Below the pieces are notes generated by a model. That model was not told the DNA's origin, made no database searches, and saw only the letters and a program-made list of their open reading frames with translations. This document shows positions 1-64,000 of a stretch of DNA of 64,000 nt, piece after piece. This stretch comes from Porphyromonas gingivicanis JCM 15907 (GTDB taxonomy: Bacteria > Bacteroidota > Bacteroidia > Bacteroidales > Porphyromonadaceae): assembly GCF_000614585.1 (NCBI RefSeq), contig NZ_BAKX01000003.1, forward strand, positions 186,001 through 250,000, read 5' to 3'. Both the position numbers and the translations under genes were made by a program. The stretch's first letter is position 1, and each line of letters starts with the position of its first letter.

Positions 1-2078
1 GATAAACTACTGTTTGAAAGATAGGCAGAAAGTCCCTCTGTCTGTTTAGACAGATTTAATCTTAGAGCTGCAGTTAGAGACCCTTTGCGAATATCTCCAT
101 CTATGAGAAGAACTCTCTTTTGTAATGTCCTAAAACTATGTGCCAAGTTGGCTGCTACAAAGGTTTTTCCAGAATTCGGAAGGGCCGAGGTTAATGTTAT
201 AATTTTACACTCCTCTCCTGTGAGCATAAATGCCATATTACTCCTCAATACAGAGAACGATTCACTAACAAAATCTCGTTCTATCTTACTGCCTAAAAGC
301 ATATTAGCTCTTCGTTGGTAACGCTTGTTAGTATGTCTTTTCCCAGGACTCCGGAATAAATCCAAAAACTTATGGAAAAGAATGTTCTGTTTTTTCTCGA
401 GTCGGGTGGAGTGAGGCACTTCTCCTAAAATGGGTATCTGTGTATAAGTTTCTAAATCTTTTCTCCCTCGTACTGTGTTGTTCATCATGAAGCGTATGTA
501 GAGGTGAGCAGCTGGTATTAGAAGACCTAAAACGAGAGCTGCAAGCATTATAAGAGCTTTCTTAGGAGCTATGGGGGTAGAAGATCCTACTGCTGGTTGG
601 ATGAGTTGAACATCAGACACCGCTCCTTCTATACTTAAAGCATTTCTTTCTCGAGCATTAAGCAGGAATAGATACAACTCCTCTTTAATCTTCTGATTTC
701 GATATATCGAGGTAATAATTCTCTCCTGCATAGGAACAGACGATATCTTGCCTTCGTTTTTATCTGACTGCTTATTTATAGAACTTAACTTGATATTTAA
801 GGACTTAATATAGTTATCTATGGATTTTATAATAGCCTTTCGCAAGGACTCTAATTGCTTCTGTTGTGTTTCAATAAGCGGATTAGTCTGACCTGACTCA
901 GAGAGTAGTTGCTCTCTGTATAAGTATAATGTATTGTATTCTTTTATCAAACTGTTAGAAGCAAGATCTTCCAGTCCTGAACTTGCAGGAATAAGCCCAT
1001 TCGCACTGGAGGGATTAGTCAGGTGTTCTTTGATAAAACCAGCTACTGCCAATGCATTATTGACCTCAATGGTTTGTTTCGTAATTTCTTTCGAACTCTC
1101 TATGTATACTTCTGCCTCGCTCGCTATATTGGCTATTTGGTTATTTTGTTTGAAACGCTCTATTTCTTGATCTACATCTCCCAATTCTTTGCTGATAATG
1201 GTGATACGATCGTTGATGAAAGCCTCTGTGTTGTGAGCTATTTTTAATTTTTCTGATCGAGAAGTGGCATCATGCTGAGTAATAAGAGTATTCAAGAAGT
1301 CTTCAGCAAAATCGGTGTTTTCGTCTTTGAAACGCAGATCTATTACGGAACTTTGTTTGCCACTTTGAGAAATAGTTAACTTTTTGGATAAGTCGGCAAC
1401 TGTTTTTTCTTTACTATTTACAATGATTTCTATTGGTTCTTTTTTGCTTGTTGCTATAGTATTAGAGGTAAGAAAAAAAGAGCCGATAGGGGTTTCGATT
1501 GTTTCTCCGAGGGAGACAATCATTTTAGGAGCGGAGGAGAGTTGTTCAAAGTCTCCCTCAAAGTTGCTCAAACTAACTTTATTCTCTTCTATAAAAGAAA
1601 GGGAAAAAGAGCCTGAGAGTGTGTCCGAGGTATTGAGAAGAGTTAGTCGTATAGGAGTTTCTTTATATAACTTCTTTGAGCGAAGCCCTTCCTTTTTTCG
1701 ATAAGTAACTCTTAAGTTAAGTTCGTCTATCACCCGAGAGAGAAGTCTTTCGGTACGGAATATAATAATCTCGTTTTCGATTTTATCATTTCCCTTAATA
1801 CCTCCTATATCAGTACCCGATATTTTCATGATATCGGCAAGAGGACCAGACATATCAGATTTTGTATTTACAAGTACACTTGCAGTCCTTTCGTAGGAGT
1901 TAGGCGTACTTTTTATGTATACGTACCCACATATTAGTGCTATGAGCAGACAAGCTATGAAATAGTACCAATTTTGACGCAACAAATAGAAAATATCTGA
2001 TAAAGATATCATTTGCTCTTCTGACAGATTGTTTTCTATAAATCCCTCTTCTGAATTGGTGTAAAGATTATTATTCAT
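1..2078 (-). CDS. Polysaccharide biosynthesis tyrosine autokinase (Wzc/BY-kinase family), C-terminus beyond the window
   Basis: Open reading frame from ATG at 2076-2078 running off the left edge; about 692 residues are visible. Two membrane segments flank a long periplasmic region: one at about residues 38-55 and one at about 510-530. Between them lies a Wzz-type domain with coiled-coil-like stretches, ending in a proline-containing stretch just before the second segment. The cytoplasmic kinase domain begins after that: a Walker A of the form ALPNSGKTF at about residue 635 and a Walker A-prime LLIDGDIRKG about 35 residues later, both typical of bacterial tyrosine kinases. The Walker B and the tyrosine-rich tail would be outside the window. 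Such proteins control chain length and export of capsule or exopolysaccharide together with a Wza-like channel, and that gene lies 13 bases upstream in the same direction. The family call is firm; the polymer handled is unknown. Confidence 0.93.
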   Translation of the reverse strand, partial: MNNNLYTNSEEGFIENNLSEEQMISLSDIFYLLRQNWYYFIACLLIALICGYVYIKSTPNSYERTASVLVNTKSDMSGPLADIMKISGTDIGGIKGNDKIENEIIIFRTERLLSRVIDELNLRVTYRKKEGLRSKKLYKETPIRLTLLNTSDTLSGSFSLSFIEENKVSLSNFEGDFEQLSSAPKMIVSLGETIETPIGSFFLTSNTIATSKKEPIEIIVNSKEKTVADLSKKLTISQSGKQSSVIDLRFKDENTDFAEDFLNTLITQHDATSRSEKLKIAHNTEAFINDRITIISKELGDVDQEIERFKQNNQIANIASEAEVYIESSKEITKQTIEVNNALAVAGFIKEHLTNPSSANGLIPASSGLEDLASNSLIKEYNTLYLYREQLLSESGQTNPLIETQQKQLESLRKAIIKSIDNYIKSLNIKLSSINKQSDKNEGKISSVPMQERIITSIYRNQKIKEELYLFLLNARERNALSIEGAVSDVQLIQPAVGSSTPIAPKKALIMLAALVLGLLIPAAHLYIRFMMNNTVRGRKDLETYTQIPILGEVPHSTRLEKKQNILFHKFLDLFRSPGKRHTNKRYQRRANMLLGSKIERDFVSESFSVLRSNMAFMLTGEECKIITLTSALPNSGKTFVAANLAHSFRTLQKRVLLIDGDIRKGSLTAALRLNLSKQTEGLSAYLSNSSL

Positions 2079-2091
2079 AAATCTGTTCCTT

Positions 2092-2907
2092 TTATTTGCT
2101 TTGAGAGTTACGAACTACCGTCATAATGAGCGTTGATATAGAAGTTACGCTACCTACCAAACTTACCCAAACCCCAACATTGTTGTTTTGGTTAATAGCT
2201 CCCATTTGTATCTTCGTTTTATTCGGATTAATGATAACTACATCGTTTTGAGCAAGATAATAGCAGGGAGAATTGAAAATATCTTTCGAACGTAAATCTT
2301 GCACGAAGATTTGACGTTGTCCGTTGTGTTCTCTTATAACAACAACATTGTCTCTTCGACCATATATAGTCATATCTCCTGCCAATCCAAGAGCATCAAA
2401 TAGGGTTACTCTTTCATTTGCAATATTGAAAGAACCCGGTTTATTAACTTCCCCTAATACTGAAATCTTAAAGTTTTGATAGGTTGTAACAACTACAGGG
2501 TCTTTGATAAAATTGCCTCGGATTATTTCTTCTTTTATTTTTTTGGATAACTGAGAGGTGGTATTTCCTGCTACAGAAAGCTCTCCCAATATCGGAAAGT
2601 TAATTGTTCCCTTAGCCGAAACCAAGTAACCTTGCAAGTATTGTGTCCCGAGGTGCCTTCTGTCAGTACCAATACCAGATATAACCGAAAGATTAAATGG
2701 AGCAGCTAACTCGTTGTTTTGAGCATTTACAGTGATAGAGAGCATGTCTCCAGGTTGTATTTCAGGCTCAAAGAGTTTGAGCTGTGCCGAGCTATTTTTT
2801 TCTATATCTTGTATATAGAGGACATCTCTGGCACTTTTGCACGATGAAAAGACGGCTATACTAAAAAGCATTAGTACAGCTCCGATAAAGAAAACTATCT
2901 TTTTCAT
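2092..2907 (-). CDS. Polysaccharide export outer-membrane lipoprotein (Wza/BexD-like)
   Basis: 271 residues. The N-terminus is a lipoprotein signal peptide with a lipobox ending FSSC at about residue 23, so the mature protein should be lipid-anchored. A Poly_export domain follows (IQPGDMLSITV at about 51-61), then an SLBB-like region around GEVNKPGSFNI (about 152-162). The C-terminus holds a hydrophobic stretch that could be the membrane-spanning helix of the channel. It would form the outer-membrane exit for a surface polysaccharide, working with the tyrosine autokinase encoded just downstream. The two form an operon with a 13-base gap, and a TAnnTTTG promoter box sits about 70 bases before the start. 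Confidence 0.93.
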   Translation of the reverse strand: MKKIVFFIGAVLMLFSIAVFSSCKSARDVLYIQDIEKNSSAQLKLFEPEIQPGDMLSITVNAQNNELAAPFNLSVISGIGTDRRHLGTQYLQGYLVSAKGTINFPILGELSVAGNTTSQLSKKIKEEIIRGNFIKDPVVVTTYQNFKISVLGEVNKPGSFNIANERVTLFDALGLAGDMTIYGRRDNVVVIREHNGQRQIFVQDLRSKDIFNSPCYYLAQNDVVIINPNKTKIQMGAINQNNNVGVWVSLVGSVTSISTLIMTVVRNSQSK

Positions 2908-2979
2908 ATTTCTCCTTTTAGAGGGTTCAGGTTAGCTTTACTCCAAAGCATTATTGGTGGAGAGCATTGTTTTTTCCCA

Positions 2980-2987
2980 CAAAGATA
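2980..2987 (-). promoter_or_regulatory. -7 promoter box for the polysaccharide export operon
   Basis: On the minus strand the bases read TATCTTTG, matching the Bacteroidetes TAnnTTTG -7 element, about 70 bases upstream of the Wza-like gene. No clear TTTG -33 element is visible. Confidence 0.55.
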
Positions 2988-3003
2988 GCCCTTTTTGAGT
3001 TTT

Positions 3004-4158
3004 TTACTTGCTTTCTTTTTCTTGTTTGTTCTTTTTTATCAAATTCATACCCTTTTCGAGGATCGCAGGAGCCCTTTCTTGTCTTTCTGCTGTGATGCGA
3101 GGTTTAGCAATCGAACCTGGGATATAGTCGTGGCGGAACATATTCAGTAATAAGAGTGCCAATGAAAGAAGAAGAGGGCCAAAGATAATGCCCCAAAAAC
3201 CAAATATACTGAGACCGAGTATCACCCCAAAAACAGTAATTAAAGGATGAATATCTGCTAATTTCTTTTGGAGGATAAAGCGAGCCAGATTGTCTACTCC
3301 TCCAATGATTAGGAATCCATAGATGGCGAGTCCTATCCCCATTGGCCAGTTACCCACAACCATCAAAGATATACTGAGAGGAATCCAGACAATCATTGTT
3401 CCAAGCATCGGAATAATTGAAGAAAAGGCAGTTAGTACTCCATAGAATAGAGCTGCCTCGATGCCAAACACCAAATAACCTACATAGGCAAAGGCCCCTT
3501 GAATAATAGCCAAAAGAGGAATGCCAATAGCATTGGCTACAATAATCCTTTTGCTTTCGTCTATTACGATGGCTTTGTTTTTCGAAGAGAAGGGTAGAAG
3601 TTCTTTTATGGCAGCTTCAAAACTTTCTTGTTCGCAAAGCATAAAGAAAAGGATAAAAAGCAGTACAACGCCATTTACGAAGAAAGAGTAAACCCCCATA
3701 ACCAATTTTGTTGTAAATCCTTGTCCTATTTTGGCAAGAGAAGGGAGTATTTGATTCATGAAGATTCCATCTCCGCGTGTTAAGTCTATTCCGAGTTTTT
3801 CGCCGATGGTATCAAGGGTCGTAATTGATTGTTGATAGACTTCATTGATATCTATGTGGGTGTTACTAAAGACATCAATGAGCATAGATATTATGCCTCC
3901 CAAAGGTATCAAAAAGAAAAAAATTGCTTCTAACAACAAAAGTGTAGCCGCAATTCCTCTTTTCATTTTCTTTTTTTGAGTTAGCCATTTCATTTGTCCT
4001 CTCAGTAGCGAAAATATAGTAATAGCTCCTAAAAAACCACTGGAGTAGGTCCAAGCCTCTTTCCCAAATACGATAAAAAGTAGCACCATTGGAGCCAATA
4101 AGGCCACTAAGAAGAGCTTTCTATTGGTAGATTCACTAATTCCTTTTAATCCTTCCAT
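3004..4158 (-). CDS. AI-2E transporter family (UPF0118) permease
   Basis: 384 residues with about eight hydrophobic segments: two pairs in the N-terminal third, a soluble region at about 100-150, then a C-terminal block including GVVLLFILFFMLCEQE and the long hydrophobic series after residue 215. This arrangement is typical of the AI-2E/PerM family of inner-membrane permeases, whose members have been linked to autoinducer-2 export, sodium-proton antiport and other substrates. The substrate here cannot be read from the sequence. The C-terminus is basic and lysine-rich. It stands alone, convergent with nothing, between the polysaccharide export operon and a LysE-type gene on the same strand. 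No frameshift is evident. Confidence 0.88.
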   Translation of the reverse strand: MEGLKGISESTNRKLFLVALLAPMVLLFIVFGKEAWTYSSGFLGAITIFSLLRGQMKWLTQKKKMKRGIAATLLLLEAIFFFLIPLGGIISMLIDVFSNTHIDINEVYQQSITTLDTIGEKLGIDLTRGDGIFMNQILPSLAKIGQGFTTKLVMGVYSFFVNGVVLLFILFFMLCEQESFEAAIKELLPFSSKNKAIVIDESKRIIVANAIGIPLLAIIQGAFAYVGYLVFGIEAALFYGVLTAFSSIIPMLGTMIVWIPLSISLMVVGNWPMGIGLAIYGFLIIGGVDNLARFILQKKLADIHPLITVFGVILGLSIFGFWGIIFGPLLLSLALLLLNMFRHDYIPGSIAKPRITAERQERAPAILEKGMNLIKKNKQEKESK

Positions 4159-4349
4159 ATATGTATTGTGTTATTTTTTACTGTTTCTATTATAGCGTAG
4201 TTAGAGGTGTTATTTGATAAATCTTATTATACGATGATGAGGAGTAGAGAACAAGTAAGCCACAACAACTCTTGGGCAAAGTCGGAGAATAGGAGAACTT
4301 TTGCTTTGAAAAATTTTGAAGGGTGGTATTTCAAGCATAAAAAGACAGG

Positions 4350-5000
4350 CTATACGGCTTGCGCTATAATCCAAAGTGTGTAGCCTATAGCAAATGCAAT
4401 CACTGCAAGGGCTACAATTTTGTTAAATACTCGGATATTCCCTATGGTAAAAGAGTCTCGTAACTTCTTTACACAGTAGGTTATAAAAAACCACCAAGAA
4501 ATGGCTCCTCCAGCTACGGAAAGAATTGTAATGACAAACACTATCCAGAGCTCCGAAGGCTCTTCAAATAGCGCATAACGAGAGAAAAAGGTGATGAAAA
4601 CGAGTATTATAAGAGGATTGCCAATGGCGAGGAGAAAAGAAGAACCCAATATCTGCCACGGACCTGACACTTTCTGAGGAGTCTTAAGATTGCGAGCAGG
4701 ATTGGAGTAATACATATATATCCCTAAAGAGAGTATAATTAAAACTGCCACTCCTTGGAAAACAAGTTCATATTTATCTACCCAATCCAATATATAGGTC
4801 ATACCTCGATAGGTTAAGAGAAATGTAGCTATTGCATAGAATAAATCTGCCATAGTTGCCCCTATCCCAGTAAGCATACCAGCCTTTCTACCATCGTAAA
4901 GGGTGCGATGTATGCACAAGATACCTACAGGCCCCATGGGAACGGAGATAAAAAGACCAAGGAATACTCCTAAAAGTATGGCAGTTATTATCGTTTGCAT
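4350..5000 (-). CDS. LysE-type amino-acid exporter family protein
   Basis: The start at 5000 (MQTIITAIL) is preferred over an in-frame ATG 51 bases earlier, because family members begin with the first membrane helix. About 217 residues and six hydrophobic helices. The N-terminal helix carries the family signature FISVPMGPVG and is followed by a conserved GxxxGxGATMADLFY stretch, both typical of LysE/RhtB exporters. It probably moves an amino acid or small metabolite out of the cell; the substrate is unknown. It sits alone on the minus strand downstream of a repeat-containing spacer. Confidence 0.85.
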   Translation of the reverse strand: MQTIITAILLGVFLGLFISVPMGPVGILCIHRTLYDGRKAGMLTGIGATMADLFYAIATFLLTYRGMTYILDWVDKYELVFQGVAVLIILSLGIYMYYSNPARNLKTPQKVSGPWQILGSSFLLAIGNPLIILVFITFFSRYALFEEPSELWIVFVITILSVAGGAISWWFFITYCVKKLRDSFTIGNIRVFNKIVALAVIAFAIGYTLWIIAQAV

Positions 5001-5391
5001 AGTAGACTCAAAAACTTGTATATCATACCACCTTAGTGCAAAGATAATCAATAAGCTAAAAGCAAGAAGCCTTTTTCATCATAATTGTAAAGAGGATTTT
5101 TAAGAAGTCTCGGTAGTGGAGATAACTCGATCGAAGTAATGGATATTTTTTATCTTCTTGGAATAAGAGTGTAAGAAAAACGACTTACAACTAAGTTCCT
5201 TTGTTTGAGAGTGAAAAAAGGAAGCTAACGAGAAGCTGTCTCTATGATGAGGCAACGTAGAAGAGAGGTTTAGAGAAATCTCCAGATGTTTTATGTCAAA
5301 GGGTTAATCGTTTTGTGGGAAAGGTATAATCCTTGGACGAATTTACAGAGATGGTTTGAGGCAATAGGTATAACGAGCTAAAAACAAAAGT
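5001..5391. other. Gene-free stretch of about 390 bases holding a 22-bp repeat array
   Basis: No open reading frame worth calling. The left part, 5001-5256, has no recognisable signal. The right part holds the repeat array described separately and reaches almost to the stop codon of the muramidase gene. Confidence 0.6.
5257..5388. repeat. 22-bp-period degenerate tandem repeat array (locus 1)
   Basis: Units start at 5257, 5279, 5301, 5323, 5345 and 5367, exactly 22 bases apart. Unit 5323 begins GGTATAATCC, unit 5367 begins GGTATAACGA, unit 5301 begins GGGTTAATCG, and units 5257, 5279 and 5345 carry the variant core GAGAGGTTT, AGATGTTTT or AGATGGTTT. Most units end in an A-rich tail. The array ends three bases before the muramidase stop codon. 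It belongs to the family seen at five other intergenic loci in the window. Confidence 0.75.
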
Positions 5392-6660
5392 TTATTTGTT
5401 GACAATAGGAGGAGTAGAGACCTCTCTTTTCTTTATTCCGTATTTACCATCGTAGATGAGGTATCGGGCGTGTAAGATGCGGTATTGAACTAAGTCTTTT
5501 TCCCATGAGGCTCGTATTTGATGCTCACTCCATCCTTTGTTTAATTGTTCTCTAAGAGAGGAGGAGCCTGCAAGCAGGTCGAAAGTTCTCTTACGGTTAA
5601 TGAGAGTGTAGCCTAAACTTTTTGCCTTTTTGTAATACTCTAATAGAGGAGAGAGACTCAAGCCTTTTATAGCATAGTTTGTGCTAAAATCTTCACCATA
5701 GCAACGTTTACCCTCATGTTTGGGGGCAGTTGCTCCTACTTGACTAAGAGGTATGAAGGAGTAATTGCCCATTTTCTTATCGGGATAACCTATGCACGTA
5801 AAAGGGTCGTTTGTGCCCCTTCCTACACTCATTATAGTAGCTTCAAAGAAGCATAATGAGGGGTATAGGCGCAGAGCATTATCTGTTTTTAGGTTGGGAC
5901 TTGGAGGAGTTGGAAGAGAGTAGCTATCGCCGTGTTTCCAACCACTTACAGGTATAATAGTAAGGTCGCATTGTAATCCCTTGGGAGATAGCCATTGCTC
6001 TCCATTAATCATAAGTGCTAATTCTCCGACTGTTAATCCATGCAGTATGGGAATGGGGTGCATACCAATGAAAGAGCGACACGATGGCGTTAAAATGGGA
6101 CCATCTATAAAATCATTGGGATTGGGGCGATCCAAGATAATGACAGGGATTTTTTCTTCGGCAGCTGCTTCCATAATGTAATGTAGAGTACTGATATAGG
6201 TGTAAAAACGTGTGCCGACATCTTGTAAATCAAAGAGAAGTATCTCAATATTTTTCAGTTGTTGTTTGTTGGGCTTTTTTTTATCACCATATAGAGATAC
6301 AACGGGTAGCCCTGTCTTCTTATCAATTATGTTTTTTACTTTGGCTCCAGCATCGGCTGTACCTCGAAATCCATGCTCAGGAGAAAAGAGGCGAACGACT
6401 CTCTGTCCAAGAGACAAGAGAGTGTCGGGTAGTAAAGTGCCACCACTACCGACTCTCCCTGTATGATTGCTTACAATGCCGATAGACTTCCCCTCGATAA
6501 GAGGAAGTAATAGATCCAATCGCTCAGCTCCTACAATAACGGAGGACTCTTTCTTCTTTTCTACACTCTCTTTTTTAGGAATGATTTGTGCAGAAGCACA
6601 TCTGAAGAAAACCAAGAAACAGAGAAGAGCAGTAACTGTCTGAAAAAAAACTTTGAACAT
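5392..6660 (-). CDS. Exo-beta-N-acetylmuramidase NamZ family (DUF1343) protein
   Basis: 422 residues with an N-terminal signal peptide ending about residue 25 (ASAQ), so it is exported to the periplasm or beyond. The rest matches the DUF1343 family: VSNHTGR near residue 62, LFSPEHGFRG near 93, LFDLQDVGTRFYTY near 143, and LDRPNP near 180. Family members, studied in Bacillus and Tannerella relatives, remove N-acetylmuramic acid from the ends of peptidoglycan fragments. It would serve cell-wall recycling or scavenging. A long hairpin occupies its leader (6672-6717). Gene symbol withheld because only family membership is visible. Confidence 0.88.
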   Translation of the reverse strand: MFKVFFQTVTALLCFLVFFRCASAQIIPKKESVEKKKESSVIVGAERLDLLLPLIEGKSIGIVSNHTGRVGSGGTLLPDTLLSLGQRVVRLFSPEHGFRGTADAGAKVKNIIDKKTGLPVVSLYGDKKKPNKQQLKNIEILLFDLQDVGTRFYTYISTLHYIMEAAAEEKIPVIILDRPNPNDFIDGPILTPSCRSFIGMHPIPILHGLTVGELALMINGEQWLSPKGLQCDLTIIPVSGWKHGDSYSLPTPPSPNLKTDNALRLYPSLCFFEATIMSVGRGTNDPFTCIGYPDKKMGNYSFIPLSQVGATAPKHEGKRCYGEDFSTNYAIKGLSLSPLLEYYKKAKSLGYTLINRKRTFDLLAGSSSLREQLNKGWSEHQIRASWEKDLVQYRILHARYLIYDGKYGIKKREVSTPPIVNK

Positions 6661-6671
6661 AAAAAGAAATC

Positions 6672-6717
6672 TTCCCCTTTTGATGTTGTAAGGGTATTAC
6701 ATACACCAAAAAGGGAA
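6672..6717 (-). terminator. Long imperfect hairpin between the small membrane protein gene and the muramidase gene
   Basis: The two arms, TTCCCCTTTTGATGTTGTAA and the reverse complement of the segment ending AAAAAGGGAA, pair over about 19 positions with a five-base loop GGGTA. Read on the minus strand, the hairpin is followed by a T-rich tract (GATTTCTTTTT) just before the muramidase ATG. It could terminate the upstream small gene or act as an attenuator in the muramidase leader. Confidence 0.5.
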
Positions 6718-6780
6718 GTAAAGATTTATGGTGAAAATCAAATAAAAGTTTCTGTAAAACTTCTTCTTATAAGAGAGCTA

Positions 6781-6957
6781 TCAATCTTCTCCAACACGGC
6801 GATTAAAGACAATATGTCCTACGAAACCTAATATCACCAGACATAGTCCTAAGCCCAAAGTTACATTGGTAGTTACTTTTAAAAATGCAGGTACTGCTAT
6901 TACCAAAACTCCAATGAGAAGAATTATAGCACCTAAATATTTGAGTAGATTATTCAT
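6781..6957 (-). CDS. Small two-helix membrane protein of unknown function
   Basis: 58 residues from the ATG at 6955-6957; a longer in-frame start 30 bases earlier lacks support. It consists almost entirely of two hydrophobic helices (about residues 5-24 and 33-50) joined by a short polar turn, ending in a charged tail RRVGED. Short conserved membrane proteins of this shape are common in Bacteroidales, but I do not recognise a named family. It lies downstream of asnS on the same strand. Translation is plausible from size and hydropathy, not proven. Confidence 0.6.
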   Translation of the reverse strand: MNNLLKYLGAIILLIGVLVIAVPAFLKVTTNVTLGLGLCLVILGFVGHIVFNRRVGED

Positions 6958-7057
6958 AACAAATAGATTTAGCTTTTGTGTGTGCAAATAAAGTAATAAA
7001 TACTGATACTACGAAATAAAATGCTGTTATTCGCTACTTTTTCTTGCTTTTACAGAC

Positions 7058-8454
7058 TTAAAACTCTGCATTGTTAGGTGTGCGAGGGAAGGGGATAACA
7101 TCACGAATGTTGCTCATACCTGTTACAAAGAGAAGCAAACGCTCGAAACCTAATCCAAAACCAGCATGAGGCACTGTGCCATAGCGACGAGTATCAAGAT
7201 ACCACCAAATATCTTTTTCAGGAATGCCCATTTTGGTGGCATGAGAGAGCAATTTCTCATAGTCTGCTTCTCGTTCACTACCTCCAATAATTTCTCCTAT
7301 GAAGGGGAACAAAATATCCATCCCTCGAACCGTTTTGCCATCTTCGTTCTGTTTCATATAGAAGGCTTTTATTTCCTTAGGATAGTCTGTCATAATAACC
7401 GGTTTTTGGAAGTGCTGCTCCACAAGATAGCGTTCATGTTCGCTTGAAAGATCTGCTCCCCAATAGACGGGGAATTCGAATTTCTTACCCTCTTTGATAG
7501 CTGTTTCTAAAATCTCAATCCCCTGCGTGTAGGTTATGCGTTCATAGTTGTGGGCAAGGACAAACTCTAAGCGACTGATAAGTTCTTTGTCATAGTGTTC
7601 TGCTAAGAAATTCAGATCATCACGCAGTGATCTAATGCCCATTGTACACAATATTTAGTGAACTCCTCAGCCAAATCCATATTGTCGTTGATGTCAAAGA
7701 AGGCAACTTCAGGCTCTATCATCCAAAATTCTGCCAAGTGGCGAGGAGTATTGGAGTTCTCTGCTCGGAAAGTAGGTCCGAAAGTGTAGATTCCTCCTAA
7801 AGCTAAGGCAGCTAATTCTCCTTCCAACTGACCCGATACTGTAAGAGAAGTTGGTTTGCCAAAAAAATCTTTTTTGTAGTCTACATTTCCCTCCTTGTTT
7901 TTAGGGAGCTTTTCTAAATCCAATGTTGTTACACGAAACATCTGTCCGGCTCCCTCTGCATCACTTGAAGTAATAATAGGAGTGTGGATATAATAATATC
8001 CCTTCTGATGAAAGAAGTTGTGGATAGCAAATGCCATATTGTGACGGATACGTAAAATAGCTCCGAAAGTATTGGTACGAGGACGTAGATAAGCAATCTC
8101 TCTTAAGAATTCAAGAGAATGTCCCTTCTTTTGTAGAGGGTATGTATTAGGGTCGCAAGTGCCGTAAACCTCAATTTCTTGAGCTTGTACTTCTACCGAT
8201 TGCCCAGCTCCTTGGGAGGTAACTAATAAGCCTGTTACGCCGATTGCAGCACCGGTGGTAATGGAGCTAATTAGTGAGGAAGAAAATTTTTCCAAGTCTG
8301 CTACCACTTGTATATTGTGGATAGAGCTACCATCATTAATGGCTATAAAGCTCACTGCTTTGTTGCCTCTTTTGGTACGCACCCAACCTTTTACGGTTAC
8401 AGTTTCGTTGATGGTTGGGGTATTTATCAACTCTTTGATCATTGATCTTTTCAT
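7058..8454 (-). CDS. asnS: Asparaginyl-tRNA synthetase, frame broken once
   Basis: Charges tRNA-Asn with asparagine; a class II synthetase of the cytoplasm. The N-terminal OB-fold anticodon-binding domain ([10 protein letters not shown] at about 20-30) is followed by the catalytic core, with [21 protein letters not shown] (motif 2 region) and the C-terminal [13 protein letters not shown] (motif 3). The reading frame is lost near 7621, where adding one G restores a continuous protein of about 465 residues, the normal length: LDHCV is followed by [11 protein letters not shown]. The gene is essential, so a sequence error is far more likely than decay. The downstream half has its own spurious start. 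A pseudouridine synthase gene ends 26 bases upstream on the same strand. Confidence 0.92.
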
Positions 8455-8480
8455 AACAACATATTTTCTGTTAGAGTCTA

Positions 8481-9767
8481 TTATTCATAACTATCCATAC
8501 GTAAATTACGTACTTCTACCTCCGTAAGGTAGCGCCAACGCCCTCTTGGTAAGTCCTTTTTCGTAAGTCCCGCAAAATACACTCGATCCAATTTGGTGAC
8601 TTTATAGCCTAAATGTTCGAATATGCGACGTACAATGCGATTACGTCCAGAATGTATTTCTATACCTACTTGAGAGAGATCCTGGTCATTGATGTAGCTG
8701 ATAGCATCGGCATGTATCTCTCCATCTTCTAATTCTATACCTTCTGCTATCTGTTGCATATGCTCTATGCTGACAGGCTTATCAAGCGTAACTTGATAGA
8801 TTTTTTTCTTGCTGTAGGAGGGGTGCATTAGCTTAGAAGCCAAATCTCCATCATTGGTAAGAAGCAGTACGCCTGATGTATTTCTATCTAATCGCCCTAC
8901 AGGGTAAATTCTTTCAGGGCAAGCATTTCTTACAATATCCATAACTGTAAGTCGCTTTTCAGGATCATCACTGGTGGTAACGCAGTTCTTTGGCTTATTG
9001 AGTAGGACATATATTTTGCGTTCTATGGATACAAGTTTACCATCGCATTTAATCTCATCTTGTCGAGTTACATGAGCTCCGAGTGTGGTAACTATAACAC
9101 CATTGACAGAAACTTTTCCTTCTGTAATTAGTTCGTCTGCTTTACGTCGGGAGCAAATACCAGAATTGGCTAAGAATTTATTCAAACGAATCGCTTCTGT
9201 GCTCCCCTCATTCGCTTCGGGGTAAGAGATGACTTCCCGAGGAGGAGGTTGTATTTTGCTCTTCTTCTTCCTTTTTTTGCCTTTATGAAAAGGCTCTCTT
9301 CCATCTAAACTGTCTTTTTTATGACCATATTTCGTCCTTTTATCACGAGAGTTGGAAGCTGTTTTGGCAAAAGGATAGTCGGAATTGAACATGCGTTCTT
9401 TTCGGGGATAGATAGCTTTTCGAGGTTCTTGATTGTCCTGTAAAAAAGGTCTATTCTCTTTGTTGGTATGCTCCTCTAAAGTTTCGTAATCTTTGAAAAT
9501 CTGTTCAAAAGAGGTATTCCAGTCCTTTGGCATATCTTTTTCTTCTGATACAGAGGGGTTGGATCTATGTTGTTCATCCAAGTGTCTCCTTATTATAGAA
9601 GCCTCCTTCTCTCCCTTTTGCTGCGTACCGACCAGAATACAAGATTGCTTTGCATTCTCTCTCTTGGTTATGCGTGTACGCACCCTCTTTCTGGAAGAGT
9701 CAGCAGACTCTTTGAGGGGAGCCTCTTGTTCCATCTCTTGATTTAGATTGGGGTTTTGTTTATCCAT
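8481..9767 (-). CDS. RsuA/RluB-family 23S rRNA pseudouridine synthase with a long charged N-terminal extension
   Basis: 428 residues. Residues 1 to about 190 are a hydrophilic, lysine/arginine- and glutamate-rich region without recognisable fold. Then comes an S4 RNA-binding domain ([21 protein letters not shown], about 193-213) and the pseudouridine synthase domain with the catalytic-aspartate motif [18 protein letters not shown] at about 290-307. It probably isomerises a uridine in large-subunit rRNA. Bacteroidetes members often carry such disordered extensions. The gene stands between purB and asnS, all on the minus strand, and may be co-transcribed with asnS (26-base gap). Confidence 0.9.
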
Positions 9768-9899
9768 ATTGAATAGTTATACGTCATAATTTTCAATTAC
9801 GACAATTTTAGTGTTATGTATTTTACCTAATCTCTCATCAGGTGGCTGACAAATACTTTTTAGATAGATCTGTTCTTATGTTGTCCGATAAAAATCTTT

Positions 9900-11240
9900 T
9901 TAGAGTCCGACATAGGTCTCGGGAGTGATCTTTTTCATTTCACTCTTGACACTATCTGATATTTCTAAAGTATCTATGAATTCGACGATGCGATCAGCTG
10001 TCATAGCCTCTCCCGTACGAGTTAACTCTTTTAGGGCTTCGTAAGGATTGGGGTATCCTTCTCTGCGGAGGATAGTTTGTATGGCCTCTGCAACTACTTC
10101 ATAATTTTGCTGTAAGTCTTCCTTTAGGGCTTGAGGATTAAGTATGATTTTATCCAATCCTTTGCTTAGGCTGGTCAAAGCGATTAGAGAGTAGGCGAGA
10201 GGCATACCTTCATTACGGATAACAGTAGAGTCTGTAAGGTCTCTCTGTAATCTTGAAATGGGTAGTTTGGACGAGAGAAAATGGTATATAGCATTAGCCA
10301 TAGCCAAGTTGCCCTCTGCATTTTCGAAATCTATAGGATTTACTTTATGAGGCATTGCAGAAGAACCTACCTCTCCTGCTTTGATTTTTTGACGAAAATA
10401 TCCCATCGAAATGTAGGTCCACACATCTCTTGCCAAATCTATTAGTATTGTATTAATACGGGCTAAATTATCCAACAGGGCAGCCAAATGATCATAGTTA
10501 GATATTTGTGTGGTTATTTGTTCTCTGTGAAGTCCGAGAGAGGAGACAAAACTATTAGCAAAATTAATCCAGTTGTGGGAGGGGTAGGCTACTTTGTGAG
10601 CATTGAAGTTACCTGTTGCTCCTCCAAACTTAGCACCATAGGGAAGATTCTTATAGAGTTCAAGTTGCTCTTTTATTCGGTAGCTATAGACTGCAAACTC
10701 TTTTCCTAATCTTGTGGGCGAAGCTGGTTGTCCGTGGGTGCGTGCTAACATCGGTACATCTTTCCACTCTTCGGCACATCTTTCTATTTTATCCAATACT
10801 TCTACGAGATGGGGGATAAAAACTTCTTCGAGTGCCTCTTTGAGCATAAGAGGAAAAGCCGTATTGTTAATATCTTGAGAGGTTAGACCAAAATGGACAA
10901 ATTCCTTAGCCCACTCTAATCCAATATTGTCAAAAACTCTTTTTATGAAGTACTCTACAGCTTTAACATCATGGTTAGTAACAGACTCAATCTCTTTCAC
11001 TTCTTGAGCCTGAGTAGTAGAAAAGTTCTGATACGTCTTACGGAGCACTTCTATTTGCTCTTTAGATAATTTCCCTTTTAGTTGAGGGATTTCCTTACTC
11101 AATGCAATAAAGTATTCGATTTCTACTCTTACGCGATAGCGAATTAAAGCCTCTTCAGAAAAGTATTTTCGCAAGGGAGCTGTTTTGGAATAGTAACGCC
11201 CATCTATGGGAGAGAGCGATTCAAGACTTGATGATGTCAT
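9900..11240 (-). CDS. purB: Adenylosuccinate lyase
   Basis: 446 residues, full length for the family. It cleaves adenylosuccinate to AMP and SAICAR to AICAR in purine synthesis. The fumarase/aspartase-superfamily signature GSSAMPHKVNPIDFENAEG is present at about residues 294-312, with the conserved TSQDINNTA at about 120 and ARTHGQPASPT at about 166-176 carrying catalytic residues. No lesion is seen. It stands on the minus strand after ispF, with a small hairpin in the spacer. Confidence 0.97.
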   Translation of the reverse strand: MTSSSLESLSPIDGRYYSKTAPLRKYFSEEALIRYRVRVEIEYFIALSKEIPQLKGKLSKEQIEVLRKTYQNFSTTQAQEVKEIESVTNHDVKAVEYFIKRVFDNIGLEWAKEFVHFGLTSQDINNTAFPLMLKEALEEVFIPHLVEVLDKIERCAEEWKDVPMLARTHGQPASPTRLGKEFAVYSYRIKEQLELYKNLPYGAKFGGATGNFNAHKVAYPSHNWINFANSFVSSLGLHREQITTQISNYDHLAALLDNLARINTILIDLARDVWTYISMGYFRQKIKAGEVGSSAMPHKVNPIDFENAEGNLAMANAIYHFLSSKLPISRLQRDLTDSTVIRNEGMPLAYSLIALTSLSKGLDKIILNPQALKEDLQQNYEVVAEAIQTILRREGYPNPYEALKELTRTGEAMTADRIVEFIDTLEISDSVKSEMKKITPETYVGL

Positions 11241-11277
11241 ACTGATGGTGAGAGAATCGTTAGATTATATTCTATCT

Positions 11278-11300
11278 TAAGCCTCGTCGGCTTTATTTTA
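11278..11300. terminator. Small hairpin between ispF and purB
   Basis: AAGCCTCGTCGGCTT forms a five-base-pair stem around a five-base loop. On the plus strand a T-rich tract follows, but no plus-strand gene ends here. On the minus strand, where ispF ends, an A/T-rich tract precedes it. It is a weak or bidirectional terminator at best. Confidence 0.3.
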
Positions 11301-11315
11301 TTATCGTTCTTTTTT

Positions 11316-11804
11316 CTATTCAGAATCTTGATACAAAAGTACCGTTGCCATAGAAGCAATTCCTTCTTTTCTTCCCGTAAAACCAAGGTGTTCGGTAGTA
11401 GTAGCCTTTACAGAAACTTGTACTTCTGAGCCTAAGAGTTGAGAAAGTACTTCTTTCATCTCTATGATGTAGGGTGCCATCTTGGGGGCTTGCGCTATGA
11501 TAACTATATCAACATTGCCTATCCCCCAACCCTTTTCGTGAAGCAAATTTACAACCTTTTGAAGTAAAATCCGACTATCAATCCCCTTGTATGTGTTGTC
11601 ACTCGGAGGAAAATGATACCCAATATCCCCTAAAGCAGCAGCTCCTAAAAGAGCATCCGATAAGGCATGCAGTGCAACATCTCCGTCTGAATGAGCCTCT
11701 AAGCCCATCTCGTAGTCGATTTCTACACCGCATATTTTAAGAGGAATATTAGGAGACAGACGATGTACATCGTACCCTATTCCAACAGAAAAAGGCATCT
11801 TCAT
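11316..11804 (-). CDS. ispF: 2-C-methyl-D-erythritol 2,4-cyclodiphosphate synthase
   Basis: About 162 residues from ATG at 11804 (MKMPFSVGIGYDVH); an upstream in-frame start inside porV is rejected because the family begins at this point. It forms the cyclic diphosphate intermediate of the non-mevalonate isoprenoid pathway. The metal-binding DVH is near residue 10, HSDGDVALHALSDALLGA follows at about 40-57, and TTTEHLGFTGRKEGIA near the C-terminus lies at the active site. The start falls about four bases after the porV stop, so the two genes are translationally close. A porU-porV-ispF order is, as I recall, found in Porphyromonas gingivalis as well. Confidence 0.96.
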   Translation of the reverse strand: MKMPFSVGIGYDVHRLSPNIPLKICGVEIDYEMGLEAHSDGDVALHALSDALLGAAALGDIGYHFPPSDNTYKGIDSRILLQKVVNLLHEKGWGIGNVDIVIIAQAPKMAPYIIEMKEVLSQLLGSEVQVSVKATTTEHLGFTGRKEGIASMATVLLYQDSE

Positions 11805-11808
11805 AGCT

Positions 11809-12987
11809 TTATCGGAGAAGGTTACGGATACCGTCCATGTCAAACGAAAGAGTAAAGCGCAATGTTTGGTCCAAAGGGTTGCTTTGTACAGTAGAGAGCA
11901 GATAAGAGGCGTCTATACTAAAGACATTCATTTTGAACCCTGCTCCTAAGGTAAAGTACTGCAAGTTCCCTTTGTTAGGGCTTTGATAGTGATATCCTGC
12001 ACGTAGGAAGAAGCGATTGTTATAGCTATACTCTCCTCCCACACCTAAGCTAATCTCTTCTAATTCTTCCTTGAACCCGCCTGGAGCATCTCCAAAAGAT
12101 TTGAAGATACCTCCAATGGATGATGTCTTTTGATACTCATCCCATCGTTTGGCTGAGCCTTCAGGATCTTTCTGATCTTTTTGAGGAGGAGTGGGAACTA
12201 ACAACTTGTTCATTTCAAGATTGAGAGAGAAAGCATTGTAGTCGTCAAAAGGATAAAGGATACCTGTACCCAAAGACATATTGGTAGGGATAAACATTGA
12301 GTTACTGGAACCTCCATAAGAAATCTTAGTTCCGACATTTTTTATGTTGAACCCAAAAGTCCACAAGGGTTCTGAGTCTCCTAATACAAAGTATTTGGTT
12401 AAATAGCCTGCAATATCTGCGGCAAAGGCATTACCTGCACTAGACTCTCCCGTTGCTAAGTTTTGGTCACTGCGTATATATCGAAGAGCGACAGCCATAG
12501 AGTAGTCTGGGGTTATTTGTAACGAGTAGCCGAAGTCTACTGCAAATTCATTAGGGTGTGCTTCTCCGAGAGAGCGAGCCAATTCGTCAAATTGCTGAAT
12601 AGCTCCCAAAGAAAAATATCTGAGAGATGCACTTAGTGCTTGATTACCCTCAGCCCCCAATTTATAGTAACCCGACAGCTCCATCAACTTAATGTCTCTA
12701 ACTAAGTTAGCCAACCATGGAGTGTAAGAGAATGTTACTCCTGCTTTGCTACTTAGAAAAGCATATTTAGCCGGGTTGTAGTACTGAGAGTTTACATCCG
12801 GTGTGGTAGAGACTCCCATATCCGCCATACCAGCGGCTCTTGCACTGGGAGATATTTGAAGAGAAGGGACTGAAGTTGTAACAGCATTGAAAGTTCTCAC
12901 TGTGGTTTCTTCTTGGGCATACAAAGAGATGAATGATGCCGATAGAAATGCCCCTAAAAGGAGATTTCTCAATATTCTTTTACTCAT
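11809..12987 (-). CDS. porV: Type IX secretion outer-membrane protein PorV
   Basis: 392 residues with a signal peptide ending at about residue 25 (LYAQ). The mature N-terminus holds the PorV-typical stretch VPSLQISPSARAAGMADMGV and a DVNSQYYNPAKYAF block, and the rest alternates polar and hydrophobic residues as expected of a FadL-like beta-barrel. PorV shuttles type IX secretion cargo from the translocon to the sortase PorU at the outer membrane. The sortase gene lies just upstream on the same strand; a TACTTTTG box (13044-13051) suggests PorV also has its own promoter. The last residues contain the aromatic barrel end. Intact. Confidence 0.93.
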   Translation of the reverse strand: MSKRILRNLLLGAFLSASFISLYAQEETTVRTFNAVTTSVPSLQISPSARAAGMADMGVSTTPDVNSQYYNPAKYAFLSSKAGVTFSYTPWLANLVRDIKLMELSGYYKLGAEGNQALSASLRYFSLGAIQQFDELARSLGEAHPNEFAVDFGYSLQITPDYSMAVALRYIRSDQNLATGESSAGNAFAADIAGYLTKYFVLGDSEPLWTFGFNIKNVGTKISYGGSSNSMFIPTNMSLGTGILYPFDDYNAFSLNLEMNKLLVPTPPQKDQKDPEGSAKRWDEYQKTSSIGGIFKSFGDAPGGFKEELEEISLGVGGEYSYNNRFFLRAGYHYQSPNKGNLQYFTLGAGFKMNVFSIDASYLLSTVQSNPLDQTLRFTLSFDMDGIRNLLR

Positions 12988-13043
12988 TGTCTTGGATCTG
13001 TTTTTAGGAGGTAGAGTATTCGTTATACTCCACCTTGGTTGTA

Positions 13044-13051
13044 CAAAAGTA
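13044..13051 (-). promoter_or_regulatory. -7 promoter box for porV
   Basis: Minus-strand TACTTTTG fits TAnnTTTG and lies in the 147-base gap between porU and porV, about 57 bases before the porV start. A TTTTC about 19 bases upstream could be a weak -33 element. Confidence 0.5.
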
Positions 13052-13134
13052 ATTATTTCCGCTTGTTTAAGAAAAGAGTTATTCTTCTTGTGTATGTATA
13101 CCTTTCATCAAAAGAGTATGTACTTCATCCTTGT

Positions 13135-16100
13135 TTAATCTACAATAATCATTTTACCAGGAGCGGTCGCACTTTTTCCATTTCCTCTTGTTATGGTCCA
13201 CCTATAGAGATAATGCCCTGCTGGAATGGTAGTCCCATACGATGTTGTAGGTATCCACGAGAGTTGTATAGGTGCGTTTACTCCTGCCTGTACTTGTATA
13301 GACTCACTCATAGATACTCTTTTTCCCGTGAAGTCAAATACTTCTATGTAGCTAGCATACTCTCTCCCGGATTATCTGTATGGAGTTCAAATGTCATTGG
13401 TTCTCCTCGTTTGGCTGGAGTGGGGTAGAGGCGGACTTCGGTGGCCGTAGGAGGTAAATCTTTATTCACTCTAAACTTGAAAGAGTGTCGAGTTACATTA
13501 TTAAATACATCCCAAACAGTTAGGGTCGCCGTATGATCGCCCTCTTCAAGAGTGGGTAGCATATAGATTATTTCTCCTTTTCCAGCCTCTGTATCCGAAG
13601 CTGTGTAGTAATTGTTAAGATTGTAAGAAAGGTCGAAGCGATTATCTATAACCAAGGTAATATCGTGTCCTACACCGCCTCCTGTTATGTTAATACCATT
13701 GAGGTCGAAAACCCTTGCTACCAATAGAGGAGTACTGCCAACAATAAAGTTATCCTTTAATGAAGGAGTATTGAGATAACAATACTCAATCAAAGGTGGC
13801 GTTGTGTCTGTAATCTCTTGTTGGGGCGCACCTTCCACTACACGGATAGAACGATTTACTCCCATAGCCTCCAGAGACAAATCGGGGGCATAGGCGTAGA
13901 GATTTATCTTCCCTTTTAATTTACTGTAAGAAACATCTTTGGGTACAATAAAGGAAAACTCAAAGTAGCCGTTTTTTATGTATGTATTGCCTGCGTAAAT
14001 AACTCCCGAATAGTCTCGGTAGCTCATCGTTTTTTCAGAATCGGGAGGTACGTTAGAGGGATGTACTTGTTTATCTTCTCCTCCATCAAAGACTGTTATG
14101 TACAATTGTCCTGAAAAATTACCATCTACACTGCCTTCTATGTCTTGTATAAAGCCTTTAATTACTACTTGTTCAAGAGCTTTTAGGGCTATCTCTTTAC
14201 CTGAATCTAAATTGTGATCATTAATAGTAGATATAATCGCTCTTCGAGTGGGCATTCTAAGATGTAAGGCAGGATCTCCTATAAGCATAAAGTTGAGTTT
14301 GTTGATAGTATCATTCCCTCCCCTTTCGTTTTTGGCGTTACGGAGTATGTTGCCTAACTTTTGTGTAGTGCCTTGGTGATTGTTCCCGAAAAGACTTTTG
14401 AGCATAAGCTCATTTAGTCTTTGGTTGTCTATATCTAAGACGACACGTGTGGTTGTGAATAGAGCTATGGCTCCGCTCGTTTCATTCAAAAAAGCTATTT
14501 CTCCTCCCGAGGTTTGAGTATTGTCGAAGTTACAAAAGTCACACGTGGCTGTTATCCAAACAGGAAGGTGTTTGTATTTGAATTGTTGGATATCGTTTAG
14601 GGTCATCAACTGTTCGTCTGCCCAAGCGGTAGGACTACCGTGTCCGATATAATTGACGAGAAGTGTACCCTTTTCAAAAGCATCGTGAAGTTGTCTTTTG
14701 GCTGTAGGAAATGTGGTAAGCCCATTTTCGGTTTTTTTTGCATGAGCATCCATATAAATCTTATTGATAATCAATTCGGGTTGTAGACGTTCGGTCAAAT
14801 TAGCCAATTCATCAGCATTATTTAGATGCGAATACACCCCTGGATAATCGGCATTGTCTGCGACAAAAGTTGCTCTTGTTTTCCAAATCCCTAAATCTCT
14901 GTTTTCGGCATAGGCAATGGTTTTGTCTACTGCTATTTTTGCCTCCGATAATGTACGTACGGGGAAACGTCCTATGCTATATTCAACTCTTTTTGTCCAT
15001 TAGTTTTTGGGTCTTCTTCTTCCAGAAGTTTACCGAAATAATCATCATTGGTATAGCTGTAGATGTTTAATGAGTTGACACTTTGGTAGGAAAGTAAGAA
15101 CTCTGTGTTTAGAAATGCAGGTTGTTTCCAATCATCAGATAGCTTTCTGTTATCTGCTGCTCCATCTCCAAAGAGTAAAAGCTGTATGGGACAATAAGTT
15201 TCTCCCTGATGCTCTCTCTGCCATTTATCGTAGAAGTGTTTTGCAATTAATCGGTAGGCTGTTGCATCTGGTGTGCCACTTGAGAATTCGTTAAATACCT
15301 CTTCTTGCGTTACGACTAAAGTGGGCATGGCGTCATGCTCTCGGTGAAAAAGCCCTAATCGTTCTGCTTCTGAACGTAACTCTTTAGTGGTAATGATAAT
15401 GAGAGCAGGTGTGGCTACTCCTCGTATATTTTGATTTTTTACAGACTCATTTTGGGAAGGTTTAAAGGCATCTTGCGGACGTAGGGCTATGAATTCTAAG
15501 GGCAAACCGTTTGAACCGAGTGTGTTGGAGGTAAAGGTTTGTGAAGAGTTGTTTTTCTGTGTTTTAACTAAGGAGGCTACTCCTTTTTCATCAATTGCAA
15601 ATACCAATCCTTCATTACCTAATTCTGTTATCTTAAAAAGTAGGCTTTCATTATCCTCTGTCCAACGTCTGATGTGCATTTGCTCTCCCTGCTGATAAGA
15701 TAAAGATTTTCTACTTTGCACTTCGATATAATCTAAGTAGGCTGGATCTCCAGCAGGCGAATAGGTAACTTCTAAATCGAATCGACGCCCATCGACTTGC
15801 GCTGTAGCTCCGCTTCGTAAGTGATAAATCCCCGAAAGGTAAGTAGAGTAGGAGTAGTCTTCGCTTAGGCTTATAGGATCTTTCTCAAAAACCTTACCGT
15901 TTATAGCTAATGACAACTCGCCTGAAGACTGTTTCTTTGGTAGAGCCGTATAGGCATAGTTTATATTTAGGGTATTGTCTACTCTTGGCGAATTCCCCAA
16001 GTCAAAAGATATACGACGAGGCTGACCGTTGAGGAACGACTCTCCAAAAAGCAGTCTACCCGATTGTTTTAGAGTTCGTAGCTCTTGCTCATGAAGGTAT

Positions 16101-16639
16101 AGAGCATCGTAATACTTAGCCTCTTTTGGAGTTCCTGTAGTTGAAAGTTGAGCCTCCTGCATTGTTTTGACCCCAGTAGAGGCATTATCACTAAGGAAGA
16201 GATAACCTTTGGTGCTATAATGATTGGTAACATGTCTGTAAGATTTTCTTACAGTATCGTAATACCACTGAATCGGACCTCTTCCATAGAAGTAGATAGC
16301 ATTGTTGTAGTGATATACTGGAGCTGCAGGAAGATCGGCAGGAGGAGCTTCCTTTAATTTTTCACTTAAGAGAGCGCCTCCGTAGCCGTATACCCCCACC
16401 TTTTCAGGGTTTGAAAAACCTATTTTTTTGAGTTCATCGTACGTAAGAGCATATATTCCAGTATTTTCTATTGTTATTTTCACCCACTTCCCCTCACTGA
16501 GAACAGATTTCTCTATACCATTCGTGTTTTGTGCAGAGAGCGTAATAGGAAACAAAATGCCCCAGACTCCCACAAATCTCCATAGAGTAAACAGCAGTAG
16601 AACAGGTTTTGCTATGTTCATTTTCATCATATCACACAA
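13135..16639 (-). CDS. porU: Type IX secretion sortase PorU, frame broken twice
   Basis: C25-family cysteine-protease-like sortase that removes the C-terminal signal of type IX cargo and attaches it to A-LPS at the cell surface. After repair the protein has about 1168 residues, close to the known PorU length. A signal peptide spans about residues 8-36. The catalytic histidine lies in VNYIGHGS (near residue 667) and the catalytic cysteine in ITATCDFCNFDN (near 704). Two one-base losses break it: in the A5 run at 14990-14994, where six A give KRVEYSIGRFPVRT, and in the GGG at 13366-13368, where four G give NPGREYASYIEVFD. The C-terminal piece ends with APGKMIIVD. PorV follows. Start could also be 16627 or 16621. 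Confidence 0.93.
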
Positions 16640-16648
16640 CTAACGTAA

Positions 16649-16656
16649 CGAAGATA
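16649..16656 (-). promoter_or_regulatory. Possible -7 promoter box for porU
   Basis: Minus-strand TATCTTCG differs from TAnnTTTG at one base and lies 10 bases before the longest porU start, or about 28 before the innermost one. This spacing favours the inner start codon at 16621 or 16627. Confidence 0.35.
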
Positions 16657-16684
16657 GTGATTATTGCTTAACTCTAGGCTATAG

Positions 16685-16736
16685 AGGAAAAATAAAAACT
16701 TACAGATGGGGAATTTGTTATCCCCCTATCTGTAAG
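16685..16736 (-). terminator. Strong intrinsic terminator after the DUF2807 gene
   Basis: CTTACAGAT plus GGGG pairs with CCCC plus ATCTGTAAG around a ten-base loop, a stem of 13 pairs. On the minus strand it is followed by TTTTTATTTTT, giving a classical rho-independent terminator just before porU. Confidence 0.85.
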
Positions 16737-16775
16737 CCCTACAAATTATTTATGTTATAAACCTGTGAAGGTTGA

Positions 16776-17642
16776 TTAATTATGCCTTGTTACCGAAGAG
16801 GTTCTCGAACTTTTTTGATGCACTACGTTTGCATCTCCATAAATGTCGAGAGAAGAAGCCCCTGATAGGGTATAGGATATTTGTCTTCCAGCATATACTT
16901 TTGAAGAGGAGGCCCCGCTCAAGTCTATATTTGCTTTCTCCGCATAAAGTTTTTTTGCCTCTATATCCGAGCTCCCAGAGGCGTTTAGGGAAAGATTTTG
17001 GCTATTCCCTCCTATTTCTAAATTGGAAGCCCCCGATAATTGCAAAGAACATTTGTCATTATTCAAAAGCTGTACATTGGCTTCTGAAGCCCCTGACATA
17101 CTAACTGTTGTACTTTTGCTTTCAAAAATACCCGAAAACTCTGTTGCTCCTGAAAGAGAAATAAAAGTCTCAAGTGCATTAGCTTTCAAATCTTTGAGTT
17201 CGGTTGCCCCACTCATTCTTATAGAAAGGTTGTCGCTTTTCCATTCTCCTACAAAAGAAGCTTCGGCTGCTCCAGAGAGCTCTATTGCATCAATACGTGG
17301 GGTTGATATTTTTACTAAAATTTCCGCCTCTTTGTATTGATATTTGTCATCCATGAAGAGGAGTAGCTTGTGTCCTTTTTGCTTCATCTGAACAAAAGGC
17401 ATAATGTTTTCGTTGGCAGAAATTTCAACAAATTGTACATCACTTTGAATTACTTTTATCTCTACTATAGAGCTTGCCTCTATATCTGTGATTCCTTTCA
17501 CGTTTTCATGCCTAACGGTTACTATATTACGCTCTCCGATGATTGTTTCTTGATTCATTAAAACACAAGAAGGGAGGGTCATAACGAAAGAGAGCAGAAG
17601 TGTTAGATACTCTACCTTTCTAAGTCTTTTAGATGTTCTCAT
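16776..17642 (-). CDS. Head GIN domain (DUF2807) putative adhesin
   Basis: 288 residues with an N-terminal lipoprotein-like signal (SFVMTLPSCVLMNQ, cysteine at about residue 26). The mature part consists of a parallel-beta-like series in which the phrase LSGA or MSGA (for example ELSGAAEASF, RMSGATELKD, SLSGATEFSG, QLSGASNLEI) recurs about every 20 residues. This is characteristic of the DUF2807 or head-GIN family found widely in Bacteroidetes and often called auto-transporter adhesins, although the role is poorly known. A surface-exposed or periplasmic lipoprotein is likely. It is monocistronic, bounded by a promoter box at 17693 and a strong terminator. Confidence 0.88.
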   Translation of the reverse strand: MRTSKRLRKVEYLTLLLSFVMTLPSCVLMNQETIIGERNIVTVRHENVKGITDIEASSIVEIKVIQSDVQFVEISANENIMPFVQMKQKGHKLLLFMDDKYQYKEAEILVKISTPRIDAIELSGAAEASFVGEWKSDNLSIRMSGATELKDLKANALETFISLSGATEFSGIFESKSTTVSMSGASEANVQLLNNDKCSLQLSGASNLEIGGNSQNLSLNASGSSDIEAKKLYAEKANIDLSGASSSKVYAGRQISYTLSGASSLDIYGDANVVHQKSSRTSSVTRHN

Positions 17643-17692
17643 AGGTTTCTTTAAAATATTTGTTGTGAGTTGTAGAATAATTAACGTATGTA

Positions 17693-17700
17693 CAAAGGTA
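17693..17700 (-). promoter_or_regulatory. -7 promoter box for the DUF2807 gene
   Basis: Minus-strand TACCTTTG, a perfect TAnnTTTG, about 50 bases upstream of the start; TTTC stands 21 bases farther up in the -33 position. Confidence 0.6.
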
Positions 17701-17819
17701 TATAAAAAGGTATATAATTCAGAAAGAAAATACAGAAAGGTTATGGATATTTCCCAAAATAGCTCTCTTGAAAATTTTACCTTATAGAATGGGTATTGAA
17801 AAAACGTAACATCGAGTGA

Positions 17820-17907
17820 GGTATAATCCTTTTGAATGTTTGCACAGATGGTTTATGAGTTTTGCACAGATGGTTTTAGATGTTGCCTCTATAGGTTACA
17901 AATGGAG
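17820..17907. repeat. 22-bp-period degenerate tandem repeat array (locus 2)
   Basis: Four units start at 17820, 17842, 17864 and 17886. The first begins GGTATAATCCTTTTGAATG, the next two both begin GCACAGATGGTTT, and the fourth begins CCTCTATAGGTTACAAATG. The first 30 bases are nearly identical to the start of the array at 50857. Confidence 0.75.
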
Positions 17908-18065
17908 AGCATTGTGTGGAGTTCAAAAGTCTATTTTATGATCTTTTCTTCCGACTATTCAGAATACTACGCTCAAGGCTTTTTAGATACTCTATTGGAG
18001 AGGAATTGCTTGAAATGTCGATAAATACCTTTTTCTTGTTAGAGATATTTTTTTGAAATATTGAG

Positions 18066-18073
18066 TACTTTCG
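18066..18073 (+). promoter_or_regulatory. Possible -7 promoter box for the putrescine genes
   Basis: TACTTTCG, one base from TAnnTTTG, only four bases before the ATG at 18078, which implies a nearly leaderless transcript. Confidence 0.35.
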
Positions 18074-18077
18074 TGCA

Positions 18078-19139
18078 ATGAAACATTTGTTGCCAATAGA
18101 GAATGGGTTGCTCCCAGAGTGGGTAGAGCAAGATGCTGTGCTGATTGCTTGGCCTCATAAGAATAGCGATTGGAACTCGATGCTTGACGAGGTGGAGAAG
18201 ACTTATGTTGAGCTCTCACAAGCCATATTGCGCTATGAGAAACTTGTAGTTCTATTACCCCCCGAGGATATAGGTATTGCTTCTCTTCTGCCTGAAAATC
18301 ATCCCAATCTACACATTCTCCATATGGAGACCAACGATACTTGGGCGCGTGATTATGCTCCTCTTTCTTGTCTCAAACGAGGTAGGAAAGTGATTGTAGA
18401 CTATAGGTTTAATGGCTGGGGACAGAAGTTCGCTTCCAATTATGACAACTGGGTAAGTCGTAAACTCTATGAGCAGGGATTTTTTGCTCCCGATGTCGAG
18501 TGGAGCAACAGGCAGGATTTTGTTTTCGAGGGCGGTGCCATAGAATCCAATGGAAAAGGAGGCTTGCTCTCTACGGAATTTTGTTTGATGGAGGGCAATC
18601 GTAACCCGACGTGGTCAAAAGAAGCTATTGAGCTTGATTTATGCAGAGAATTGAACTCGACTTCTATATATTTGCTCTCCGAGGGTGCTATTATGGGCGA
18701 TGATACCGACGGACATATTGATACATTGGCTCGTTTTATAGACGAGCAGACTATAGCTTACGTAGCACCAACCGATGCAGAGTCGTTCAATTATACTTAT
18801 CTGTTAGCTATGGAACGAGAGTTAAAGGAACTACGTCAATCTGATGGGGTTACTCCTTTTCGTTTAGTTCCCCTTCCTGATGCTGGGTCGTTTTATGATG
18901 AGGAGGGAGCCCCAATGCCTGCAACGTATGCTAATTTTCTCTTTGTCAACGGAGCTTTACTTGTACCTATTTATGGAACATCTCGAGACGAAGAGGCTAT
19001 AACGGTGTTGCAGAGGGCTTTGCCTGAACGAGAGATTGTAGGGGTAAATTGTTATAATTTGATACGTCAGCATGGGAGTTTGCATTGCGCTACAATGCAG
19101 TTCCCCAAAGGTTTTTTGAATCCAAAATTTTTAGCTTGA
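18078..19139 (+). CDS. aguA: Agmatine deiminase
   Basis: 353 residues, cytoplasmic (no signal peptide). It hydrolyses agmatine to N-carbamoylputrescine and ammonia. The guanidine-modifying fold is visible from WPHKNSDW (residue 25) and WARDYAPL (about 90), through GAIMGDDTDGHIDTLARF (about 208-225, catalytic histidine and acids), to the nucleophile cysteine in HGSLHCATMQFP near the C-terminus. The family also includes secreted peptidylarginine deiminases, but those carry signal peptides and extra domains that are absent here. The gene for N-carbamoylputrescine amidase follows after four bases, so the pair converts agmatine to putrescine. Confidence 0.93.
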   Translation: MKHLLPIENGLLPEWVEQDAVLIAWPHKNSDWNSMLDEVEKTYVELSQAILRYEKLVVLLPPEDIGIASLLPENHPNLHILHMETNDTWARDYAPLSCLKRGRKVIVDYRFNGWGQKFASNYDNWVSRKLYEQGFFAPDVEWSNRQDFVFEGGAIESNGKGGLLSTEFCLMEGNRNPTWSKEAIELDLCRELNSTSIYLLSEGAIMGDDTDGHIDTLARFIDEQTIAYVAPTDAESFNYTYLLAMERELKELRQSDGVTPFRLVPLPDAGSFYDEEGAPMPATYANFLFVNGALLVPIYGTSRDEEAITVLQRALPEREIVGVNCYNLIRQHGSLHCATMQFPKGFLNPKFLA

Positions 19140-19143
19140 AACT

Positions 19144-20031
19144 ATGAAAGTCGGCATAATACAGCAAGCCAATACTTCTAATAGAGAAAATAACAAGAAT
19201 AGATTGGCAGAGCGTATAGGGGAATTAGCCCAAAAAGGGGCAGAGCTTATTGTGTTACAAGAGTTACATAATGGACTTTATTTCTGTCAGGAAGAAGATG
19301 TGGCTATTTTTGACCAAGCAGAAGAGATACCAGGACCCTCTACAGAGTTTTTTGGAGCGATAGCTCGAAAGTATAGTGTTGTGTTGGTTCTTTCTCTCTT
19401 TGAGCGTCGAATGGCGGGGTTGTATCATAATACAGCTGTTGTCTTGGAGAGAGATGGGTCTATTGCTGGTCTTTATAGAAAGATGCATATACCCGATGAT
19501 CCTGCCTACTATGAAAAATACTATTTTACTCCTGGAGATTTAGGATTCAATCCTATCGAAACTTCTGTGGGTCGTTTGGGGGTTTTAGTGTGTTGGGATC
19601 AGTGGTATCCAGAGGCAGCAAGAATTATGGCTCTTCGAGGAGCCGATGTCTTGATATATCCTACAGCTATAGGAACAGAGAGTACAGACCCATTGAAAGA
19701 GCAGGAAAGACAGTTAGAGGCTTGGCGCATTGTACAACGTGGTCATGCCGTAGCCAATAACTTACCTGTTATCTCCGTAAATAGAGTCGGGCATGAGAGC
19801 GATCCTTCGGGTAGGACTAATGGAATACAGTTCTGGGGTAATAGTTTTGTTGCAGGACAGCAGGGGGAGTTGCTTTGTTTGTTGGGAACAGATGAGGCTA
19901 TGGCATGTGTTGAAGTAGACCTTAAACGAACGGAGCATGTACGTCGCTGGTGGCCTTTCTTCCGAGATCGTCGCATAGACTATTTTGCGCCTTTGCTCAA
20001 AAGGGCAGATTGTGATAAAAATAGGATATAG
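19144..20031 (+). CDS. aguB: N-carbamoylputrescine amidohydrolase
   Basis: 295 residues of the nitrilase superfamily. The catalytic triad is visible: glutamate in VLQELHNG (about 40), lysine in YRKMHIPDD (about 115) and cysteine in VLVCWDQWYPEAARI (about 147). It completes the agmatine route to putrescine by releasing carbon dioxide and ammonia from N-carbamoylputrescine. Together with the agmatine deiminase directly upstream it forms a two-gene operon. The C-terminal WWPFFRDRRIDYFAPL is typical of this subgroup. Intact. Confidence 0.94.
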   Translation: MKVGIIQQANTSNRENNKNRLAERIGELAQKGAELIVLQELHNGLYFCQEEDVAIFDQAEEIPGPSTEFFGAIARKYSVVLVLSLFERRMAGLYHNTAVVLERDGSIAGLYRKMHIPDDPAYYEKYYFTPGDLGFNPIETSVGRLGVLVCWDQWYPEAARIMALRGADVLIYPTAIGTESTDPLKEQERQLEAWRIVQRGHAVANNLPVISVNRVGHESDPSGRTNGIQFWGNSFVAGQQGELLCLLGTDEAMACVEVDLKRTEHVRRWWPFFRDRRIDYFAPLLKRADCDKNRI

Positions 20032-20049
20032 AGAGCTTTATTTTGATCT

Positions 20050-20871
20050 ATGGACCAGCAAGTTTTATTTGCCTTTTTACTAACCCTTTTTGCAGGAATT
20101 TCTACAGGAATAGGTAGTATTATTGCCTTTTTTTCCAAGAGAACAAACACTTCTTTTCTGTGTATTTCGCTGGGTTTCTCTGCAGGAGTAATGATATATG
20201 TCTCTTTTGTTGAGATGTTCCCAGAGTCTTTGGCTATGTTTAGCCGCATCTATTCTCCTCGTTTGGCAGCTACTTACACGGCACTTTCTTTCTTTGGAGG
20301 TATTTTTCTTATTGCCTTAATCGATAAGTTAATTCCACAGAAGGAAAACCCCCATGAGATGCACGATGTGGAAGAACTCGCACATCCTTCTCAAACAACG
20401 AGTATGGGCAAAAATAAAGAGCGCAAACTTTTACGTGTAGGTTTGTTTACGGCGTTGATTTTAGTAATACACAACTTCCCAGAGGGTATGGTTACTTTTC
20501 TTTCGGGGATGCAGGATATACGTATTGCTGTACCTATTGCTTTTGCTATTGCAATACATAATATCCCCGAAGGAATATCGGTTTCAGTACCTATTTTCTA
20601 TGCTACGGGCAATCGTAAAAAGGCCTTTTGGCTCTCTTTTTTGTCGGGATTGGCAGAGCCCTTGGGCGCACTTTTCGGCTATCTTATATTAGCCCCCTAC
20701 TTAAATGACACCATTTATGGTATTATTTTTGCGGCTATTGCTGGTATTATGGTTTATATTTCTCTGGACGAACTATTACCTGCTGCAGAGGAATATGGTT
20801 TGCACCATCAAGCTATTTATGGGGTGATTTCGGGTATGTTGGTAATGGCAATTAGTCTTCTAATTCTTTAG
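20050..20871 (+). CDS. zupT: ZIP-family zinc transporter (ZupT-like)
   Basis: 273 residues with eight hydrophobic segments. The metal-binding helices are recognisable as HNFPEGMVTFL (about 141-151) and HNIPEGISVSVPI (about 173-185), whose histidines, asparagine and glutamates form the ZIP binuclear site. A short charged loop with histidines (EMHDVEELAHPS) separates the third and fourth helices. It probably imports zinc and other divalent metals into the cytoplasm. It follows the putrescine genes after 18 bases and may be co-transcribed. Intact. Confidence 0.93.
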   Translation: MDQQVLFAFLLTLFAGISTGIGSIIAFFSKRTNTSFLCISLGFSAGVMIYVSFVEMFPESLAMFSRIYSPRLAATYTALSFFGGIFLIALIDKLIPQKENPHEMHDVEELAHPSQTTSMGKNKERKLLRVGLFTALILVIHNFPEGMVTFLSGMQDIRIAVPIAFAIAIHNIPEGISVSVPIFYATGNRKKAFWLSFLSGLAEPLGALFGYLILAPYLNDTIYGIIFAAIAGIMVYISLDELLPAAEEYGLHHQAIYGVISGMLVMAISLLIL

Positions 20872-21035
20872 TGTAAAGAGAGTTGCACAGAGTATTTCTT
20901 ACCTTTAAGTCTTTGAAGAAAAGAAGTTGAGGTTTCTCTCCTTTCTTTATGAACAATATTTCTCTTGGAAGTAGAGTTGTTTGAGAAAAGTATTTTCCTC
21001 TTATTAGGGATTTCTTTTTTTAGTGGGAATAATAG

Positions 21036-21043
21036 TACCTTTG
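21036..21043 (+). promoter_or_regulatory. -7 promoter box for hpt
   Basis: TACCTTTG matches TAnnTTTG and lies 19 bases before the ATG at 21062. It overlaps the longer possible reading frame and so argues for the downstream start. Confidence 0.6.
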
Positions 21044-21061
21044 CCGAATGAAGCAAGTCTT

Positions 21062-21601
21062 ATGGAAACGATAGAATTATACGGAAAAGTATTTGAGTTA
21101 TATCTGACATACGAGCAAATAGACAAGGCCATACGAGATATGGCAGCTAAGATTGCCAAAGATATGGAGGGCAAAGACCCTCTTTATGTTTGTGTTATGA
21201 ATGGAGCTTTTATGTTTGCCTCCGAATTGTTGGGCTATATAGGTGGAGATTGTGAGGTGGCTTTTGCCCGTTACTCTTCTTATCAGGGTACACAGTCAAC
21301 CTACAACCTGAAAGAGATAATGCCTGTAACAACTCCTTTGCAGGGGCGTACAGTGGTAATTTTAGAAGACCTCATAGATACGGGTTATACCATGAGTTGC
21401 GTTAAGGACTTGTATTACAAGCAAGGTGCCACCGAGGTTTTCATAGCCACAATGCTTTCAAAGCCTGCTGCTCTTAAGTGTGCTGTGAAGTCTGACTATG
21501 TGGGCATAGAGATTGCCAATGACTTTATTGTGGGGCATGGGTTAGATTTTGACGAGCGAGGCCGTATGCTTCGTGACATATATAAGATAAGAGAGTCATG
21601 A
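21062..21601 (+). CDS. hpt: Hypoxanthine phosphoribosyltransferase
   Basis: 179 residues from the ATG at 21062; the earlier in-frame GTG-side start is rejected since a promoter box lies inside it. It salvages hypoxanthine (and often guanine) into nucleotides. The PRPP-binding signature VVILEDLIDTGYTM is at about residues 98-111, and the flexible-loop stretch FARYSSYQGTQST at about 70-82. The stop overlaps the adk start by four bases (ATGA), indicating translational coupling. It begins an hpt-adk-obg operon. Confidence 0.95.
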   Translation: METIELYGKVFELYLTYEQIDKAIRDMAAKIAKDMEGKDPLYVCVMNGAFMFASELLGYIGGDCEVAFARYSSYQGTQSTYNLKEIMPVTTPLQGRTVVILEDLIDTGYTMSCVKDLYYKQGATEVFIATMLSKPAALKCAVKSDYVGIEIANDFIVGHGLDFDERGRMLRDIYKIRES

Positions 21602-22167
21602 TTAATTTAATACTCTTTGGTCCTCCAGGATCTGGTAAAGGCACACAAAGTACTGCTCTTGTGGAGCATTATGGACTAAAGCACATTTCAACGGGCGAAA
21701 TCCTTCGCAAGGAGATACAGGAGGAAACCGCCTTAGGGCAACAGGCAAAAGCCTTGATGGATAAAGGGCAGCTTGTGCCTGATGAGATAATTGTAGCTAT
21801 GATTGAAGAGATTGTGGCGCATCACAAAACGGTAAAAGGTTTTATCTTTGACGGTTTTCCGCGTACGGTAGCTCAAGCTGAAGCCTTAGATGCTTTACTT
21901 AGTCGTAATGGACAGCATGTTTCTCAATTGTTAGAGCTGGTTGTACCCGATAATCTTCTGGTGGAGCGTTTGTTACTGCGTAAGCAACAGGAGGGGCGAG
22001 CAGATGATAATTTGGAGACTATTCAGCATCGTCTGAATGTCTATCACACACAAACAGCTCCTATAGCAGCTTATTACAAAAATCAAAATCTATCTACCTC
22101 CATCGATGGAGTAGGTACTGTAGGAGAAGTTACGGCACGTTTGTTCGACGTAGTAGATACTCTATAA
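21598..22167 (+). CDS. adk: Adenylate kinase
   Basis: 189 residues, the short type without a zinc lid. The P-loop GPPGSGKGTQS is at residues 7-17, the AMP-binding HISTGEILRKEI at about 30-41, and FIFDGFPRTVAQAEAL at about 82-97. It interconverts ATP, ADP and AMP in the cytoplasm. The start overlaps the hpt stop, and the Obg gene follows after 19 bases. Confidence 0.97.
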   Translation: MINLILFGPPGSGKGTQSTALVEHYGLKHISTGEILRKEIQEETALGQQAKALMDKGQLVPDEIIVAMIEEIVAHHKTVKGFIFDGFPRTVAQAEALDALLSRNGQHVSQLLELVVPDNLLVERLLLRKQQEGRADDNLETIQHRLNVYHTQTAPIAAYYKNQNLSTSIDGVGTVGEVTARLFDVVDTL

Positions 22168-22186
22168 CGTAATACATTAAAACTCC

Positions 22187-23344
22187 ATGGCCGAAACGAA
22201 TTTTGTAGACTATGTGAAGATTTATTGCCGTTCAGGAAAAGGAGGGCGAGGCTCGGCACATTTTAGAAGAGAAAAATATATTCCCAAGGGTGGCCCCGAC
22301 GGAGGCGATGGAGGTAATGGAGGCAGTATCTATATCAAAGCCAATCGTAACTACTGGACTTTGCTCCATTTGCGCTTTAATAGACATATCTACGCTCCTT
22401 CGGGAGAGGCTGGTTCTGGTGCGTTAAAAACGGGAACATCGGGAGATGATGTTATCATAGAAGTACCCATCGGAACCTCTGTGTATGATGCCCAAACGGG
22501 AGAGTTTATTCTTGATGTTACTCAGCATGAAGAGAAACGCCTCCTTTTGGCTGGAGGTCGTGGGGGTAAGGGTAACACTTTTTTTAAGTCCGCTACCAAC
22601 CAAGCACCTCGTTTTGCTCAGCCTGGAGAGCCTGCTCAAGAGAGAGAAATCATTCTACAGCTTAAGACTTTGGCGGATGTTGGGCTGGTGGGGCTTCCCA
22701 ATGCCGGGAAGTCTACATTGCTAAGTGCTATAACCTCTGCCAAACCAAAGATAGCAGACTATCCATTCACCACATTAGTTCCCAACTTAGGCATCGTAGG
22801 GTATAGAGATAATCGCTCTTTTGTGATGGCAGATATTCCTGGAATTATCGAGGGAGCTTCCGAGGGTAGAGGGTTAGGATTGCGCTTCTTACGTCATATA
22901 GAGCGTAACTCAATACTTCTCTTTATGATTCCTATTGATACAGACCATATTTATAAAGAGTATCAAGTCTTGCTTAATGAGCTTTTGAAGTATAACCCAG
23001 GGTTGGGGGATAAGCGTAGGATTTTAGCTATTACTAAGATAGATTTGGCGGATGAAGAGTTGATTAAACTCGTTGAAGAGGAACTTCCTGATGATTTACC
23101 TCATATATTTATCTCTGCTGTCGCCCAGAAGGGAATAACAGAATTGAAAGACCTTCTTTGGCAAGAACTCAATAGAGAAATGCCTTATGATAATACCGAG
23201 TTGGTACGTCAAACAATGACAGTCGAGACTTTACACGATGATGATACTCTTTTCTCTAAGGAACTTCCCGAAGAGGAAGATGATGAGGACGAACTTCTCG
23301 AAATAGAGTGGGACGAAGATATTCAAGAGGATATTGGTTTGTGA
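22187..23344 (+). CDS. obg: GTPase Obg/CgtA
   Basis: 385 residues. The glycine-rich Obg domain covers about residues 1-160 ([17 protein letters not shown]). The GTPase domain follows, with the P-loop GLPNAGKST at about 167-175, switch [16 protein letters not shown] near 215, and ITKIDL near 285. The C-terminus is a highly acidic tail. Obg binds the 50S subunit and acts in ribosome assembly and stress control; it is essential in most bacteria. It lies at the end of hpt-adk-obg and is followed closely by the B3/B4 gene. Confidence 0.96.
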
Positions 23345-23348
23345 TACT

Positions 23349-24032
23349 ATGGCACGAGAGATTCGTATAGAGACTTCTTTTGCAGAAATATTGCCAGACT
23401 TTACAGTAGCTGTCTTGGAAGCAGACATAACCAATAAGCTTGTTGATATGAGTCTGCAGAGAGAATTGAATCGCACCATAGGCATCGTGGCTCTCTCTGG
23501 AGGTGTGGATAAGATAAAGGATTTGGAGACCATAGCCTCTACACGAGAGGCGTATAAACGTTTGGGGAAAGATCCGAATAGATACCGTCCAGCTGCAGAG
23601 CAATTACGACGACGCATACTGAAGGGTTTAGGTCTGTATACAATCAATCAGTTAGTAGATATAGGTAACTTAGTTTCTTTAGAAACAGGCTTTTCTATTG
23701 GAGTTTTCGATGCAGACAAGGTTGGACAACATATTTTACTGCGCCAAGGAAAGGCAGAGGATGATTTCGAAGGCATCGGTCGAGGTACACTTAATGTAGA
23801 AAACCTACCCCTTTACGTAGACGAAAATGCTCCTTTTGCCACTCCTACAAGCGATGCCGAGCATACAAAAGTCACACTTTCGACAAAACGGACATTGGTC
23901 TTTATCAATAGTTATCTTCCTAAAAAGGAGGAAAATATGATACTTCTTTCTGAAGCTCTGGATATGCTCAAGGAGCTTCTTGTAAAGCATGTAGAGGCCC
24001 AAAATATAGAGCAATGGTTCGTAACCTCTTAA
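23349..24032 (+). CDS. B3/B4 tRNA-binding domain protein
   Basis: About 227 residues from the ATG at 23349. It shows the B3/B4 domain of the phenylalanyl-tRNA synthetase beta chain as a free-standing protein: RLGKDPNRYRPAAEQLRRRI at about 79-98 and GFSIGVFDADKV at about 117-128 are diagnostic. Stand-alone members are thought to act as editing or tRNA-binding factors, but the role is not established. It starts four bases after the obg stop and is probably in that operon. Confidence 0.85.
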   Translation: MAREIRIETSFAEILPDFTVAVLEADITNKLVDMSLQRELNRTIGIVALSGGVDKIKDLETIASTREAYKRLGKDPNRYRPAAEQLRRRILKGLGLYTINQLVDIGNLVSLETGFSIGVFDADKVGQHILLRQGKAEDDFEGIGRGTLNVENLPLYVDENAPFATPTSDAEHTKVTLSTKRTLVFINSYLPKKEENMILLSEALDMLKELLVKHVEAQNIEQWFVTS

Positions 24033-24073
24033 TCTTGTTTACTTAAAACTCATTCTTATAGTTTCTCCTTGTA

Positions 24074-24934
24074 GTGAGTATTCCCTCTTCGCATACCTAT
24101 CGTATAGCCGCTATTACCATGGCTCGTAATGATCTCTTTTTTTTAGAGAGATGGATTGCTTATTATGGTCGCGAGTTAGGCGAGGAGCATCTCTATATTT
24201 ATCTCGATGGTGAAGATCAACTCCTACCTTCCAATATGGGGAAAGCTAATATTAAACATTTTCCCCATAAAGAGTTAGCGAGAGCAGAGGGCGATAAGTA
24301 TCGTATTGGATTGTTGAATACTCTCAAGGACGAACTTCTCTGTAAGGGGTATGATATGGTGATTGGAACTGATGCCGATGAGTTCCTTGTCGTAGACCCA
24401 GCTCGTAAGCAAAGACTTCGAGATTTTCTATATCAGCATCGTTCGTATGCTACTATTTCGGCATTAGGTTTAGACTTGGGACAAAAAGTGGGTATAGAGC
24501 CTAACTTAAATCCCTCTCTTTCTTTGCTCAAACAGAGAGGTTATGCTGTTCTTTCTTCCCGTTATACCAAAGCTTCTATTCTAACACAGCCTCTACGTTG
24601 GGGGTCTGGTTTTCACCGAGTAAAGGGTTCAAATTTCCATATACTTCCAGATTTTTACTTATTACATACGGGCTATTGTGATTGGGAGCGCATACAGAAA
24701 CGTTTTGCCGATACGGCTCGAATAGAAGGCGGATGGGATGCGCACCTCAAAAGACGTGCACGTACCATTTATTATGTAACGCATCGTAAGCCTATACGCG
24801 CCGAACATATTTTCAAAAGAGCTCGTTTGTTGCAGTCGCTGTGTCGCCCTTTCTATGCGCTGAATAAGCCTATGATGCCTACTCCTGCTCTGGTTGTGGC
24901 ATTGCCTTCTCGTTTTCAAACTGTCGAAATCTAA
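24074..24934 (+). CDS. Glycosyltransferase family 2-like protein
   Basis: 286 residues from GTG at 24074; an in-frame stop lies 15 bases upstream and the next ATG would remove the first strand of the fold, so GTG is chosen. The N-terminal IAAITMARNDLFFLERWIAYY and the DADEF motif (VIGTDADEFLVVDP at about 95-108) fit the Glyco_tranf_2_4 group, with DADEF as the metal-binding acid motif. The C-terminal half is basic. No membrane helices, so it acts in the cytoplasm, probably on a surface-glycan precursor. It is the first of four glycosyltransferase genes in a row. Confidence 0.8.
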   Translation: MSIPSSHTYRIAAITMARNDLFFLERWIAYYGRELGEEHLYIYLDGEDQLLPSNMGKANIKHFPHKELARAEGDKYRIGLLNTLKDELLCKGYDMVIGTDADEFLVVDPARKQRLRDFLYQHRSYATISALGLDLGQKVGIEPNLNPSLSLLKQRGYAVLSSRYTKASILTQPLRWGSGFHRVKGSNFHILPDFYLLHTGYCDWERIQKRFADTARIEGGWDAHLKRRARTIYYVTHRKPIRAEHIFKRARLLQSLCRPFYALNKPMMPTPALVVALPSRFQTVEI

Positions 24935-24950
24935 TGTTCTCTTTATAGTT

Positions 24951-26000
24951 ATGCAGCAGAAGATTGTTTTTGTGACAAGAGGGTTGCACGATGGGGGTGG
25001 TATTGAACGTGTAACCAGTTACATAGCTTCTCTTTTGGCACAAGAGGGTTGGAAAGTGGATATTCTTTGCTTACAGAAAAGAGGAGAAGCCTACTTTCCC
25101 CTTTCTGAAAAGGTCAATGTGGTTTACCAATCGGAGTACAAAGGATGGAGTCGAACGAAGCGGATAAGAAATTATTATAAAGAAGTTCAACCGGATCTAA
25201 TCATTGGTGTGGGGAGTAATAGGTCTCTAACGCACTATTTTTCTGCTAAAGGATTCAAGTTTGCTACGTGGGAACACTTTAATACGACCATTCAGGCGCA
25301 TCCATTGCATTCGTTTTCTCGTTGGTGGGCTACTCGTTTAGGTTGGATTATAACCCTTACCCCTGCCGATGCTGAGGCTTATCGTCAGTGCTATAAAACC
25401 CAAAAGGTGATTTCCATAGCTAACCCCATTACAATAGATAACTTACAACCGACTGACTTAAGTGCCAAAAGAGTACTTTCTGCGGGTCGTTTAGTCGGTC
25501 AGAAAGGGTTTGACCGACTACTACAAGCGTGGTCTTTGGTAGAGGGCAAGCATCCAGATTGGCAATTGCGTATTGTGGGGTCGGGCAAGAAAGAATTCCT
25601 TTTGAAAGAGCAGATACGACGTTTGGGATTAGAAGATCGTGTAGAGATGCTTCCTCATTCGAAGAATATGACAGAACAGTACCGACAGGCTTCTATTTAT
25701 GCCATGGCATCTCGCTACGAAGGCTTCCCTCTTGTGCTATTGGAGGCCATGGCTTCTGCTCTCCCGATTGTAAGTTTCGACTGCCCGAGAGGCCCCAGTG
25801 ATATTATAACTCCCCAAGAAACGGGGATATTAGTTCCTGATAACGATATAGAAGCATTCGCCCAAGCTCTTGACTCCCTGATGATTGATGCCCATTTGCG
25901 CCACTCGATGAGTCAAAAAGCTCTTGAGAAATCCATCCGATACACACCTCAACATATACTAAAAGAATGGACCCAAGCATTGCAAAAGCTGACTCTATAA
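24951..26000 (+). CDS. Glycosyltransferase family 4 protein
   Basis: 349 residues from the ATG at 24951 (MQQKIVFVTRGLHDGGGIERV); an earlier in-frame start overlaps the previous gene and is rejected. GT-B fold: the N-terminal glycine-rich nucleotide-sugar side is followed by VLSAGRLVGQKGFDRLLQAW (about 180-199) and the GT4 acid motif YEGFPLVLLEAMASALP (about 261-277). It transfers a sugar from a nucleotide donor in the retaining mode. Its 3' end overlaps the next glycosyltransferase by 34 bases, showing co-translation within the cluster. Confidence 0.92.
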   Translation: MQQKIVFVTRGLHDGGGIERVTSYIASLLAQEGWKVDILCLQKRGEAYFPLSEKVNVVYQSEYKGWSRTKRIRNYYKEVQPDLIIGVGSNRSLTHYFSAKGFKFATWEHFNTTIQAHPLHSFSRWWATRLGWIITLTPADAEAYRQCYKTQKVISIANPITIDNLQPTDLSAKRVLSAGRLVGQKGFDRLLQAWSLVEGKHPDWQLRIVGSGKKEFLLKEQIRRLGLEDRVEMLPHSKNMTEQYRQASIYAMASRYEGFPLVLLEAMASALPIVSFDCPRGPSDIITPQETGILVPDNDIEAFAQALDSLMIDAHLRHSMSQKALEKSIRYTPQHILKEWTQALQKLTL

Positions 26001-26974
26001 AGGAGTCACATAGACCTTTAGTCCAAGTTATTATACCAGCTTACAATTCGGCAACATATATTGATGCTTGCTTTGCCTCTCTGATAAACCAGACCTATCA
26101 ACACTGGGAAGCCTTAGTTATAGAGGATGCCTCTAATGACGGGTTGACTCCCCAGCTTTGTGATAGCTGGGCTCAAAAAGATAAACGTATTAGGGTATGG
26201 CATTTGGAGCAGAATAGAGGCGTTGCTTATGCTCGCAATCGAGCTTTGCAATATGCCACAGCGGAGTGGATAGCTTTTCTCGATAGTGATGATTTATTGC
26301 TTCCTAATCATTTGCAAAGCCTTGTCGAAGCGGTGGTCTCTTCGGGGGCAACGATGTCTTTTACAGGTTATTATCCTTATCAAACACCTAAGGGTACACG
26401 TTCAGCCAATGGAGTACTTGCTCCTAACAAACTCTTCACAACTCGAGAGATTATAATTCGTACATGTTTGGAAAAGAGGGGAATGGCTACTTACCTTTGG
26501 CGTTGTCTTTTCCGTCGTGAGATGTTTACCTCTATTAGCTTCCCCGAGGGGCGTGTTTTTGAGGATTATACGATCTTTCTTCCGCTCATTTCACAAGCCG
26601 AAAGAATTGTACACACTGGGCGAGCAACTTATAATTATCGTTGGACACCCAATAGCATTGTAAACACTAATTCGGTGCGTAATTTGAGGGACTATTCGTA
26701 TGCTCTTTTGGAGCGTTACTATCAGATAGAAAACAGTCTCATCCTTTCTGAGAGAGAGCGAACTATGTTACTCCTTTGGCCCACGAAGCGTTTTTACCAA
26801 TTGGTGCATGAGGCGGAGCATTTGCCTCTTGGAGTAGAGCGAGAGGCTGTACTCCAAGAGCTTTCTACTATGATGATTTCTATCGGATTACGTCCACGTA
26901 CTTCTTATCCCTACTCCTTGCAAATGCTACTCTTCTCTATAAAGAAAAGATTTTTTGAATGGATACTTCTATGA
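25967..26974 (+). CDS. Glycosyltransferase family 2 protein (first tandem paralogue)
   Basis: 335 residues, starting inside the preceding gene. GT-A fold with VIIPAYNSATYID at about 19-31, ALVIEDASNDG at about 48-58, and the DXD-type FLDSDDLLLPNHL near 100-112. The second half, including FEDYTIFLPLISQAERIVHTG, is shared in detail with the next gene, so the two look like a tandem duplication. Each probably adds a different sugar to a surface-glycan precursor. It overlaps the next gene by 16 bases. Confidence 0.92.
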   Translation: MDPSIAKADSIKESHRPLVQVIIPAYNSATYIDACFASLINQTYQHWEALVIEDASNDGLTPQLCDSWAQKDKRIRVWHLEQNRGVAYARNRALQYATAEWIAFLDSDDLLLPNHLQSLVEAVVSSGATMSFTGYYPYQTPKGTRSANGVLAPNKLFTTREIIIRTCLEKRGMATYLWRCLFRREMFTSISFPEGRVFEDYTIFLPLISQAERIVHTGRATYNYRWTPNSIVNTNSVRNLRDYSYALLERYYQIENSLILSERERTMLLLWPTKRFYQLVHEAEHLPLGVEREAVLQELSTMMISIGLRPRTSYPYSLQMLLFSIKKRFFEWILL

Positions 26975-27950
26975 ACATACAGGTAGGGCAACCTCTAATA
27001 ACTATTATAGTTCCTGTCTTTAATACGGCACCCTTTTTGGAGCCTTGTCTTAAAAGTATAATAGAGCAGACCTACACTCATTGGGAAGCCCTTCTGATAG
27101 ACGATGCTTCGACGGATGGACTTTCGCTCTCCATTTGCAACGAATGGGGGCGCAGAGACGAACGATTCAGAGTACTATCTCTGCCTGAAAATAAGGGTAT
27201 TAGTTATGTTCGCAACCAAGGGCTGTCTTTGGCGCAAGGGCAGTTTATTACCTTTTTAGACAGCGATGACTTCCTGTCCTCCAATCATCTCTCCTCTCTT
27301 TTAGAGGGGGTGGAACAGAGTAATTGTGAAGTAGCCGTAACAGGTTTCTTGCATTGCACTGTGGAGGGGCGTGTAAAAAAACGTCTTTATGCTAAGGTGC
27401 GTAAGGGCTACACGTGGAGTAAATCGGAAGCTCTAAAAGCTTTATTGATGGATCGTAAACTTACCAGCCATTTATGTAATAAACTTTTTGACAAGAAACT
27501 TTTCGAAGGAATAACCTTTCCCGTAGGCAAGTGTACGAAGACTTTTCGATAATGCTTTCCCTTATAGAGCGAGCGAATGGCGTAGTGCATACAGGAGGGT
27601 ATACCTATTACTATCGTCGTCATAATGCGAGTATAACCAAGGTTACTACTCCTAAGCACTTGATGGACTTCTTTATAGCCAACGAGGAGCGTTATCACTA
27701 TCTTTTGAGAGAGAATGATGCTATTTCGTCCAGAGAGCGTGCTCTTTTGCGCCTTTGGTATGAAAAAACACTTGTACGTGTACATTACGAGGCACAGCAC
27801 CTGCCTGCTTCGGAAGAGCGGGATGCATCTTTGCTTCACATGTCTCTCTCTCTAAAACAGATAGGGATAAAAGAGATCAAGCATTGCTACAGATTATGTA
27901 TGCTGGGCTATTCTCTGCGCAAACGTTACTATGAAAGCTTGCTCAAGTAA
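26959..27950 (+). CDS. Glycosyltransferase family 2 protein (second tandem paralogue), frame broken once
   Basis: About 330 residues once repaired. ITIIVPVFNTAPFLEPCL, ALLIDDASTDG and FLDSDDFLSSNHLSSLLEG align with the previous gene over the whole length. The frame is lost at 27531: adding one G to AAGTG gives FPVGKVYEDFSIMLSLIERA, matching the paralogue's FPEGRVFEDYTIFLPLISQA exactly in pattern. This comparison inside the window is strong evidence that one base is missing. Function as for its neighbour: sugar transfer in glycan assembly. Confidence 0.88.
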
Positions 27951-28305
27951 CCTATTACTTATAGAAACTACAGTCGCGCCCATTGTCTAAATGGGTAAAT
28001 TGTAAAAATTTGTTTAGGAAGACTTTTTGTTTTTGAGATGACTTTTGCGACTTGCACAGGGAGCAAAGCTGTAAAACATTTACACGGAGGGTTTTGAGAG
28101 TTAGCACGGAGGGTTTGGCTTGCAAGCATTATACCTTTTCTTTCCAACCCTTATAGGTTGCAAGAGAAGCCTGTAATGAAACTCTTGTATAGGAGTGAAA
28201 AAGGAAGCAAAGAGGTTTGAAAGAGGCCCTACAATGTTTACTAACTGAGAGAAAAAGTATACTTTCGCTCCTTAATTGTTAGGTAAAGAATAGATTTAAG
28301 ATACT
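27951..28305. other. Gene-free spacer of 355 bases
   Basis: Holds a repeat array (28082-28169) and, at 28260-28267, a TACTTTCG box that may be the rseP promoter. Nothing else is recognisable. Confidence 0.6.
28060..28169. repeat. 22-bp-period degenerate tandem repeat array (locus 3)
   Basis: Units at 28082, 28104, 28126 and 28148, with a weak fifth at 28060. Two contain CACGGAGGGTTT. The unit at 28126 begins GCATTATACC, the reverse complement sense of the GGTATAAT core, and the one at 28148 begins CCCTTATAGGTTGCAAG, close to the last unit of locus 2. Confidence 0.7.
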
Positions 28306-29627
28306 ATGCTATTGGTGGTTCTAATGAAAGCATTTCAGTTGATGCTTTCTTTTACATTGCTCGTTTTCGTGCATGAGTTGGGACATTTTCTTGCCGCACG
28401 TCTTTTTGGGGTACGTGTAGAACGCTTTTTTCTCTTCTTCGATATGGGGAAACCGTTACTACGATATAAGTCTTCCAGAAGTGGCACGGTGTATGGCATC
28501 GGTTGGTTGCCTCTCGGAGGGTATTGCTCTATGTCGGGGATGGTAGATGAGCGTTTTATTATGCATAATGAGAGTACGCATCCACAGGCGTATGAATTTC
28601 GAGCCAAACCTGCATGGCAACGCCTCATTATAATGATTGGAGGTATCGTCTTCAATCTTATTTTAGCTGTAATACTCTATACGGGCATCTCTTTCCATTG
28701 GGGCGACTATCGCCTATGGAGCGACCAAGTTTCCTCTGGAATGAGCTTCTCACCTACGGCACAGAAAGTCGGCTTTCAGGATAACGATATTATTCTGAGT
28801 GCAGATGGAAAGCGGTTGGATGTTTTTTCGGATGCGTTTTATCGTTCTGTAATCACTGCTCAACAGGTCAAAGTACTTCGCAATGGAGAAGAATTGACTA
28901 TCACTATTCCTGCTGATATGATGCAGAGAGTAATAAGTGATAAGGCTGGTTTGATGGGTGTACAAATTCCTTTTGTAATTGATAGTGTGCTTGCTCATTC
29001 GCCAGCCCAAAAGATCGGTCTTCTTAAGGGCGATCGTTTACTCCGAGTAGATAGCACCGAAATCAAAGATGCTGTAGATGCTCAGTTACTATTCAAAAAT
29101 GCTCCTATGGTGGAACGGGAGATAGTGGTGGCTCGAAACGATGAAGAGATTTACCTATCGATACAGCCCGATTCGGCAGGATATATAGGCGTTTCACTTT
29201 CTTCTATCAATGCCGTTTACCCCGTAGAAAAGGTTAAATACTCTATTGTAGAGTCCGTCCCTGCTGGTATTCGCAAGGCTTTGCGCACGTTGAAAAATTA
29301 TGTGGGCGATATGAAGTATGTCTTTACCAAAGAGGGAGCTTCACAGATGGGCGGTTTGCTTTCTATCGGTAATCTCTTCCCTAAAATGTTCGACTGGTAC
29401 AGCTTCTGGAGCATTACAGCTTTATTGTCAATTATTTTAGCCTTTATGAACTTCCTCCCTATCCCGATGCTTGATGGGGGTACATAATGTTTACTCTTTG
29501 GGAGATCATTACACACAGACGAGTGAGCGATAAGGCGATACTCAAAGCCAATAGAATAGGGCTGATTTTCTTATTACTTCTATTGCTTTATGCCAATGGG
29601 AACGACCTCCTTCGCGCTTTCTTTTGA
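28306..29627 (+). CDS. rseP: Site-2 membrane metalloprotease RseP, frame broken once
   Basis: About 440 residues after repair; the usual length. The zinc site HELGH is in the first membrane helix (about residues 24-28). A PDZ region spans about 200-270 (HSPAQKIGLLKGDRLLRV), and the third zinc ligand lies in the last core helix as NFLPIPMLDGG. Just there, at about 29481, the frame is lost; restoring one base (probably C, giving the family's DGGH) continues into a final helix and ends at 29627. It cleaves anti-sigma factors and signal peptides within the membrane. The stop overlaps the mutS2 start. An alternative start is 28324. Confidence 0.9.
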
Positions 29628-32185
29628 TGGAACAATCGTATATGAGTAAGCTAACCATTTATCCTCACTCTTTTGAAGAGAAAATAGGCTTCGATGCTAT
29701 ACGACTGCTTTTGAAAGAAAAGTCGCGCAGTCTTATGGGGCAAGAGGTTTTGCAGGAGTGGCAAGCTACTGCAGACCCCCAACAGCTCCAAGAAAGGCTT
29801 GAGCGTATGCGAGAGTTGCTCCTCATATTGGAGGAGAAAAAGGACATTCCTAACCTTGCTTTAGAAGATTTGAGAGCCAGTATAGAGTCTATCCGTCCAG
29901 AGGGAACGTATCTTTCCGAGGAGAAACTACCTCATTTGGCGTCTCTGATCAATCGAGTGGCTAATCTCTATTCCTTCTTAGGTTACCAAAAGAGAAATAT
30001 ACCCGAAGAAGAAGGAACTACTCCGACTCGCTTTCCTCACCTATTGACATTATTACCCGAAGGACTTTTACTTCCCGACATTAGTCGTCGCATTGAGGAG
30101 TTATTAGACCGATTTGGACGTATCAAGGATACCGCTTCGCCTGAGTTGGCTACCATAAGAAACGAAAGAGTACAGGTCGAAAGAAACATTAGTCGAGAGG
30201 TAAAGCGCATCTTAGCCTATGCCATAGAGCAGGGGTGGGCAGAAGAAGAGGCGCGCCCCACACTAAGAAATGGACATTCCGTAATACCAGTTACGCCTAC
30301 TTATAAGCGTTACTTAAAGGGTATTGTACACGACGAATCGAGTACTGGTAAAACTATTTTTATAGAACCCATAGAAATCGTTGAAGCCAACAACCGCATC
30401 CGTGAGTTAGATGTAGCAGAGCGACGAGAGATTATACGGATCCTCATTCAGCTATCCAATGCTATACGCCCTCATATCTCCTCTATTTTAGATATGTATC
30501 GTTTGGTGGGGCTTTTCGATGCACTCTTTTCCATGGCTCTTTTTGCCCAAGAGGAGCGAGCGGTCATTCCCAAACTTTTGCCCAAACCTTACCTTGATTG
30601 GTTGCAGGCACGTCACCCTGTTTTGCGTAGAACGTTAGAGACAGAGCATCGCTCTTTAGTACCCATAGACCTTTCTTTGCAAGCGCCTGAAGGGCGCATT
30701 TTGATTATATCAGGTCCCAATGCTGGGGGAAAGTCCGTTTGCCTCAAAACCTGTGCTATGCTCCAATATATGTTACAAATGGGGTTTCCTATACCTGTGC
30801 ATCCAGACTCTACCGCAGGGATTTTTTCAACCATAGCGGTAAATATAGGAGATGATCAATCGTTGGAAGATGATTTGAGTACATACAGCTCTCATTTGGT
30901 AAACATGAGGCGTTTTTGTGCCTTAGCTTCTCCTTCTTCTCTTCTCTTAATAGATGAGTTTGGGGCAGGTACAGAACCCGAATTGGGGGGAGCTATTGCC
31001 GAGTCTCTTTTGGAAGAATTCAACAAAGCAAAGAGTTTTGGACTCATAACTACCCATTACCGGAATCTAAAGCAGTATGCTACGGAACATGAGGGGGTTG
31101 TGAATGGGGCAATGCTCTACGATAGGGGGGAGATGCGTCCTCTGTTTAAGCTCTCGATAGGACACCCTGGAAGCTCTTTTGCCATAGAGATAGCCAAGAA
31201 ATCGGGATTACCAAAGGAGGTTATCGAGCATGCCTCGCTTTTGGTAGGTAAGGAACTTATTGACTCGGACAAATATGTTCAGGATATAGCGCGTGATAGG
31301 CGTTATTGGGAGCGTAAGAGAGAACTGGTGCGTAAAAGGGAGAAAGAACTTGAGGAAAGTATAGAGCGGTATCAAAAAGACTTGCTACAACTTCGTTCGT
31401 CAAAACAGCAAATTATACAAGAAGCCAGAGAGCAGGCGCAACGTCTTCTCAGCGAAAGCAATGCAAAAATAGAGCGTACCATTCGAGAGATTAAAGAGAG
31501 TGGTGCAGAGAGAGAGCGTACTCAAAAGGCGCGTCAGGCTTTGGAGAGCTTTTCGAAGGAGGGACTTCCTGCCATGGAGGCAGAGAACGCTGACAATAGT
31601 TCAGAACGCATAGAGAGGGAGATAAAACGCCTCGAAAAGAGAAATAAGCGCAAAGAGGAAAAACGTCTTAACCCTAAGCAGGAAAAGAGCATCACAGAGT
31701 CTCCAAATCCAACCAAAGAGAAACCTATCGAAGTGGGTTGCTGGGTTATTACCCCTAATGGTATAGAGGGAGAGGTCTTGGAGATAAGAGGAGCTTCTGC
31801 TTTGCTTGCCTTGGGTGGCACGATGCAGACCTCCGTTCCCCTTGTTCAACTTAAAAGAAGTAGCAAGGGTAAAGTTACTTCTCCAGCTCTTAAAGAGAAG
31901 AAGAGTAGCAATGTTACCGAACATTTGCACGAAAAAAAAGTACACTTCAAACAGGAGTTAGACCTCCGAGGTATGAGAGCTTTAGATGCCATGCAAGCAG
32001 TAGATTATTACCTCGATGAGGCCATACAGGTCGGTTGTCATCGGATACGCTTACTACATGGCACAGGTACAGGCGCACTACGCCAGAGCATACGTCAGTT
32101 GTTGGCAACACGTCCCTATGTCTTGCGCTATTATGACGAGGATGTACGATTGGGAGGAGCAGGTATTACTATTGTAGAATTGTGA
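29627..32185 (+). CDS. mutS2: MutS2-family ATPase/endonuclease
   Basis: About 852 residues. MutS-type core and clamp domains fill the N-terminal half. The ATPase has a P-loop ISGPNAGGKSVCLKT at about 363-377 and Walker B LLLIDEFGAGTEPELGG at about 442-458. A long coiled coil (about 560-650) follows, then a KOW-like segment and a C-terminal Smr domain (LDLRGMRALDAM, then LLHGTGTGALR). Family members suppress homologous recombination and, in some bacteria, rescue collided ribosomes. The ATG overlaps the rseP stop (TGATG); another ATG lies 15 bases downstream. Confidence 0.95.
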   Translation: MEQSYMSKLTIYPHSFEEKIGFDAIRLLLKEKSRSLMGQEVLQEWQATADPQQLQERLERMRELLLILEEKKDIPNLALEDLRASIESIRPEGTYLSEEKLPHLASLINRVANLYSFLGYQKRNIPEEEGTTPTRFPHLLTLLPEGLLLPDISRRIEELLDRFGRIKDTASPELATIRNERVQVERNISREVKRILAYAIEQGWAEEEARPTLRNGHSVIPVTPTYKRYLKGIVHDESSTGKTIFIEPIEIVEANNRIRELDVAERREIIRILIQLSNAIRPHISSILDMYRLVGLFDALFSMALFAQEERAVIPKLLPKPYLDWLQARHPVLRRTLETEHRSLVPIDLSLQAPEGRILIISGPNAGGKSVCLKTCAMLQYMLQMGFPIPVHPDSTAGIFSTIAVNIGDDQSLEDDLSTYSSHLVNMRRFCALASPSSLLLIDEFGAGTEPELGGAIAESLLEEFNKAKSFGLITTHYRNLKQYATEHEGVVNGAMLYDRGEMRPLFKLSIGHPGSSFAIEIAKKSGLPKEVIEHASLLVGKELIDSDKYVQDIARDRRYWERKRELVRKREKELEESIERYQKDLLQLRSSKQQIIQEAREQAQRLLSESNAKIERTIREIKESGAERERTQKARQALESFSKEGLPAMEAENADNSSERIEREIKRLEKRNKRKEEKRLNPKQEKSITESPNPTKEKPIEVGCWVITPNGIEGEVLEIRGASALLALGGTMQTSVPLVQLKRSSKGKVTSPALKEKKSSNVTEHLHEKKVHFKQELDLRGMRALDAMQAVDYYLDEAIQVGCHRIRLLHGTGTGALRQSIRQLLATRPYVLRYYDEDVRLGGAGITIVEL

Positions 32186-32186
32186 T

Positions 32187-32205
32187 ACACGCATTTGAAG
32201 CGTGT
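32187..32205 (+). terminator. Small hairpin after mutS2
   Basis: ACACGC and GCGTGT pair around a seven-base loop directly after the stop codon, followed by GCTATTTTC. The T-run is short, so termination is uncertain. Confidence 0.4.
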
Positions 32206-32225
32206 GCTATTTTCATGAGACGTCG

Positions 32226-32233
32226 TACCTTTG
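32226..32233 (+). promoter_or_regulatory. -7 promoter box for tyrS
   Basis: TACCTTTG, a perfect TAnnTTTG, 32 bases before the tyrS ATG. Confidence 0.6.
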
Positions 32234-32264
32234 TGGATAAATCATAACGAACATACATACGGTA

Positions 32265-33559
32265 ATGAATTCATTTGTAGAAGAGTTAAAGTGGCGTGGC
32301 ATGCTACACAACATAATGCCGGGCACAGAAGAACAATTGTCGAAAGAATTAACATCTGCTTACGTAGGTATTGACCCTACCGCAGATTCTCTGCATATAG
32401 GACATTTGGTGGGTGTGATGATGCTCCGCCATTTACAACGCTTCGGACATCGACCCATCGCTCTTCTGGGAGGTGCAACTGGTATGATTGGAGATCCCTC
32501 TATGAAGAGTGCAGAGCGCAAGCTATTAGATATAGAAACATTGCGTCATAATCAGGAGGCAATAGGGCGTCAGTTAGCTCGCTTTTTGGACTTCGATAGC
32601 CACCTTCCCAACGCTGCAAAGTTGGTCAATAACTATGACTGGATGTCGGAGTGGCGCTTCTTAGACTTTATCCGTGAGATAGGAAAGCATATTACCGTCA
32701 ACTATATGATGGCCAAAGACTCTGTCAAAAAGAGAATTGATGGACAGGATGGTGCGGGGCTCTCGTTTACGGAGTTTTCATACCAACTACTCCAAGGGTA
32801 TGATTTCCTCTACCTCTATCGTAATGAGGGTTGTCGTTTGCAGATGGGAGGTTCCGATCAGTGGGGCAATATTACCACGGGGACAGAATTAATCCGTCGT
32901 ATTGATGGGGGCGAAGCTTTGCGATTACCTGTCCTCTTATTACTAAGGCAGATGGCGGAAAGTTTGGAAAAACGGAAAAAGGCAATATCTGGCTCGATCG
33001 GCGCTACACTTCACCGTACACTTTCTATCAGTTCTGGCTCAATGTGAGCGATGATGATGCTGTACGTTACATCAAGATATTCACATTTTTGTCTAAAGAA
33101 GAAATTGAGACTCTAACAGAAGAGCATACTCAAGCTCCTCATAAGCGTATCTTGCAACGCAAGTTGGCAGAAGAGATGACCATATTGGTGCACAGCGAAG
33201 AGGATTACAAAGCAGCAGTCGAAGCTTCGGAGATACTTTTTGGTAATGGTACTGCCGAAGCATTGAAGAACCTACCCGAAGAACTTCTTTTAGCCGTAAT
33301 GGAGGGCGTTCCTCAGTTTACGATAACCCGAGAGGCTTTTGTCGCTTCGCCCAAGATGATAGACATTTGTACGGAGTTAGCTCCTATTTTTCCTTCAAAA
33401 GGAGAGCTTCGAAAACTCATAAAGAGCGGAGGAGTGAGCCTCAATAAGGAGAAGGTTGGCGATACAGAGTTGCTTCTTGGCGATGAATATCTTATCGCAG
33501 GGCGTTATCTATTGGTACAGAAAGGGAAGAAACAGTACTATTTGCTGACGGTTCAGTAA
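32265..33559 (+). CDS. tyrS: Tyrosyl-tRNA synthetase, frame broken once
   Basis: About 431 residues after repair, the normal length. Class I synthetase: HIGH-type motif [11 protein letters not shown] at about 38-48, tyrosine-binding YQLLQGYDF, and [13 protein letters not shown] near 200. The frame is lost near 32930; inserting one T gives [18 protein letters not shown], which contains the KMSKS-type loop KFGKTE required for catalysis. A C-terminal S4-like tRNA-binding domain ([18 protein letters not shown]) completes it. The gene is essential, so a base error is favoured. A promoter box at 32226 lies just upstream. Confidence 0.93.
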
Positions 33560-33585
33560 GAAGCTGTTTTTGCTACTATTTAATT

Positions 33586-34659
33586 ATGTCTAAGCAACTG
33601 ACTATCGTTATTGTTAATTACAAAGTACCCCATTTTGTAGTACAATGCCTCGATTCGGTTGCTAAGGCTATAGCTTCGCTCGATGCAGAGGTGTGGGTGG
33701 TGGATAATGCTTCGGAAGATGGTTCGGTAGAACTGCTTTCCGAAGCATTTCCTTGGTGTCATATCATTGCCAATAGAGATAATGTTGGTTTTGCGAGGGC
33801 TAATAATCAAGTCTTGAAGCAGGCTACTTCTAAGTATGTATTGCTCCTTAATCCTGATACTTTGATTGGAGAATCTACACTAAAAGAGTGTATCTCTTTT
33901 ATGGAAACCCATCCCGATGCAGGTGCTTTGGGCGTACGTATGATGGATGCACAGGGGACCTTTCTTCCAGAGAGTAAGAGGGGAGTTGTTACGCCTTTTG
34001 TTGCTTTCTGTAAGATGACCGGCTTGGGCAAGATGTTTCCACGGAGTGCATTTTTCAATCGCTACTATTTGGGGCATTTATCCGATGATGCTGTTTGTAA
34101 GGCGCCTATACTGGCTGGAGCTTTTATGTTTATGCGTCAAGAGGCAGTACAGAGTGCCAACTACCTTGATGAACGTTACTTTATGTACGGAGAAGATATC
34201 GACCTTTCTTATAGTATTTTGCAATGCGGTTACACCAATTACTACCTGCCCATACCAATACTGCACTATAAGGGTGAGAGCGAAAGTGCTTCGGCTCATC
34301 CTGAACGTTACTTAGAGGCGTTTTATGGTGCAATGGAGCTTTTTTATGATAAGTATTACCATTCTTCACGTCTGACTCGCTACTTGATGCGTTTGGTAGT
34401 TCGATGGCAAAAGAGTAGAGGGAAGAAGAGGTTGGTTAAGCGAAAGGAGGATTTGCCAACTCCTTTGCGATCTAAGCAGTGGTCTAAAGATGCGTTGGAA
34501 GCAGTCCCTCCAGGAAGTTCCATTATTATAGAGCGCATACAGTTTTCCTACGATTCCTTACTGGAGATTATCCGTTCTTTAGAGGGAAGAGGAATAACGG
34601 TTTTTATCTACGATTCTATCCGACAAGTTACGATAGCCCCTGGAGGCATTTACTCCTAA
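33586..34659 (+). CDS. Glycosyltransferase family 2 (rhamnosyltransferase-like)
   Basis: 357 residues. GT-A fold: LTIVIVNYKVPHFVVQCLDS at the N-terminus, VWVVDNASEDGS at about 43-54, and the DXD-type VLLLNPDTLI near 89. FMYGEDIDLSYSILQCGY at about 204-221 is the usual acceptor-side acid motif of Bacteroidetes family 2 enzymes resembling WbbL rhamnosyltransferases. The C-terminal 60 residues are an extra domain of unknown role. It follows tyrS after 26 bases. A dTDP-rhamnose synthesis gene (rfbD) lies 10 kb away and could supply a donor, but this link is inference. Confidence 0.87.
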   Translation: MSKQLTIVIVNYKVPHFVVQCLDSVAKAIASLDAEVWVVDNASEDGSVELLSEAFPWCHIIANRDNVGFARANNQVLKQATSKYVLLLNPDTLIGESTLKECISFMETHPDAGALGVRMMDAQGTFLPESKRGVVTPFVAFCKMTGLGKMFPRSAFFNRYYLGHLSDDAVCKAPILAGAFMFMRQEAVQSANYLDERYFMYGEDIDLSYSILQCGYTNYYLPIPILHYKGESESASAHPERYLEAFYGAMELFYDKYYHSSRLTRYLMRLVVRWQKSRGKKRLVKRKEDLPTPLRSKQWSKDALEAVPPGSSIIIERIQFSYDSLLEIIRSLEGRGITVFIYDSIRQVTIAPGGIYS

Positions 34660-34684
34660 TAAGATTCTTTCGACCTCACTCTCC

Positions 34685-34726
34685 AAAAGAGAACCTCCCT
34701 CGAGTTAGAAAACGAGAGAGGCTCTT
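34685..34726 (-). terminator. Intrinsic terminator of the candidate small RNA
   Basis: GAGAACCTCCCTCG pairs with CGAGAGAGGCTC around a ten-base loop with one bulge. On the minus strand it is followed by TTTT. It may also stop the plus-strand glycosyltransferase transcript. Confidence 0.6.
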
Positions 34727-34928
34727 GACGAATAAGGAAATAAATTGAAAGAGAGAAGAAAATATCACGACAACTCTGCTAAAAGAAGCAGATTATGTGT
34801 CTTTAACAGTTGGCTTACTCCGAACAGTGGTATGGTAAAACTGACCTTTGTGAAGATACTTTTTAACCTAACCTTTGCAACCGCTTATTGCAAGCTCTGA
34901 CGGGAACTTCCTGCCTGTTATTTTTTCT
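34685..34928 (-). ncRNA. Candidate structured small RNA, about 240 nt
   Basis: A minus-strand unit with its own promoter (box at 34935-34942) and a hairpin plus T-run at its end, but no reading frame and no gene downstream on that strand. Internal hairpins are visible: TTGCAA-TAAGCGG-TTGCAA near the 5' end and CTGCT/AGCAG farther on. The length and setting would suit a 6S-type RNA, but I cannot match a consensus, and the diagnostic segments of tmRNA, RNase P RNA and SRP RNA are not present. Its family is therefore left open. Confidence 0.4.
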
Positions 34929-34934
34929 ACGATG

Positions 34935-34965
34935 CAAAGGTAGTAAGGTGCAAAAAAGACAACAA
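34935..34965 (-). promoter_or_regulatory. Promoter of the candidate small RNA
   Basis: Minus-strand TACCTTTG (34935-34942) with TTG at 34963-34965, spaced by exactly 20 bases. This is one of the best two-part Bacteroidetes promoter matches in the window, yet no gene lies downstream on this strand. Confidence 0.6.
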
Positions 34966-35082
34966 TACCCTGAAATAGGCATTTTAATATACTTACCCTA
35001 ACAGATTATAGCGATAAAGAATATTTTTTAAGAGATAAATAGAAGTAGAGGGAGATATTTATGCTTATTGCGAGCCACGACT

Positions 35083-35735
35083 TCACTTTTTTCGGATAAG
35101 GGTAAGTCCATCTCTTAGAGGGAGTAAAACGACTTCCACCCGAGGGTCGGAAGCAATCTGTTCATTGAAATGTACAATACCTTGTGTCTGTGCATCTTTT
35201 GGGGTGGGTGTTTGTAGTACTTTACCATCCCAAAGAGTATTGTCGGCTATAATTAAAGCACCTGATGGTAGCTTGTCGATGAGCAATTCATAGTAAAGAG
35301 TATACTGTCGCTTATCGGCATCCATATAGATAAGTTGGAAAGAAACTTCTTCTAATAATGTGGGTAAAATCTCTTCAGCTTTGCCAATATGAAGGGTGAT
35401 ATGTTCCGAAAGAGAGGATTGAGTCAATGATCTGCGGATGAAGTCTTCCATTTCGTCATTGCGCTCTATGGTGTGTACACGTCCAGAAGAGTTAGAAGAG
35501 AGTCCCTCTGCTAAGCATAAAGTAGCGTAAGCAGTATAGGTGCCTATCTCTAAGATGTTTTTTGGTTGTGTCAAGGAGACCAGCATTTTGAGAAAACGCC
35601 CCTGCAAATGTCCAGAAAGCATACGAGGTTGCAGAAGATGCACCTGTGCCTCCCTTCTTAGATAGGAGAGTAGAGAAGCTCTTCTGAAGAATGCGCCTCT
35701 AAGTACTGTTCTAATTCTTCCGATTGTAACGACAT
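35083..35735 (-). CDS. SAM-dependent O-methyltransferase, frame broken once
   Basis: Class I methyltransferase of the catechol O-methyltransferase type. SAM-binding motif ILEIGTYTAYATLCLAEGL, then IYMDADKRQYTLYYE (metal-binding acid region) and LIIADNTLWDGKV (second metal ligand region). A frame beginning at 35644 looks complete but lacks the usual N-terminus. Reading up to ATG at 35735 restores it if one C is added near 35678: the residues become EEPSLLSYLRREAQVHLLQP, the expected family start, giving about 217 residues. The substrate is unknown. It follows pyk on the minus strand, with a terminator and a separate leader hairpin between them. Confidence 0.85.
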
Positions 35736-35747
35736 AGATAAGAAAGG

Positions 35748-35765
35748 AAACCTATTGATAGGTTT
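35748..35765 (-). promoter_or_regulatory. Leader hairpin before the O-methyltransferase
   Basis: AAACCTA and TAGGTTT form a perfect seven-base-pair stem with loop TTGA, ending 13 bases before the methyltransferase ATG. It could slow translation or stabilise the 5' end. Confidence 0.35.
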
Positions 35766-35768
35766 TAC

Positions 35769-35818
35769 AAAAAAGAGAGATGTGAGGGGTAATTTTCCTC
35801 TACGCTCTCTCTTTTTTA
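35769..35818 (-). terminator. Bidirectional-type terminator after pyk
   Basis: An A-rich arm with AAAAAAGAGAG and an arm CTCTCTCTTTTTT pair around an inner stem GAGG/CCTC. Either direction ends in a T-run. It stands 15 bases after the pyk stop on the minus strand. Confidence 0.7.
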
Positions 35819-35832
35819 TCTATTTCAGTTGT

Positions 35833-37257
35833 TTACTTTTGGCTTATCAGATTATGCACTGTGTCTATTTCCAAAGAGTTGGTAGAGCCATTTTTACCGA
35901 TATTACCACTCATATGAGCCACCTTATCTTCCATTGTGAGGTAGCCAGAGGCTACTAATTGCTCCAAAGCCTCAGTCAAGTTTTGGGGCATTCCCTTTTC
36001 GAGAGGAACGTATTTGGTTTTTACTCCATAGGAGAGCGATAGTTGTCTCGAAATAGGTTTTCGGTAGCAAACGGCATAAATGGGTACTCTGCCTCGAAAT
36101 GCAGCTAAGTACCGAGCTGTACGACCTGTATAGCTATCCGCAATAAGTGCCTTTACGTTGAGTTTAGTAATACTCTTTACTGCTTGTTTTGCCAAGAAGG
36201 CAGTGGTGGTTAGGTCGTCTCCCTCTATTGGCACTCTTATATCATTGGCTTCCAAACGAGTTTGCTCTGCTTCGTATATCACTCGGCTCATTGTTTGCAC
36301 TGCCTCTATGGCATACTTCCCGTAAGCAGTTTCTCCGCTCAACATAACCGCATCTGTACGATAGTAAATAGCATTAGCAATGTCTGTTACCTCCGCACGT
36401 GTGGGGCGAGGATTGGTAATCATTGAGTGTAGCATTTGTGTGGCAACGATGACGGGCTTTTTCTTCTCGATAGCTTTTCGTATTAGGTGGCGTTGTATTC
36501 CAGGTATTCTTTCAAAGGGGATTTCTATCCCTAAATCGCCTCGAGCTATCATAATACCCGATGCCACAGAAAGGATTTCGTCGATATTATCTACCCCTTC
36601 TTGATTTTCTATTTTAGCGATAATTTCGATGGAGCTGTTATAGGCATTCAAAATGCGTTGGATATCCAACACATCCTCTTTGGTACGCACGAAAGAGTGA
36701 GCGATGAAGTCAATTTCTTTACGGATAGCATACTCAATAAAGGAGAGGTCTTTCTTTGTGAGCGAGGGTAGTGGAATGTGTACATCGGGTATGTTCACAC
36801 TCTTGCGACTTTTTAGTTCTGCTTCGTTTTGTATGGTACACACAGCTTCTGTAAGCCCCACCTCCATCACCAAGAGTTCCAAATCTCCATCGTCAATCAA
36901 TATACGCATTCCCGGTTGGAGCACATTAATGATGTCAGGATAGGAGAGTGCAATCTGCTCGTGGGTTGTTAATTCATCGGGTGCTCCTCGAAGGATAACC
37001 TTCTCGCCAGCTTTGAATAGGATAGGGCTTTCACAAACAGTTGTTCTAATTTCTGGCCCCTTGGTGTCCATAAGAATACCTACGTAGGGATCTACGGCAC
37101 GGACATTATCGACTACCTTATTCATCCCTTCTGGAGTCATATGGGCTGTGTTCAAACGTACCACATTGACACCTGCATCAATTAGTGATTTGAGAAACTC
37201 TTTGTCGCAACGCTCGTCACTGATGGTTGCTACTATTTTGGTTAATTTTTGTGACAT
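35833..37257 (-). CDS. pyk: Pyruvate kinase
   Basis: 474 residues. The final step of glycolysis, making pyruvate and ATP from phosphoenolpyruvate. The active-site region MVARGDLG-equivalent is IMIARGDLGIEIPFERIP at about 235-252, preceded by IIAKIENQEGVDNIDEI (about 213-229), and VATQMLHSMITNPRPTRAEVTDIANAI follows in parts. The N-terminus (TKIVATISDERCDKEFLKSLIDAGVNVVRLNTAH) is typical. It begins two bases after the aroQ stop, so aroQ and pyk are co-transcribed. Intact. Confidence 0.97.
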   Translation of the reverse strand: MSQKLTKIVATISDERCDKEFLKSLIDAGVNVVRLNTAHMTPEGMNKVVDNVRAVDPYVGILMDTKGPEIRTTVCESPILFKAGEKVILRGAPDELTTHEQIALSYPDIINVLQPGMRILIDDGDLELLVMEVGLTEAVCTIQNEAELKSRKSVNIPDVHIPLPSLTKKDLSFIEYAIRKEIDFIAHSFVRTKEDVLDIQRILNAYNSSIEIIAKIENQEGVDNIDEILSVASGIMIARGDLGIEIPFERIPGIQRHLIRKAIEKKKPVIVATQMLHSMITNPRPTRAEVTDIANAIYYRTDAVMLSGETAYGKYAIEAVQTMSRVIYEAEQTRLEANDIRVPIEGDDLTTTAFLAKQAVKSITKLNVKALIADSYTGRTARYLAAFRGRVPIYAVCYRKPISRQLSLSYGVKTKYVPLEKGMPQNLTEALEQLVASGYLTMEDKVAHMSGNIGKNGSTNSLEIDTVHNLISQK

Positions 37258-37259
37258 AA

Positions 37260-37709
37260 TTATTGGGTAGATGATTGATTAAGTAAGGCAAGCACTGCTA
37301 AGTGATAACCATATAATCCCAAGCCAGAAATAGTGCCAGCTACTACGGGAGAGAGGTAAGAGTGATGCCTATATGCTTCACGAGCTGCGATATTACTGAT
37401 ATGAACCTCTATTACAGGGGTTTGTATAGAACGTACTGCATCGGAAAGAGCTATTGAGGTGTGTGTGTAGGCACCTGCATTGAGTACAATGCCTGTTACC
37501 TGCTCTTGCTCCAACTCCTGCAACCAATCAATGAGTACCCCTTCGTGATTGCTCTGTCGATGCTCCAATGTTATATTGGGAAACTGTCGTTTGAGCTCTT
37601 CTATCCATTCTGACAGGGAGGTCGTACCATATATATGAGGTTCGCGTATCCCTATTTTATTTAGGTTAGGACCATCTAAAATAACGATTCGTTGAGATCG
37701 CATTGCCAT
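37260..37709 (-). CDS. aroQ: Type II 3-dehydroquinate dehydratase
   Basis: 149 residues (147 if the second ATG at 37703 is used). It dehydrates 3-dehydroquinate in the shikimate pathway. ILDGPNLNKIGIREPHIYG near the N-terminus carries the catalytic lid tyrosine, LNAGAYTHTSIAL (about 80-92) the substrate site, and VIEVHISNIAAREAYRHHS (about 100-118) the catalytic histidine and arginine. It heads the aroQ-pyk pair on the minus strand, from a promoter box at 37730-37737. Confidence 0.96.
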   Translation of the reverse strand: MAMRSQRIVILDGPNLNKIGIREPHIYGTTSLSEWIEELKRQFPNITLEHRQSNHEGVLIDWLQELEQEQVTGIVLNAGAYTHTSIALSDAVRSIQTPVIEVHISNIAAREAYRHHSYLSPVVAGTISGLGLYGYHLAVLALLNQSSTQ

Positions 37710-37717
37710 ATTGCTCG

Positions 37718-37737
37718 TATCTTTGCTTACAAAGATA
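37718..37737. promoter_or_regulatory. Face-to-face promoter boxes for aroQ and xerD
   Basis: The bases TATCTTTG, four bases, CAAAGATA form a perfect inverted repeat of two -7 elements. The plus-strand box (37718-37725) would serve xerD and the minus-strand box (37730-37737) aroQ. Each transcript would start within or next to the other box. Confidence 0.55.
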
Positions 37738-37766
37738 AGGCTTTACCTTGAAAATATTTCTTTGCT

Positions 37767-38689
37767 ATGACAGATAGAGAGTTGATAGATGCCTACAAGC
37801 GTTATCTGCGCTTGGAACTTAATTTAACCGAGAATAGTATACAGGCTTACCTTGGAGATGTGGAAAAACTCTTTCATTTCTTACATACTTCAGGCATAAC
37901 ATTGGAAGAAGTTACCTACGCTACTCTTCAGCAATTCGTAGCTCAACTCTACGATTTGGGCATTTCTCCCCGTTCTACAGCAAGGATTATTTCGGGTGTT
38001 AAGAGCTTTTATAGATTTCTTATGTTGGAAGAGTATGTCGAGTTGGACCCAAGTGAACTTTTAGAGACACCAAAGATTGGACTTCATTTACCCACAGTAC
38101 TTTCTGTCGAGGAGATAGACCATATCATTGAAAGTATTGATATGACTAAGGACGAAGGGCTGCGTAATAGAGCAATTATAGAGGTACTTTACAGTTGTGG
38201 CTTACGAGTGAGTGAACTCTGCCATCTGCGTTTGCGAGATGTACATCCCGAAGAGGGGTTTGTGCAAGTATGGGGCAAGGGGCGTAAAGAGCGATTGGTG
38301 CCGATTAGCTCATCTGCTTGGAAGCTATCAATACCTACCTTTCTTCGGATAAGCGTTATACTCCCAAAGCTGGAGAGGGAGAGTATATATTTCTCTCTCG
38401 GCGGGGAAAAGCCATCTCACGCATAACGGTTTTCTGTCTTATCAAACAGCTTGCTACGATGGCGGGTATTACCAAAGAGATAAGTCCCCACACCTTTCGG
38501 CATAGCTTCGCGACCCATTTGCTTGAAGGGGGAGCTAACTTGCAGGCCATACGTATGATGCTGGGACATGAAGATATCGGTACTACCGAGATTTATACCC
38601 ATATTGACAAAACAAAATTGAGGAGAGATATACTGAAATATCACCCTCGAAATAGTGCTTACTATGATTCTCTGAAAGAAGAGGAGTAA
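37767..38689 (+). CDS. xerD: Tyrosine recombinase XerD, frame broken once
   Basis: About 307 residues after repair, the normal size. It resolves chromosome dimers at dif together with XerC and FtsK. The N-terminal SAM-like DNA-binding domain spans residues 1-90. Catalytic residues are visible: arginine in YSCGLRVSELCHLRL (about 145-159), HTFRHSFATHLLEGG with histidine and second arginine, HED in MMLGHEDIGTTEIY, and the tyrosine nucleophile in EIYTHI. The frame is lost at 38318, where a third T gives SSALEAINTYLSS. Genome maintenance role makes an assembly error more likely than decay. Confidence 0.92.
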
Positions 38690-38727
38690 TCTCTCAAAAT
38701 CCCTATACAGATAAGCGTTTTCAACGC

Positions 38728-38767
38728 AGGATAAACACTCCTTCTTCCTCTTTTTATCCTTTTTTTT
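38728..38767 (+). terminator. Possible terminator after xerD
   Basis: AGGATAAA and TTTATCCT pair across a loop of about 17 bases, followed by a T7 run. The loop is long, so efficiency is uncertain. Confidence 0.45.
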
Positions 38768-38793
38768 ATTTACCATATTTCTTGCTCCCAAAA

Positions 38794-38903
38794 GGTATAA
38801 TGGTTTTTGTAAAAAGGGTTATAGGGTAGGAACGAAAGGTATAACCCTTATGAGCGTAACCATTATACCTTTCGATAAACTCTACTATACCTACTCTCGT
38901 AAA
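38794..38903. repeat. 22-bp-period repeat array with inverted units (locus 4)
   Basis: Units at 38794 (GGTATAATGGTTTTTG), 38816 (GGGTTATAGGGTAGG), 38838 (GGTATAACCCTTATG), 38860 (CCATTATACCTTTCG) and 38882 (CTACTATACCTACTC), exactly 22 bases apart. The last two are in the inverted sense, so 38835-38873 forms a ten-base perfect inverted repeat, AAAGGTATAA against TTATACCTTT. Confidence 0.75.
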
Positions 38904-38945
38904 GCCTTCTGTCCAAACAATGTTTTACCTAAACTCAATAAATAG

Positions 38946-38953
38946 TACCTTTG
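38946..38953 (+). promoter_or_regulatory. -7 promoter box for the porX operon
   Basis: TACCTTTG, a perfect TAnnTTTG, 28 bases before the porX ATG. Confidence 0.6.
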
Positions 38954-38980
38954 TGGGAGAGCAATAAATAGATTATAACT

Positions 38981-40528
38981 ATGCCAACACAGTACAGAAT
39001 ACTTTGGGCAGACGATGAGATAGAGCTTCTCAAGCCTCATATCCTCTTTTTGGAGAAAAAAGGGTACTCTGTATTCCCTGCTCAAAGCGGTAATGATGCC
39101 TTAGATTTGCTCAAGAAGGAGTCTTTTGACTTAGTTTTCTTAGATGAAAATATGCCAGGTCTCTCTGGGCTTGAAACTTTAGAGCAGATACGCCACCTCT
39201 CTCCCTATTTACCTATTGTTATGGTGACCAAAAACGATGAGGAGTTTTTGATGAATAAAGCCATTGCAGGAAAGGTGGCGGACTTCTTAATAAAGCCTGT
39301 CAATCCGAGTCAGTTGCTCCTAACTCTTAAGAAAATACTCCAAAAGGAGCACCTCATCAGCGAGGCAGCAGTACTTGACTATCAGCAAGAGTTTCGCAAT
39401 ATTAGTATGCAACTTATGGGGCAACTTTCTTTGGAGGAGTGGAAAGAACTCTACAAGAAACTCATGAAGCGTAGCTTACAACTTGAAGAGGAGTATCCCG
39501 ATATGCTCGATATGCTTGATATGCAACGGAGAGAGGCTCAACAGCAATTTGGACGATTTGTTTGCCGCGAGTATGAGGGGTGGATAAAGAACCCTACTTC
39601 TCGCCCTTTGATGAGTCCCGACCTTTTTTCAAAACGAGTATTCCCTCTTTTGGATAAGGGAGAGAAAGTCTTTTTTGTACTGATTGACAACTTCCGTTAC
39701 GACCAATGGCTCTCTGTAAAAGACTTGCTGAGCGATCTTTTTCACTTTGAAGAAGATCTGTATATGGCCATCTTACCTACGGCTACACAGTATGCTCGCA
39801 ATGCTATCTTTTCAGGGTTGATGCCTGCACAAATAGCCCAACAATTTCCCGACCTATGGGTAGATGAGGAGAGCGAAGAGGGTAAGAACCTCAATGAAGC
39901 TCCCATGATTCAAACTCAATTGGAGCGCTTTCGTAAACCCTATGAGTTTTCGTATCACAAGGTTTATGAAACACGTTATGGAGAGAAGTTGCTTGCTTCG
40001 ATGGACCAACTGGCTCGCTATCCGCTGAATATCATTGTGCTTAACTTTGTCGATATGCTTTCTCATGCCCGCACAGAGAGTCGTATGATTCGGGAGTTGG
40101 CGAACGATGAAGCTGCCTACCGCTCCTTGACCCGAAGTTGGTTCAAGCATTCTACTACCTACCGTCTTTTCAAAAAAATGGCTGAGATGAAGTGTCGCAT
40201 CATACTCACTACCGACCATGGTACAGTACGAGTAAAAAATCCAGTCAAGGTAATAGGCGATCGCAATACAAGTACTAATTTGCGATATAAGTTGGGGCGC
40301 AATCTTACTTATGATAGCAAAGAGGTATATGCTGTAGTAAAACCCCGAGAAATAGGGTTACCCTCTACGCACATAACAGATAAGTTCATATTTTGCTATG
40401 AAGATGACTTCTTTGCTTATCCTAACAACTATAATTACTATGTGGGTTACTATCGAGACACTTTCCAACATGGAGGTATCTCTATGGAAGAGATGATGGT
40501 ACCTATAATTGATTTACAGCCTAAATGA
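38981..40528 (+). CDS. porX: Type IX secretion response regulator PorX
   Basis: 515 residues. An N-terminal receiver domain (RILWADDEIELLKPHI, phosphoacceptor aspartate in LVFLDENMPG near 57, lysine in FLIKPVNPS near 106) is joined to a C-terminal PglZ/alkaline-phosphatase-like domain (FVLIDNFRYDQW near 229, TTDHGTVRVKNP near 410). This receiver-PglZ fusion is the PorX architecture; with PorY and SigP it activates type IX secretion genes in Porphyromonas. No BREX genes are nearby, so a phage-defence PglZ is excluded. Its stop overlaps tsaE by four bases, starting the porX-tsaE-tdk-rbfA run. Confidence 0.94.
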   Translation: MPTQYRILWADDEIELLKPHILFLEKKGYSVFPAQSGNDALDLLKKESFDLVFLDENMPGLSGLETLEQIRHLSPYLPIVMVTKNDEEFLMNKAIAGKVADFLIKPVNPSQLLLTLKKILQKEHLISEAAVLDYQQEFRNISMQLMGQLSLEEWKELYKKLMKRSLQLEEEYPDMLDMLDMQRREAQQQFGRFVCREYEGWIKNPTSRPLMSPDLFSKRVFPLLDKGEKVFFVLIDNFRYDQWLSVKDLLSDLFHFEEDLYMAILPTATQYARNAIFSGLMPAQIAQQFPDLWVDEESEEGKNLNEAPMIQTQLERFRKPYEFSYHKVYETRYGEKLLASMDQLARYPLNIIVLNFVDMLSHARTESRMIRELANDEAAYRSLTRSWFKHSTTYRLFKKMAEMKCRIILTTDHGTVRVKNPVKVIGDRNTSTNLRYKLGRNLTYDSKEVYAVVKPREIGLPSTHITDKFIFCYEDDFFAYPNNYNYYVGYYRDTFQHGGISMEEMMVPIIDLQPK

Positions 40529-40992
40529 ATACTATTGTAATAGAGAGCTTGGCAGATATTGCTCGAGCGGCTCAGTACTTTATAGAGCAGGTGCAAGGGT
40601 ATAAGGTATTTGCTTTTGTAGCTCCCATGGGTACGGGTAAGACAACTTTTATAACCGCTCTATGCCGAGCTTTGGGGGCGGACGATGTTATGAATAGTCC
40701 CACCTTTGCCATCGTTAATGAGTATGCCCTGCCCAATAGCGAGAGTGTTATCTATCATATGGATTGCTACCGTTTTGATTGTTTGGAAGATGCTCTTAAC
40801 TTAGGCTTCTCGGATTATATTGAGAGTGGCAACTATTGCTTTATTGAGTGGCCCGAAGTTATTGAGGCTCTCCTCCCAGAGGATACAATTTATGTAGAGA
40901 TGAAGGAAATCGAAGATGGACGTCGCCATATAATGCTTTACAATAGCAAAGAGTACAATTCTATACAGAACCATGGAGTTGGGAGAGATTGA
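40525..40992 (+). CDS. tsaE: tRNA threonylcarbamoyladenosine ATPase TsaE
   Basis: 155 residues. P-loop APMGTGKTTFITALC at about 32-46, SPTFAIVNEY at about 72-81 and YHMDCYRF at about 91-98 are the TsaE hallmarks. It drives turnover of the TsaBD complex that makes t6A on tRNAs reading ANN codons; essential in most bacteria. It overlaps porX by four bases and tdk by 20, so translation of the three is coupled. Confidence 0.95.
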   Translation: MNTIVIESLADIARAAQYFIEQVQGYKVFAFVAPMGTGKTTFITALCRALGADDVMNSPTFAIVNEYALPNSESVIYHMDCYRFDCLEDALNLGFSDYIESGNYCFIEWPEVIEALLPEDTIYVEMKEIEDGRRHIMLYNSKEYNSIQNHGVGRD

Positions 40993-41593
40993 AAGAGCCT
41001 ACACGAGCTCTCACAGAAGAGGGTCGATAGAGGTAATTTGTGGCTCGATGTTTAGTGGTAAAACGGAAGAGCTGATGCGTCGCTTGCGCAGAGCCTCCAT
41101 AGCCCAACTTAAAGTGGAGGTGTACAAACCTGCCATAGATACTCGCTATGACGATAAGAATATAGTCTCGCACGATGCTCGTAGTTTCGACTCCAATGCA
41201 GTAGACAATGCTCAGTTGATACTTCTATTGGCCTCCGATGCAGATGTAGTAGGTATTGACGAGGCGCAGTTTTTTGACGAAAGTATTGTATATGTAGTGG
41301 AGCAATTAGCCGATGATGGCAAGCGAGTCGTTATTGCAGGGCTTGATTTGGACTATAAAAGAAATCCTTTTGGCTCTATGCCTGCGCTTATGGCAGTGGC
41401 AGACTATGTATCTAAAGTACATGCTGTTTGTATGGATTGCGGAGCTCCTGCCAATTATTCTTATCGTCTCTCTGAGCAAGAGCATCAAATCCTTTTGGGA
41501 GAGCTTGAAAGCTACCGCCCTCTCTGTCGCAATTGTTATTTACACAGAGTACTCAACCCATTGAAACAAGAACCAAATAAACAAGAAAACTAA
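40973..41593 (+). CDS. tdk: Thymidine kinase (type II)
   Basis: 206 residues. P-loop GSMFSGKTEEL at about 25-35, lasso and catalytic region GIDEAQFFDE at about 96-105, and zinc cysteines CMDCG (near 148) and CRNC (near 185). It phosphorylates thymidine for salvage. The start lies inside tsaE (20-base overlap), and rbfA follows after four bases. Intact. Confidence 0.95.
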   Translation: MELGEIERAYTSSHRRGSIEVICGSMFSGKTEELMRRLRRASIAQLKVEVYKPAIDTRYDDKNIVSHDARSFDSNAVDNAQLILLLASDADVVGIDEAQFFDESIVYVVEQLADDGKRVVIAGLDLDYKRNPFGSMPALMAVADYVSKVHAVCMDCGAPANYSYRLSEQEHQILLGELESYRPLCRNCYLHRVLNPLKQEPNKQEN

Positions 41594-41597
41594 GGCT

Positions 41598-41933
41598 ATG
41601 GATAATAGACGAATTAATAAAGTGTCTCGCCTCATTCAGAAAGAATTGGGCGAGCTTATACGTAAGCAGACCGCTTCCGTCTCTGGGGTTATTATTAGTG
41701 TAACGCAGGTAGTTATATCGCCAGACCTTGCCGTGGCAAAAGTCTATTTGAGCGTTTTCCCCAGTGCAAAGTCTTCTACCTTGATGCCCATTATACAAGG
41801 CAATGCAGCACAACTTCGTTACGATTTAGGGGTAGAGTTAGGCAAGCAGTTGCGTGTTATCCCCGAACTTATTTTTTACTTGGACGATACGTTAGATTAT
41901 CTTGATAACATAGATCGGCTACTGAAAAAATAA
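41598..41933 (+). CDS. rbfA: Ribosome-binding factor A
   Basis: 111 residues with the KH-type RbfA fold: RLIQKELGELIRKQT near the N-terminus and VVISPDLAVAKVYLSVFP at about 42-59. It binds 16S rRNA and aids late 30S assembly. It is the last gene of the tight porX-tsaE-tdk-rbfA run; the LolC/E-type permease follows after 70 bases. Confidence 0.93.
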   Translation: MDNRRINKVSRLIQKELGELIRKQTASVSGVIISVTQVVISPDLAVAKVYLSVFPSAKSSTLMPIIQGNAAQLRYDLGVELGKQLRVIPELIFYLDDTLDYLDNIDRLLKK

Positions 41934-42003
41934 TTGCTTTTCTTGTTTGTACTTACAATAGGTCTTTGTAGTTGACGCTGTTTTTTCTCTAAACTTTTGT
42001 AGA

Positions 42004-43205
42004 ATGCTCTCTTTGCGCTTAGCTTCTCGTTACTTCTTTTCGATGAAGAGATTGCATTCTGTACATATCATCTCTACAATCTCTTCTATTACGGTGGGGA
42101 TAGTGGTTATGGCAGCGGTTTGTATCCTCTCTATTTTTAATGGATATGAACGTATTTTGCTCAATCAAGTTAGCTTCTTAGACCCTCCTCTACTTATTGA
42201 GCGTGCAGATAAACAGGTTTTTCTCTCTGAAGAACCGCACTTGCAGAAGATACTATCGCAGACTACAAGTTTAGAAAACTACTCCTTTGCTCTACAAGCA
42301 GATGGGGTAGTGCGCTCTGACGTTACACAGCGAGTAGCACATCTTTATGGTGTAGATACCGCTTTTGCTGAGGTCAATAATGTTGCACCCCTTGCTTTTT
42401 TAGGACAGTTTACAACAAAGGAAGAACAGTACACTTTGGGGTTAGAACTCTATGGAACTCTCTTTCCCGTCTTTTCTGCTTTGGAGGATAGCGTTATGAT
42501 TTACAGCCCCAAAAGGAAAGGATTTATCAATCCAATGTTACCCAATACCGCCTTTCGATTGAAAAAGGGCGAGGCGACTTCCGTAATTAATGTGCAAAAT
42601 GAGTATTATGACCAATCTCTTTTTTTAGATATTGATGCGCTACGCACTCTTTTGGATTATACCTCTTCCGAAGCCGATAGGGTGCTATTACTACCCAAAA
42701 AAGAGCTTTCGCTCTCAGAGGTACAAAAGAGCTTGCAAGAGGATTTGGGAGATGAATGGAGGGTGCTTAATCGTGCGGAGCAACAACCTGATTTGATTCG
42801 CTTGGTTGCTATTGAGAAATGGATGAGCTTCTTTATCCTTTTTTTCGTTCTTCTGTTAGCAGCGTTCAATGTGGTATGCTCTTCCTCAATGTTGATTATC
42901 GAAAAAAAGAGAGACGTAGAGATACTCTCTTTCTTGGGGGGCAGAGTAAATTCGTTCGTCGAGTGTTTTTAATCCAAGGTTTTTTTGTTACTTTTTTAGG
43001 AGCCTTTATTGGTTTCTTTTTGGGGCTACTGCTCATAGGAGCGCAAGACCGATGGGGGTGGATTACCTATGGACAAGGAATTTACAAGCAACCCTATCCT
43101 GTAGAGATACAAGGTCTTGATATTTTCATCCTACTGATGACTATTGTTATAGTAGGCTACTTGTCTTCTCTTTATCCCGTATATCGTTTACTCAGAAAAA
43201 AATAA
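42004..43205 (+). CDS. LolC/LolE-type ABC permease, frame broken once
   Basis: About 400 residues after repair. FtsX/MacB topology: an N-terminal helix at about 20-45 (SITVGIVVMAAVCILSIFNGYE), a large periplasmic domain, then three C-terminal helices. Such proteins extract lipoproteins from the inner membrane with a LolD ATPase, which is not encoded here. The frame is lost in the G-run at 42936-42941; a seventh G joins EILSFLGG to QSKFVRRVFLIQGFFV, the expected FtsX-domain sequence. Lipoprotein release is the likely role, but a MacB-like exporter cannot be excluded. Confidence 0.85.
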
Positions 43206-43212
43206 CTCTTCT

Positions 43213-43764
43213 ATGGATAACCAACTCTTTTCTCAACCCATAATGCAGAAGTTAAGAGACGAAAACCCTGCTGAATACCTTCTTTATATATGGAAACTGG
43301 AAGAATTAGTAAGAGCTTTTCCATCCCAAGAAACTTTCCAAGAGTATTGCAACGGATTGCTCACCGATAAGGAGAATGTGCCTCTTGTTACGTTGCTCCG
43401 AAAGGTTTACGCTGAGTTGCAAGAAGAAGAACTTTTGGAAAAGATGGGAACCCATAGCCAAGATATACGGTGTTTGATTAAAACTTTAGAGGATTTGCAC
43501 CTAAGGTTGCTTGAAGATGAGCGAGAAGAGATTTATCAAGGTTTACATTTACAAGTGTTACCTTCCATTATTGCTTTGCAAAAGAAAAACGGAGCGCAAG
43601 CAAAGGGCGAGATAGAGACCTGCTTGGAAGCTATCTATGGTTTACATAGGTTGCAAAGCACGCAAAAAGAGGTTTTCCCAGACACATTAGAAATGCTCAA
43701 AAAGTTTGGTCTTCTTCTCAAAGTATTGGGTGAAAAACGAATGACTTATAAAGAGTCGGAGTAA
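43213..43764 (+). CDS. DUF4924-like protein
   Basis: 183 residues, soluble and largely helical, with NPAEYLLYIWKLEELVRAF near the N-terminus. This start resembles the DUF4924 family of Bacteroidales, whose function is unknown. The rest is leucine- and glutamate-rich without catalytic motifs. It follows the permease after eight bases and precedes rfbD by 15, so it is in the same transcript. The family name is from memory of the N-terminal pattern. Confidence 0.65.
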   Translation: MDNQLFSQPIMQKLRDENPAEYLLYIWKLEELVRAFPSQETFQEYCNGLLTDKENVPLVTLLRKVYAELQEEELLEKMGTHSQDIRCLIKTLEDLHLRLLEDEREEIYQGLHLQVLPSIIALQKKNGAQAKGEIETCLEAIYGLHRLQSTQKEVFPDTLEMLKKFGLLLKVLGEKRMTYKESE

Positions 43765-43778
43765 GATACTGGACGTTT

Positions 43779-44708
43779 ATGGCAGAGAAAAAAGCTCTAA
43801 TTGTACTTTTGGGAGCTAATGGACAGTTGGGACGTTCCCTGCTTCGCTATTTTTCTTCAGAAGAGCAGTGGAAGGCTTCGGATTGTTTTCCTATAACAAG
43901 AGCGGAGTGTGATTTTGAGAAGAAACAAGAGGTCGAAGGTTTATTTCACCTCTTGGACAACTTGTATAAGGAGAGAAACTATGGCACTTGTATAGTTGTC
44001 AATACTGTGGCTTATACTCAAGTTGATCAAGCAGAGGTCGAAGAGGAGCGAGCTATGTATCTTAATGCCTATTTGGTAGCAGATTTAGCGCGAGAGATTG
44101 ATGCCCGAGGGTGGGCTATGGTACAAATAAGTACCGACTATGTTTTTGATGGCAAAAAGAGAACACCCTATTTAACCACAGATATACCACATCCACTTTC
44201 TGTATATGGTAGAAGCAAATATGAAGGAGAGTTGGCTCTTCAGAATAACATAATGAGGGGCAGAGGTGTGGTTGTAAGGACCTCGTGGCTTTATGCTCCA
44301 TTTGGCAAAAATTTTCTCAAGACTATTCTGCATCTTGCTCGTTCTAAAAAAGAGCTGCGAGTAGTAGCCGATCAGTGTGGAGCCCCTACATATGCACCTC
44401 ATTTAGCAGAGTACATAGGGGGGCTTTGTCAGAAATTTGTAGATACAGGGCTATTTCCTTCTTTTATAAATCATTTCTGTGATCAAGGAGAAACCTCATG
44501 GTATGGCTTCGCTAAGGAAATAGTCAAAGAAGCTTCTTTGGAAGCTTCTTGTAGAGTACTCCCTATTACTACCGAGGATTATCCAACATTGGCTCTTCGT
44601 CCTGCTTATTCTCTTCTCGCTTTGGAGAGTACCATTTGTCCTTGTTGCCCTTGGCAGGTAGGTGTGAAGAAATGTATCGAAGAACTCTCATTGTTGGATG
44701 ATATCTAA
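43779..44708 (+). CDS. rfbD: dTDP-4-dehydrorhamnose reductase
   Basis: 309 residues, short-chain dehydrogenase fold. GANGQLGRSLLRYF at about 12-25 binds NADPH, VVNTVAYTQVDQAEVEEERA at about 70-90 and STDYVFDG at about 113-120 match the family, and the YxxxK pair appears as YGRSKYEGE at about 137-145. It makes dTDP-L-rhamnose, the donor for rhamnosyltransferases. The partner genes rfbA, rfbB and rfbC are not in the window. Confidence 0.93.
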   Translation: MAEKKALIVLLGANGQLGRSLLRYFSSEEQWKASDCFPITRAECDFEKKQEVEGLFHLLDNLYKERNYGTCIVVNTVAYTQVDQAEVEEERAMYLNAYLVADLAREIDARGWAMVQISTDYVFDGKKRTPYLTTDIPHPLSVYGRSKYEGELALQNNIMRGRGVVVRTSWLYAPFGKNFLKTILHLARSKKELRVVADQCGAPTYAPHLAEYIGGLCQKFVDTGLFPSFINHFCDQGETSWYGFAKEIVKEASLEASCRVLPITTEDYPTLALRPAYSLLALESTICPCCPWQVGVKKCIEELSLLDDI

Positions 44709-44870
44709 TAAAAATGAGGGTTAAGAGAGGTGAATACCTACTAATATTTATCTCTTTGGTGTAACTTTCTTCATAATCCTTAGGTATTTTTTGTTTTCAT
44801 GTATGGGTGGTTATGCTGTGAAGTTGGGATTTTTTCTTTGATAGGTGTATTCTAAATAGATATTTATACC

Positions 44871-44878
44871 TACTTTTG
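44871..44878 (+). promoter_or_regulatory. -7 promoter box for the rnf operon
   Basis: TACTTTTG, matching TAnnTTTG, about 43 bases before the RseC-like gene. No convincing -33 element at the right spacing. Confidence 0.5.
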
Positions 44879-44920
44879 TGGAGTCTAAGAGTTATTATTG
44901 TAAAAAGCTTTGTATAAGCG

Positions 44921-45358
44921 ATGAGTCAAGACGTTTTAGAACAGAGGGCTATCGTCTCTCGTGTGCGTGATGCTTACGTAGTTGTTACTGTTCAGCAGAA
45001 GAGTGCTTGTAGTGGTTGTCATGCAGCAAGTGCGTGTTCTTCGGCAGACTGTAAAGAACGAGAGATAACGGTCTACTCTCCCCAAGGAAACTTTGAGATT
45101 GGCGAGCCCGTTATTCTTAAAGGGCAGTATGCTATGGGTCGCTTGGCTGTTTTTTTGAGCTTTGTAGTTCCTTTGATTATAACTCTCGTAGTTGCCCTTT
45201 TGGCAAATTATGCTTTCCATTATTCTGAACTTAACACCGCTTTCTTGACCCTTGCCAGTGTGGGGGTTTATTATGGTGTGCTATCTATGTTTCGGTCTGT
45301 ATTGAAGCGTAAGTTTGTTTTCACAATAGAGAAAATTCATTCAAACGATAATATATGA
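44921..45358 (+). CDS. rseC: RseC/MucC-like SoxR-reducing system protein
   Basis: 145 residues. A cysteine-rich N-terminal part (SACSGCHAASACSSADCK at about 28-45) may bind an iron-sulfur cluster, and two helices follow at about 75-97 and 105-122. RseC-like proteins commonly head rnf operons in Bacteroidetes and are thought to help electron delivery or assembly. Its stop overlaps the rnfB start by four bases. Confidence 0.88.
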   Translation: MSQDVLEQRAIVSRVRDAYVVVTVQQKSACSGCHAASACSSADCKEREITVYSPQGNFEIGEPVILKGQYAMGRLAVFLSFVVPLIITLVVALLANYAFHYSELNTAFLTLASVGVYYGVLSMFRSVLKRKFVFTIEKIHSNDNI

Positions 45359-46266
45359 TACTAACTGCGATTGTGCTGGGCGTGATAGCCATTGTCAGTG
45401 CACTACTTCTTTATTTCGTATCGAAGAAATTCGAAGTGTATGAAGACCCTCGTATTGGAGCCGTATCCGAAGTTCTCCCTCAGGCCAACTGTGGGGGATG
45501 TGGTTATCCAGGATGTAGCGGTTTTGCTGCTGCATGCGTTGGAGCTTCCTCTTTAGATGGTCTCTTCTGTCCCGTGGGAGGAGCGGCTGTTATGGGGCAA
45601 GTAGCAGATATTTTAGGAATGTCTGCTGGGGCTGCCGAACCTATGGTAGCTGTTGTACGCTGTAATGGTACTTGTGAGGCTCGTCCCAAAGTTAACGAGT
45701 ATCAGGGTGCTAAGAGTTGTAAGATTGCTTCTGTACTCTATTCAGGAGAAACAGGCTGTTCTTTTGGTTGCTTAGGATTAGGAGACTGTGCGCTTTCTTG
45801 TGATTTCGATGCTTTGCATATGAATCCTGTTACAGGACTGCCTGAAATTGACGAAGAGAAATGTACCTCTTGTGGAGCTTGTGTAAAGGCTTGTCCTAAG
45901 ATGATTATAGAGCTTCGCAAGAAAGGACCTAAAGGACGTCGTGTGTTCGTCTCTTGTGTGAATAAGGATAAGGGTGGAGTAGCGATGAAAGCATGTAAGA
46001 GTGCTTGTATCGGTTGTGGAAAGTGTCAGAAGACATGTCCGTTTGAAGCGATCACTGTAGAGAACAATGTTGCATACATCGACTTTAACAAGTGTCGTTT
46101 GTGTCGTAAATGTGTGGCTGTTTGTCCTACTGGAGCTATTCATGAGACTAACTTCCCTCCTCGTAAACCTGAAGTACCTGCTGAGCCTAAAGCAGAGGCT
46201 CCAGCTCCTCAGGTGCCAGTAACTCCTCCAGCGCAACCATCAGATGCGCCTGTAGCTAATGCGTGA
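45355..46266 (+). CDS. rnfB: Rnf complex subunit RnfB
   Basis: 303 residues. An N-terminal membrane helix is followed by a four-cysteine cluster motif (ANCGGCGYPGCSGF at about 43-56) and then ferredoxin clusters CTSCGACVKACPKM, CIGCGKCQKTCPFEA and CRLCRKCVAVCPTGA. The tail is rich in proline and alanine. It is the peripheral iron-sulfur subunit receiving electrons from ferredoxin. The Rnf complex couples ferredoxin:NAD oxidoreduction to sodium or proton pumping. Intact. Confidence 0.97.
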   Translation: MILTAIVLGVIAIVSALLLYFVSKKFEVYEDPRIGAVSEVLPQANCGGCGYPGCSGFAAACVGASSLDGLFCPVGGAAVMGQVADILGMSAGAAEPMVAVVRCNGTCEARPKVNEYQGAKSCKIASVLYSGETGCSFGCLGLGDCALSCDFDALHMNPVTGLPEIDEEKCTSCGACVKACPKMIIELRKKGPKGRRVFVSCVNKDKGGVAMKACKSACIGCGKCQKTCPFEAITVENNVAYIDFNKCRLCRKCVAVCPTGAIHETNFPPRKPEVPAEPKAEAPAPQVPVTPPAQPSDAPVANA

Positions 46267-46309
46267 TAACAGTAAATAATCAAAAAACGATCATATTAGT
46301 ATAAATACT

Positions 46310-47641
46310 ATGCAGAGGACTTTTCGTATAGGGGGAATTCATCCTCCCGAAAGTAAAATGTCAGCAGGCCGTCCTATCGAGGTATTGCCTATTCCTAAGG
46401 TGGCAGTTATTCCTTTAGGACAGCATATCGGTGCTCCTGCACAGGCTGTTGTTGCAAAAGGAGATGAGGTTAAGGTGGGAACGCTTGTTGCCAAAGCTGG
46501 GGGATTTGTTTCTGCCAATATCCACTCTCCAGTATCTGGTAAGGTTGCTAAGATTGACACCATCTTTGACTCAAGTGGTTACAAGAAACCTGCTATATTC
46601 ATAAATGTAGAGGGCGACGAATGGGAAGAATCTATTGACCGCTCTACTACTATAAAGAAGGAGTGCGCTTTAAGCCCAAAAGAAATTGTAGATAAGATTG
46701 CCGAAATGGGTATCGTTGGTATGGGGGGAGCTACATTCCCAACCCATGTCAAACTTTCTCCTCCTCCAGGTCAAAAGGCAACTGTTCTCATCATAAACGC
46801 CGTAGAGTGTGAGCCGTTCCTTACCAGTGACGATGCTTTAATGAGAGAGCATGCAGAGGAAATCATGATAGGTTGTTCTATTATCATGAAAGCCATTGGT
46901 GTTCAAGAAACACTCATTGGTATTGAGGTGAATAAGCCTGAAGCTATCCAAGAAATGGAGCGTGTGGCAAGTGCTTACTCTGGCATCAAAATTATTCCTT
47001 TGAAGAAGAGGTATCCTCAAGGAGGAGAAAAACAATTGATAGATGCTGTTATACGTCGCCAAGTTTCCAGTGGAGCTCTTCCCATATCTACAGGAGCGGT
47101 GGTGCAGAATGTCGGTACTGTTTACGCTGTTTATGAGGCTGTTCAAAAGAATAAACCTCTTGTTGAGCGTATTGTAACTGTTACAGGAGATACTTTGGCT
47201 AATCCTTCTAACCTCTTGGTACGTATGGGGACTCCTATGATTGACTTAATCAACCATGCGGGGGGAATGCCTGAAGATACGGGTAAAGTAATAGGAGGTG
47301 GTCCTATGATGGGACGTGCCTTGGTCAATACAGATGTCCCTGTAACCAAGGGCTCTTCTGGTCTATTGCTCTTAAGCCGTAAGGCTACTGCTCGTAATGA
47401 GATGAGAGACTGTGTGCGTTGTGGTAAGTGTGTGGGTGTATGCCCTATGGGACTTAATCCTGCTTTCCTTATGCGAGACACAGTTCTTAAAAATTGGGAT
47501 GGCTGTGAGAGTATGAATGTAGTGGATTGTATCGAGTGTGGGTCTTGTAGTTTTACTTGCCCCGCAGATCGTCCTCTCCTGGACTATATTCGTATCGGGA
47601 AACAGACTGTTATGGGTATTATGCGTGCTCGTAAACAATAA
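46310..47641 (+). CDS. rnfC: Rnf complex subunit RnfC
   Basis: 443 residues. An N-terminal barrel-sandwich domain starts with FRIGGIHPPESK, then the NADH/flavin-binding region IVGMGGATFPTHVKL at about 132-146 and NAVECEPFLTSDD, and two C-terminal clusters CVRCGKCVGVCPMGLNP and CIECGSCSFTCPADR. It provides the NAD(H)-binding site of the complex. It follows rnfB after 43 bases. Confidence 0.97.
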   Translation: MQRTFRIGGIHPPESKMSAGRPIEVLPIPKVAVIPLGQHIGAPAQAVVAKGDEVKVGTLVAKAGGFVSANIHSPVSGKVAKIDTIFDSSGYKKPAIFINVEGDEWEESIDRSTTIKKECALSPKEIVDKIAEMGIVGMGGATFPTHVKLSPPPGQKATVLIINAVECEPFLTSDDALMREHAEEIMIGCSIIMKAIGVQETLIGIEVNKPEAIQEMERVASAYSGIKIIPLKKRYPQGGEKQLIDAVIRRQVSSGALPISTGAVVQNVGTVYAVYEAVQKNKPLVERIVTVTGDTLANPSNLLVRMGTPMIDLINHAGGMPEDTGKVIGGGPMMGRALVNTDVPVTKGSSGLLLLSRKATARNEMRDCVRCGKCVGVCPMGLNPAFLMRDTVLKNWDGCESMNVVDCIECGSCSFTCPADRPLLDYIRIGKQTVMGIMRARKQ

Positions 47642-47668
47642 GCAACTCTACAAATAAATTTTCTCACA

Positions 47669-48673
47669 ATGGAAAATAGAATGATAGTATCGCCTTCACC
47701 GCATATTCATAGTGGTGATAGCATCAGTAAAAATATGTACGGAGTGCTTATTGCACTGGTACCAGCGTTTTTGTTTTCGGTATACCAATTTGGATGGAAC
47801 TCCCTTTTAGTTACCGCTATTTGTGTGCTCACTTGCTGTTTCTCGGAGTATTTTATTACAACCTTTATGCTCCGTCGTAAGAACTATATTTTCGATGGTT
47901 CTGCTATTCTAACAGCTGTACTTTTGGCCTTCAATCTTCCAAGTACTTTGCCTTGGTGGATTGTGATAATAGGTTCTTTTATCGCTATTGCTATTGGTAA
48001 GATGGCTTTTGGAGGTTTGGGGAACAATATCTTCAACCCAGCTTTGGTAGGTCGTGTATTTCTTTTGATAGCTTTTCCTGCTCAAATGACTACTTGGCCT
48101 GTAGCATCTCACCTCGCTAAGGTAGTAGACGGAGAGACTATGGCTACTCCTCTCTCTTTTATGAAAGAGGCTATTAAGGGGACTGAAGGTGCTTTGGAGC
48201 AAATCCCAAGTTCGTTAGATCTTTTCTTGGGGCTTAACCCTGGTTCTATGGGAGAAATTTCTGCCATAGCTCTTTTGATAGGTCTTGTGTATATGTTGGT
48301 GCGTAAGATTATCACTTGGCACACTCCTATATCCATTTTGTTAACGGTATTTGTGTTTAGTGGCATTCTTTACTTAGTCAATCCATCTATATATCCCTCT
48401 CCTGTTACTCATTTGCTTACTGGAGGTCTTATGTTAGGTGCTATTTTTATGGCTACTGACTATGTGTCATCTCCTATTACTCATAGTGGACAACTTGTTT
48501 ATGGGGTATGTATTGGCTTGCTGACTGTGATTATTCGTACTTGGGGTGCTTATCCAGAGGGTATGTCTTTTGCCATTCTTATAATGAATGCCTTTACCCC
48601 AATTATCAACCTATATTGCAAGCCCAAGCATTTTGGAGAAAAAGTTAAGAAAGTAAAGGAGGCAACGAAATGA
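47669..48673 (+). CDS. rnfD: Rnf complex subunit RnfD
   Basis: 334 residues with about eight or nine membrane helices. NIFNPALVGRVFLL at about 120-133 and the covalent FMN attachment region DGETMATPLSFMK near 155-167 are typical of the RnfD/NqrB family. It forms part of the membrane ion-translocating core. The stop overlaps the rnfG start by four bases. Confidence 0.96.
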   Translation: MENRMIVSPSPHIHSGDSISKNMYGVLIALVPAFLFSVYQFGWNSLLVTAICVLTCCFSEYFITTFMLRRKNYIFDGSAILTAVLLAFNLPSTLPWWIVIIGSFIAIAIGKMAFGGLGNNIFNPALVGRVFLLIAFPAQMTTWPVASHLAKVVDGETMATPLSFMKEAIKGTEGALEQIPSSLDLFLGLNPGSMGEISAIALLIGLVYMLVRKIITWHTPISILLTVFVFSGILYLVNPSIYPSPVTHLLTGGLMLGAIFMATDYVSSPITHSGQLVYGVCIGLLTVIIRTWGAYPEGMSFAILIMNAFTPIINLYCKPKHFGEKVKKVKEATK

Positions 48674-49353
48674 AAAAGTTAGCATCTACATTCCCTAATA
48701 TGCTTCTTTCACTCACTCTTATATGTCTTATAGTGGGTGCGATACTTGGAGTTATGAATGAGGTTACTAAAGACCCCATAGCTGCCACAGAGTTAAAAAA
48801 CAAAACAGAAGCTATCAAACAGGTTGTTCCTGAGTTTGACAATGCCCCTCTTGATGAAAAAGTTGAAGTAGAGTTAGAGGGCGAAACTGAAAAACTCACC
48901 GTTTATCCAGCCAAAAAGGGTGGTACAGTAGTGGGATATGCAGTACAGTCTTACTCTGGTAATGGTTTTTCTGGTCGTATTGATGTAATGGTAGGTTTCG
49001 ATGCTGCTGGTATTATTAAAGATTTTTCTGTCTTAAAGCATTCCGAAACTCCAGGTCTTGGTGCTAAGATGCAAGAATGGTTTCATTTGGACAATCTCTC
49101 TGCTACTTCTATCCGCAAGATATCTGGGGTAGATATGAGTGCAGAAGCCCCTCTTGTGGTTAGTAAAGATGGAGGTAAGGTCGATGCTATTACTGCTTCT
49201 ACCATAAGTAGTCGTGCTTTTCTTGATGCTATCAATAGGGCTTATAAGACTTACCAAAAGGTTAGTGGGGGAGTTACAACCACTTCTGCAGAAGAAGCTA
49301 TTATGGAACAAACCACTACAACTACACTTGTAGAGAAAGGAGCTGAACAATGA
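48670..49353 (+). CDS. rnfG: Rnf complex subunit RnfG
   Basis: 227 residues. One N-terminal helix is followed by a periplasmic FMN-binding domain. SGRIDVMVGFD and ETPGLGAKM precede the flavinylation region VDAITASTISSRAF near 175-188, where a threonine should carry FMN. The C-terminus is threonine- and glutamate-rich. It overlaps rnfD and rnfE by four bases each. Confidence 0.96.
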   Translation: MKKLASTFPNMLLSLTLICLIVGAILGVMNEVTKDPIAATELKNKTEAIKQVVPEFDNAPLDEKVEVELEGETEKLTVYPAKKGGTVVGYAVQSYSGNGFSGRIDVMVGFDAAGIIKDFSVLKHSETPGLGAKMQEWFHLDNLSATSIRKISGVDMSAEAPLVVSKDGGKVDAITASTISSRAFLDAINRAYKTYQKVSGGVTTTSAEEAIMEQTTTTTLVEKGAEQ

Positions 49354-49940
49354 ATAAGTATATACAAACCCTTACAAATGGGATTATTAAGGAGAATCCG
49401 ACTTTTGTCCTTCTCCTCGGTTTATGTCCTACATTAGCCACTACAACTTCTGGAATAAACGGGATGAGTATGGGATTGGCTACAACGTTTGTTTTGATTT
49501 TTGCCAACTTGGTAATCTCATTGCTTAAAAAGTTAATTCCAGATGCGGTACGTATCCCAGCTTTTATTGTGGTAATTGCGGGCTTCGTAACGGTTCTCCA
49601 GTTACTTATTAAGGCTTTTTTACCCTCGTTAGATGCGAGCTTAGGGCTTTTTATCCCATTAATTGTTGTTAACTGTATTGTATTAGGACGTGCAGAGTCT
49701 GTTGCATCAAAGCAGAATCCAATTATTTCTATCCTTGATGGTATTAGTATTGGTTTGGGCTTTACATTGGCTCTTACAGTGTTGGGTGCTATTCGTGAGT
49801 TATTAGGCTCGGGTAAAGTATTCGATATGGTACTCTTCCCCGATTCTTATGGAGCTTTAACTTTCATTCTTCCTCCGGGAGCTTTCTTGGTATTGGGATG
49901 TCTGATTGCTCTCTTCAATGTGGTAACAAAGAAATCTTGA
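49350..49940 (+). CDS. rnfE: Rnf complex subunit RnfE
   Basis: 196 residues with six helices. NPTFVLLLGLCPTLATTTS at about 16-34, VVNCIVLGRAESVASK near 105-120 and SIGLGFTLALTVLGAIRELLGSG match the RnfE/NqrD family, including the cysteine of the membrane cluster. With RnfA it forms the inverted-repeat core of the pump. It is followed by rnfA after 27 bases. Confidence 0.96.
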   Translation: MNKYIQTLTNGIIKENPTFVLLLGLCPTLATTTSGINGMSMGLATTFVLIFANLVISLLKKLIPDAVRIPAFIVVIAGFVTVLQLLIKAFLPSLDASLGLFIPLIVVNCIVLGRAESVASKQNPIISILDGISIGLGFTLALTVLGAIRELLGSGKVFDMVLFPDSYGALTFILPPGAFLVLGCLIALFNVVTKKS

Positions 49941-49967
49941 TGTTGCACTTTTAATTGATATTCTATT

Positions 49968-50539
49968 ATGCATTATATAATGATTGTCATAGCAGCGATA
50001 TTTGTTAATAACGTTGTACTGTCTCAGTTCTTGGGGATTTGCCCTTTCTTTGGGGTTTCTAAGAAGATAGACACCGCTGCTGGTATGGGGGCTGCCGTAA
50101 CTTTTGTTTTGGCAATAGCACTATGGTAACCTTTTTGATTAACAATTACGTATTGGTTCCTTTCAATATAGGTTTCCTCCAAACTATTTCGTTCATCTTG
50201 GTTATTGCCTCTCTTGTACAGATGTTGGAAATGGTTTTGAAAAAAGTTTCTCCTCCTTTATATCAAGCATTAGGGGTTTTCTTACCCCTTATTACCACTA
50301 ACTGTTGCGTATTGGGGGTAGCGATATTAGTTATCCAGAAGGATTATAATTTCGTTGAAAGTCTTGTTTATTCGATTGCTACGGGATTAGGGTTCTTTTT
50401 GGCAATGGTTGTATTTGCGGGGATGCGTGAACAACTCTCCTCTGCCAATCTTCCTAAGGCAATGAAGAATGTTCCTATTGCTATGATCTCTGCAAGTATA
50501 TTGGCTATGGCGTTTATGGGCTTTAGCGGAGTTGCATAA
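49968..50539 (+). CDS. rnfA: Rnf complex subunit RnfA, frame broken once
   Basis: About 190 residues after repair. Starts [20 protein letters not shown] with the [13 protein letters not shown] motif typical of RnfA. The frame is lost at 50120; one extra A makes [17 protein letters not shown], continuing into [21 protein letters not shown], which carries the membrane cysteine. A start placed at 50123 would miss three conserved helices. It is the last gene of the rnf operon, followed by a strong terminator. Confidence 0.93.
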
Positions 50540-50568
50540 GTAGCATTTTACGTTAATAATTGTACGAA

Positions 50569-50610
50569 GGCGACTTCTCATCCGTGCAAGGATGGGGAGT
50601 CGTCTTTTTC
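50569..50610 (+). terminator. Strong intrinsic terminator of the rnf operon
   Basis: GGCGACTTCTCATCC and GGATGGGGAGTCGTC form a stem of about 15 pairs with a six-base loop, followed by TTTTTCTTTT. Confidence 0.9.
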
Positions 50611-51292
50611 TTTTCCCAAAAAACTTTCTCTTGGCTTTTGAGTGAAGAGTATTTCTTCTAAGGAGGTTGATGGATTTTTTGTGAAAACTATCGTCTGAAA
50701 AGAGTATAAGAGGAAGCCCTAAAAACTTCGATAAGGTTCGGAAAGGAGGGGATATATTGCTTCCCTTTCTATAAGGCTTGTATACCTATCGCAGCACATT
50801 TCTAAAGATAGTAGTAAAAAGCATTACTCTAATGGTATAGGTAATTGGAATGAAAAGGTATAATCCTTTTGAGAGTTTGCTCGGATGGTTTCAAAAGTTT
50901 GCACGGAAGGTTCGGGGAGTTTACAAGGATGGTTGGAGAAGTTTGTACGGAGGGTTTTGCGGGTCTATATGGAGGATTTAAGAGGACAACGTATTACAAC
51001 AGCAGGAAGATAACACTACCTTGCCAGTACTTATATCTCTTTCCTTGTATTTTTTCTTGTCAAAAAACTTTGGTGAAAAATAATGATTCTGAGAGTTCTC
51101 CTATGCAGTGTGTTCAATCAGCAAGCAGTTTTACGAGGGAAAAAAATAATCGTTCTGTGGATTCTTCCAATGAGGATTCTTTCGTTGTCTTTTGGATACT
51201 CTGAGAAAGGAGGACTTTTGATAAGAGGGAAGAAAGAGTAAAAAGAGCGAGATATAGCGGTGTATGCTGTTTTTTGTTTAACAAAAAAGTCT
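50611..51292. other. Gene-free stretch of about 680 bases
   Basis: Contains the repeat array at 50835-50988. A plus-strand frame of 111 codons (50869-51204) is composed partly of the repeats and is not considered a gene. 50611-50834 and 50989-51292 show nothing else recognisable. Confidence 0.6.
50835..50988. repeat. 22-bp-period tandem repeat array, longest copy (locus 5)
   Basis: Units at 50857, 50879, 50901, 50923, 50945 and 50967, exactly 22 bases apart, with a weak unit at 50835. The first begins GGTATAATCCTTTTGAG; the next begin GCTCGGATGGTTT, GCACGGAAGGTT, ACAAGGATGGTT, GTACGGAGGGTTTT and ATATGGAGGATTT. Most units end in GTTT. Confidence 0.8.
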
Positions 51293-51300
51293 TACCTTTG
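51293..51300 (+). promoter_or_regulatory. -7 promoter box for tRNA-Arg
   Basis: TACCTTTG, a perfect TAnnTTTG, 20 bases before the mature tRNA. Confidence 0.6.
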
Positions 51301-51320
51301 CAAGCGGATTTGGAAATCTT

Positions 51321-51394
51321 GGTCAGGTAGCTCAGCTGGATAGAGCAACTGCCTTCTAAGCAGTCGGTCTCGGGTTCGAATCCCGACCTGATCA
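51321..51394 (+). tRNA. tRNA-Arg (anticodon UCU)
   Basis: 74 bases folding into a full cloverleaf: acceptor GGTCAGG with CCTGATC (one G-T pair), D arm TAGCTCAGCTGGATAGAGCA, anticodon stem ACTGC/GCAGT around loop CTTCTAA with TCT at 34-36, and T arm TCGGG-TTCGAAT-CCCGA. The CCA end is not encoded. It reads AGA codons. Confidence 0.97.
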
Positions 51395-51426
51395 CTTTTC
51401 CTCCAAAAGATTTCTTCCTATTTTTC

Positions 51427-51452
51427 TTTCCCCTTTAGTTGGGGATTTTTTT
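51427..51452 (+). terminator. Intrinsic terminator after tRNA-Arg
   Basis: TCCCC and GGGGA pair around the loop TTTAGTT, followed by T7. Short but classical. Confidence 0.75.
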
Positions 51453-51658
51453 GTATGCAGACTCTGGTTGGGATAGTGTCGTTAGATTGGGAGAGAGAGT
51501 TATGAAAATCTCGCACATTACATACTCACTACGTTATCATTTAGGTTTCCCATCTGTGTATACCCTTCTTCCTACCATTTCAAAGGCTTTTAATGCAGGC
51601 TTTCTACTTATTGTTCTGTACGACTGTTGTGGTTACTATATTCTGTATAGTTTTTCTG

Positions 51659-53540
51659 TTAGAAGAGTTTTTTGATTTCTTCTTCGGAGAAAAGATGAAT
51701 AATCTTTTGCCCCGTAGGGGTATAGGTATTCTCTATACAAGAGAAGAGTTGAGCTATAATCTCCTCAGCTTCTTCCGTTGAGCGTAAAGGCTTAAAAGCT
51801 CCTCTCTTTTCTTGTGCCATGCAGAAGCCATAACATCTATTAGTTCATCCGTAGAAAAATCTTGCTTGCCGAGCATGGAAGAGATAGCTTGCTCGATAAT
51901 ATCTCTAGCATGGTTCTCTACAGATAGAGGAGCGGTATTTATGGAGTATTCGCCTTTTCCCAAAGGCTGATTTCGAAACCCAAAGAGTCTAATTGAGGGA
52001 TTATTTTCTCTATCTGTGCTTCCTCTCGAATAGGAAAACTACACACCTCTGGGGTCAATAGCTGAGAGGTTTGTAGAGATTGATTTTTATCTTTTAATTG
52101 GCGTAATATATCCTCATAGACAATGCGTAGCTTGGCTCTGTGTGCATCGATAAACACCACCCCTCTCAGTAAAGAAGTAACTATGTAACGCTCTCCATAC
52201 AGAAAACAATTCTGCTTTTTAGAAGCATAATTAGGTTTCAAAGATTCACTGTTGGACTCCAAAGCCGTTTGTTGGTCTTGAGAAAATAGAGGGGAAGAGA
52301 GAGGGGGTGTTCCAGAAGTGCTTCTATTGCTCTCGAAGGAGCGAAACATATCTTGCCAACTTATTCGAGAAGAGTTCCCTTTCGGTTTATAACTTGCAGA
52401 TGTTTCTTGAGGTAAATTGCTGCTCTCTAAAAATGGATCATAGCTGGGGTCAATCGTGGTATCTGGGGCGGGTAGTATCTCTTCAGAGTGCCCTTCATAG
52501 ATAGGTATATCCACTACATTTTGAGGATTGAAGTCAATCATTGGAGTTTCCATTTTTAGATTGAGCGTTTGTCGGATAACGATAGCTAAAATCTTAAAGA
52601 TAGCTTGCTCATCTAAAAACTTTATCTCCGTTTTGGTTGGGTGTATATTGACATCTATTCGAGAGGGGTCTATGGTAAAGTTTATGAAGTAGTTGGGATA
52701 TGTGTTAGGAGGTAGTAATTGATCATACACAGAGCTTACCGCCTTATGGAAGTAAGGGTGCTTCATAAACCGTCCATTGACAAAGAAGTATTGTTCGGGA
52801 TTGCGCTTTTTAGCACCCGAAGGATGACAAACAAAGCCATCAATCGTTGCTAATTCGTTTTTAAAAGTAATGGGGATAAGAGTCTTTTCTAAATGCTTCC
52901 CCAAGGCATCTGCCAAACGCCTTAATTGGGTTGTTTTGGGCAAATCTAAAATAGGGACTCCATCCGAAAGGAAAGAGAAAGAAATAGAAGGGTATATAAG
53001 TGCTATTCGTTCAAACTGCTCCTGTAAGTGTCTTAATTCAGTGGCATTGGTTTTGAGAAAGCGACGGCGTGCAGGCACATTAAAGAAGAGATTACGCACG
53101 GTAAACGTACTTCCCACAGGGGCTACCGTTGGTTTGGACGATACAACTTCAGAGCCATTGATGCAGAGTAAAGTACCCATTTCATCAGAGTCTCGGCGGG
53201 TGAGTAATTCCACCTGTGCTACGGAGGCAATAGAAGCTAATGCCTCTCCTCTAAAACCCATGGAGTGGAGCGAAAAAAGGTCTTCTACTGAAGCTATCTT
53301 ACTGGTAGCATGTCGCTCAAAAGCCATACGAGCATCCATTGGAGACATACCGCATCCGTTGTCGCTGACGCGTAACAAAGCTCGTCCTGCTTCCTCTACC
53401 TCTACTCGTATCTGAGTAGCTCCAGCATCGATAGCATTTTCTACTAATTCTTTGAGAACCGATGCTGGGCGTTGGATTACCTCTCCTGCCGCTATTTGGT
53501 TGGCAATGCTCTCGGGGAGCACTCGTATGATTTCGCTCAT
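51659..53540 (-). CDS. mutL: DNA mismatch repair protein MutL, frame broken twice
   Basis: About 627 residues after repair. GHKL ATPase motifs: IANQIAAGEVIQRPASVLKE at about 12-31, VSDNGCGM at about 58-65, RHATSKI near 75 and SMGFRGEALASIASV near 92-106. The C-terminal dimerisation domain is lost in the raw frame: one G near 51959-51961 gives SLWGKGEYSINTAPL, and one A in the run at 51807-51810 gives KKKRGAFKPLRSTEEAEEI, ending TPTGQKIIHLFSEEEIKKLF at 51659. It links mismatch recognition to excision. It is the last gene of the clpP operon. Confidence 0.93.
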
Positions 53541-53544
53541 AGAC

Positions 53545-53913
53545 TTATCGATAAAATAGATACCAAATGAGAACTCCCAAGAGGAGGAGTACGACGAGTA
53601 TTTTCAAAACTTCATTCCAACGATTCAGTCCCGATATACCTTTTTCCTCTTGTCGTGAGAGGTGGGTCATATTTTGGGTTAGCGCATCGTGGATTTCTTC
53701 TGCAAATCGCTCTTTACGAGAAGAGGTATCCTCCTCATCCATTTCTGTAACATCTGTCTCTTCCTCATCGGGGGGGAGCTCTCCGTTTCGAATCATTTCC
53801 CGTCGGATGGCTTCGATACGCTTTTTTCGTGCCTCCTTAGAGGGATTCCAGTAGATGGGAGTGTGCTGAAATTGTCTCGGTTTTCGATTGCCGTAGAAGA
53901 AAAAGAGTCCCAT
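53545..53913 (-). CDS. Conserved small protein with a C-terminal membrane anchor
   Basis: 122 residues. A short hydrophobic, aromatic start (GLFFFYGNRKPRQFQHTPIY) is followed by a basic helix (SKEARKKRIEAIRREM), an acidic middle, and one C-terminal helix (LKILVVLLLLGVLIWYLFY). Similar small proteins are common near ostA or mutL in Bacteroidales, but I know of no function. Its start lies 121 bases inside the end of the ostA frame, an unusually long overlap. It precedes mutL by four bases. Confidence 0.75.
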   Translation of the reverse strand: MGLFFFYGNRKPRQFQHTPIYWNPSKEARKKRIEAIRREMIRNGELPPDEEETDVTEMDEEDTSSRKERFAEEIHDALTQNMTHLSRQEEKGISGLNRWNEVLKILVVLLLLGVLIWYLFYR

Positions 53914-55796
53914 AGTTTTGATAAAGGATTATTTTTTAGTAACTGTTCGTAAGAGGGTGCTTGCCAAGGCTGGTTTTGCTCTTCGAGTCTACGAACATAA
54001 ATAGGAAGAGTAGAGGGAAGAGGTTCTTTCTCCCCAGGTGAGGAAGAGAGAGAAGAGATAGAATCATTGGGGATTGTAGTGTACAAAGCAATTTGATTTT
54101 CCAACATTTCATAGGCATTCTTCGCTGCATGTGCCCCGCTGAAACGACTTAAATCACTTAAACTTTTAGGAGTGTAGGGGATAGGAGTACCCAAAGAATC
54201 TCTCTCTATTTGGAAAATATCTTCAGAAGATTGAGGGCGCAGAGAAGATTTCCATGACAAGCCTGAGAGAAGAGCAATATCGGGAGTAACCTGTTCGATA
54301 GGATATATTTTCCCCTCTACAGCACCATTCCAGATAGTCTTTCGAAGTGTGTCTTGATCTATGTAGGAGATAATTTGGGGTGCTTTGATATGTCCAAGTG
54401 CGTAATAACGCTTAAGAGCTTCTTGCTGGGCATAGTAGATCATTTCTGCGTTACCATGTACTTGCACCTCTCGAACGGTGCTATCAGCAAAAAAGGTTAG
54501 AAGAGAATCCCCCTTTAGTTGCTCGTATTTATCCTTTTCTATCTCTCGCATCACTTTCGCATTGGGAGAGGCCAAACTTCTATCCAAAGAGTCGGCGATG
54601 AAATATATTTTTATCGTATCTCCTTCTACTTGTGTTTGCTCTTGCCAGAGTATGGGTGTTTTATATAAAGTTAATGTAGAGTCGAGCGTGAAATAGCGTG
54701 CCGAGTCTGCCACAGCTTGAATATCTCTTCGGAAAAGGCGTACATTATGGTAAGCTCTACTGAGTCGAATATCCTCTTTCCCTCTCTTTACTTGGATGCT
54801 TTCCAACGTATCTGCCCCCATATAGAGTGTGTCGGGGCGAGAGTAGTCGGTTAGAGATGCTCGTTGAGTGGTAAAAGCATACTCTTTCTTTTCATCATAA
54901 TAGCCATACTCCCCTTGTAGAATCGCTTTGTTTATAGTATCAGTCAAAACCATATTACCAAAAGACTCTGCAAACTTTTCCTTTCGGTCGTAAAGAAGAG
55001 AATCTCCTGTTATAGTTCCTCTTTTTTGATATACAACGGAGCGATCTAAAAGAATACCAACATCTTTATCTGTATCGTAAACTCCTCGAGTACTTTCTAT
55101 GTGTCCTGAGTCAGACTGTATAGTAGTAGGCCCTTGAAAGTAGGCAATTTTAGAATTAGTATTATATCGAAGATAATCTGTATTGAGAGTAAAGTCGGGA
55201 TGCGTTAGCTCTACCATATTTCTAAATATGGCTTCATTGAGTCGAGGTGTATATTCTCCGTAGATAGAAGTGAGAGTATTGAGAGAGTCTACTATAGTTC
55301 CCGTATCAAAATAGTAACCAACATTAAGATTTCGATCGTAGTCGAGACTATCTGTATATAGTACTGCTGTCGAATTTCTTAATTCGACGGTATTCCGAAG
55401 CTGGGCTATTTTGGTATTCCCATCATAGAAAAGATACTTTGCTGTAATAGAAATCGTATCTCCCTCTGTTATCCTAATTGTTCCGAATGCTTCAAATTGA
55501 TTTTCTTCTTCTTTCAAATAGGCACTGTCGCACTTCATAATCCAGCTTTGATGGCTCAGCTGGACATTGCCAAGCAGTTTCTGAATCCCGGGGGCATTCG
55601 CAGCATCATATTCCAAGACATCGGAATAGTCAAGAGCAATGCGATGCTCCTCTTGCTGCTTTTGAATAGGGGGAGGAGTAGATGCTAAGAGAAGTGAAAA
55701 AAAAATCAACGATAGGCACAGAAAGATGACACCTCTGTGAAAAGCTGTGGGGAGGGTAGCAGACGAAGATGACGATTTATTTTTCCCCATGGGCAA
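53793..55796 (-). CDS. OstA-like LPS transport protein
   Basis: 667 residues with a hydrophobic N-terminal segment at about 22-40. The mature part carries repeating LptA/OstA beta-jellyroll units, for example YLKEEENQFEAFGTIRITEGDTISI, YDGNTKIAQL and DSLLYDRKEKFAESFGNMVL, which line a lipid slide in family members. It probably bridges the periplasm for LPS on its way to the LptD channel. The last 40 residues overlap the next gene in another frame; given the many one-base losses nearby, the true C-terminus may be shorter. LptC is encoded 8 kb away. Confidence 0.85.
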   Translation of the reverse strand: MPMGKNKSSSSSATLPTAFHRGVIFLCLSLIFFSLLLASTPPPIQKQQEEHRIALDYSDVLEYDAANAPGIQKLLGNVQLSHQSWIMKCDSAYLKEEENQFEAFGTIRITEGDTISITAKYLFYDGNTKIAQLRNTVELRNSTAVLYTDSLDYDRNLNVGYYFDTGTIVDSLNTLTSIYGEYTPRLNEAIFRNMVELTHPDFTLNTDYLRYNTNSKIAYFQGPTTIQSDSGHIESTRGVYDTDKDVGILLDRSVVYQKRGTITGDSLLYDRKEKFAESFGNMVLTDTINKAILQGEYGYYDEKKEYAFTTQRASLTDYSRPDTLYMGADTLESIQVKRGKEDIRLSRAYHNVRLFRRDIQAVADSARYFTLDSTLTLYKTPILWQEQTQVEGDTIKIYFIADSLDRSLASPNAKVMREIEKDKYEQLKGDSLLTFFADSTVREVQVHGNAEMIYYAQQEALKRYYALGHIKAPQIISYIDQDTLRKTIWNGAVEGKIYPIEQVTPDIALLSGLSWKSSLRPQSSEDIFQIERDSLGTPIPYTPKSLSDLSRFSGAHAAKNAYEMLENQIALYTTIPNDSISSLSSSPGEKEPLPSTLPIYVRRLEEQNQPWQAPSYEQLLKNNPLSKLWDSFSSTAIENRDNFSTLPSTGIPLRRHEKSVSKPSDGK

Positions 55797-55908
55797 ATTT
55801 GGACTTTGGATCTTGTCGGATAAGAACCTTACTTATAATAATATGCCTTTGTTTGTTGTACTCAAGAGGGTATTCATCTCTGTTGAGAGAGACACATTTT
55901 TCATCTTC

Positions 55909-57300
55909 TTATTTATTCTCATGTACCCATCCTGGATATTTGAAAGTACAATTACGATATTTTTCGTTTACTTCAACGAAAGTTTTTTTCTGTTGAGTTT
56001 TCACCCACTCGTCAAGCACTTTATTTCTTTTGCTTTCCAATGCCATGGCCTTGATAGCTTGAAAGTCCATTTGCAAATTAGCTCTGTGTGCTTCGTCGCG
56101 ATTTTTGAGCTTAACGAGTACAACCTCCTTATTCCCTTTATCATTAATCATTATAAAGGGGCGAGAGATTTCACCTACACGCAAATTAGCTATCTGCCTA
56201 CTGATATCTTGAGGTAAGTCTTCCATAGAGAAGAGAGAACTTCCTGCAAGGGTACTCTGATAGTTTTCGTTTATGAGAAGACCATTATTGTTGATTGTCT
56301 TCTCATCTTGTGAATATTCATCCACAGCCTTCTCGAAAGAGATTTCGGACTTAGTTATCAAAGAACCTATGCTATCAAGTTTCATAACCTCTCTTTCGAG
56401 TGCTTCATTAGCTACTTCAGGACGTAGGAGAATATGACGGAAGTTAATTAAGTCGCCTCTTTTCTCAATGAGTTGTACAATGTGATATCCTTCTTCTGTT
56501 TTGATAACTTGAGAAACCCTATTAGGGTCATTTAGTTCGAATACTACTCTTGCAAACTCCGTTTCAAGACTGGTCTTGGGAACAAAACCATATTCTCCAC
56601 CTTGTGTCGCTGTTCTATTGTCTTGAGAATAGAGCCTTGCTAATGAGGAAAAGGTACTTTTCCCACTGCTGATATCGGCACTAAAGGCTCTTAAGCGCTC
56701 CTTGATACGGTCTATTTCTGAGAGGGAAACATTCGGCATTCGTGCTATTTTTTGTACCTCTACCTGTGTGGGAACAAAAGGAATAGAATCGGCAGGAAGA
56801 GAGTTAAAGTAACTCCTTATCTCGGAGGGAGAAACTGTCAGATTGGAGGCTATCTTTTGTTGCATAGAGCGTACAATCTCGTTGTTCCGCACCATACGTT
56901 TTCTATCCTCTCGTATCTGTGCCAAGTTTTTCCCGAAATACTCCTCGAGCTTTTCTTTAGAGCCTATCTGCCCAATCATCCCTTGTATATCCGACTCTAC
57001 AAAGCGAGTAACAGAAGACTCATCTACCGTTATGCTATCAATCTTCGCTTGATTGAGAAAAAGCATCTGTACTGCCAACTGCTCGGAAATAAGACAATCG
57101 AGATCATCTTGCACTCGCATACCCTCAGATAACATACGCATCTTCTGATACTCTACATCGGAGTGCAAAATGGGTTCATCGCCCACCATCCATACTACTT
57201 CATCAACGATATTGCTTTGAGCTTGTAGGCTAAAGCAAGAAGCTATGGTAAGTAGGCCACCCATTGCAATACTTATCACTTTTTTGTAGCTGTTACTCAT
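55909..57300 (-). CDS. SurA-like periplasmic peptidylprolyl isomerase
   Basis: 463 residues with a signal peptide ending at about residue 28 (LQAQ). A SurA N-terminal chaperone domain (DEVVWMVGDEPILHSDVEY at about 33-51) is followed by two parvulin domains: one at about 175-280 (YSQDNRTATQGGEYGFVP, EGYHIVQL) and one from about 285 (NFRHILLRPEV). It helps fold outer-membrane proteins. It sits between recQ and ostA in one operon. Two related copies often occur in Bacteroidales, so no gene symbol is given. Confidence 0.9.
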   Translation of the reverse strand: MSNSYKKVISIAMGGLLTIASCFSLQAQSNIVDEVVWMVGDEPILHSDVEYQKMRMLSEGMRVQDDLDCLISEQLAVQMLFLNQAKIDSITVDESSVTRFVESDIQGMIGQIGSKEKLEEYFGKNLAQIREDRKRMVRNNEIVRSMQQKIASNLTVSPSEIRSYFNSLPADSIPFVPTQVEVQKIARMPNVSLSEIDRIKERLRAFSADISSGKSTFSSLARLYSQDNRTATQGGEYGFVPKTSLETEFARVVFELNDPNRVSQVIKTEEGYHIVQLIEKRGDLINFRHILLRPEVANEALEREVMKLDSIGSLITKSEISFEKAVDEYSQDEKTINNNGLLINENYQSTLAGSSLFSMEDLPQDISRQIANLRVGEISRPFIMINDKGNKEVVLVKLKNRDEAHRANLQMDFQAIKAMALESKRNKVLDEWVKTQQKKTFVEVNEKYRNCTFKYPGWVHENK

Positions 57301-57337
57301 AATAGGGTACGAATGTTTGTTACTTTTTTCGAGTTGT

Positions 57338-59506
57338 TTAGTTAGCCTGCTCGGAGATAAATTTGATGCGGATGAGCCTTAGTTCTTCTAAAGAATATAC
57401 ATCTCCGAATTCATCGGCTACGGCATCAATTTGATCGGATTCTGAACTTTTGAGGAAGTCATATACCTCTTTGACATCATCATCGCTCATAAGCTCGTAG
57501 ATGATATAATCAATGTTTATGCGAGTGCCAGAGTAAACAATCTGTTCTATTTCGGTCAAAAGCTCCTCAATATCAAGATTGTTAGAAAATCCAATCTCTT
57601 CCAAAGGAATACGTCTATCTAACTGCTGAATAATAGAGATTTTTACCTTGGACTTATTAGCCACAGTACGCACTCTAAAGTCCATAGGACGCTCTATCTC
57701 ATTATCCTCTACGTGCTGTCTGATGAGACGCAAAAACTCCTCTCCATAACGGCTTGCTTTGCCTGCACTTACTCCGGGAATGTTTTGCAATTCCTCTTCG
57801 GTGATAGGATATAGCGTAGCCATTGCCTTGAGTGTAGCATCTTGAAAGACCACATAGGTGGGTACTTTGTGCTGAGCGGCTACATTTTTACGAAGGTCTT
57901 TCATCATAGAGAAAAGCTCTGGGTCTGCTGCTTCGCCAGAAGCGTCCTCTTTTGCCACAAGCTCTTCTTCTTCGTCTGAGTCTATTACTATCTCAAACTT
58001 TGTAGGTTTTTTGATAAACTTCTTTCCCTTGGCGGTAACTCCGAGTAAGCCATAATTTTCGACTCCTTTCTCTATAAACCCACCTATAAGAGCTTGGTTG
58101 ATGATATTCTCCCATGTTTCGGCATCGGTTTCCTCACCTTGCCCAAAACACTCTAATTGGTCGTGCCCAAACATTTCAACATCGGCAGTGGTAACACCTC
58201 TTAGGACGTTGATTACATGATCTCCCTTACATTTCTCCTTTAGAGCGAGTATAACCTCTAAGGCACTTTGTAATAATTCGGTTGCTTCAATTTTCTTTTT
58301 TGGCATTGTACAATTATCGCAATTTCCACAATTATCTTTATCATACTCTTCTCCGAAGTAGTGTAGTAGCAATCGTCTACGACACACTGCAGACTCTGCA
58401 AATGTAGAGGTTTCAGAGAGAAGTTGCTTACCTATTTCTTGCTCCGATACAGGTTTATTTTGCATAAACTTCTCAAGTCGCTGCATATCTTTGGTACAAT
58501 AGTAAGCTATGCAAAGCCCCTCACCTCCATCTCGTCCTGCACGCCCTGTCTCTTGGTAATACCCTTCGAGACTCTTGGGCATATCATAGTGTATTACATA
58601 GCGTACATCGGGTTTATCAATGCCCATACCAAAGGCTATAGTAGCTACAATTACTTTACACTCTTCGCTCAGGAAAGCATCCTGATTGACCGCCCTTTCT
58701 CGAGCATCCATACCCGCATGGTACGGAAGGGCTTTAATCCCATTGGTCTGAAGAAGCTCGGCAAAAGTAGTTACTTTATTTCGGCTCATGCAATAGACAA
58801 TACCACTTTTTTCGGGATTTGATAGAATAAATTTTATGATGTCCCTATCAATGTTCTCTGTTTTAGGGCTTATCTGATAAAAAAGATTCGGTCTATTAAA
58901 GGAAGACCTAAATATTGTAGCCCCGTGTATATTGAGAGTTTTGATAATATCATGCTCTACTTTGGGGGTTGCCGTGGCTGTGAGAGCTATAATAGGGCGT
59001 TTGCCAATTACTTCTATAATAGGGCGTATTTTTCGGTATTCGGGACGGAAGTCATGCCCCCACTCTGAAATACAGTGAGCCTCATCAATAGCGTAGAATG
59101 ATATGGGGATGCTTTGTAGGAAAGTAGTATTCTCCTCTTTGTGCAAACTCTCTGGCGCAACGTAGAGTAACTTAGTAGTTCCTCGGCTAATATCTCTGCG
59201 CACAGCCTCTAACTGAGCCTTAGAAAGTGATGAGTTGAGGAAGTGTGCAATACTATCATTTTTACAATAGCTTCGTATAGCATCGACTTGATTTTTCATC
59301 AGAGCTATCAGAGGAGAGATGATAATAGCTGTCCCTGATGATATGAGTGCAGGGAGTTGGTAGCAAAGACTTTTCCCTCCACCTGTGGGCATCAAGACAA
59401 AAGAGTCCTTACCCTCCAGTAAGTTGGTAATTATGGCTTGTTGATTGCTTTTAAAAGTATCAAAGCCAAAATGATCTTTTAACTGAGTAAGCAACTCTTG
59501 ATTCAT
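57338..59506 (-). CDS. recQ: ATP-dependent DNA helicase RecQ
   Basis: 722 residues. Helicase motifs: MPTGGGKSLCYQLP near 39-52, AIDEAHCISEWGHDFRPEY near 136-154, GIVYCMSRNKV near 235 and YYQETGRAGRDGGEG near 311-325. A zinc site (CRRRLLLHYFGE, then CGNCDNC) and an HRDC domain (about 535-610) follow. The C-terminal 100 residues are the longer Bacteroidetes extension. It works in recombination repair and replication fork rescue. Intact. Confidence 0.96.
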   Translation of the reverse strand: MNQELLTQLKDHFGFDTFKSNQQAIITNLLEGKDSFVLMPTGGGKSLCYQLPALISSGTAIIISPLIALMKNQVDAIRSYCKNDSIAHFLNSSLSKAQLEAVRRDISRGTTKLLYVAPESLHKEENTTFLQSIPISFYAIDEAHCISEWGHDFRPEYRKIRPIIEVIGKRPIIALTATATPKVEHDIIKTLNIHGATIFRSSFNRPNLFYQISPKTENIDRDIIKFILSNPEKSGIVYCMSRNKVTTFAELLQTNGIKALPYHAGMDARERAVNQDAFLSEECKVIVATIAFGMGIDKPDVRYVIHYDMPKSLEGYYQETGRAGRDGGEGLCIAYYCTKDMQRLEKFMQNKPVSEQEIGKQLLSETSTFAESAVCRRRLLLHYFGEEYDKDNCGNCDNCTMPKKKIEATELLQSALEVILALKEKCKGDHVINVLRGVTTADVEMFGHDQLECFGQGEETDAETWENIINQALIGGFIEKGVENYGLLGVTAKGKKFIKKPTKFEIVIDSDEEEELVAKEDASGEAADPELFSMMKDLRKNVAAQHKVPTYVVFQDATLKAMATLYPITEEELQNIPGVSAGKASRYGEEFLRLIRQHVEDNEIERPMDFRVRTVANKSKVKISIIQQLDRRIPLEEIGFSNNLDIEELLTEIEQIVYSGTRINIDYIIYELMSDDDVKEVYDFLKSSESDQIDAVADEFGDVYSLEELRLIRIKFISEQAN

Positions 59507-59538
59507 GATTCTTCTCGGGGTAGGATGAATATAAAGTC

Positions 59539-60792
59539 TTAATTACGAATGTGTAAAACAGTACTATGTTTTTCGGCATAGTCTCGAGTGATGACCAACT
59601 CCTTGACATTTCCACCTGGTAGAGAGTACATAGCTTCCATCATAATGGTTTCTACTACGGAGCGTAGTCCACGAGCACCCAACTCCTCTTTGATAGTCTT
59701 GTCTACGATATACTCCAAAGCTTCATCTTCGAATGAGAGCTTGATGCCGTCCATCGCAAATAACTTGGTGTACTGACAAATAATAGAGTTCTTAGGCTCG
59801 GTAAGGATACGTTTAAGGGTAGAACGCTCCAAGGGATCTAAATAAGTGAGTATAGGAAGTCGTCCTAAAATCTCAGGGATTAATCCGTAAGAACGTAAGT
59901 CTTGATGAGAAACGTACTGTAAAAGATTCTTTGTGTCAATTTGGGTACGTTCGCCATCATTTTGAAATCCCACATAGCGTGTGTTGAGACGATTGGCTAT
60001 TTTTCGTTCTATGCCATCAAAAGCCCCTGCACATATAAAGAGGATATGACGAGTATTGACCTGAATAAATTTTTGGTCAGGATGCTTGCGCCCTCCTGCT
60101 GGGGGAACGTTGATAATGGAGCCTTCGAGGAGCTTCAGTAATCCTTGTTGTACCCCTTCGCCACTCACATCTCTCGTAATAGAAGGATTATCACTTTTAC
60201 GAGCAATTTTATCTATTTCATCAATGAAAACGATGCCTTTCTCGGCCGCTTTCTCGTCATAGTTACAGGCTTGAAGTAGGCGGGTAAGAATGCTCTCAAT
60301 ATCTTCTCCTACATATCCAGCTTCAGTGAGTACCGTTGCATCTGCAATAGCAAAAGGCACATCTAACATACGGGCAATGGTTTGGGCTAAAAGCGTTTTT
60401 CCTGTACCCGTAGGTCCTACCATAATGATGTTACTCTTTTCTACTTCTATATCATCTTCTTGAGGAGGCTGTAGAATGCGTTTATAGTGATTGTAAACAG
60501 CAACAGAAAGATACTTTTTAGCATCTTCTTGTCCCACCACATATTGGTCTAAAAAGGACTTTATGTTTTGAGGGCGAGGTAGCTGACTGAAATCTAATTT
60601 AGCAAGAGCAGGGTGCTCTTCCGTTGTTTGTAACATTTCAGGTCCTAAGGCTTGGCGTATTGCTTTGCCTATTTGTAGCACACAGTCGGAGCAGATGGCA
60701 GTAGGCTCGTCTCCCTTGACGAGTATGGGTACCTCCTCTTCGCTTCGACCACAAAAACTACAGTGTGAACCTGTTTTCTTTGATTTTGCCAT
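59539..60792 (-). CDS. clpX: ClpXP ATPase subunit ClpX
   Basis: 417 residues. The N-terminal zinc-binding domain has [10 protein letters not shown] and CSDC. The AAA+ core shows the P-loop [16 protein letters not shown] at about 122-137, Walker [14 protein letters not shown] near 185, and sensor regions. It unfolds proteins and feeds them to ClpP, whose gene lies 21 bases upstream. Intact. Confidence 0.97.
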
Positions 60793-60813
60793 GTTTGTTG
60801 AACGATAGCTTGT

Positions 60814-61505
60814 TTAAGCCTCTTTTTTCTTAGGAGTTAACACTTGATCTATCATGCCATATTCAAGAGCTTCGGTAGCGGTCATCCATTTGTCACGGTC
60901 GCTATCCTTTGCAATTTGCTCAATAGTTTTTCCCGAGTGGTCTGATATAATCTTGTAGAGTTCTTCTTTAACCTTCAATATCTGTCGGGTAGCAATCTCA
61001 ATATCACTTGCTTGTCCCTGCATTCCACCTAAGGGCTGATGTATCATCACACGAGAGTGGGGTAGAGCATAACGCTTGCCTTTGCTCCCAGCTACGAGCA
61101 ACACGCTGCCATAGAAGCTGCCATACCTGTACAAATGGTAGAGACATCACATCCGATATATTGCATCGTGTCGTAAATACCGAAACCTGCATATACTGAT
61201 CCCCCAGGAGAGTTTATATAGATAGAAATATCCTTGCCTGGGTCTGTGCTATCCAAGAAAAGTAGTTGCGCTTGGATAACGTTGGCTGTATAGTCATTTA
61301 TCTCTGTACCCAAGAAGATGATACGGTCCATCATTAGGCGAGAGAATACATCCATTTGGGCTACGTTGAGCTGGCGTTCTTCAATGATTGTAGGAGAAAT
61401 GTATCCACCACCTCCTCCGCAAGAAGTTATATATTGATCTACTACACTCTTACTTAAGCCTAACTTTCCAGAGGCAAAGTGTTTGAACTCATTTTGTAGT
61501 GTCAT
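60814..61505 (-). CDS. clpP: ClpXP proteolytic subunit ClpP, frame broken once
   Basis: About 230 residues after repair. The catalytic serine is in [10 protein letters not shown], where the raw frame stops at 61104; adding one G joins it to [24 protein letters not shown] with the catalytic histidine, and the aspartate lies in the C-terminal part ([10 protein letters not shown]). An N-terminal extension of about 35 residues before the core is usual in Bacteroidetes. It heads the clpP-clpX-recQ-surA-ostA-small protein-mutL operon, with a promoter box at 61654. Confidence 0.95.
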
Positions 61506-61653
61506 AATTGCTATTTTGACTTTAGTTGTTATTCTCTTTTGTCTTTATAAAACAAACAATAGGGCTTTTTAGAACCCCCTTTGGTTTTGATTCATACTAT
61601 TTATGGTCTATTCCATTCGCTTTTCGATGCTGTTTTCAGAAAGACTCTATAAG

Positions 61654-61661
61654 CAAAGATA
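61654..61661 (-). promoter_or_regulatory. -7 promoter box for clpP
   Basis: Minus-strand TATCTTTG, a perfect TAnnTTTG, about 150 bases before the clpP start, leaving a long leader. Confidence 0.5.
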
Positions 61662-61773
61662 ATACTTTATTGTCGTTTTATCTACTCTTTTATAGCCCTT
61701 TATTGCTTTGATAAGTGCTAAGAAAAAAGGGGAGGGCAACAACTTCAAAAACGATAGAGTCGTTGTCCTGTAA

Positions 61774-61861
61774 CCCATATAGTAAACAGTTAAAAGGTAT
61801 AATGGTTTTCGATGAAAGGTATAATGGTTTTCAAGAAAAGGGTTAATGGTTAGCGAGCGTG
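61774..61861. repeat. 22-bp-period degenerate tandem repeat array (locus 6)
   Basis: Units at 61774, 61796, 61818 and 61840. Units 61796 and 61818 both begin GGTATAATGGTTTTC, and 61840 begins GGGTTAATGGTTAG. The register is again exactly 22 bases. This locus shows the GGTATAAT form most purely. Confidence 0.8.
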
Positions 61862-61940
61862 GTTACTTCGGTGAAGAACAGAAACATCTGAAAAGATATT
61901 TATAGAAAGAATTTCGAGGCACCCTCTCTATTTTATAAGG

Positions 61941-63214
61941 TTACTTATCCTTCTCTAAAATAGAGAGTTTAATTAGTTCTATACGAGTAGAAGTACAACG
62001 AAGTATCTTGAAAGAGAAATTGTCTACTACAACGACTTCTTTAGTGTTAGGGATGTCTCGATTATAGTGAAGAATGAGTCCTGCCAAAGTATTGTACTCG
62101 TCACTCTCGGGAAGCCCCAACTCAAATCTTTCATTGAGTTCGTCTATTTCGCTACGTCCGCTTATGATATAGGTGTTGTCGTCGATCTTTCGTTCTACGA
62201 GCTTTTTTCTGTCGTGTTCATCTTCTATATCTCCGAATATCTCTTCTACCAAATCTTCTAAGGTAATGATACCCGATGTGCCTCCCATTTCATCTATAAC
62301 GATGGCAATAGACTTTTTGCGCTGCATAAGTTGCTTCATCAGTTTATGCCCATAGGTACTATCGGTACATAAATAGCGGACTGCATTCTCTCCTGCCAAT
62401 CTTTGCCCTTAAATATTTCCGAACAGTGTATATAGCCCACTACATCGTCTATGCTTTCTTTATAGACGATTACCTTAGAAAGCCCTGTGCTTATAAAGAT
62501 ATTGGTTAATTCTTCGAGACTGGTTTCCAAAGAGCAAGCCACAATTTCATTACGAGGTATCATGCAGTCTCGGGCACGTACATCTGAGAAGTCAATAGCG
62601 TTTTGAATGATTTTGACCTCTGTATCCAAAGAACCGAAAGAACCATCGGAGGAGAAACTTTCGCTCAAATAGTGATCCAAGTCGATTGTTGTAAGTTGTG
62701 CGTGAGGGATAGACTGGTTCCTTTTACCCATAAGATAGAGGATGCCTTGCGATAGCTTGGTACATAGGATGCTTATAGGATACAGCAAAAAATAGCTAAA
62801 CACTATTGGCAAGGCGAGGTGGCGCATAACCCCATTAGGGTCTTTTTTGAATTGAGATTTGGGTAAGTATTCGCCAAAAACAATAATAATAAGGGTAGAA
62901 AGAATGGAGTTTACTAAAAGAAGAATCCCATCTGAAGTAATAAATCGTTGCAATATCGGATCTAAAACCTGAGACATAAACAGCCCATACATAACGAGAA
63001 CAATGTTATTACCCACAAGTATCGTAGTTATGTAGTTGTTCGGATTGCGAAATAGGATAGTGAGCATACGCCCCGTCAATCCACCTCTATTTCTATCCAA
63101 CTCGATACGGAGTTTGTCGCTCGTCAGATAGGCTATCTCCATTCCCGAAAAGAAGGCAGAAAGGATAAGCAGGATAATGATGTAGATTAGAATATATATG
63201 TTGTCGGACACCAC
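61941..63214 (-). CDS. gldE: GldE-type CBS/CorC membrane protein, frame broken once
   Basis: About 424 residues after repair. An N-terminal DUF21 membrane domain with about four helices (FFSGMEIAYL near 22-31) is followed by paired CBS domains (ARDCMIPRNEIVA, then IIYKE-type VIVYKESIDDVVGYIH) and a C-terminal CorC_HlyC domain. The frame is lost in the GGG at 62349-62351; a fourth G gives VPMGHKLMKQLMQRKK. Family members are linked to metal efflux; the GldE name comes from gliding Bacteroidetes. It follows lptC after 33 bases. The start of the C-terminal piece is not a real start. Confidence 0.85.
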
Positions 63215-63247
63215 GGTTCTATTAACTTATTTTCAAAAGTAAGCAAC

Positions 63248-63852
63248 TTATTCGGAACTTTCCTCCTCTTCCTTTAGTTTCATACTTCCTCTACTGTGGT
63301 AGAAGGTGTATTTAGAGAAGTCTTGATTGGCAGAAAAATGACTCCCTTTGAGTACTTTGTCTTTTGTGATAATCGTTACAGTATCATCGGAATATATAAT
63401 GTTATCTCCCTTTTTCCAGTTGAGGGTTCGGGCAAAGAATTGGTCCCCATCCAAATTTATGACAGAGATGTTGCCGATGAGATTCCAAACTTCTTCCTCT
63501 GTATAATAGTAGGCGGTGTCCGCTTGTATTTGAGCCAAAAAATTTCTATTGCTATCTATTTTTTCGGATATAAACCCCGATGGGAAGTACCAGTACGGAC
63601 GAGGAGCTTTACTATAGATGTACACTCTTTAGCCTTGAGTCGATAGCGAGTTTCTCCAGAGTCTGAAACGAGTACATCGACATCTTTTGTAAGCATACTA
63701 TAGGCAGAATCTACCGAAAATCCATGTTCCGATGTAGTCGCCTTCTTATTGCCACAACTCATAGATGATAGCAATAAAAAAATAGCTAAAGTACCTAACC
63801 ATTGATGGATAGATACTTTAGCCAAAGAGAAAAATATATTCGTTCTTCTCAT
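63248..63852 (-). CDS. lptC: LPS export periplasmic protein LptC, frame broken once
   Basis: About 201 residues after repair, with a lipoprotein-like signal (LSSMSCGNKK, cysteine at about 33). The frame is lost near 63625; one G (or one A) gives RLKAKEVYIYSKAPRPYWYF, the expected LptC core, continuing to VTIITKDKVLKGSHF. LptC takes LPS from the inner-membrane LptBFG exporter and passes it on to the periplasmic bridge. It is upstream of gldE in the same operon. Confidence 0.88.
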
Positions 63853-63906
63853 CTATAACAGAGGTATTGACTAATGCCTGTAATAACCTCTACAAAATGT
63901 TTTTGT

Positions 63907-64000
63907 TTAACGAATTACGGTGCTTTCGCCAATCCAACCTCCTACATAGAAGCTCTTGCCTGACTCTAACTCTGGGTGCATAAATACGTCTGTAGAGGAG
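63907..64000 (-). CDS. C-terminal fragment of an unrecognised protein
   Basis: A minus-strand frame enters from the right edge and stops at 63907-63909. About 30 residues are visible, ending ESGKSFYVGGWIGESTVIR. I do not recognise the family. It lies 54 bases upstream of lptC on the same strand and may share its transcript. Confidence 0.45.
   Translation of the reverse strand, partial: SSTDVFMHPELESGKSFYVGGWIGESTVIR

Follow-up and report, generated by a model that had tools for sequence, protein, structure and literature searches.

A predicted small-RNA gene of Porphyromonas gingivicanis with an operator-like promoter dyad common to haem-uptake genes

Background

Porphyromonas gingivalis depends on host haem, and how its Fur-like regulator activates genes is an open question. 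Expression of hmuY is reported to rise about ten-fold in hemin limitation (PMC4222909), and accounts of its control conflict: PgFur is described as binding the hmu promoter but not an E. coli Fur box, with PgFur loss raising HmuY in partly starved A7436 (PMC6613475), a har mutant of ATCC 33277 reportedly carries about two-fold less hmuY transcript (PMC4222909), and HaeR is reported to bind the hmuY promoter by EMSA in vitro, with ChIP-seq given as showing no enrichment (PMC3764172). The authors of one of these studies took the Fur orthologue to exert positive control directly, and not through a RyhB-like RNA (PMC4222909), and Hfq is reported missing from P. gingivalis (PMC4222909; PMC12119571). 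Among described RNAs of related bacteria, a 6S RNA is reported for Bacteroides (PMC7366714), Bacteroidales-1 was described as a Bacteroidales RNA motif (PMC2864571), and the small RNA FopS is reported to have an RRM-protein partner (PMC11697453). Word searches of the literature returned no small RNA of haem or iron limitation for Bacteroidota.

Here, we examined a minus-strand unit in a 64,000-nucleotide stretch of P. gingivicanis JCM 15907 (hereafter the window; NZ_BAKX01000003.1, positions 186,001 to 250,000), which an earlier note, made from the sequence alone, had proposed as an orphan transcription unit and candidate small RNA (sRNA). We compared the unit with related genomes, with known RNA families and with the promoters of haem-uptake genes, and describe what is very probably a real small-RNA gene, whose promoter is overlapped by an operator-like dyad found also at hmuY and at TonB-dependent receptor genes. 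Literature searches, made by words rather than by the letters of the dyad and with main texts as their scope, found no description of this sRNA or of the dyad.

Results

Assembly and neighbouring genes

The P. gingivicanis assembly is a 2.05-Mb draft in 35 contigs (completeness 88.5, contamination 5.4). Two genes of the window are broken in it: tyrS (32265-33559) is frameshifted near 32909-32918 relative to the intact P. circumdentaria gene, both halves matching tyrosyl-tRNA synthetase domains, and this split is likely a draft indel error, while a tyrosine recombinase (37767-38689), which we take to be XerC/D-like, is read in two overlapping frames, each with half of a Phage_integrase domain, and was probably split by a sequencing indel. 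The sRNA unit lies between a plus-strand glycosyltransferase gene and a minus-strand O-methyltransferase gene, ahead of the convergent glycosyltransferase stop (Table 1).

Table 1. Features of the sRNA locus, in positions of the window
Feature	Position	Strand	Remarks
Convergent neighbour, family 2 glycosyltransferase	33586..34659	+	PF00535; stop at 34659
Predicted small RNA, about 245 nt, ends approximate	34684..34930	-	From promoter and terminator positions; homologues in 4 other genomes
Intrinsic terminator	34685..34725	-	13-bp hairpin 34725-34690, 10-base loop, four T at 34688-34685
Conserved pyrimidine-rich block UUCUUCUCUCUUUCAAUUUAUUUCCUUAUUCGU	34728..34760	-	Predicted mostly unpaired; likely interaction region
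Hairpin UCUGCU-UCUUUU-AGCAGA	34775..34792	-	One pair changed on both sides in P. circumdentaria
Hairpin UUGCAAU-AAGCG-GUUGCAA	34875..34893	-	AGCG-containing loop in 4 of 5 predicted full folds; stem sequence varies
-7 box TACCTTTG	34935..34942	-	20-nt spacing kept in other homologues
-33 box TTG	34963..34965	-	20 nt before -7 box
Operator-like dyad AATGCC-N8-GGTATT	34964..34983	-	Overlaps -33 box; same dyad at hmuY and TonB-dependent receptors
Further conserved stretch upstream of promoter	34985..35023	-	0.90-0.97 identity to P. circumdentaria in 30-base windows
Upstream neighbour, O-methyltransferase	35083..35643	-	PF01596

Promoter and transcript anatomy

The elements that the earlier note had read from the letters were all located. 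Its promoter, TTG followed by 20 bases and TACCTTTG, is present on the minus strand (34965-34935) and is of the Bacteroidota type, common to the homologues described below; the strict pattern TTG-N20-TAnnTTTG has this single match in the 64 kb with both strands counted, while a relaxed pattern gave 18 starts in the window, the sRNA promoter and its near-duplicates included. The claimed 240 or so bases free of a reading frame are borne out by a minus strand with no ORF of at least 50 aa between 34660 and 35082, and the short frames on the transcript strand differ among homologues, none being common to them. A small peptide as product was rejected on the missing shared frame and on one-base indels between species within the conserved block. 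On the plus strand, a 51-aa ORF (34745-34900) overlaps the unit and has no Pfam match.

The hairpin with T-run that the note had placed before the convergent gene end was found as the terminator of Table 1. With its 10-base loop and four T it is absent from the list of a mechanical terminator scan, which allowed loops of up to 8 and asked for at least 5 T; that scan gave two weak plus-strand sites against 0.7 expected, and the hairpin at 34775-34792 is listed by it on the plus strand. The internal TTGCAA/TTGCAA hairpin was likewise found (34893-34875). The predicted fold of the transcript has a z of -2.9, none of 200 shuffles being as low. In the predicted folds of P. gingivicanis and P. circumdentaria, an A-run at the 5' end pairs with the U-run that opens the block, leaving the rest of the block and the terminator outside, a closure not seen in the other three of the five predicted folds; a 6S RNA would have its 5' and 3' ends joined in a long rod with a central bubble.

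Homologues and conservation

A DNA search of 61 genomes yielded a 77% identical copy in P. circumdentaria ATCC 51356, the nearest named relative among the genomes searched (neighbouring proteins 74-97% identical), and short matches in Porphyromonas sp. SUG530 and P. endodontalis ATCC 35406; most of the remaining matches were weak and chance-like. The homologous loci gave a promoter block consensus, AAAATGCCTAT-N5-GGTATTGT-N19-TAnnTTTG, and a 3' block consensus of 32-35 nt right before the terminator, UUCUUCUCUCUUUCAA(A)UUUAUUUCCUU(A)AUUCGU. Both patterns picked out the identical 4 of 38 family genomes, once in each and at the same loci, with no match for the backwards control. Across 393 genomes sampled evenly over the order, the 3' block pattern occurred in one, P. 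gingivicanis itself, and in a second genome collection it occurred in three Porphyromonas records and in two others, a Flavobacteriales and a Mycoplasmataceae record, both rejected by eye as being without the flanking features.

A fifth copy, in genome G015, came up as the sixth match (E 0.06) of a block profile, R1, built without that genome, and was recognised from its flanks, a TTG-N20-TACCTTTG promoter and a terminator; its RNA would be under 190 nt, with the diverged block CUUCUCUCUUUUUAAUCAGUUUCCUUAUUC. A second profile, R2, was trained on all five copies, and its recovery of them is no independent proof. Of its 35 places, five came with no locus attached; among the 30 examined, an upstream promoter and a downstream terminator occurred together only in the five copies; the other 25 included none with a promoter and three with a terminator-like hairpin by a loose rule. 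The genome that we take for P. gingivalis (it encodes a 216-aa HmuY) gave no sRNA copy by the promoter and block patterns or by profiles R1 and R2. Two R1 matches in it, and one in genome G010, were rejected by eye as missing the arrangement.

Conservation thus extends beyond the promoter box, the finding on which the earlier proposal of an orphan sRNA unit had been made to depend, and since other genomes have the promoter stretch, the 3' block and the terminator in the same combination, the unit stands beyond chance. The P. circumdentaria copy has the same neighbour genes as that of P. gingivicanis, those of P. endodontalis and SUG530 lie at a different place, some 1-5 kb upstream of a gene identified by eye as groES, and that of G015 represents a third genomic context. 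Because the RNA sits elsewhere in P. endodontalis and SUG530, it has no fixed link to the convergent gene and is expected to work in trans, for which the three contexts among five copies also argue.

Compared in 30-base windows, the P. gingivicanis and P. circumdentaria loci have an identity of 0.83-0.97 across the promoter and the 38 bases upstream of it; the value drops to 0.4 midway along the RNA and returns to 0.87-1.0 across the block and most of the terminator, with 0.8 at the terminator end. The upstream stretch (34985-35023, the ATCGCTATWAT region) is present in the four homologues that have the dyad, some 30 bases upstream of it, with an alignment that is ambiguous outside P. circumdentaria. 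In each of the five copies the block is followed by hairpins, whose sequences differ except in P. circumdentaria. The block itself is kept as sub-motifs with one-base spacing changes between species, and in all five homologues it is the least paired window predicted before the terminator (block means 0.57-0.81), none of the 144, 146, 141, 175 and 93 other windows being as open.

The AGCG loop takes the form AAGCG in P. gingivicanis and P. circumdentaria, AGCG in P. endodontalis and AAGCGA in G015; in SUG530 it sits on a short local stem (4 bp, bulge, 3 bp) only when the piece is folded alone, the full fold pairing otherwise. For P. gingivicanis, P. endodontalis and G015, with stems of at least 6 bp, shuffles gave any common loop 4-mer in 2 of 2000 cases and AGCG in none. 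When SUG530 was added and 4-bp stems were admitted, the count was 76 of 2000 (1 of 2000 within the first 65 nt), and for P. gingivicanis, SUG530 and G015 alone it was 350 of 2000; with stems of at least 5 bp, no loop was common to the sets containing SUG530.

An operator-like dyad at the promoter

In four of the five sRNA copies, a dyad AATRCC-N8-GGTATT overlaps the -33 box, its right arm entering the TTG; the G015 promoter has none, and no exact dyad occurs anywhere in that genome. The five genomes hold nine exact places (0-3 per genome; backwards control 0): the four sRNA promoters, two hmuY-hmuR loci, one TonB-dependent receptor gene (P. endodontalis), one gene for a secreted-looking protein and one intragenic place (SUG530). 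The hmuY-hmuR dyads of P. gingivicanis and P. circumdentaria are similarly placed, ahead of a PF14064 HmuY in both, and the P. circumdentaria hmuR product has a TonB plug domain. Judged by eye, the secreted-looking protein is preceded by dyad and -7 box in P. endodontalis (contig position 42853) and is divergent from a C10-type-protease-like protein. The dyad pattern was derived from the sRNA promoter, and the arms of most other sites therefore match by selection, P. gingivalis hmuY alone being exempt.

That gene was found by homology rather than by motif, and carries AATACC-N8-GGGATT (one mismatch) at the same place, with a promoter of TTG-N20 before CAACTTTG. When a -7 box was required, 280 kb of P. 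gingivalis held three places at two mismatches, hmuY being the only one of them with a single mismatch; with no -7 box required, four places in 100 kb had at most one mismatch. In a leave-one-out profile, P. gingivalis hmuY was the best site of the 280 kb (20.6 vs 16.9).

In 348 kb of the contig of P. gingivicanis itself, a scan for the dyad at up to two mismatches, with either left arm and a -7 box at the right distance, found two places, the sRNA and a TonB-dependent receptor gene (position 13040; one mismatch) whose product is 78% identical over 471 aa to the dyad-bearing P. endodontalis receptor. Ten decoy dyads, each with a single left arm, together produced 10 places at up to two mismatches, about one per decoy; at up to one mismatch the decoys gave one in all, and the real dyad, which was allowed two left arms, gave two, the sRNA itself included. 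A profile of five other, non-RNA sites ranked the sRNA promoter best of the 348 kb (17.1 vs 13.5), while the receptor site, when left out of the profile, fell outside the top eight of the contig, and the P. gingivalis orthologue of this receptor (64% identical) has no dyad upstream.

An earlier promoter-pattern search of 38 genomes at up to three mismatches, written with 18 free bases and not 19, missed most true copies and found four places. These were the P. endodontalis RNA; a place in genome G012, which is without the sRNA, where an exact dyad and TACCTTTG precede a TonB-dependent receptor gene (contig position 36867; plug domain; 25% identical to the P. gingivicanis receptor over 129 aa); a promoter-like match near a tRNA in SUG530, with a poor dyad; and a place in genome G022 at which nothing was recognised.

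Comparison with RNA families

Across the whole window, a single tRNA alone reached an Rfam gathering threshold, so that the Bacteroidales-1 model (RF01693), suggested earlier as a check, had no match in the window at that threshold. The 6S model RF00013 matched 0 of 26 genus genomes, with a control positive in 5 of 14 genomes, none of them Bacteroidota, so that a diverged 6S could be missed; RF01685 (6S-Flavo) likewise matched 0 of 26, a count that carries no information since its control was positive nowhere, and nothing in the window at gathering. RyhB (RF00057) had no match in the window at gathering, none in 34400-35200 up to E 10 and none in the four homologous loci up to E 5. Three sub-threshold matches were rejected: BTnc201 and BTnc049 at P. 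endodontalis terminators (31 and 25 bits vs thresholds of 105 and 81.9), which cover terminator hairpins only and stop short of the block, and STnc50 at the 3' end of the G015 copy (31.8 vs 55).

Candidate targets

The 11-mer complementary to the block core, AAGGAAATAAA, has 24 sites, four of them the RNA loci, and is hardly enriched, with 20 other sites against 16 in the backwards control. Against the start regions of the P. gingivicanis contig (304 crude gene calls), the block did no better than its shuffles: all 60 had a lower mean energy, and 35 of the 60 reached the block's best single target. In P. endodontalis, AAGGAAATAAA begins 22 nt before the start of cydA. Set among these same 304 regions and paired with each species' own block, the cydA start ranked 9 for P. 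endodontalis, 57 for SUG530, 48 for P. circumdentaria, 50 for G015 (where the start used is a few bases off) and 121 for P. gingivicanis. As a conserved target cydA was rejected, good pairing being found in P. endodontalis only (1 of 5 genomes); since CydA is a haem enzyme, the gene is kept as a lead. The P. gingivicanis cydA (150131-151711 of the contig) aligns with P. circumdentaria CydA in three consecutive segments that are read in different frames, a pattern that two mutually compensating indels would give and that fits indel errors in the draft assembly.

Discussion

The anatomy of the unit, its conservation and the dyad that it has in common with hmuY and TonB-dependent receptor genes are read from sequence comparison; its transcription, and with it the regulator, the sign of regulation, the targets and any partner protein, we infer. 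Our main reading, for and against which we find the balance about even, is that of a gene for a trans-acting sRNA, controlled by the promoter switch that serves the haem-uptake regulon, a membership that would be open to direct testing. The position of the dyad across the -33 box points most simply to a repression that is lifted when haem or iron runs short. Under such shortage, a repressor would quit the dyad, transcription would begin near 34930, and an RNA of about 245 nt would stop at the intrinsic terminator; the open block before it might then pair with a few mRNAs, or be bound by an RNA-binding protein of the RRM type, and genes that use haem or iron would change in expression, giving a working analogue of RyhB without Hfq. 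The conflicting PgFur, har-mutant and HaeR results leave more than one candidate for the protein on the dyad. The decoy, leave-one-out and SUG530 results count against the main reading and the G012 receptor counts for it.

The target tests (cydA, start regions) lent pairing no support, and protein titration therefore remains a serious rival, albeit one that we hold unlikely: a conserved sRNA would titrate a protein, for example the RRM-domain RbpPg1, through the pyrimidine-rich block, with haem perhaps as one input. A block kept as spaced sub-motifs and the lack of start-region preference on one contig would fit such a role, as would the reported binding of RbpB, an RRM protein of Bacteroides, to unpaired stretches of sRNAs (PMC11697453); against it, one reported B. 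thetaiotaomicron RbpB motif (PMC12119571), the one motif compared, is unlike the block. Rather improbable, in our estimate, is a conserved and terminated RNA with a dyad that belongs to its promoter but has no connection with haem, the function of the RNA lying elsewhere, for example in the envelope. The dyad sites were mostly picked by resemblance, one P. endodontalis gene under the dyad encodes a protein that looks secreted by eye, TonB-dependent receptors are not all for haem and the G015 copy has no dyad, all of which would suit that explanation; the hmuY test in P. gingivalis and the rarity of the dyad speak against it.

That the locus yields no functional RNA, the promoter being spurious and the hairpin belonging to the convergent gene, draws on the short T-run, on the terminator's absence from the mechanical list and on the position of the hairpin just downstream of the glycosyltransferase stop, but the same set of features occurs elsewhere in P. 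endodontalis, SUG530 and G015, and we regard this explanation as very improbable. The 6S-like RNA that the earlier note had offered as one possibility, which would bind RNA polymerase, is not supported and seems to us barely credible: size, orphan location, the known 6S RNA of Bacteroides and the closure of the 5' A-run on the block-start U-run in two folds favour it, while RF00013 found no match (under its limited control), the closure is missing from three folds, and the middle diverges where the 3' block is conserved and open.

Returning to the trans-acting sRNA, a further step is more tentative: an Hfq-free, RyhB-like RNA under the haem-uptake operator might be the route by which a Fur-like repressor exerts positive control over haem-using genes. 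An sRNA under an hmu-type dyad in sister species would make a RyhB-type answer testable for P. gingivalis, and the dyad itself offers a concrete site at hmuY.

Set beside known systems, the sRNA is like Bacteroidales-1 (RF01693) in being an RNA of Bacteroidales (PMC2864571) but unlike it at the level of the model, which the window does not match at gathering. With 6S RNA (RF00013, RF01685) it has in common its size class and an orphan gene, and differs in giving no model match (limited control), in its open conserved 3' block and in its diverging middle. GibS and FopS of Bacteroides thetaiotaomicron resemble it in having their own promoter, an open conserved segment and a Rho-independent terminator; FopS, however, carries its R1 seed at the 5' end and belongs to a 14-member family linked to glycan uptake, whereas the present sRNA has one block copy per genome, is longer and bears the dyad of haem genes. 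RyhB (RF00057) differs in sequence, and the sRNA has a Bacteroidota promoter, a length of about 245 nt and a dyad that we take not to be a canonical Fur box. Unlike the setting of RyhB, P. gingivalis is reported to be without Hfq (PMC4222909; PMC12119571). In common with RyhB and other iron-responsive sRNAs, the locus is intergenic, with its own promoter, an intrinsic terminator and an open conserved segment, and the operator-like site that overlaps the promoter and is common to haem-uptake genes may be a counterpart of the operator there; a dyad-controlled RNA with an open conserved block and a terminator would be built like RyhB and its analogues.
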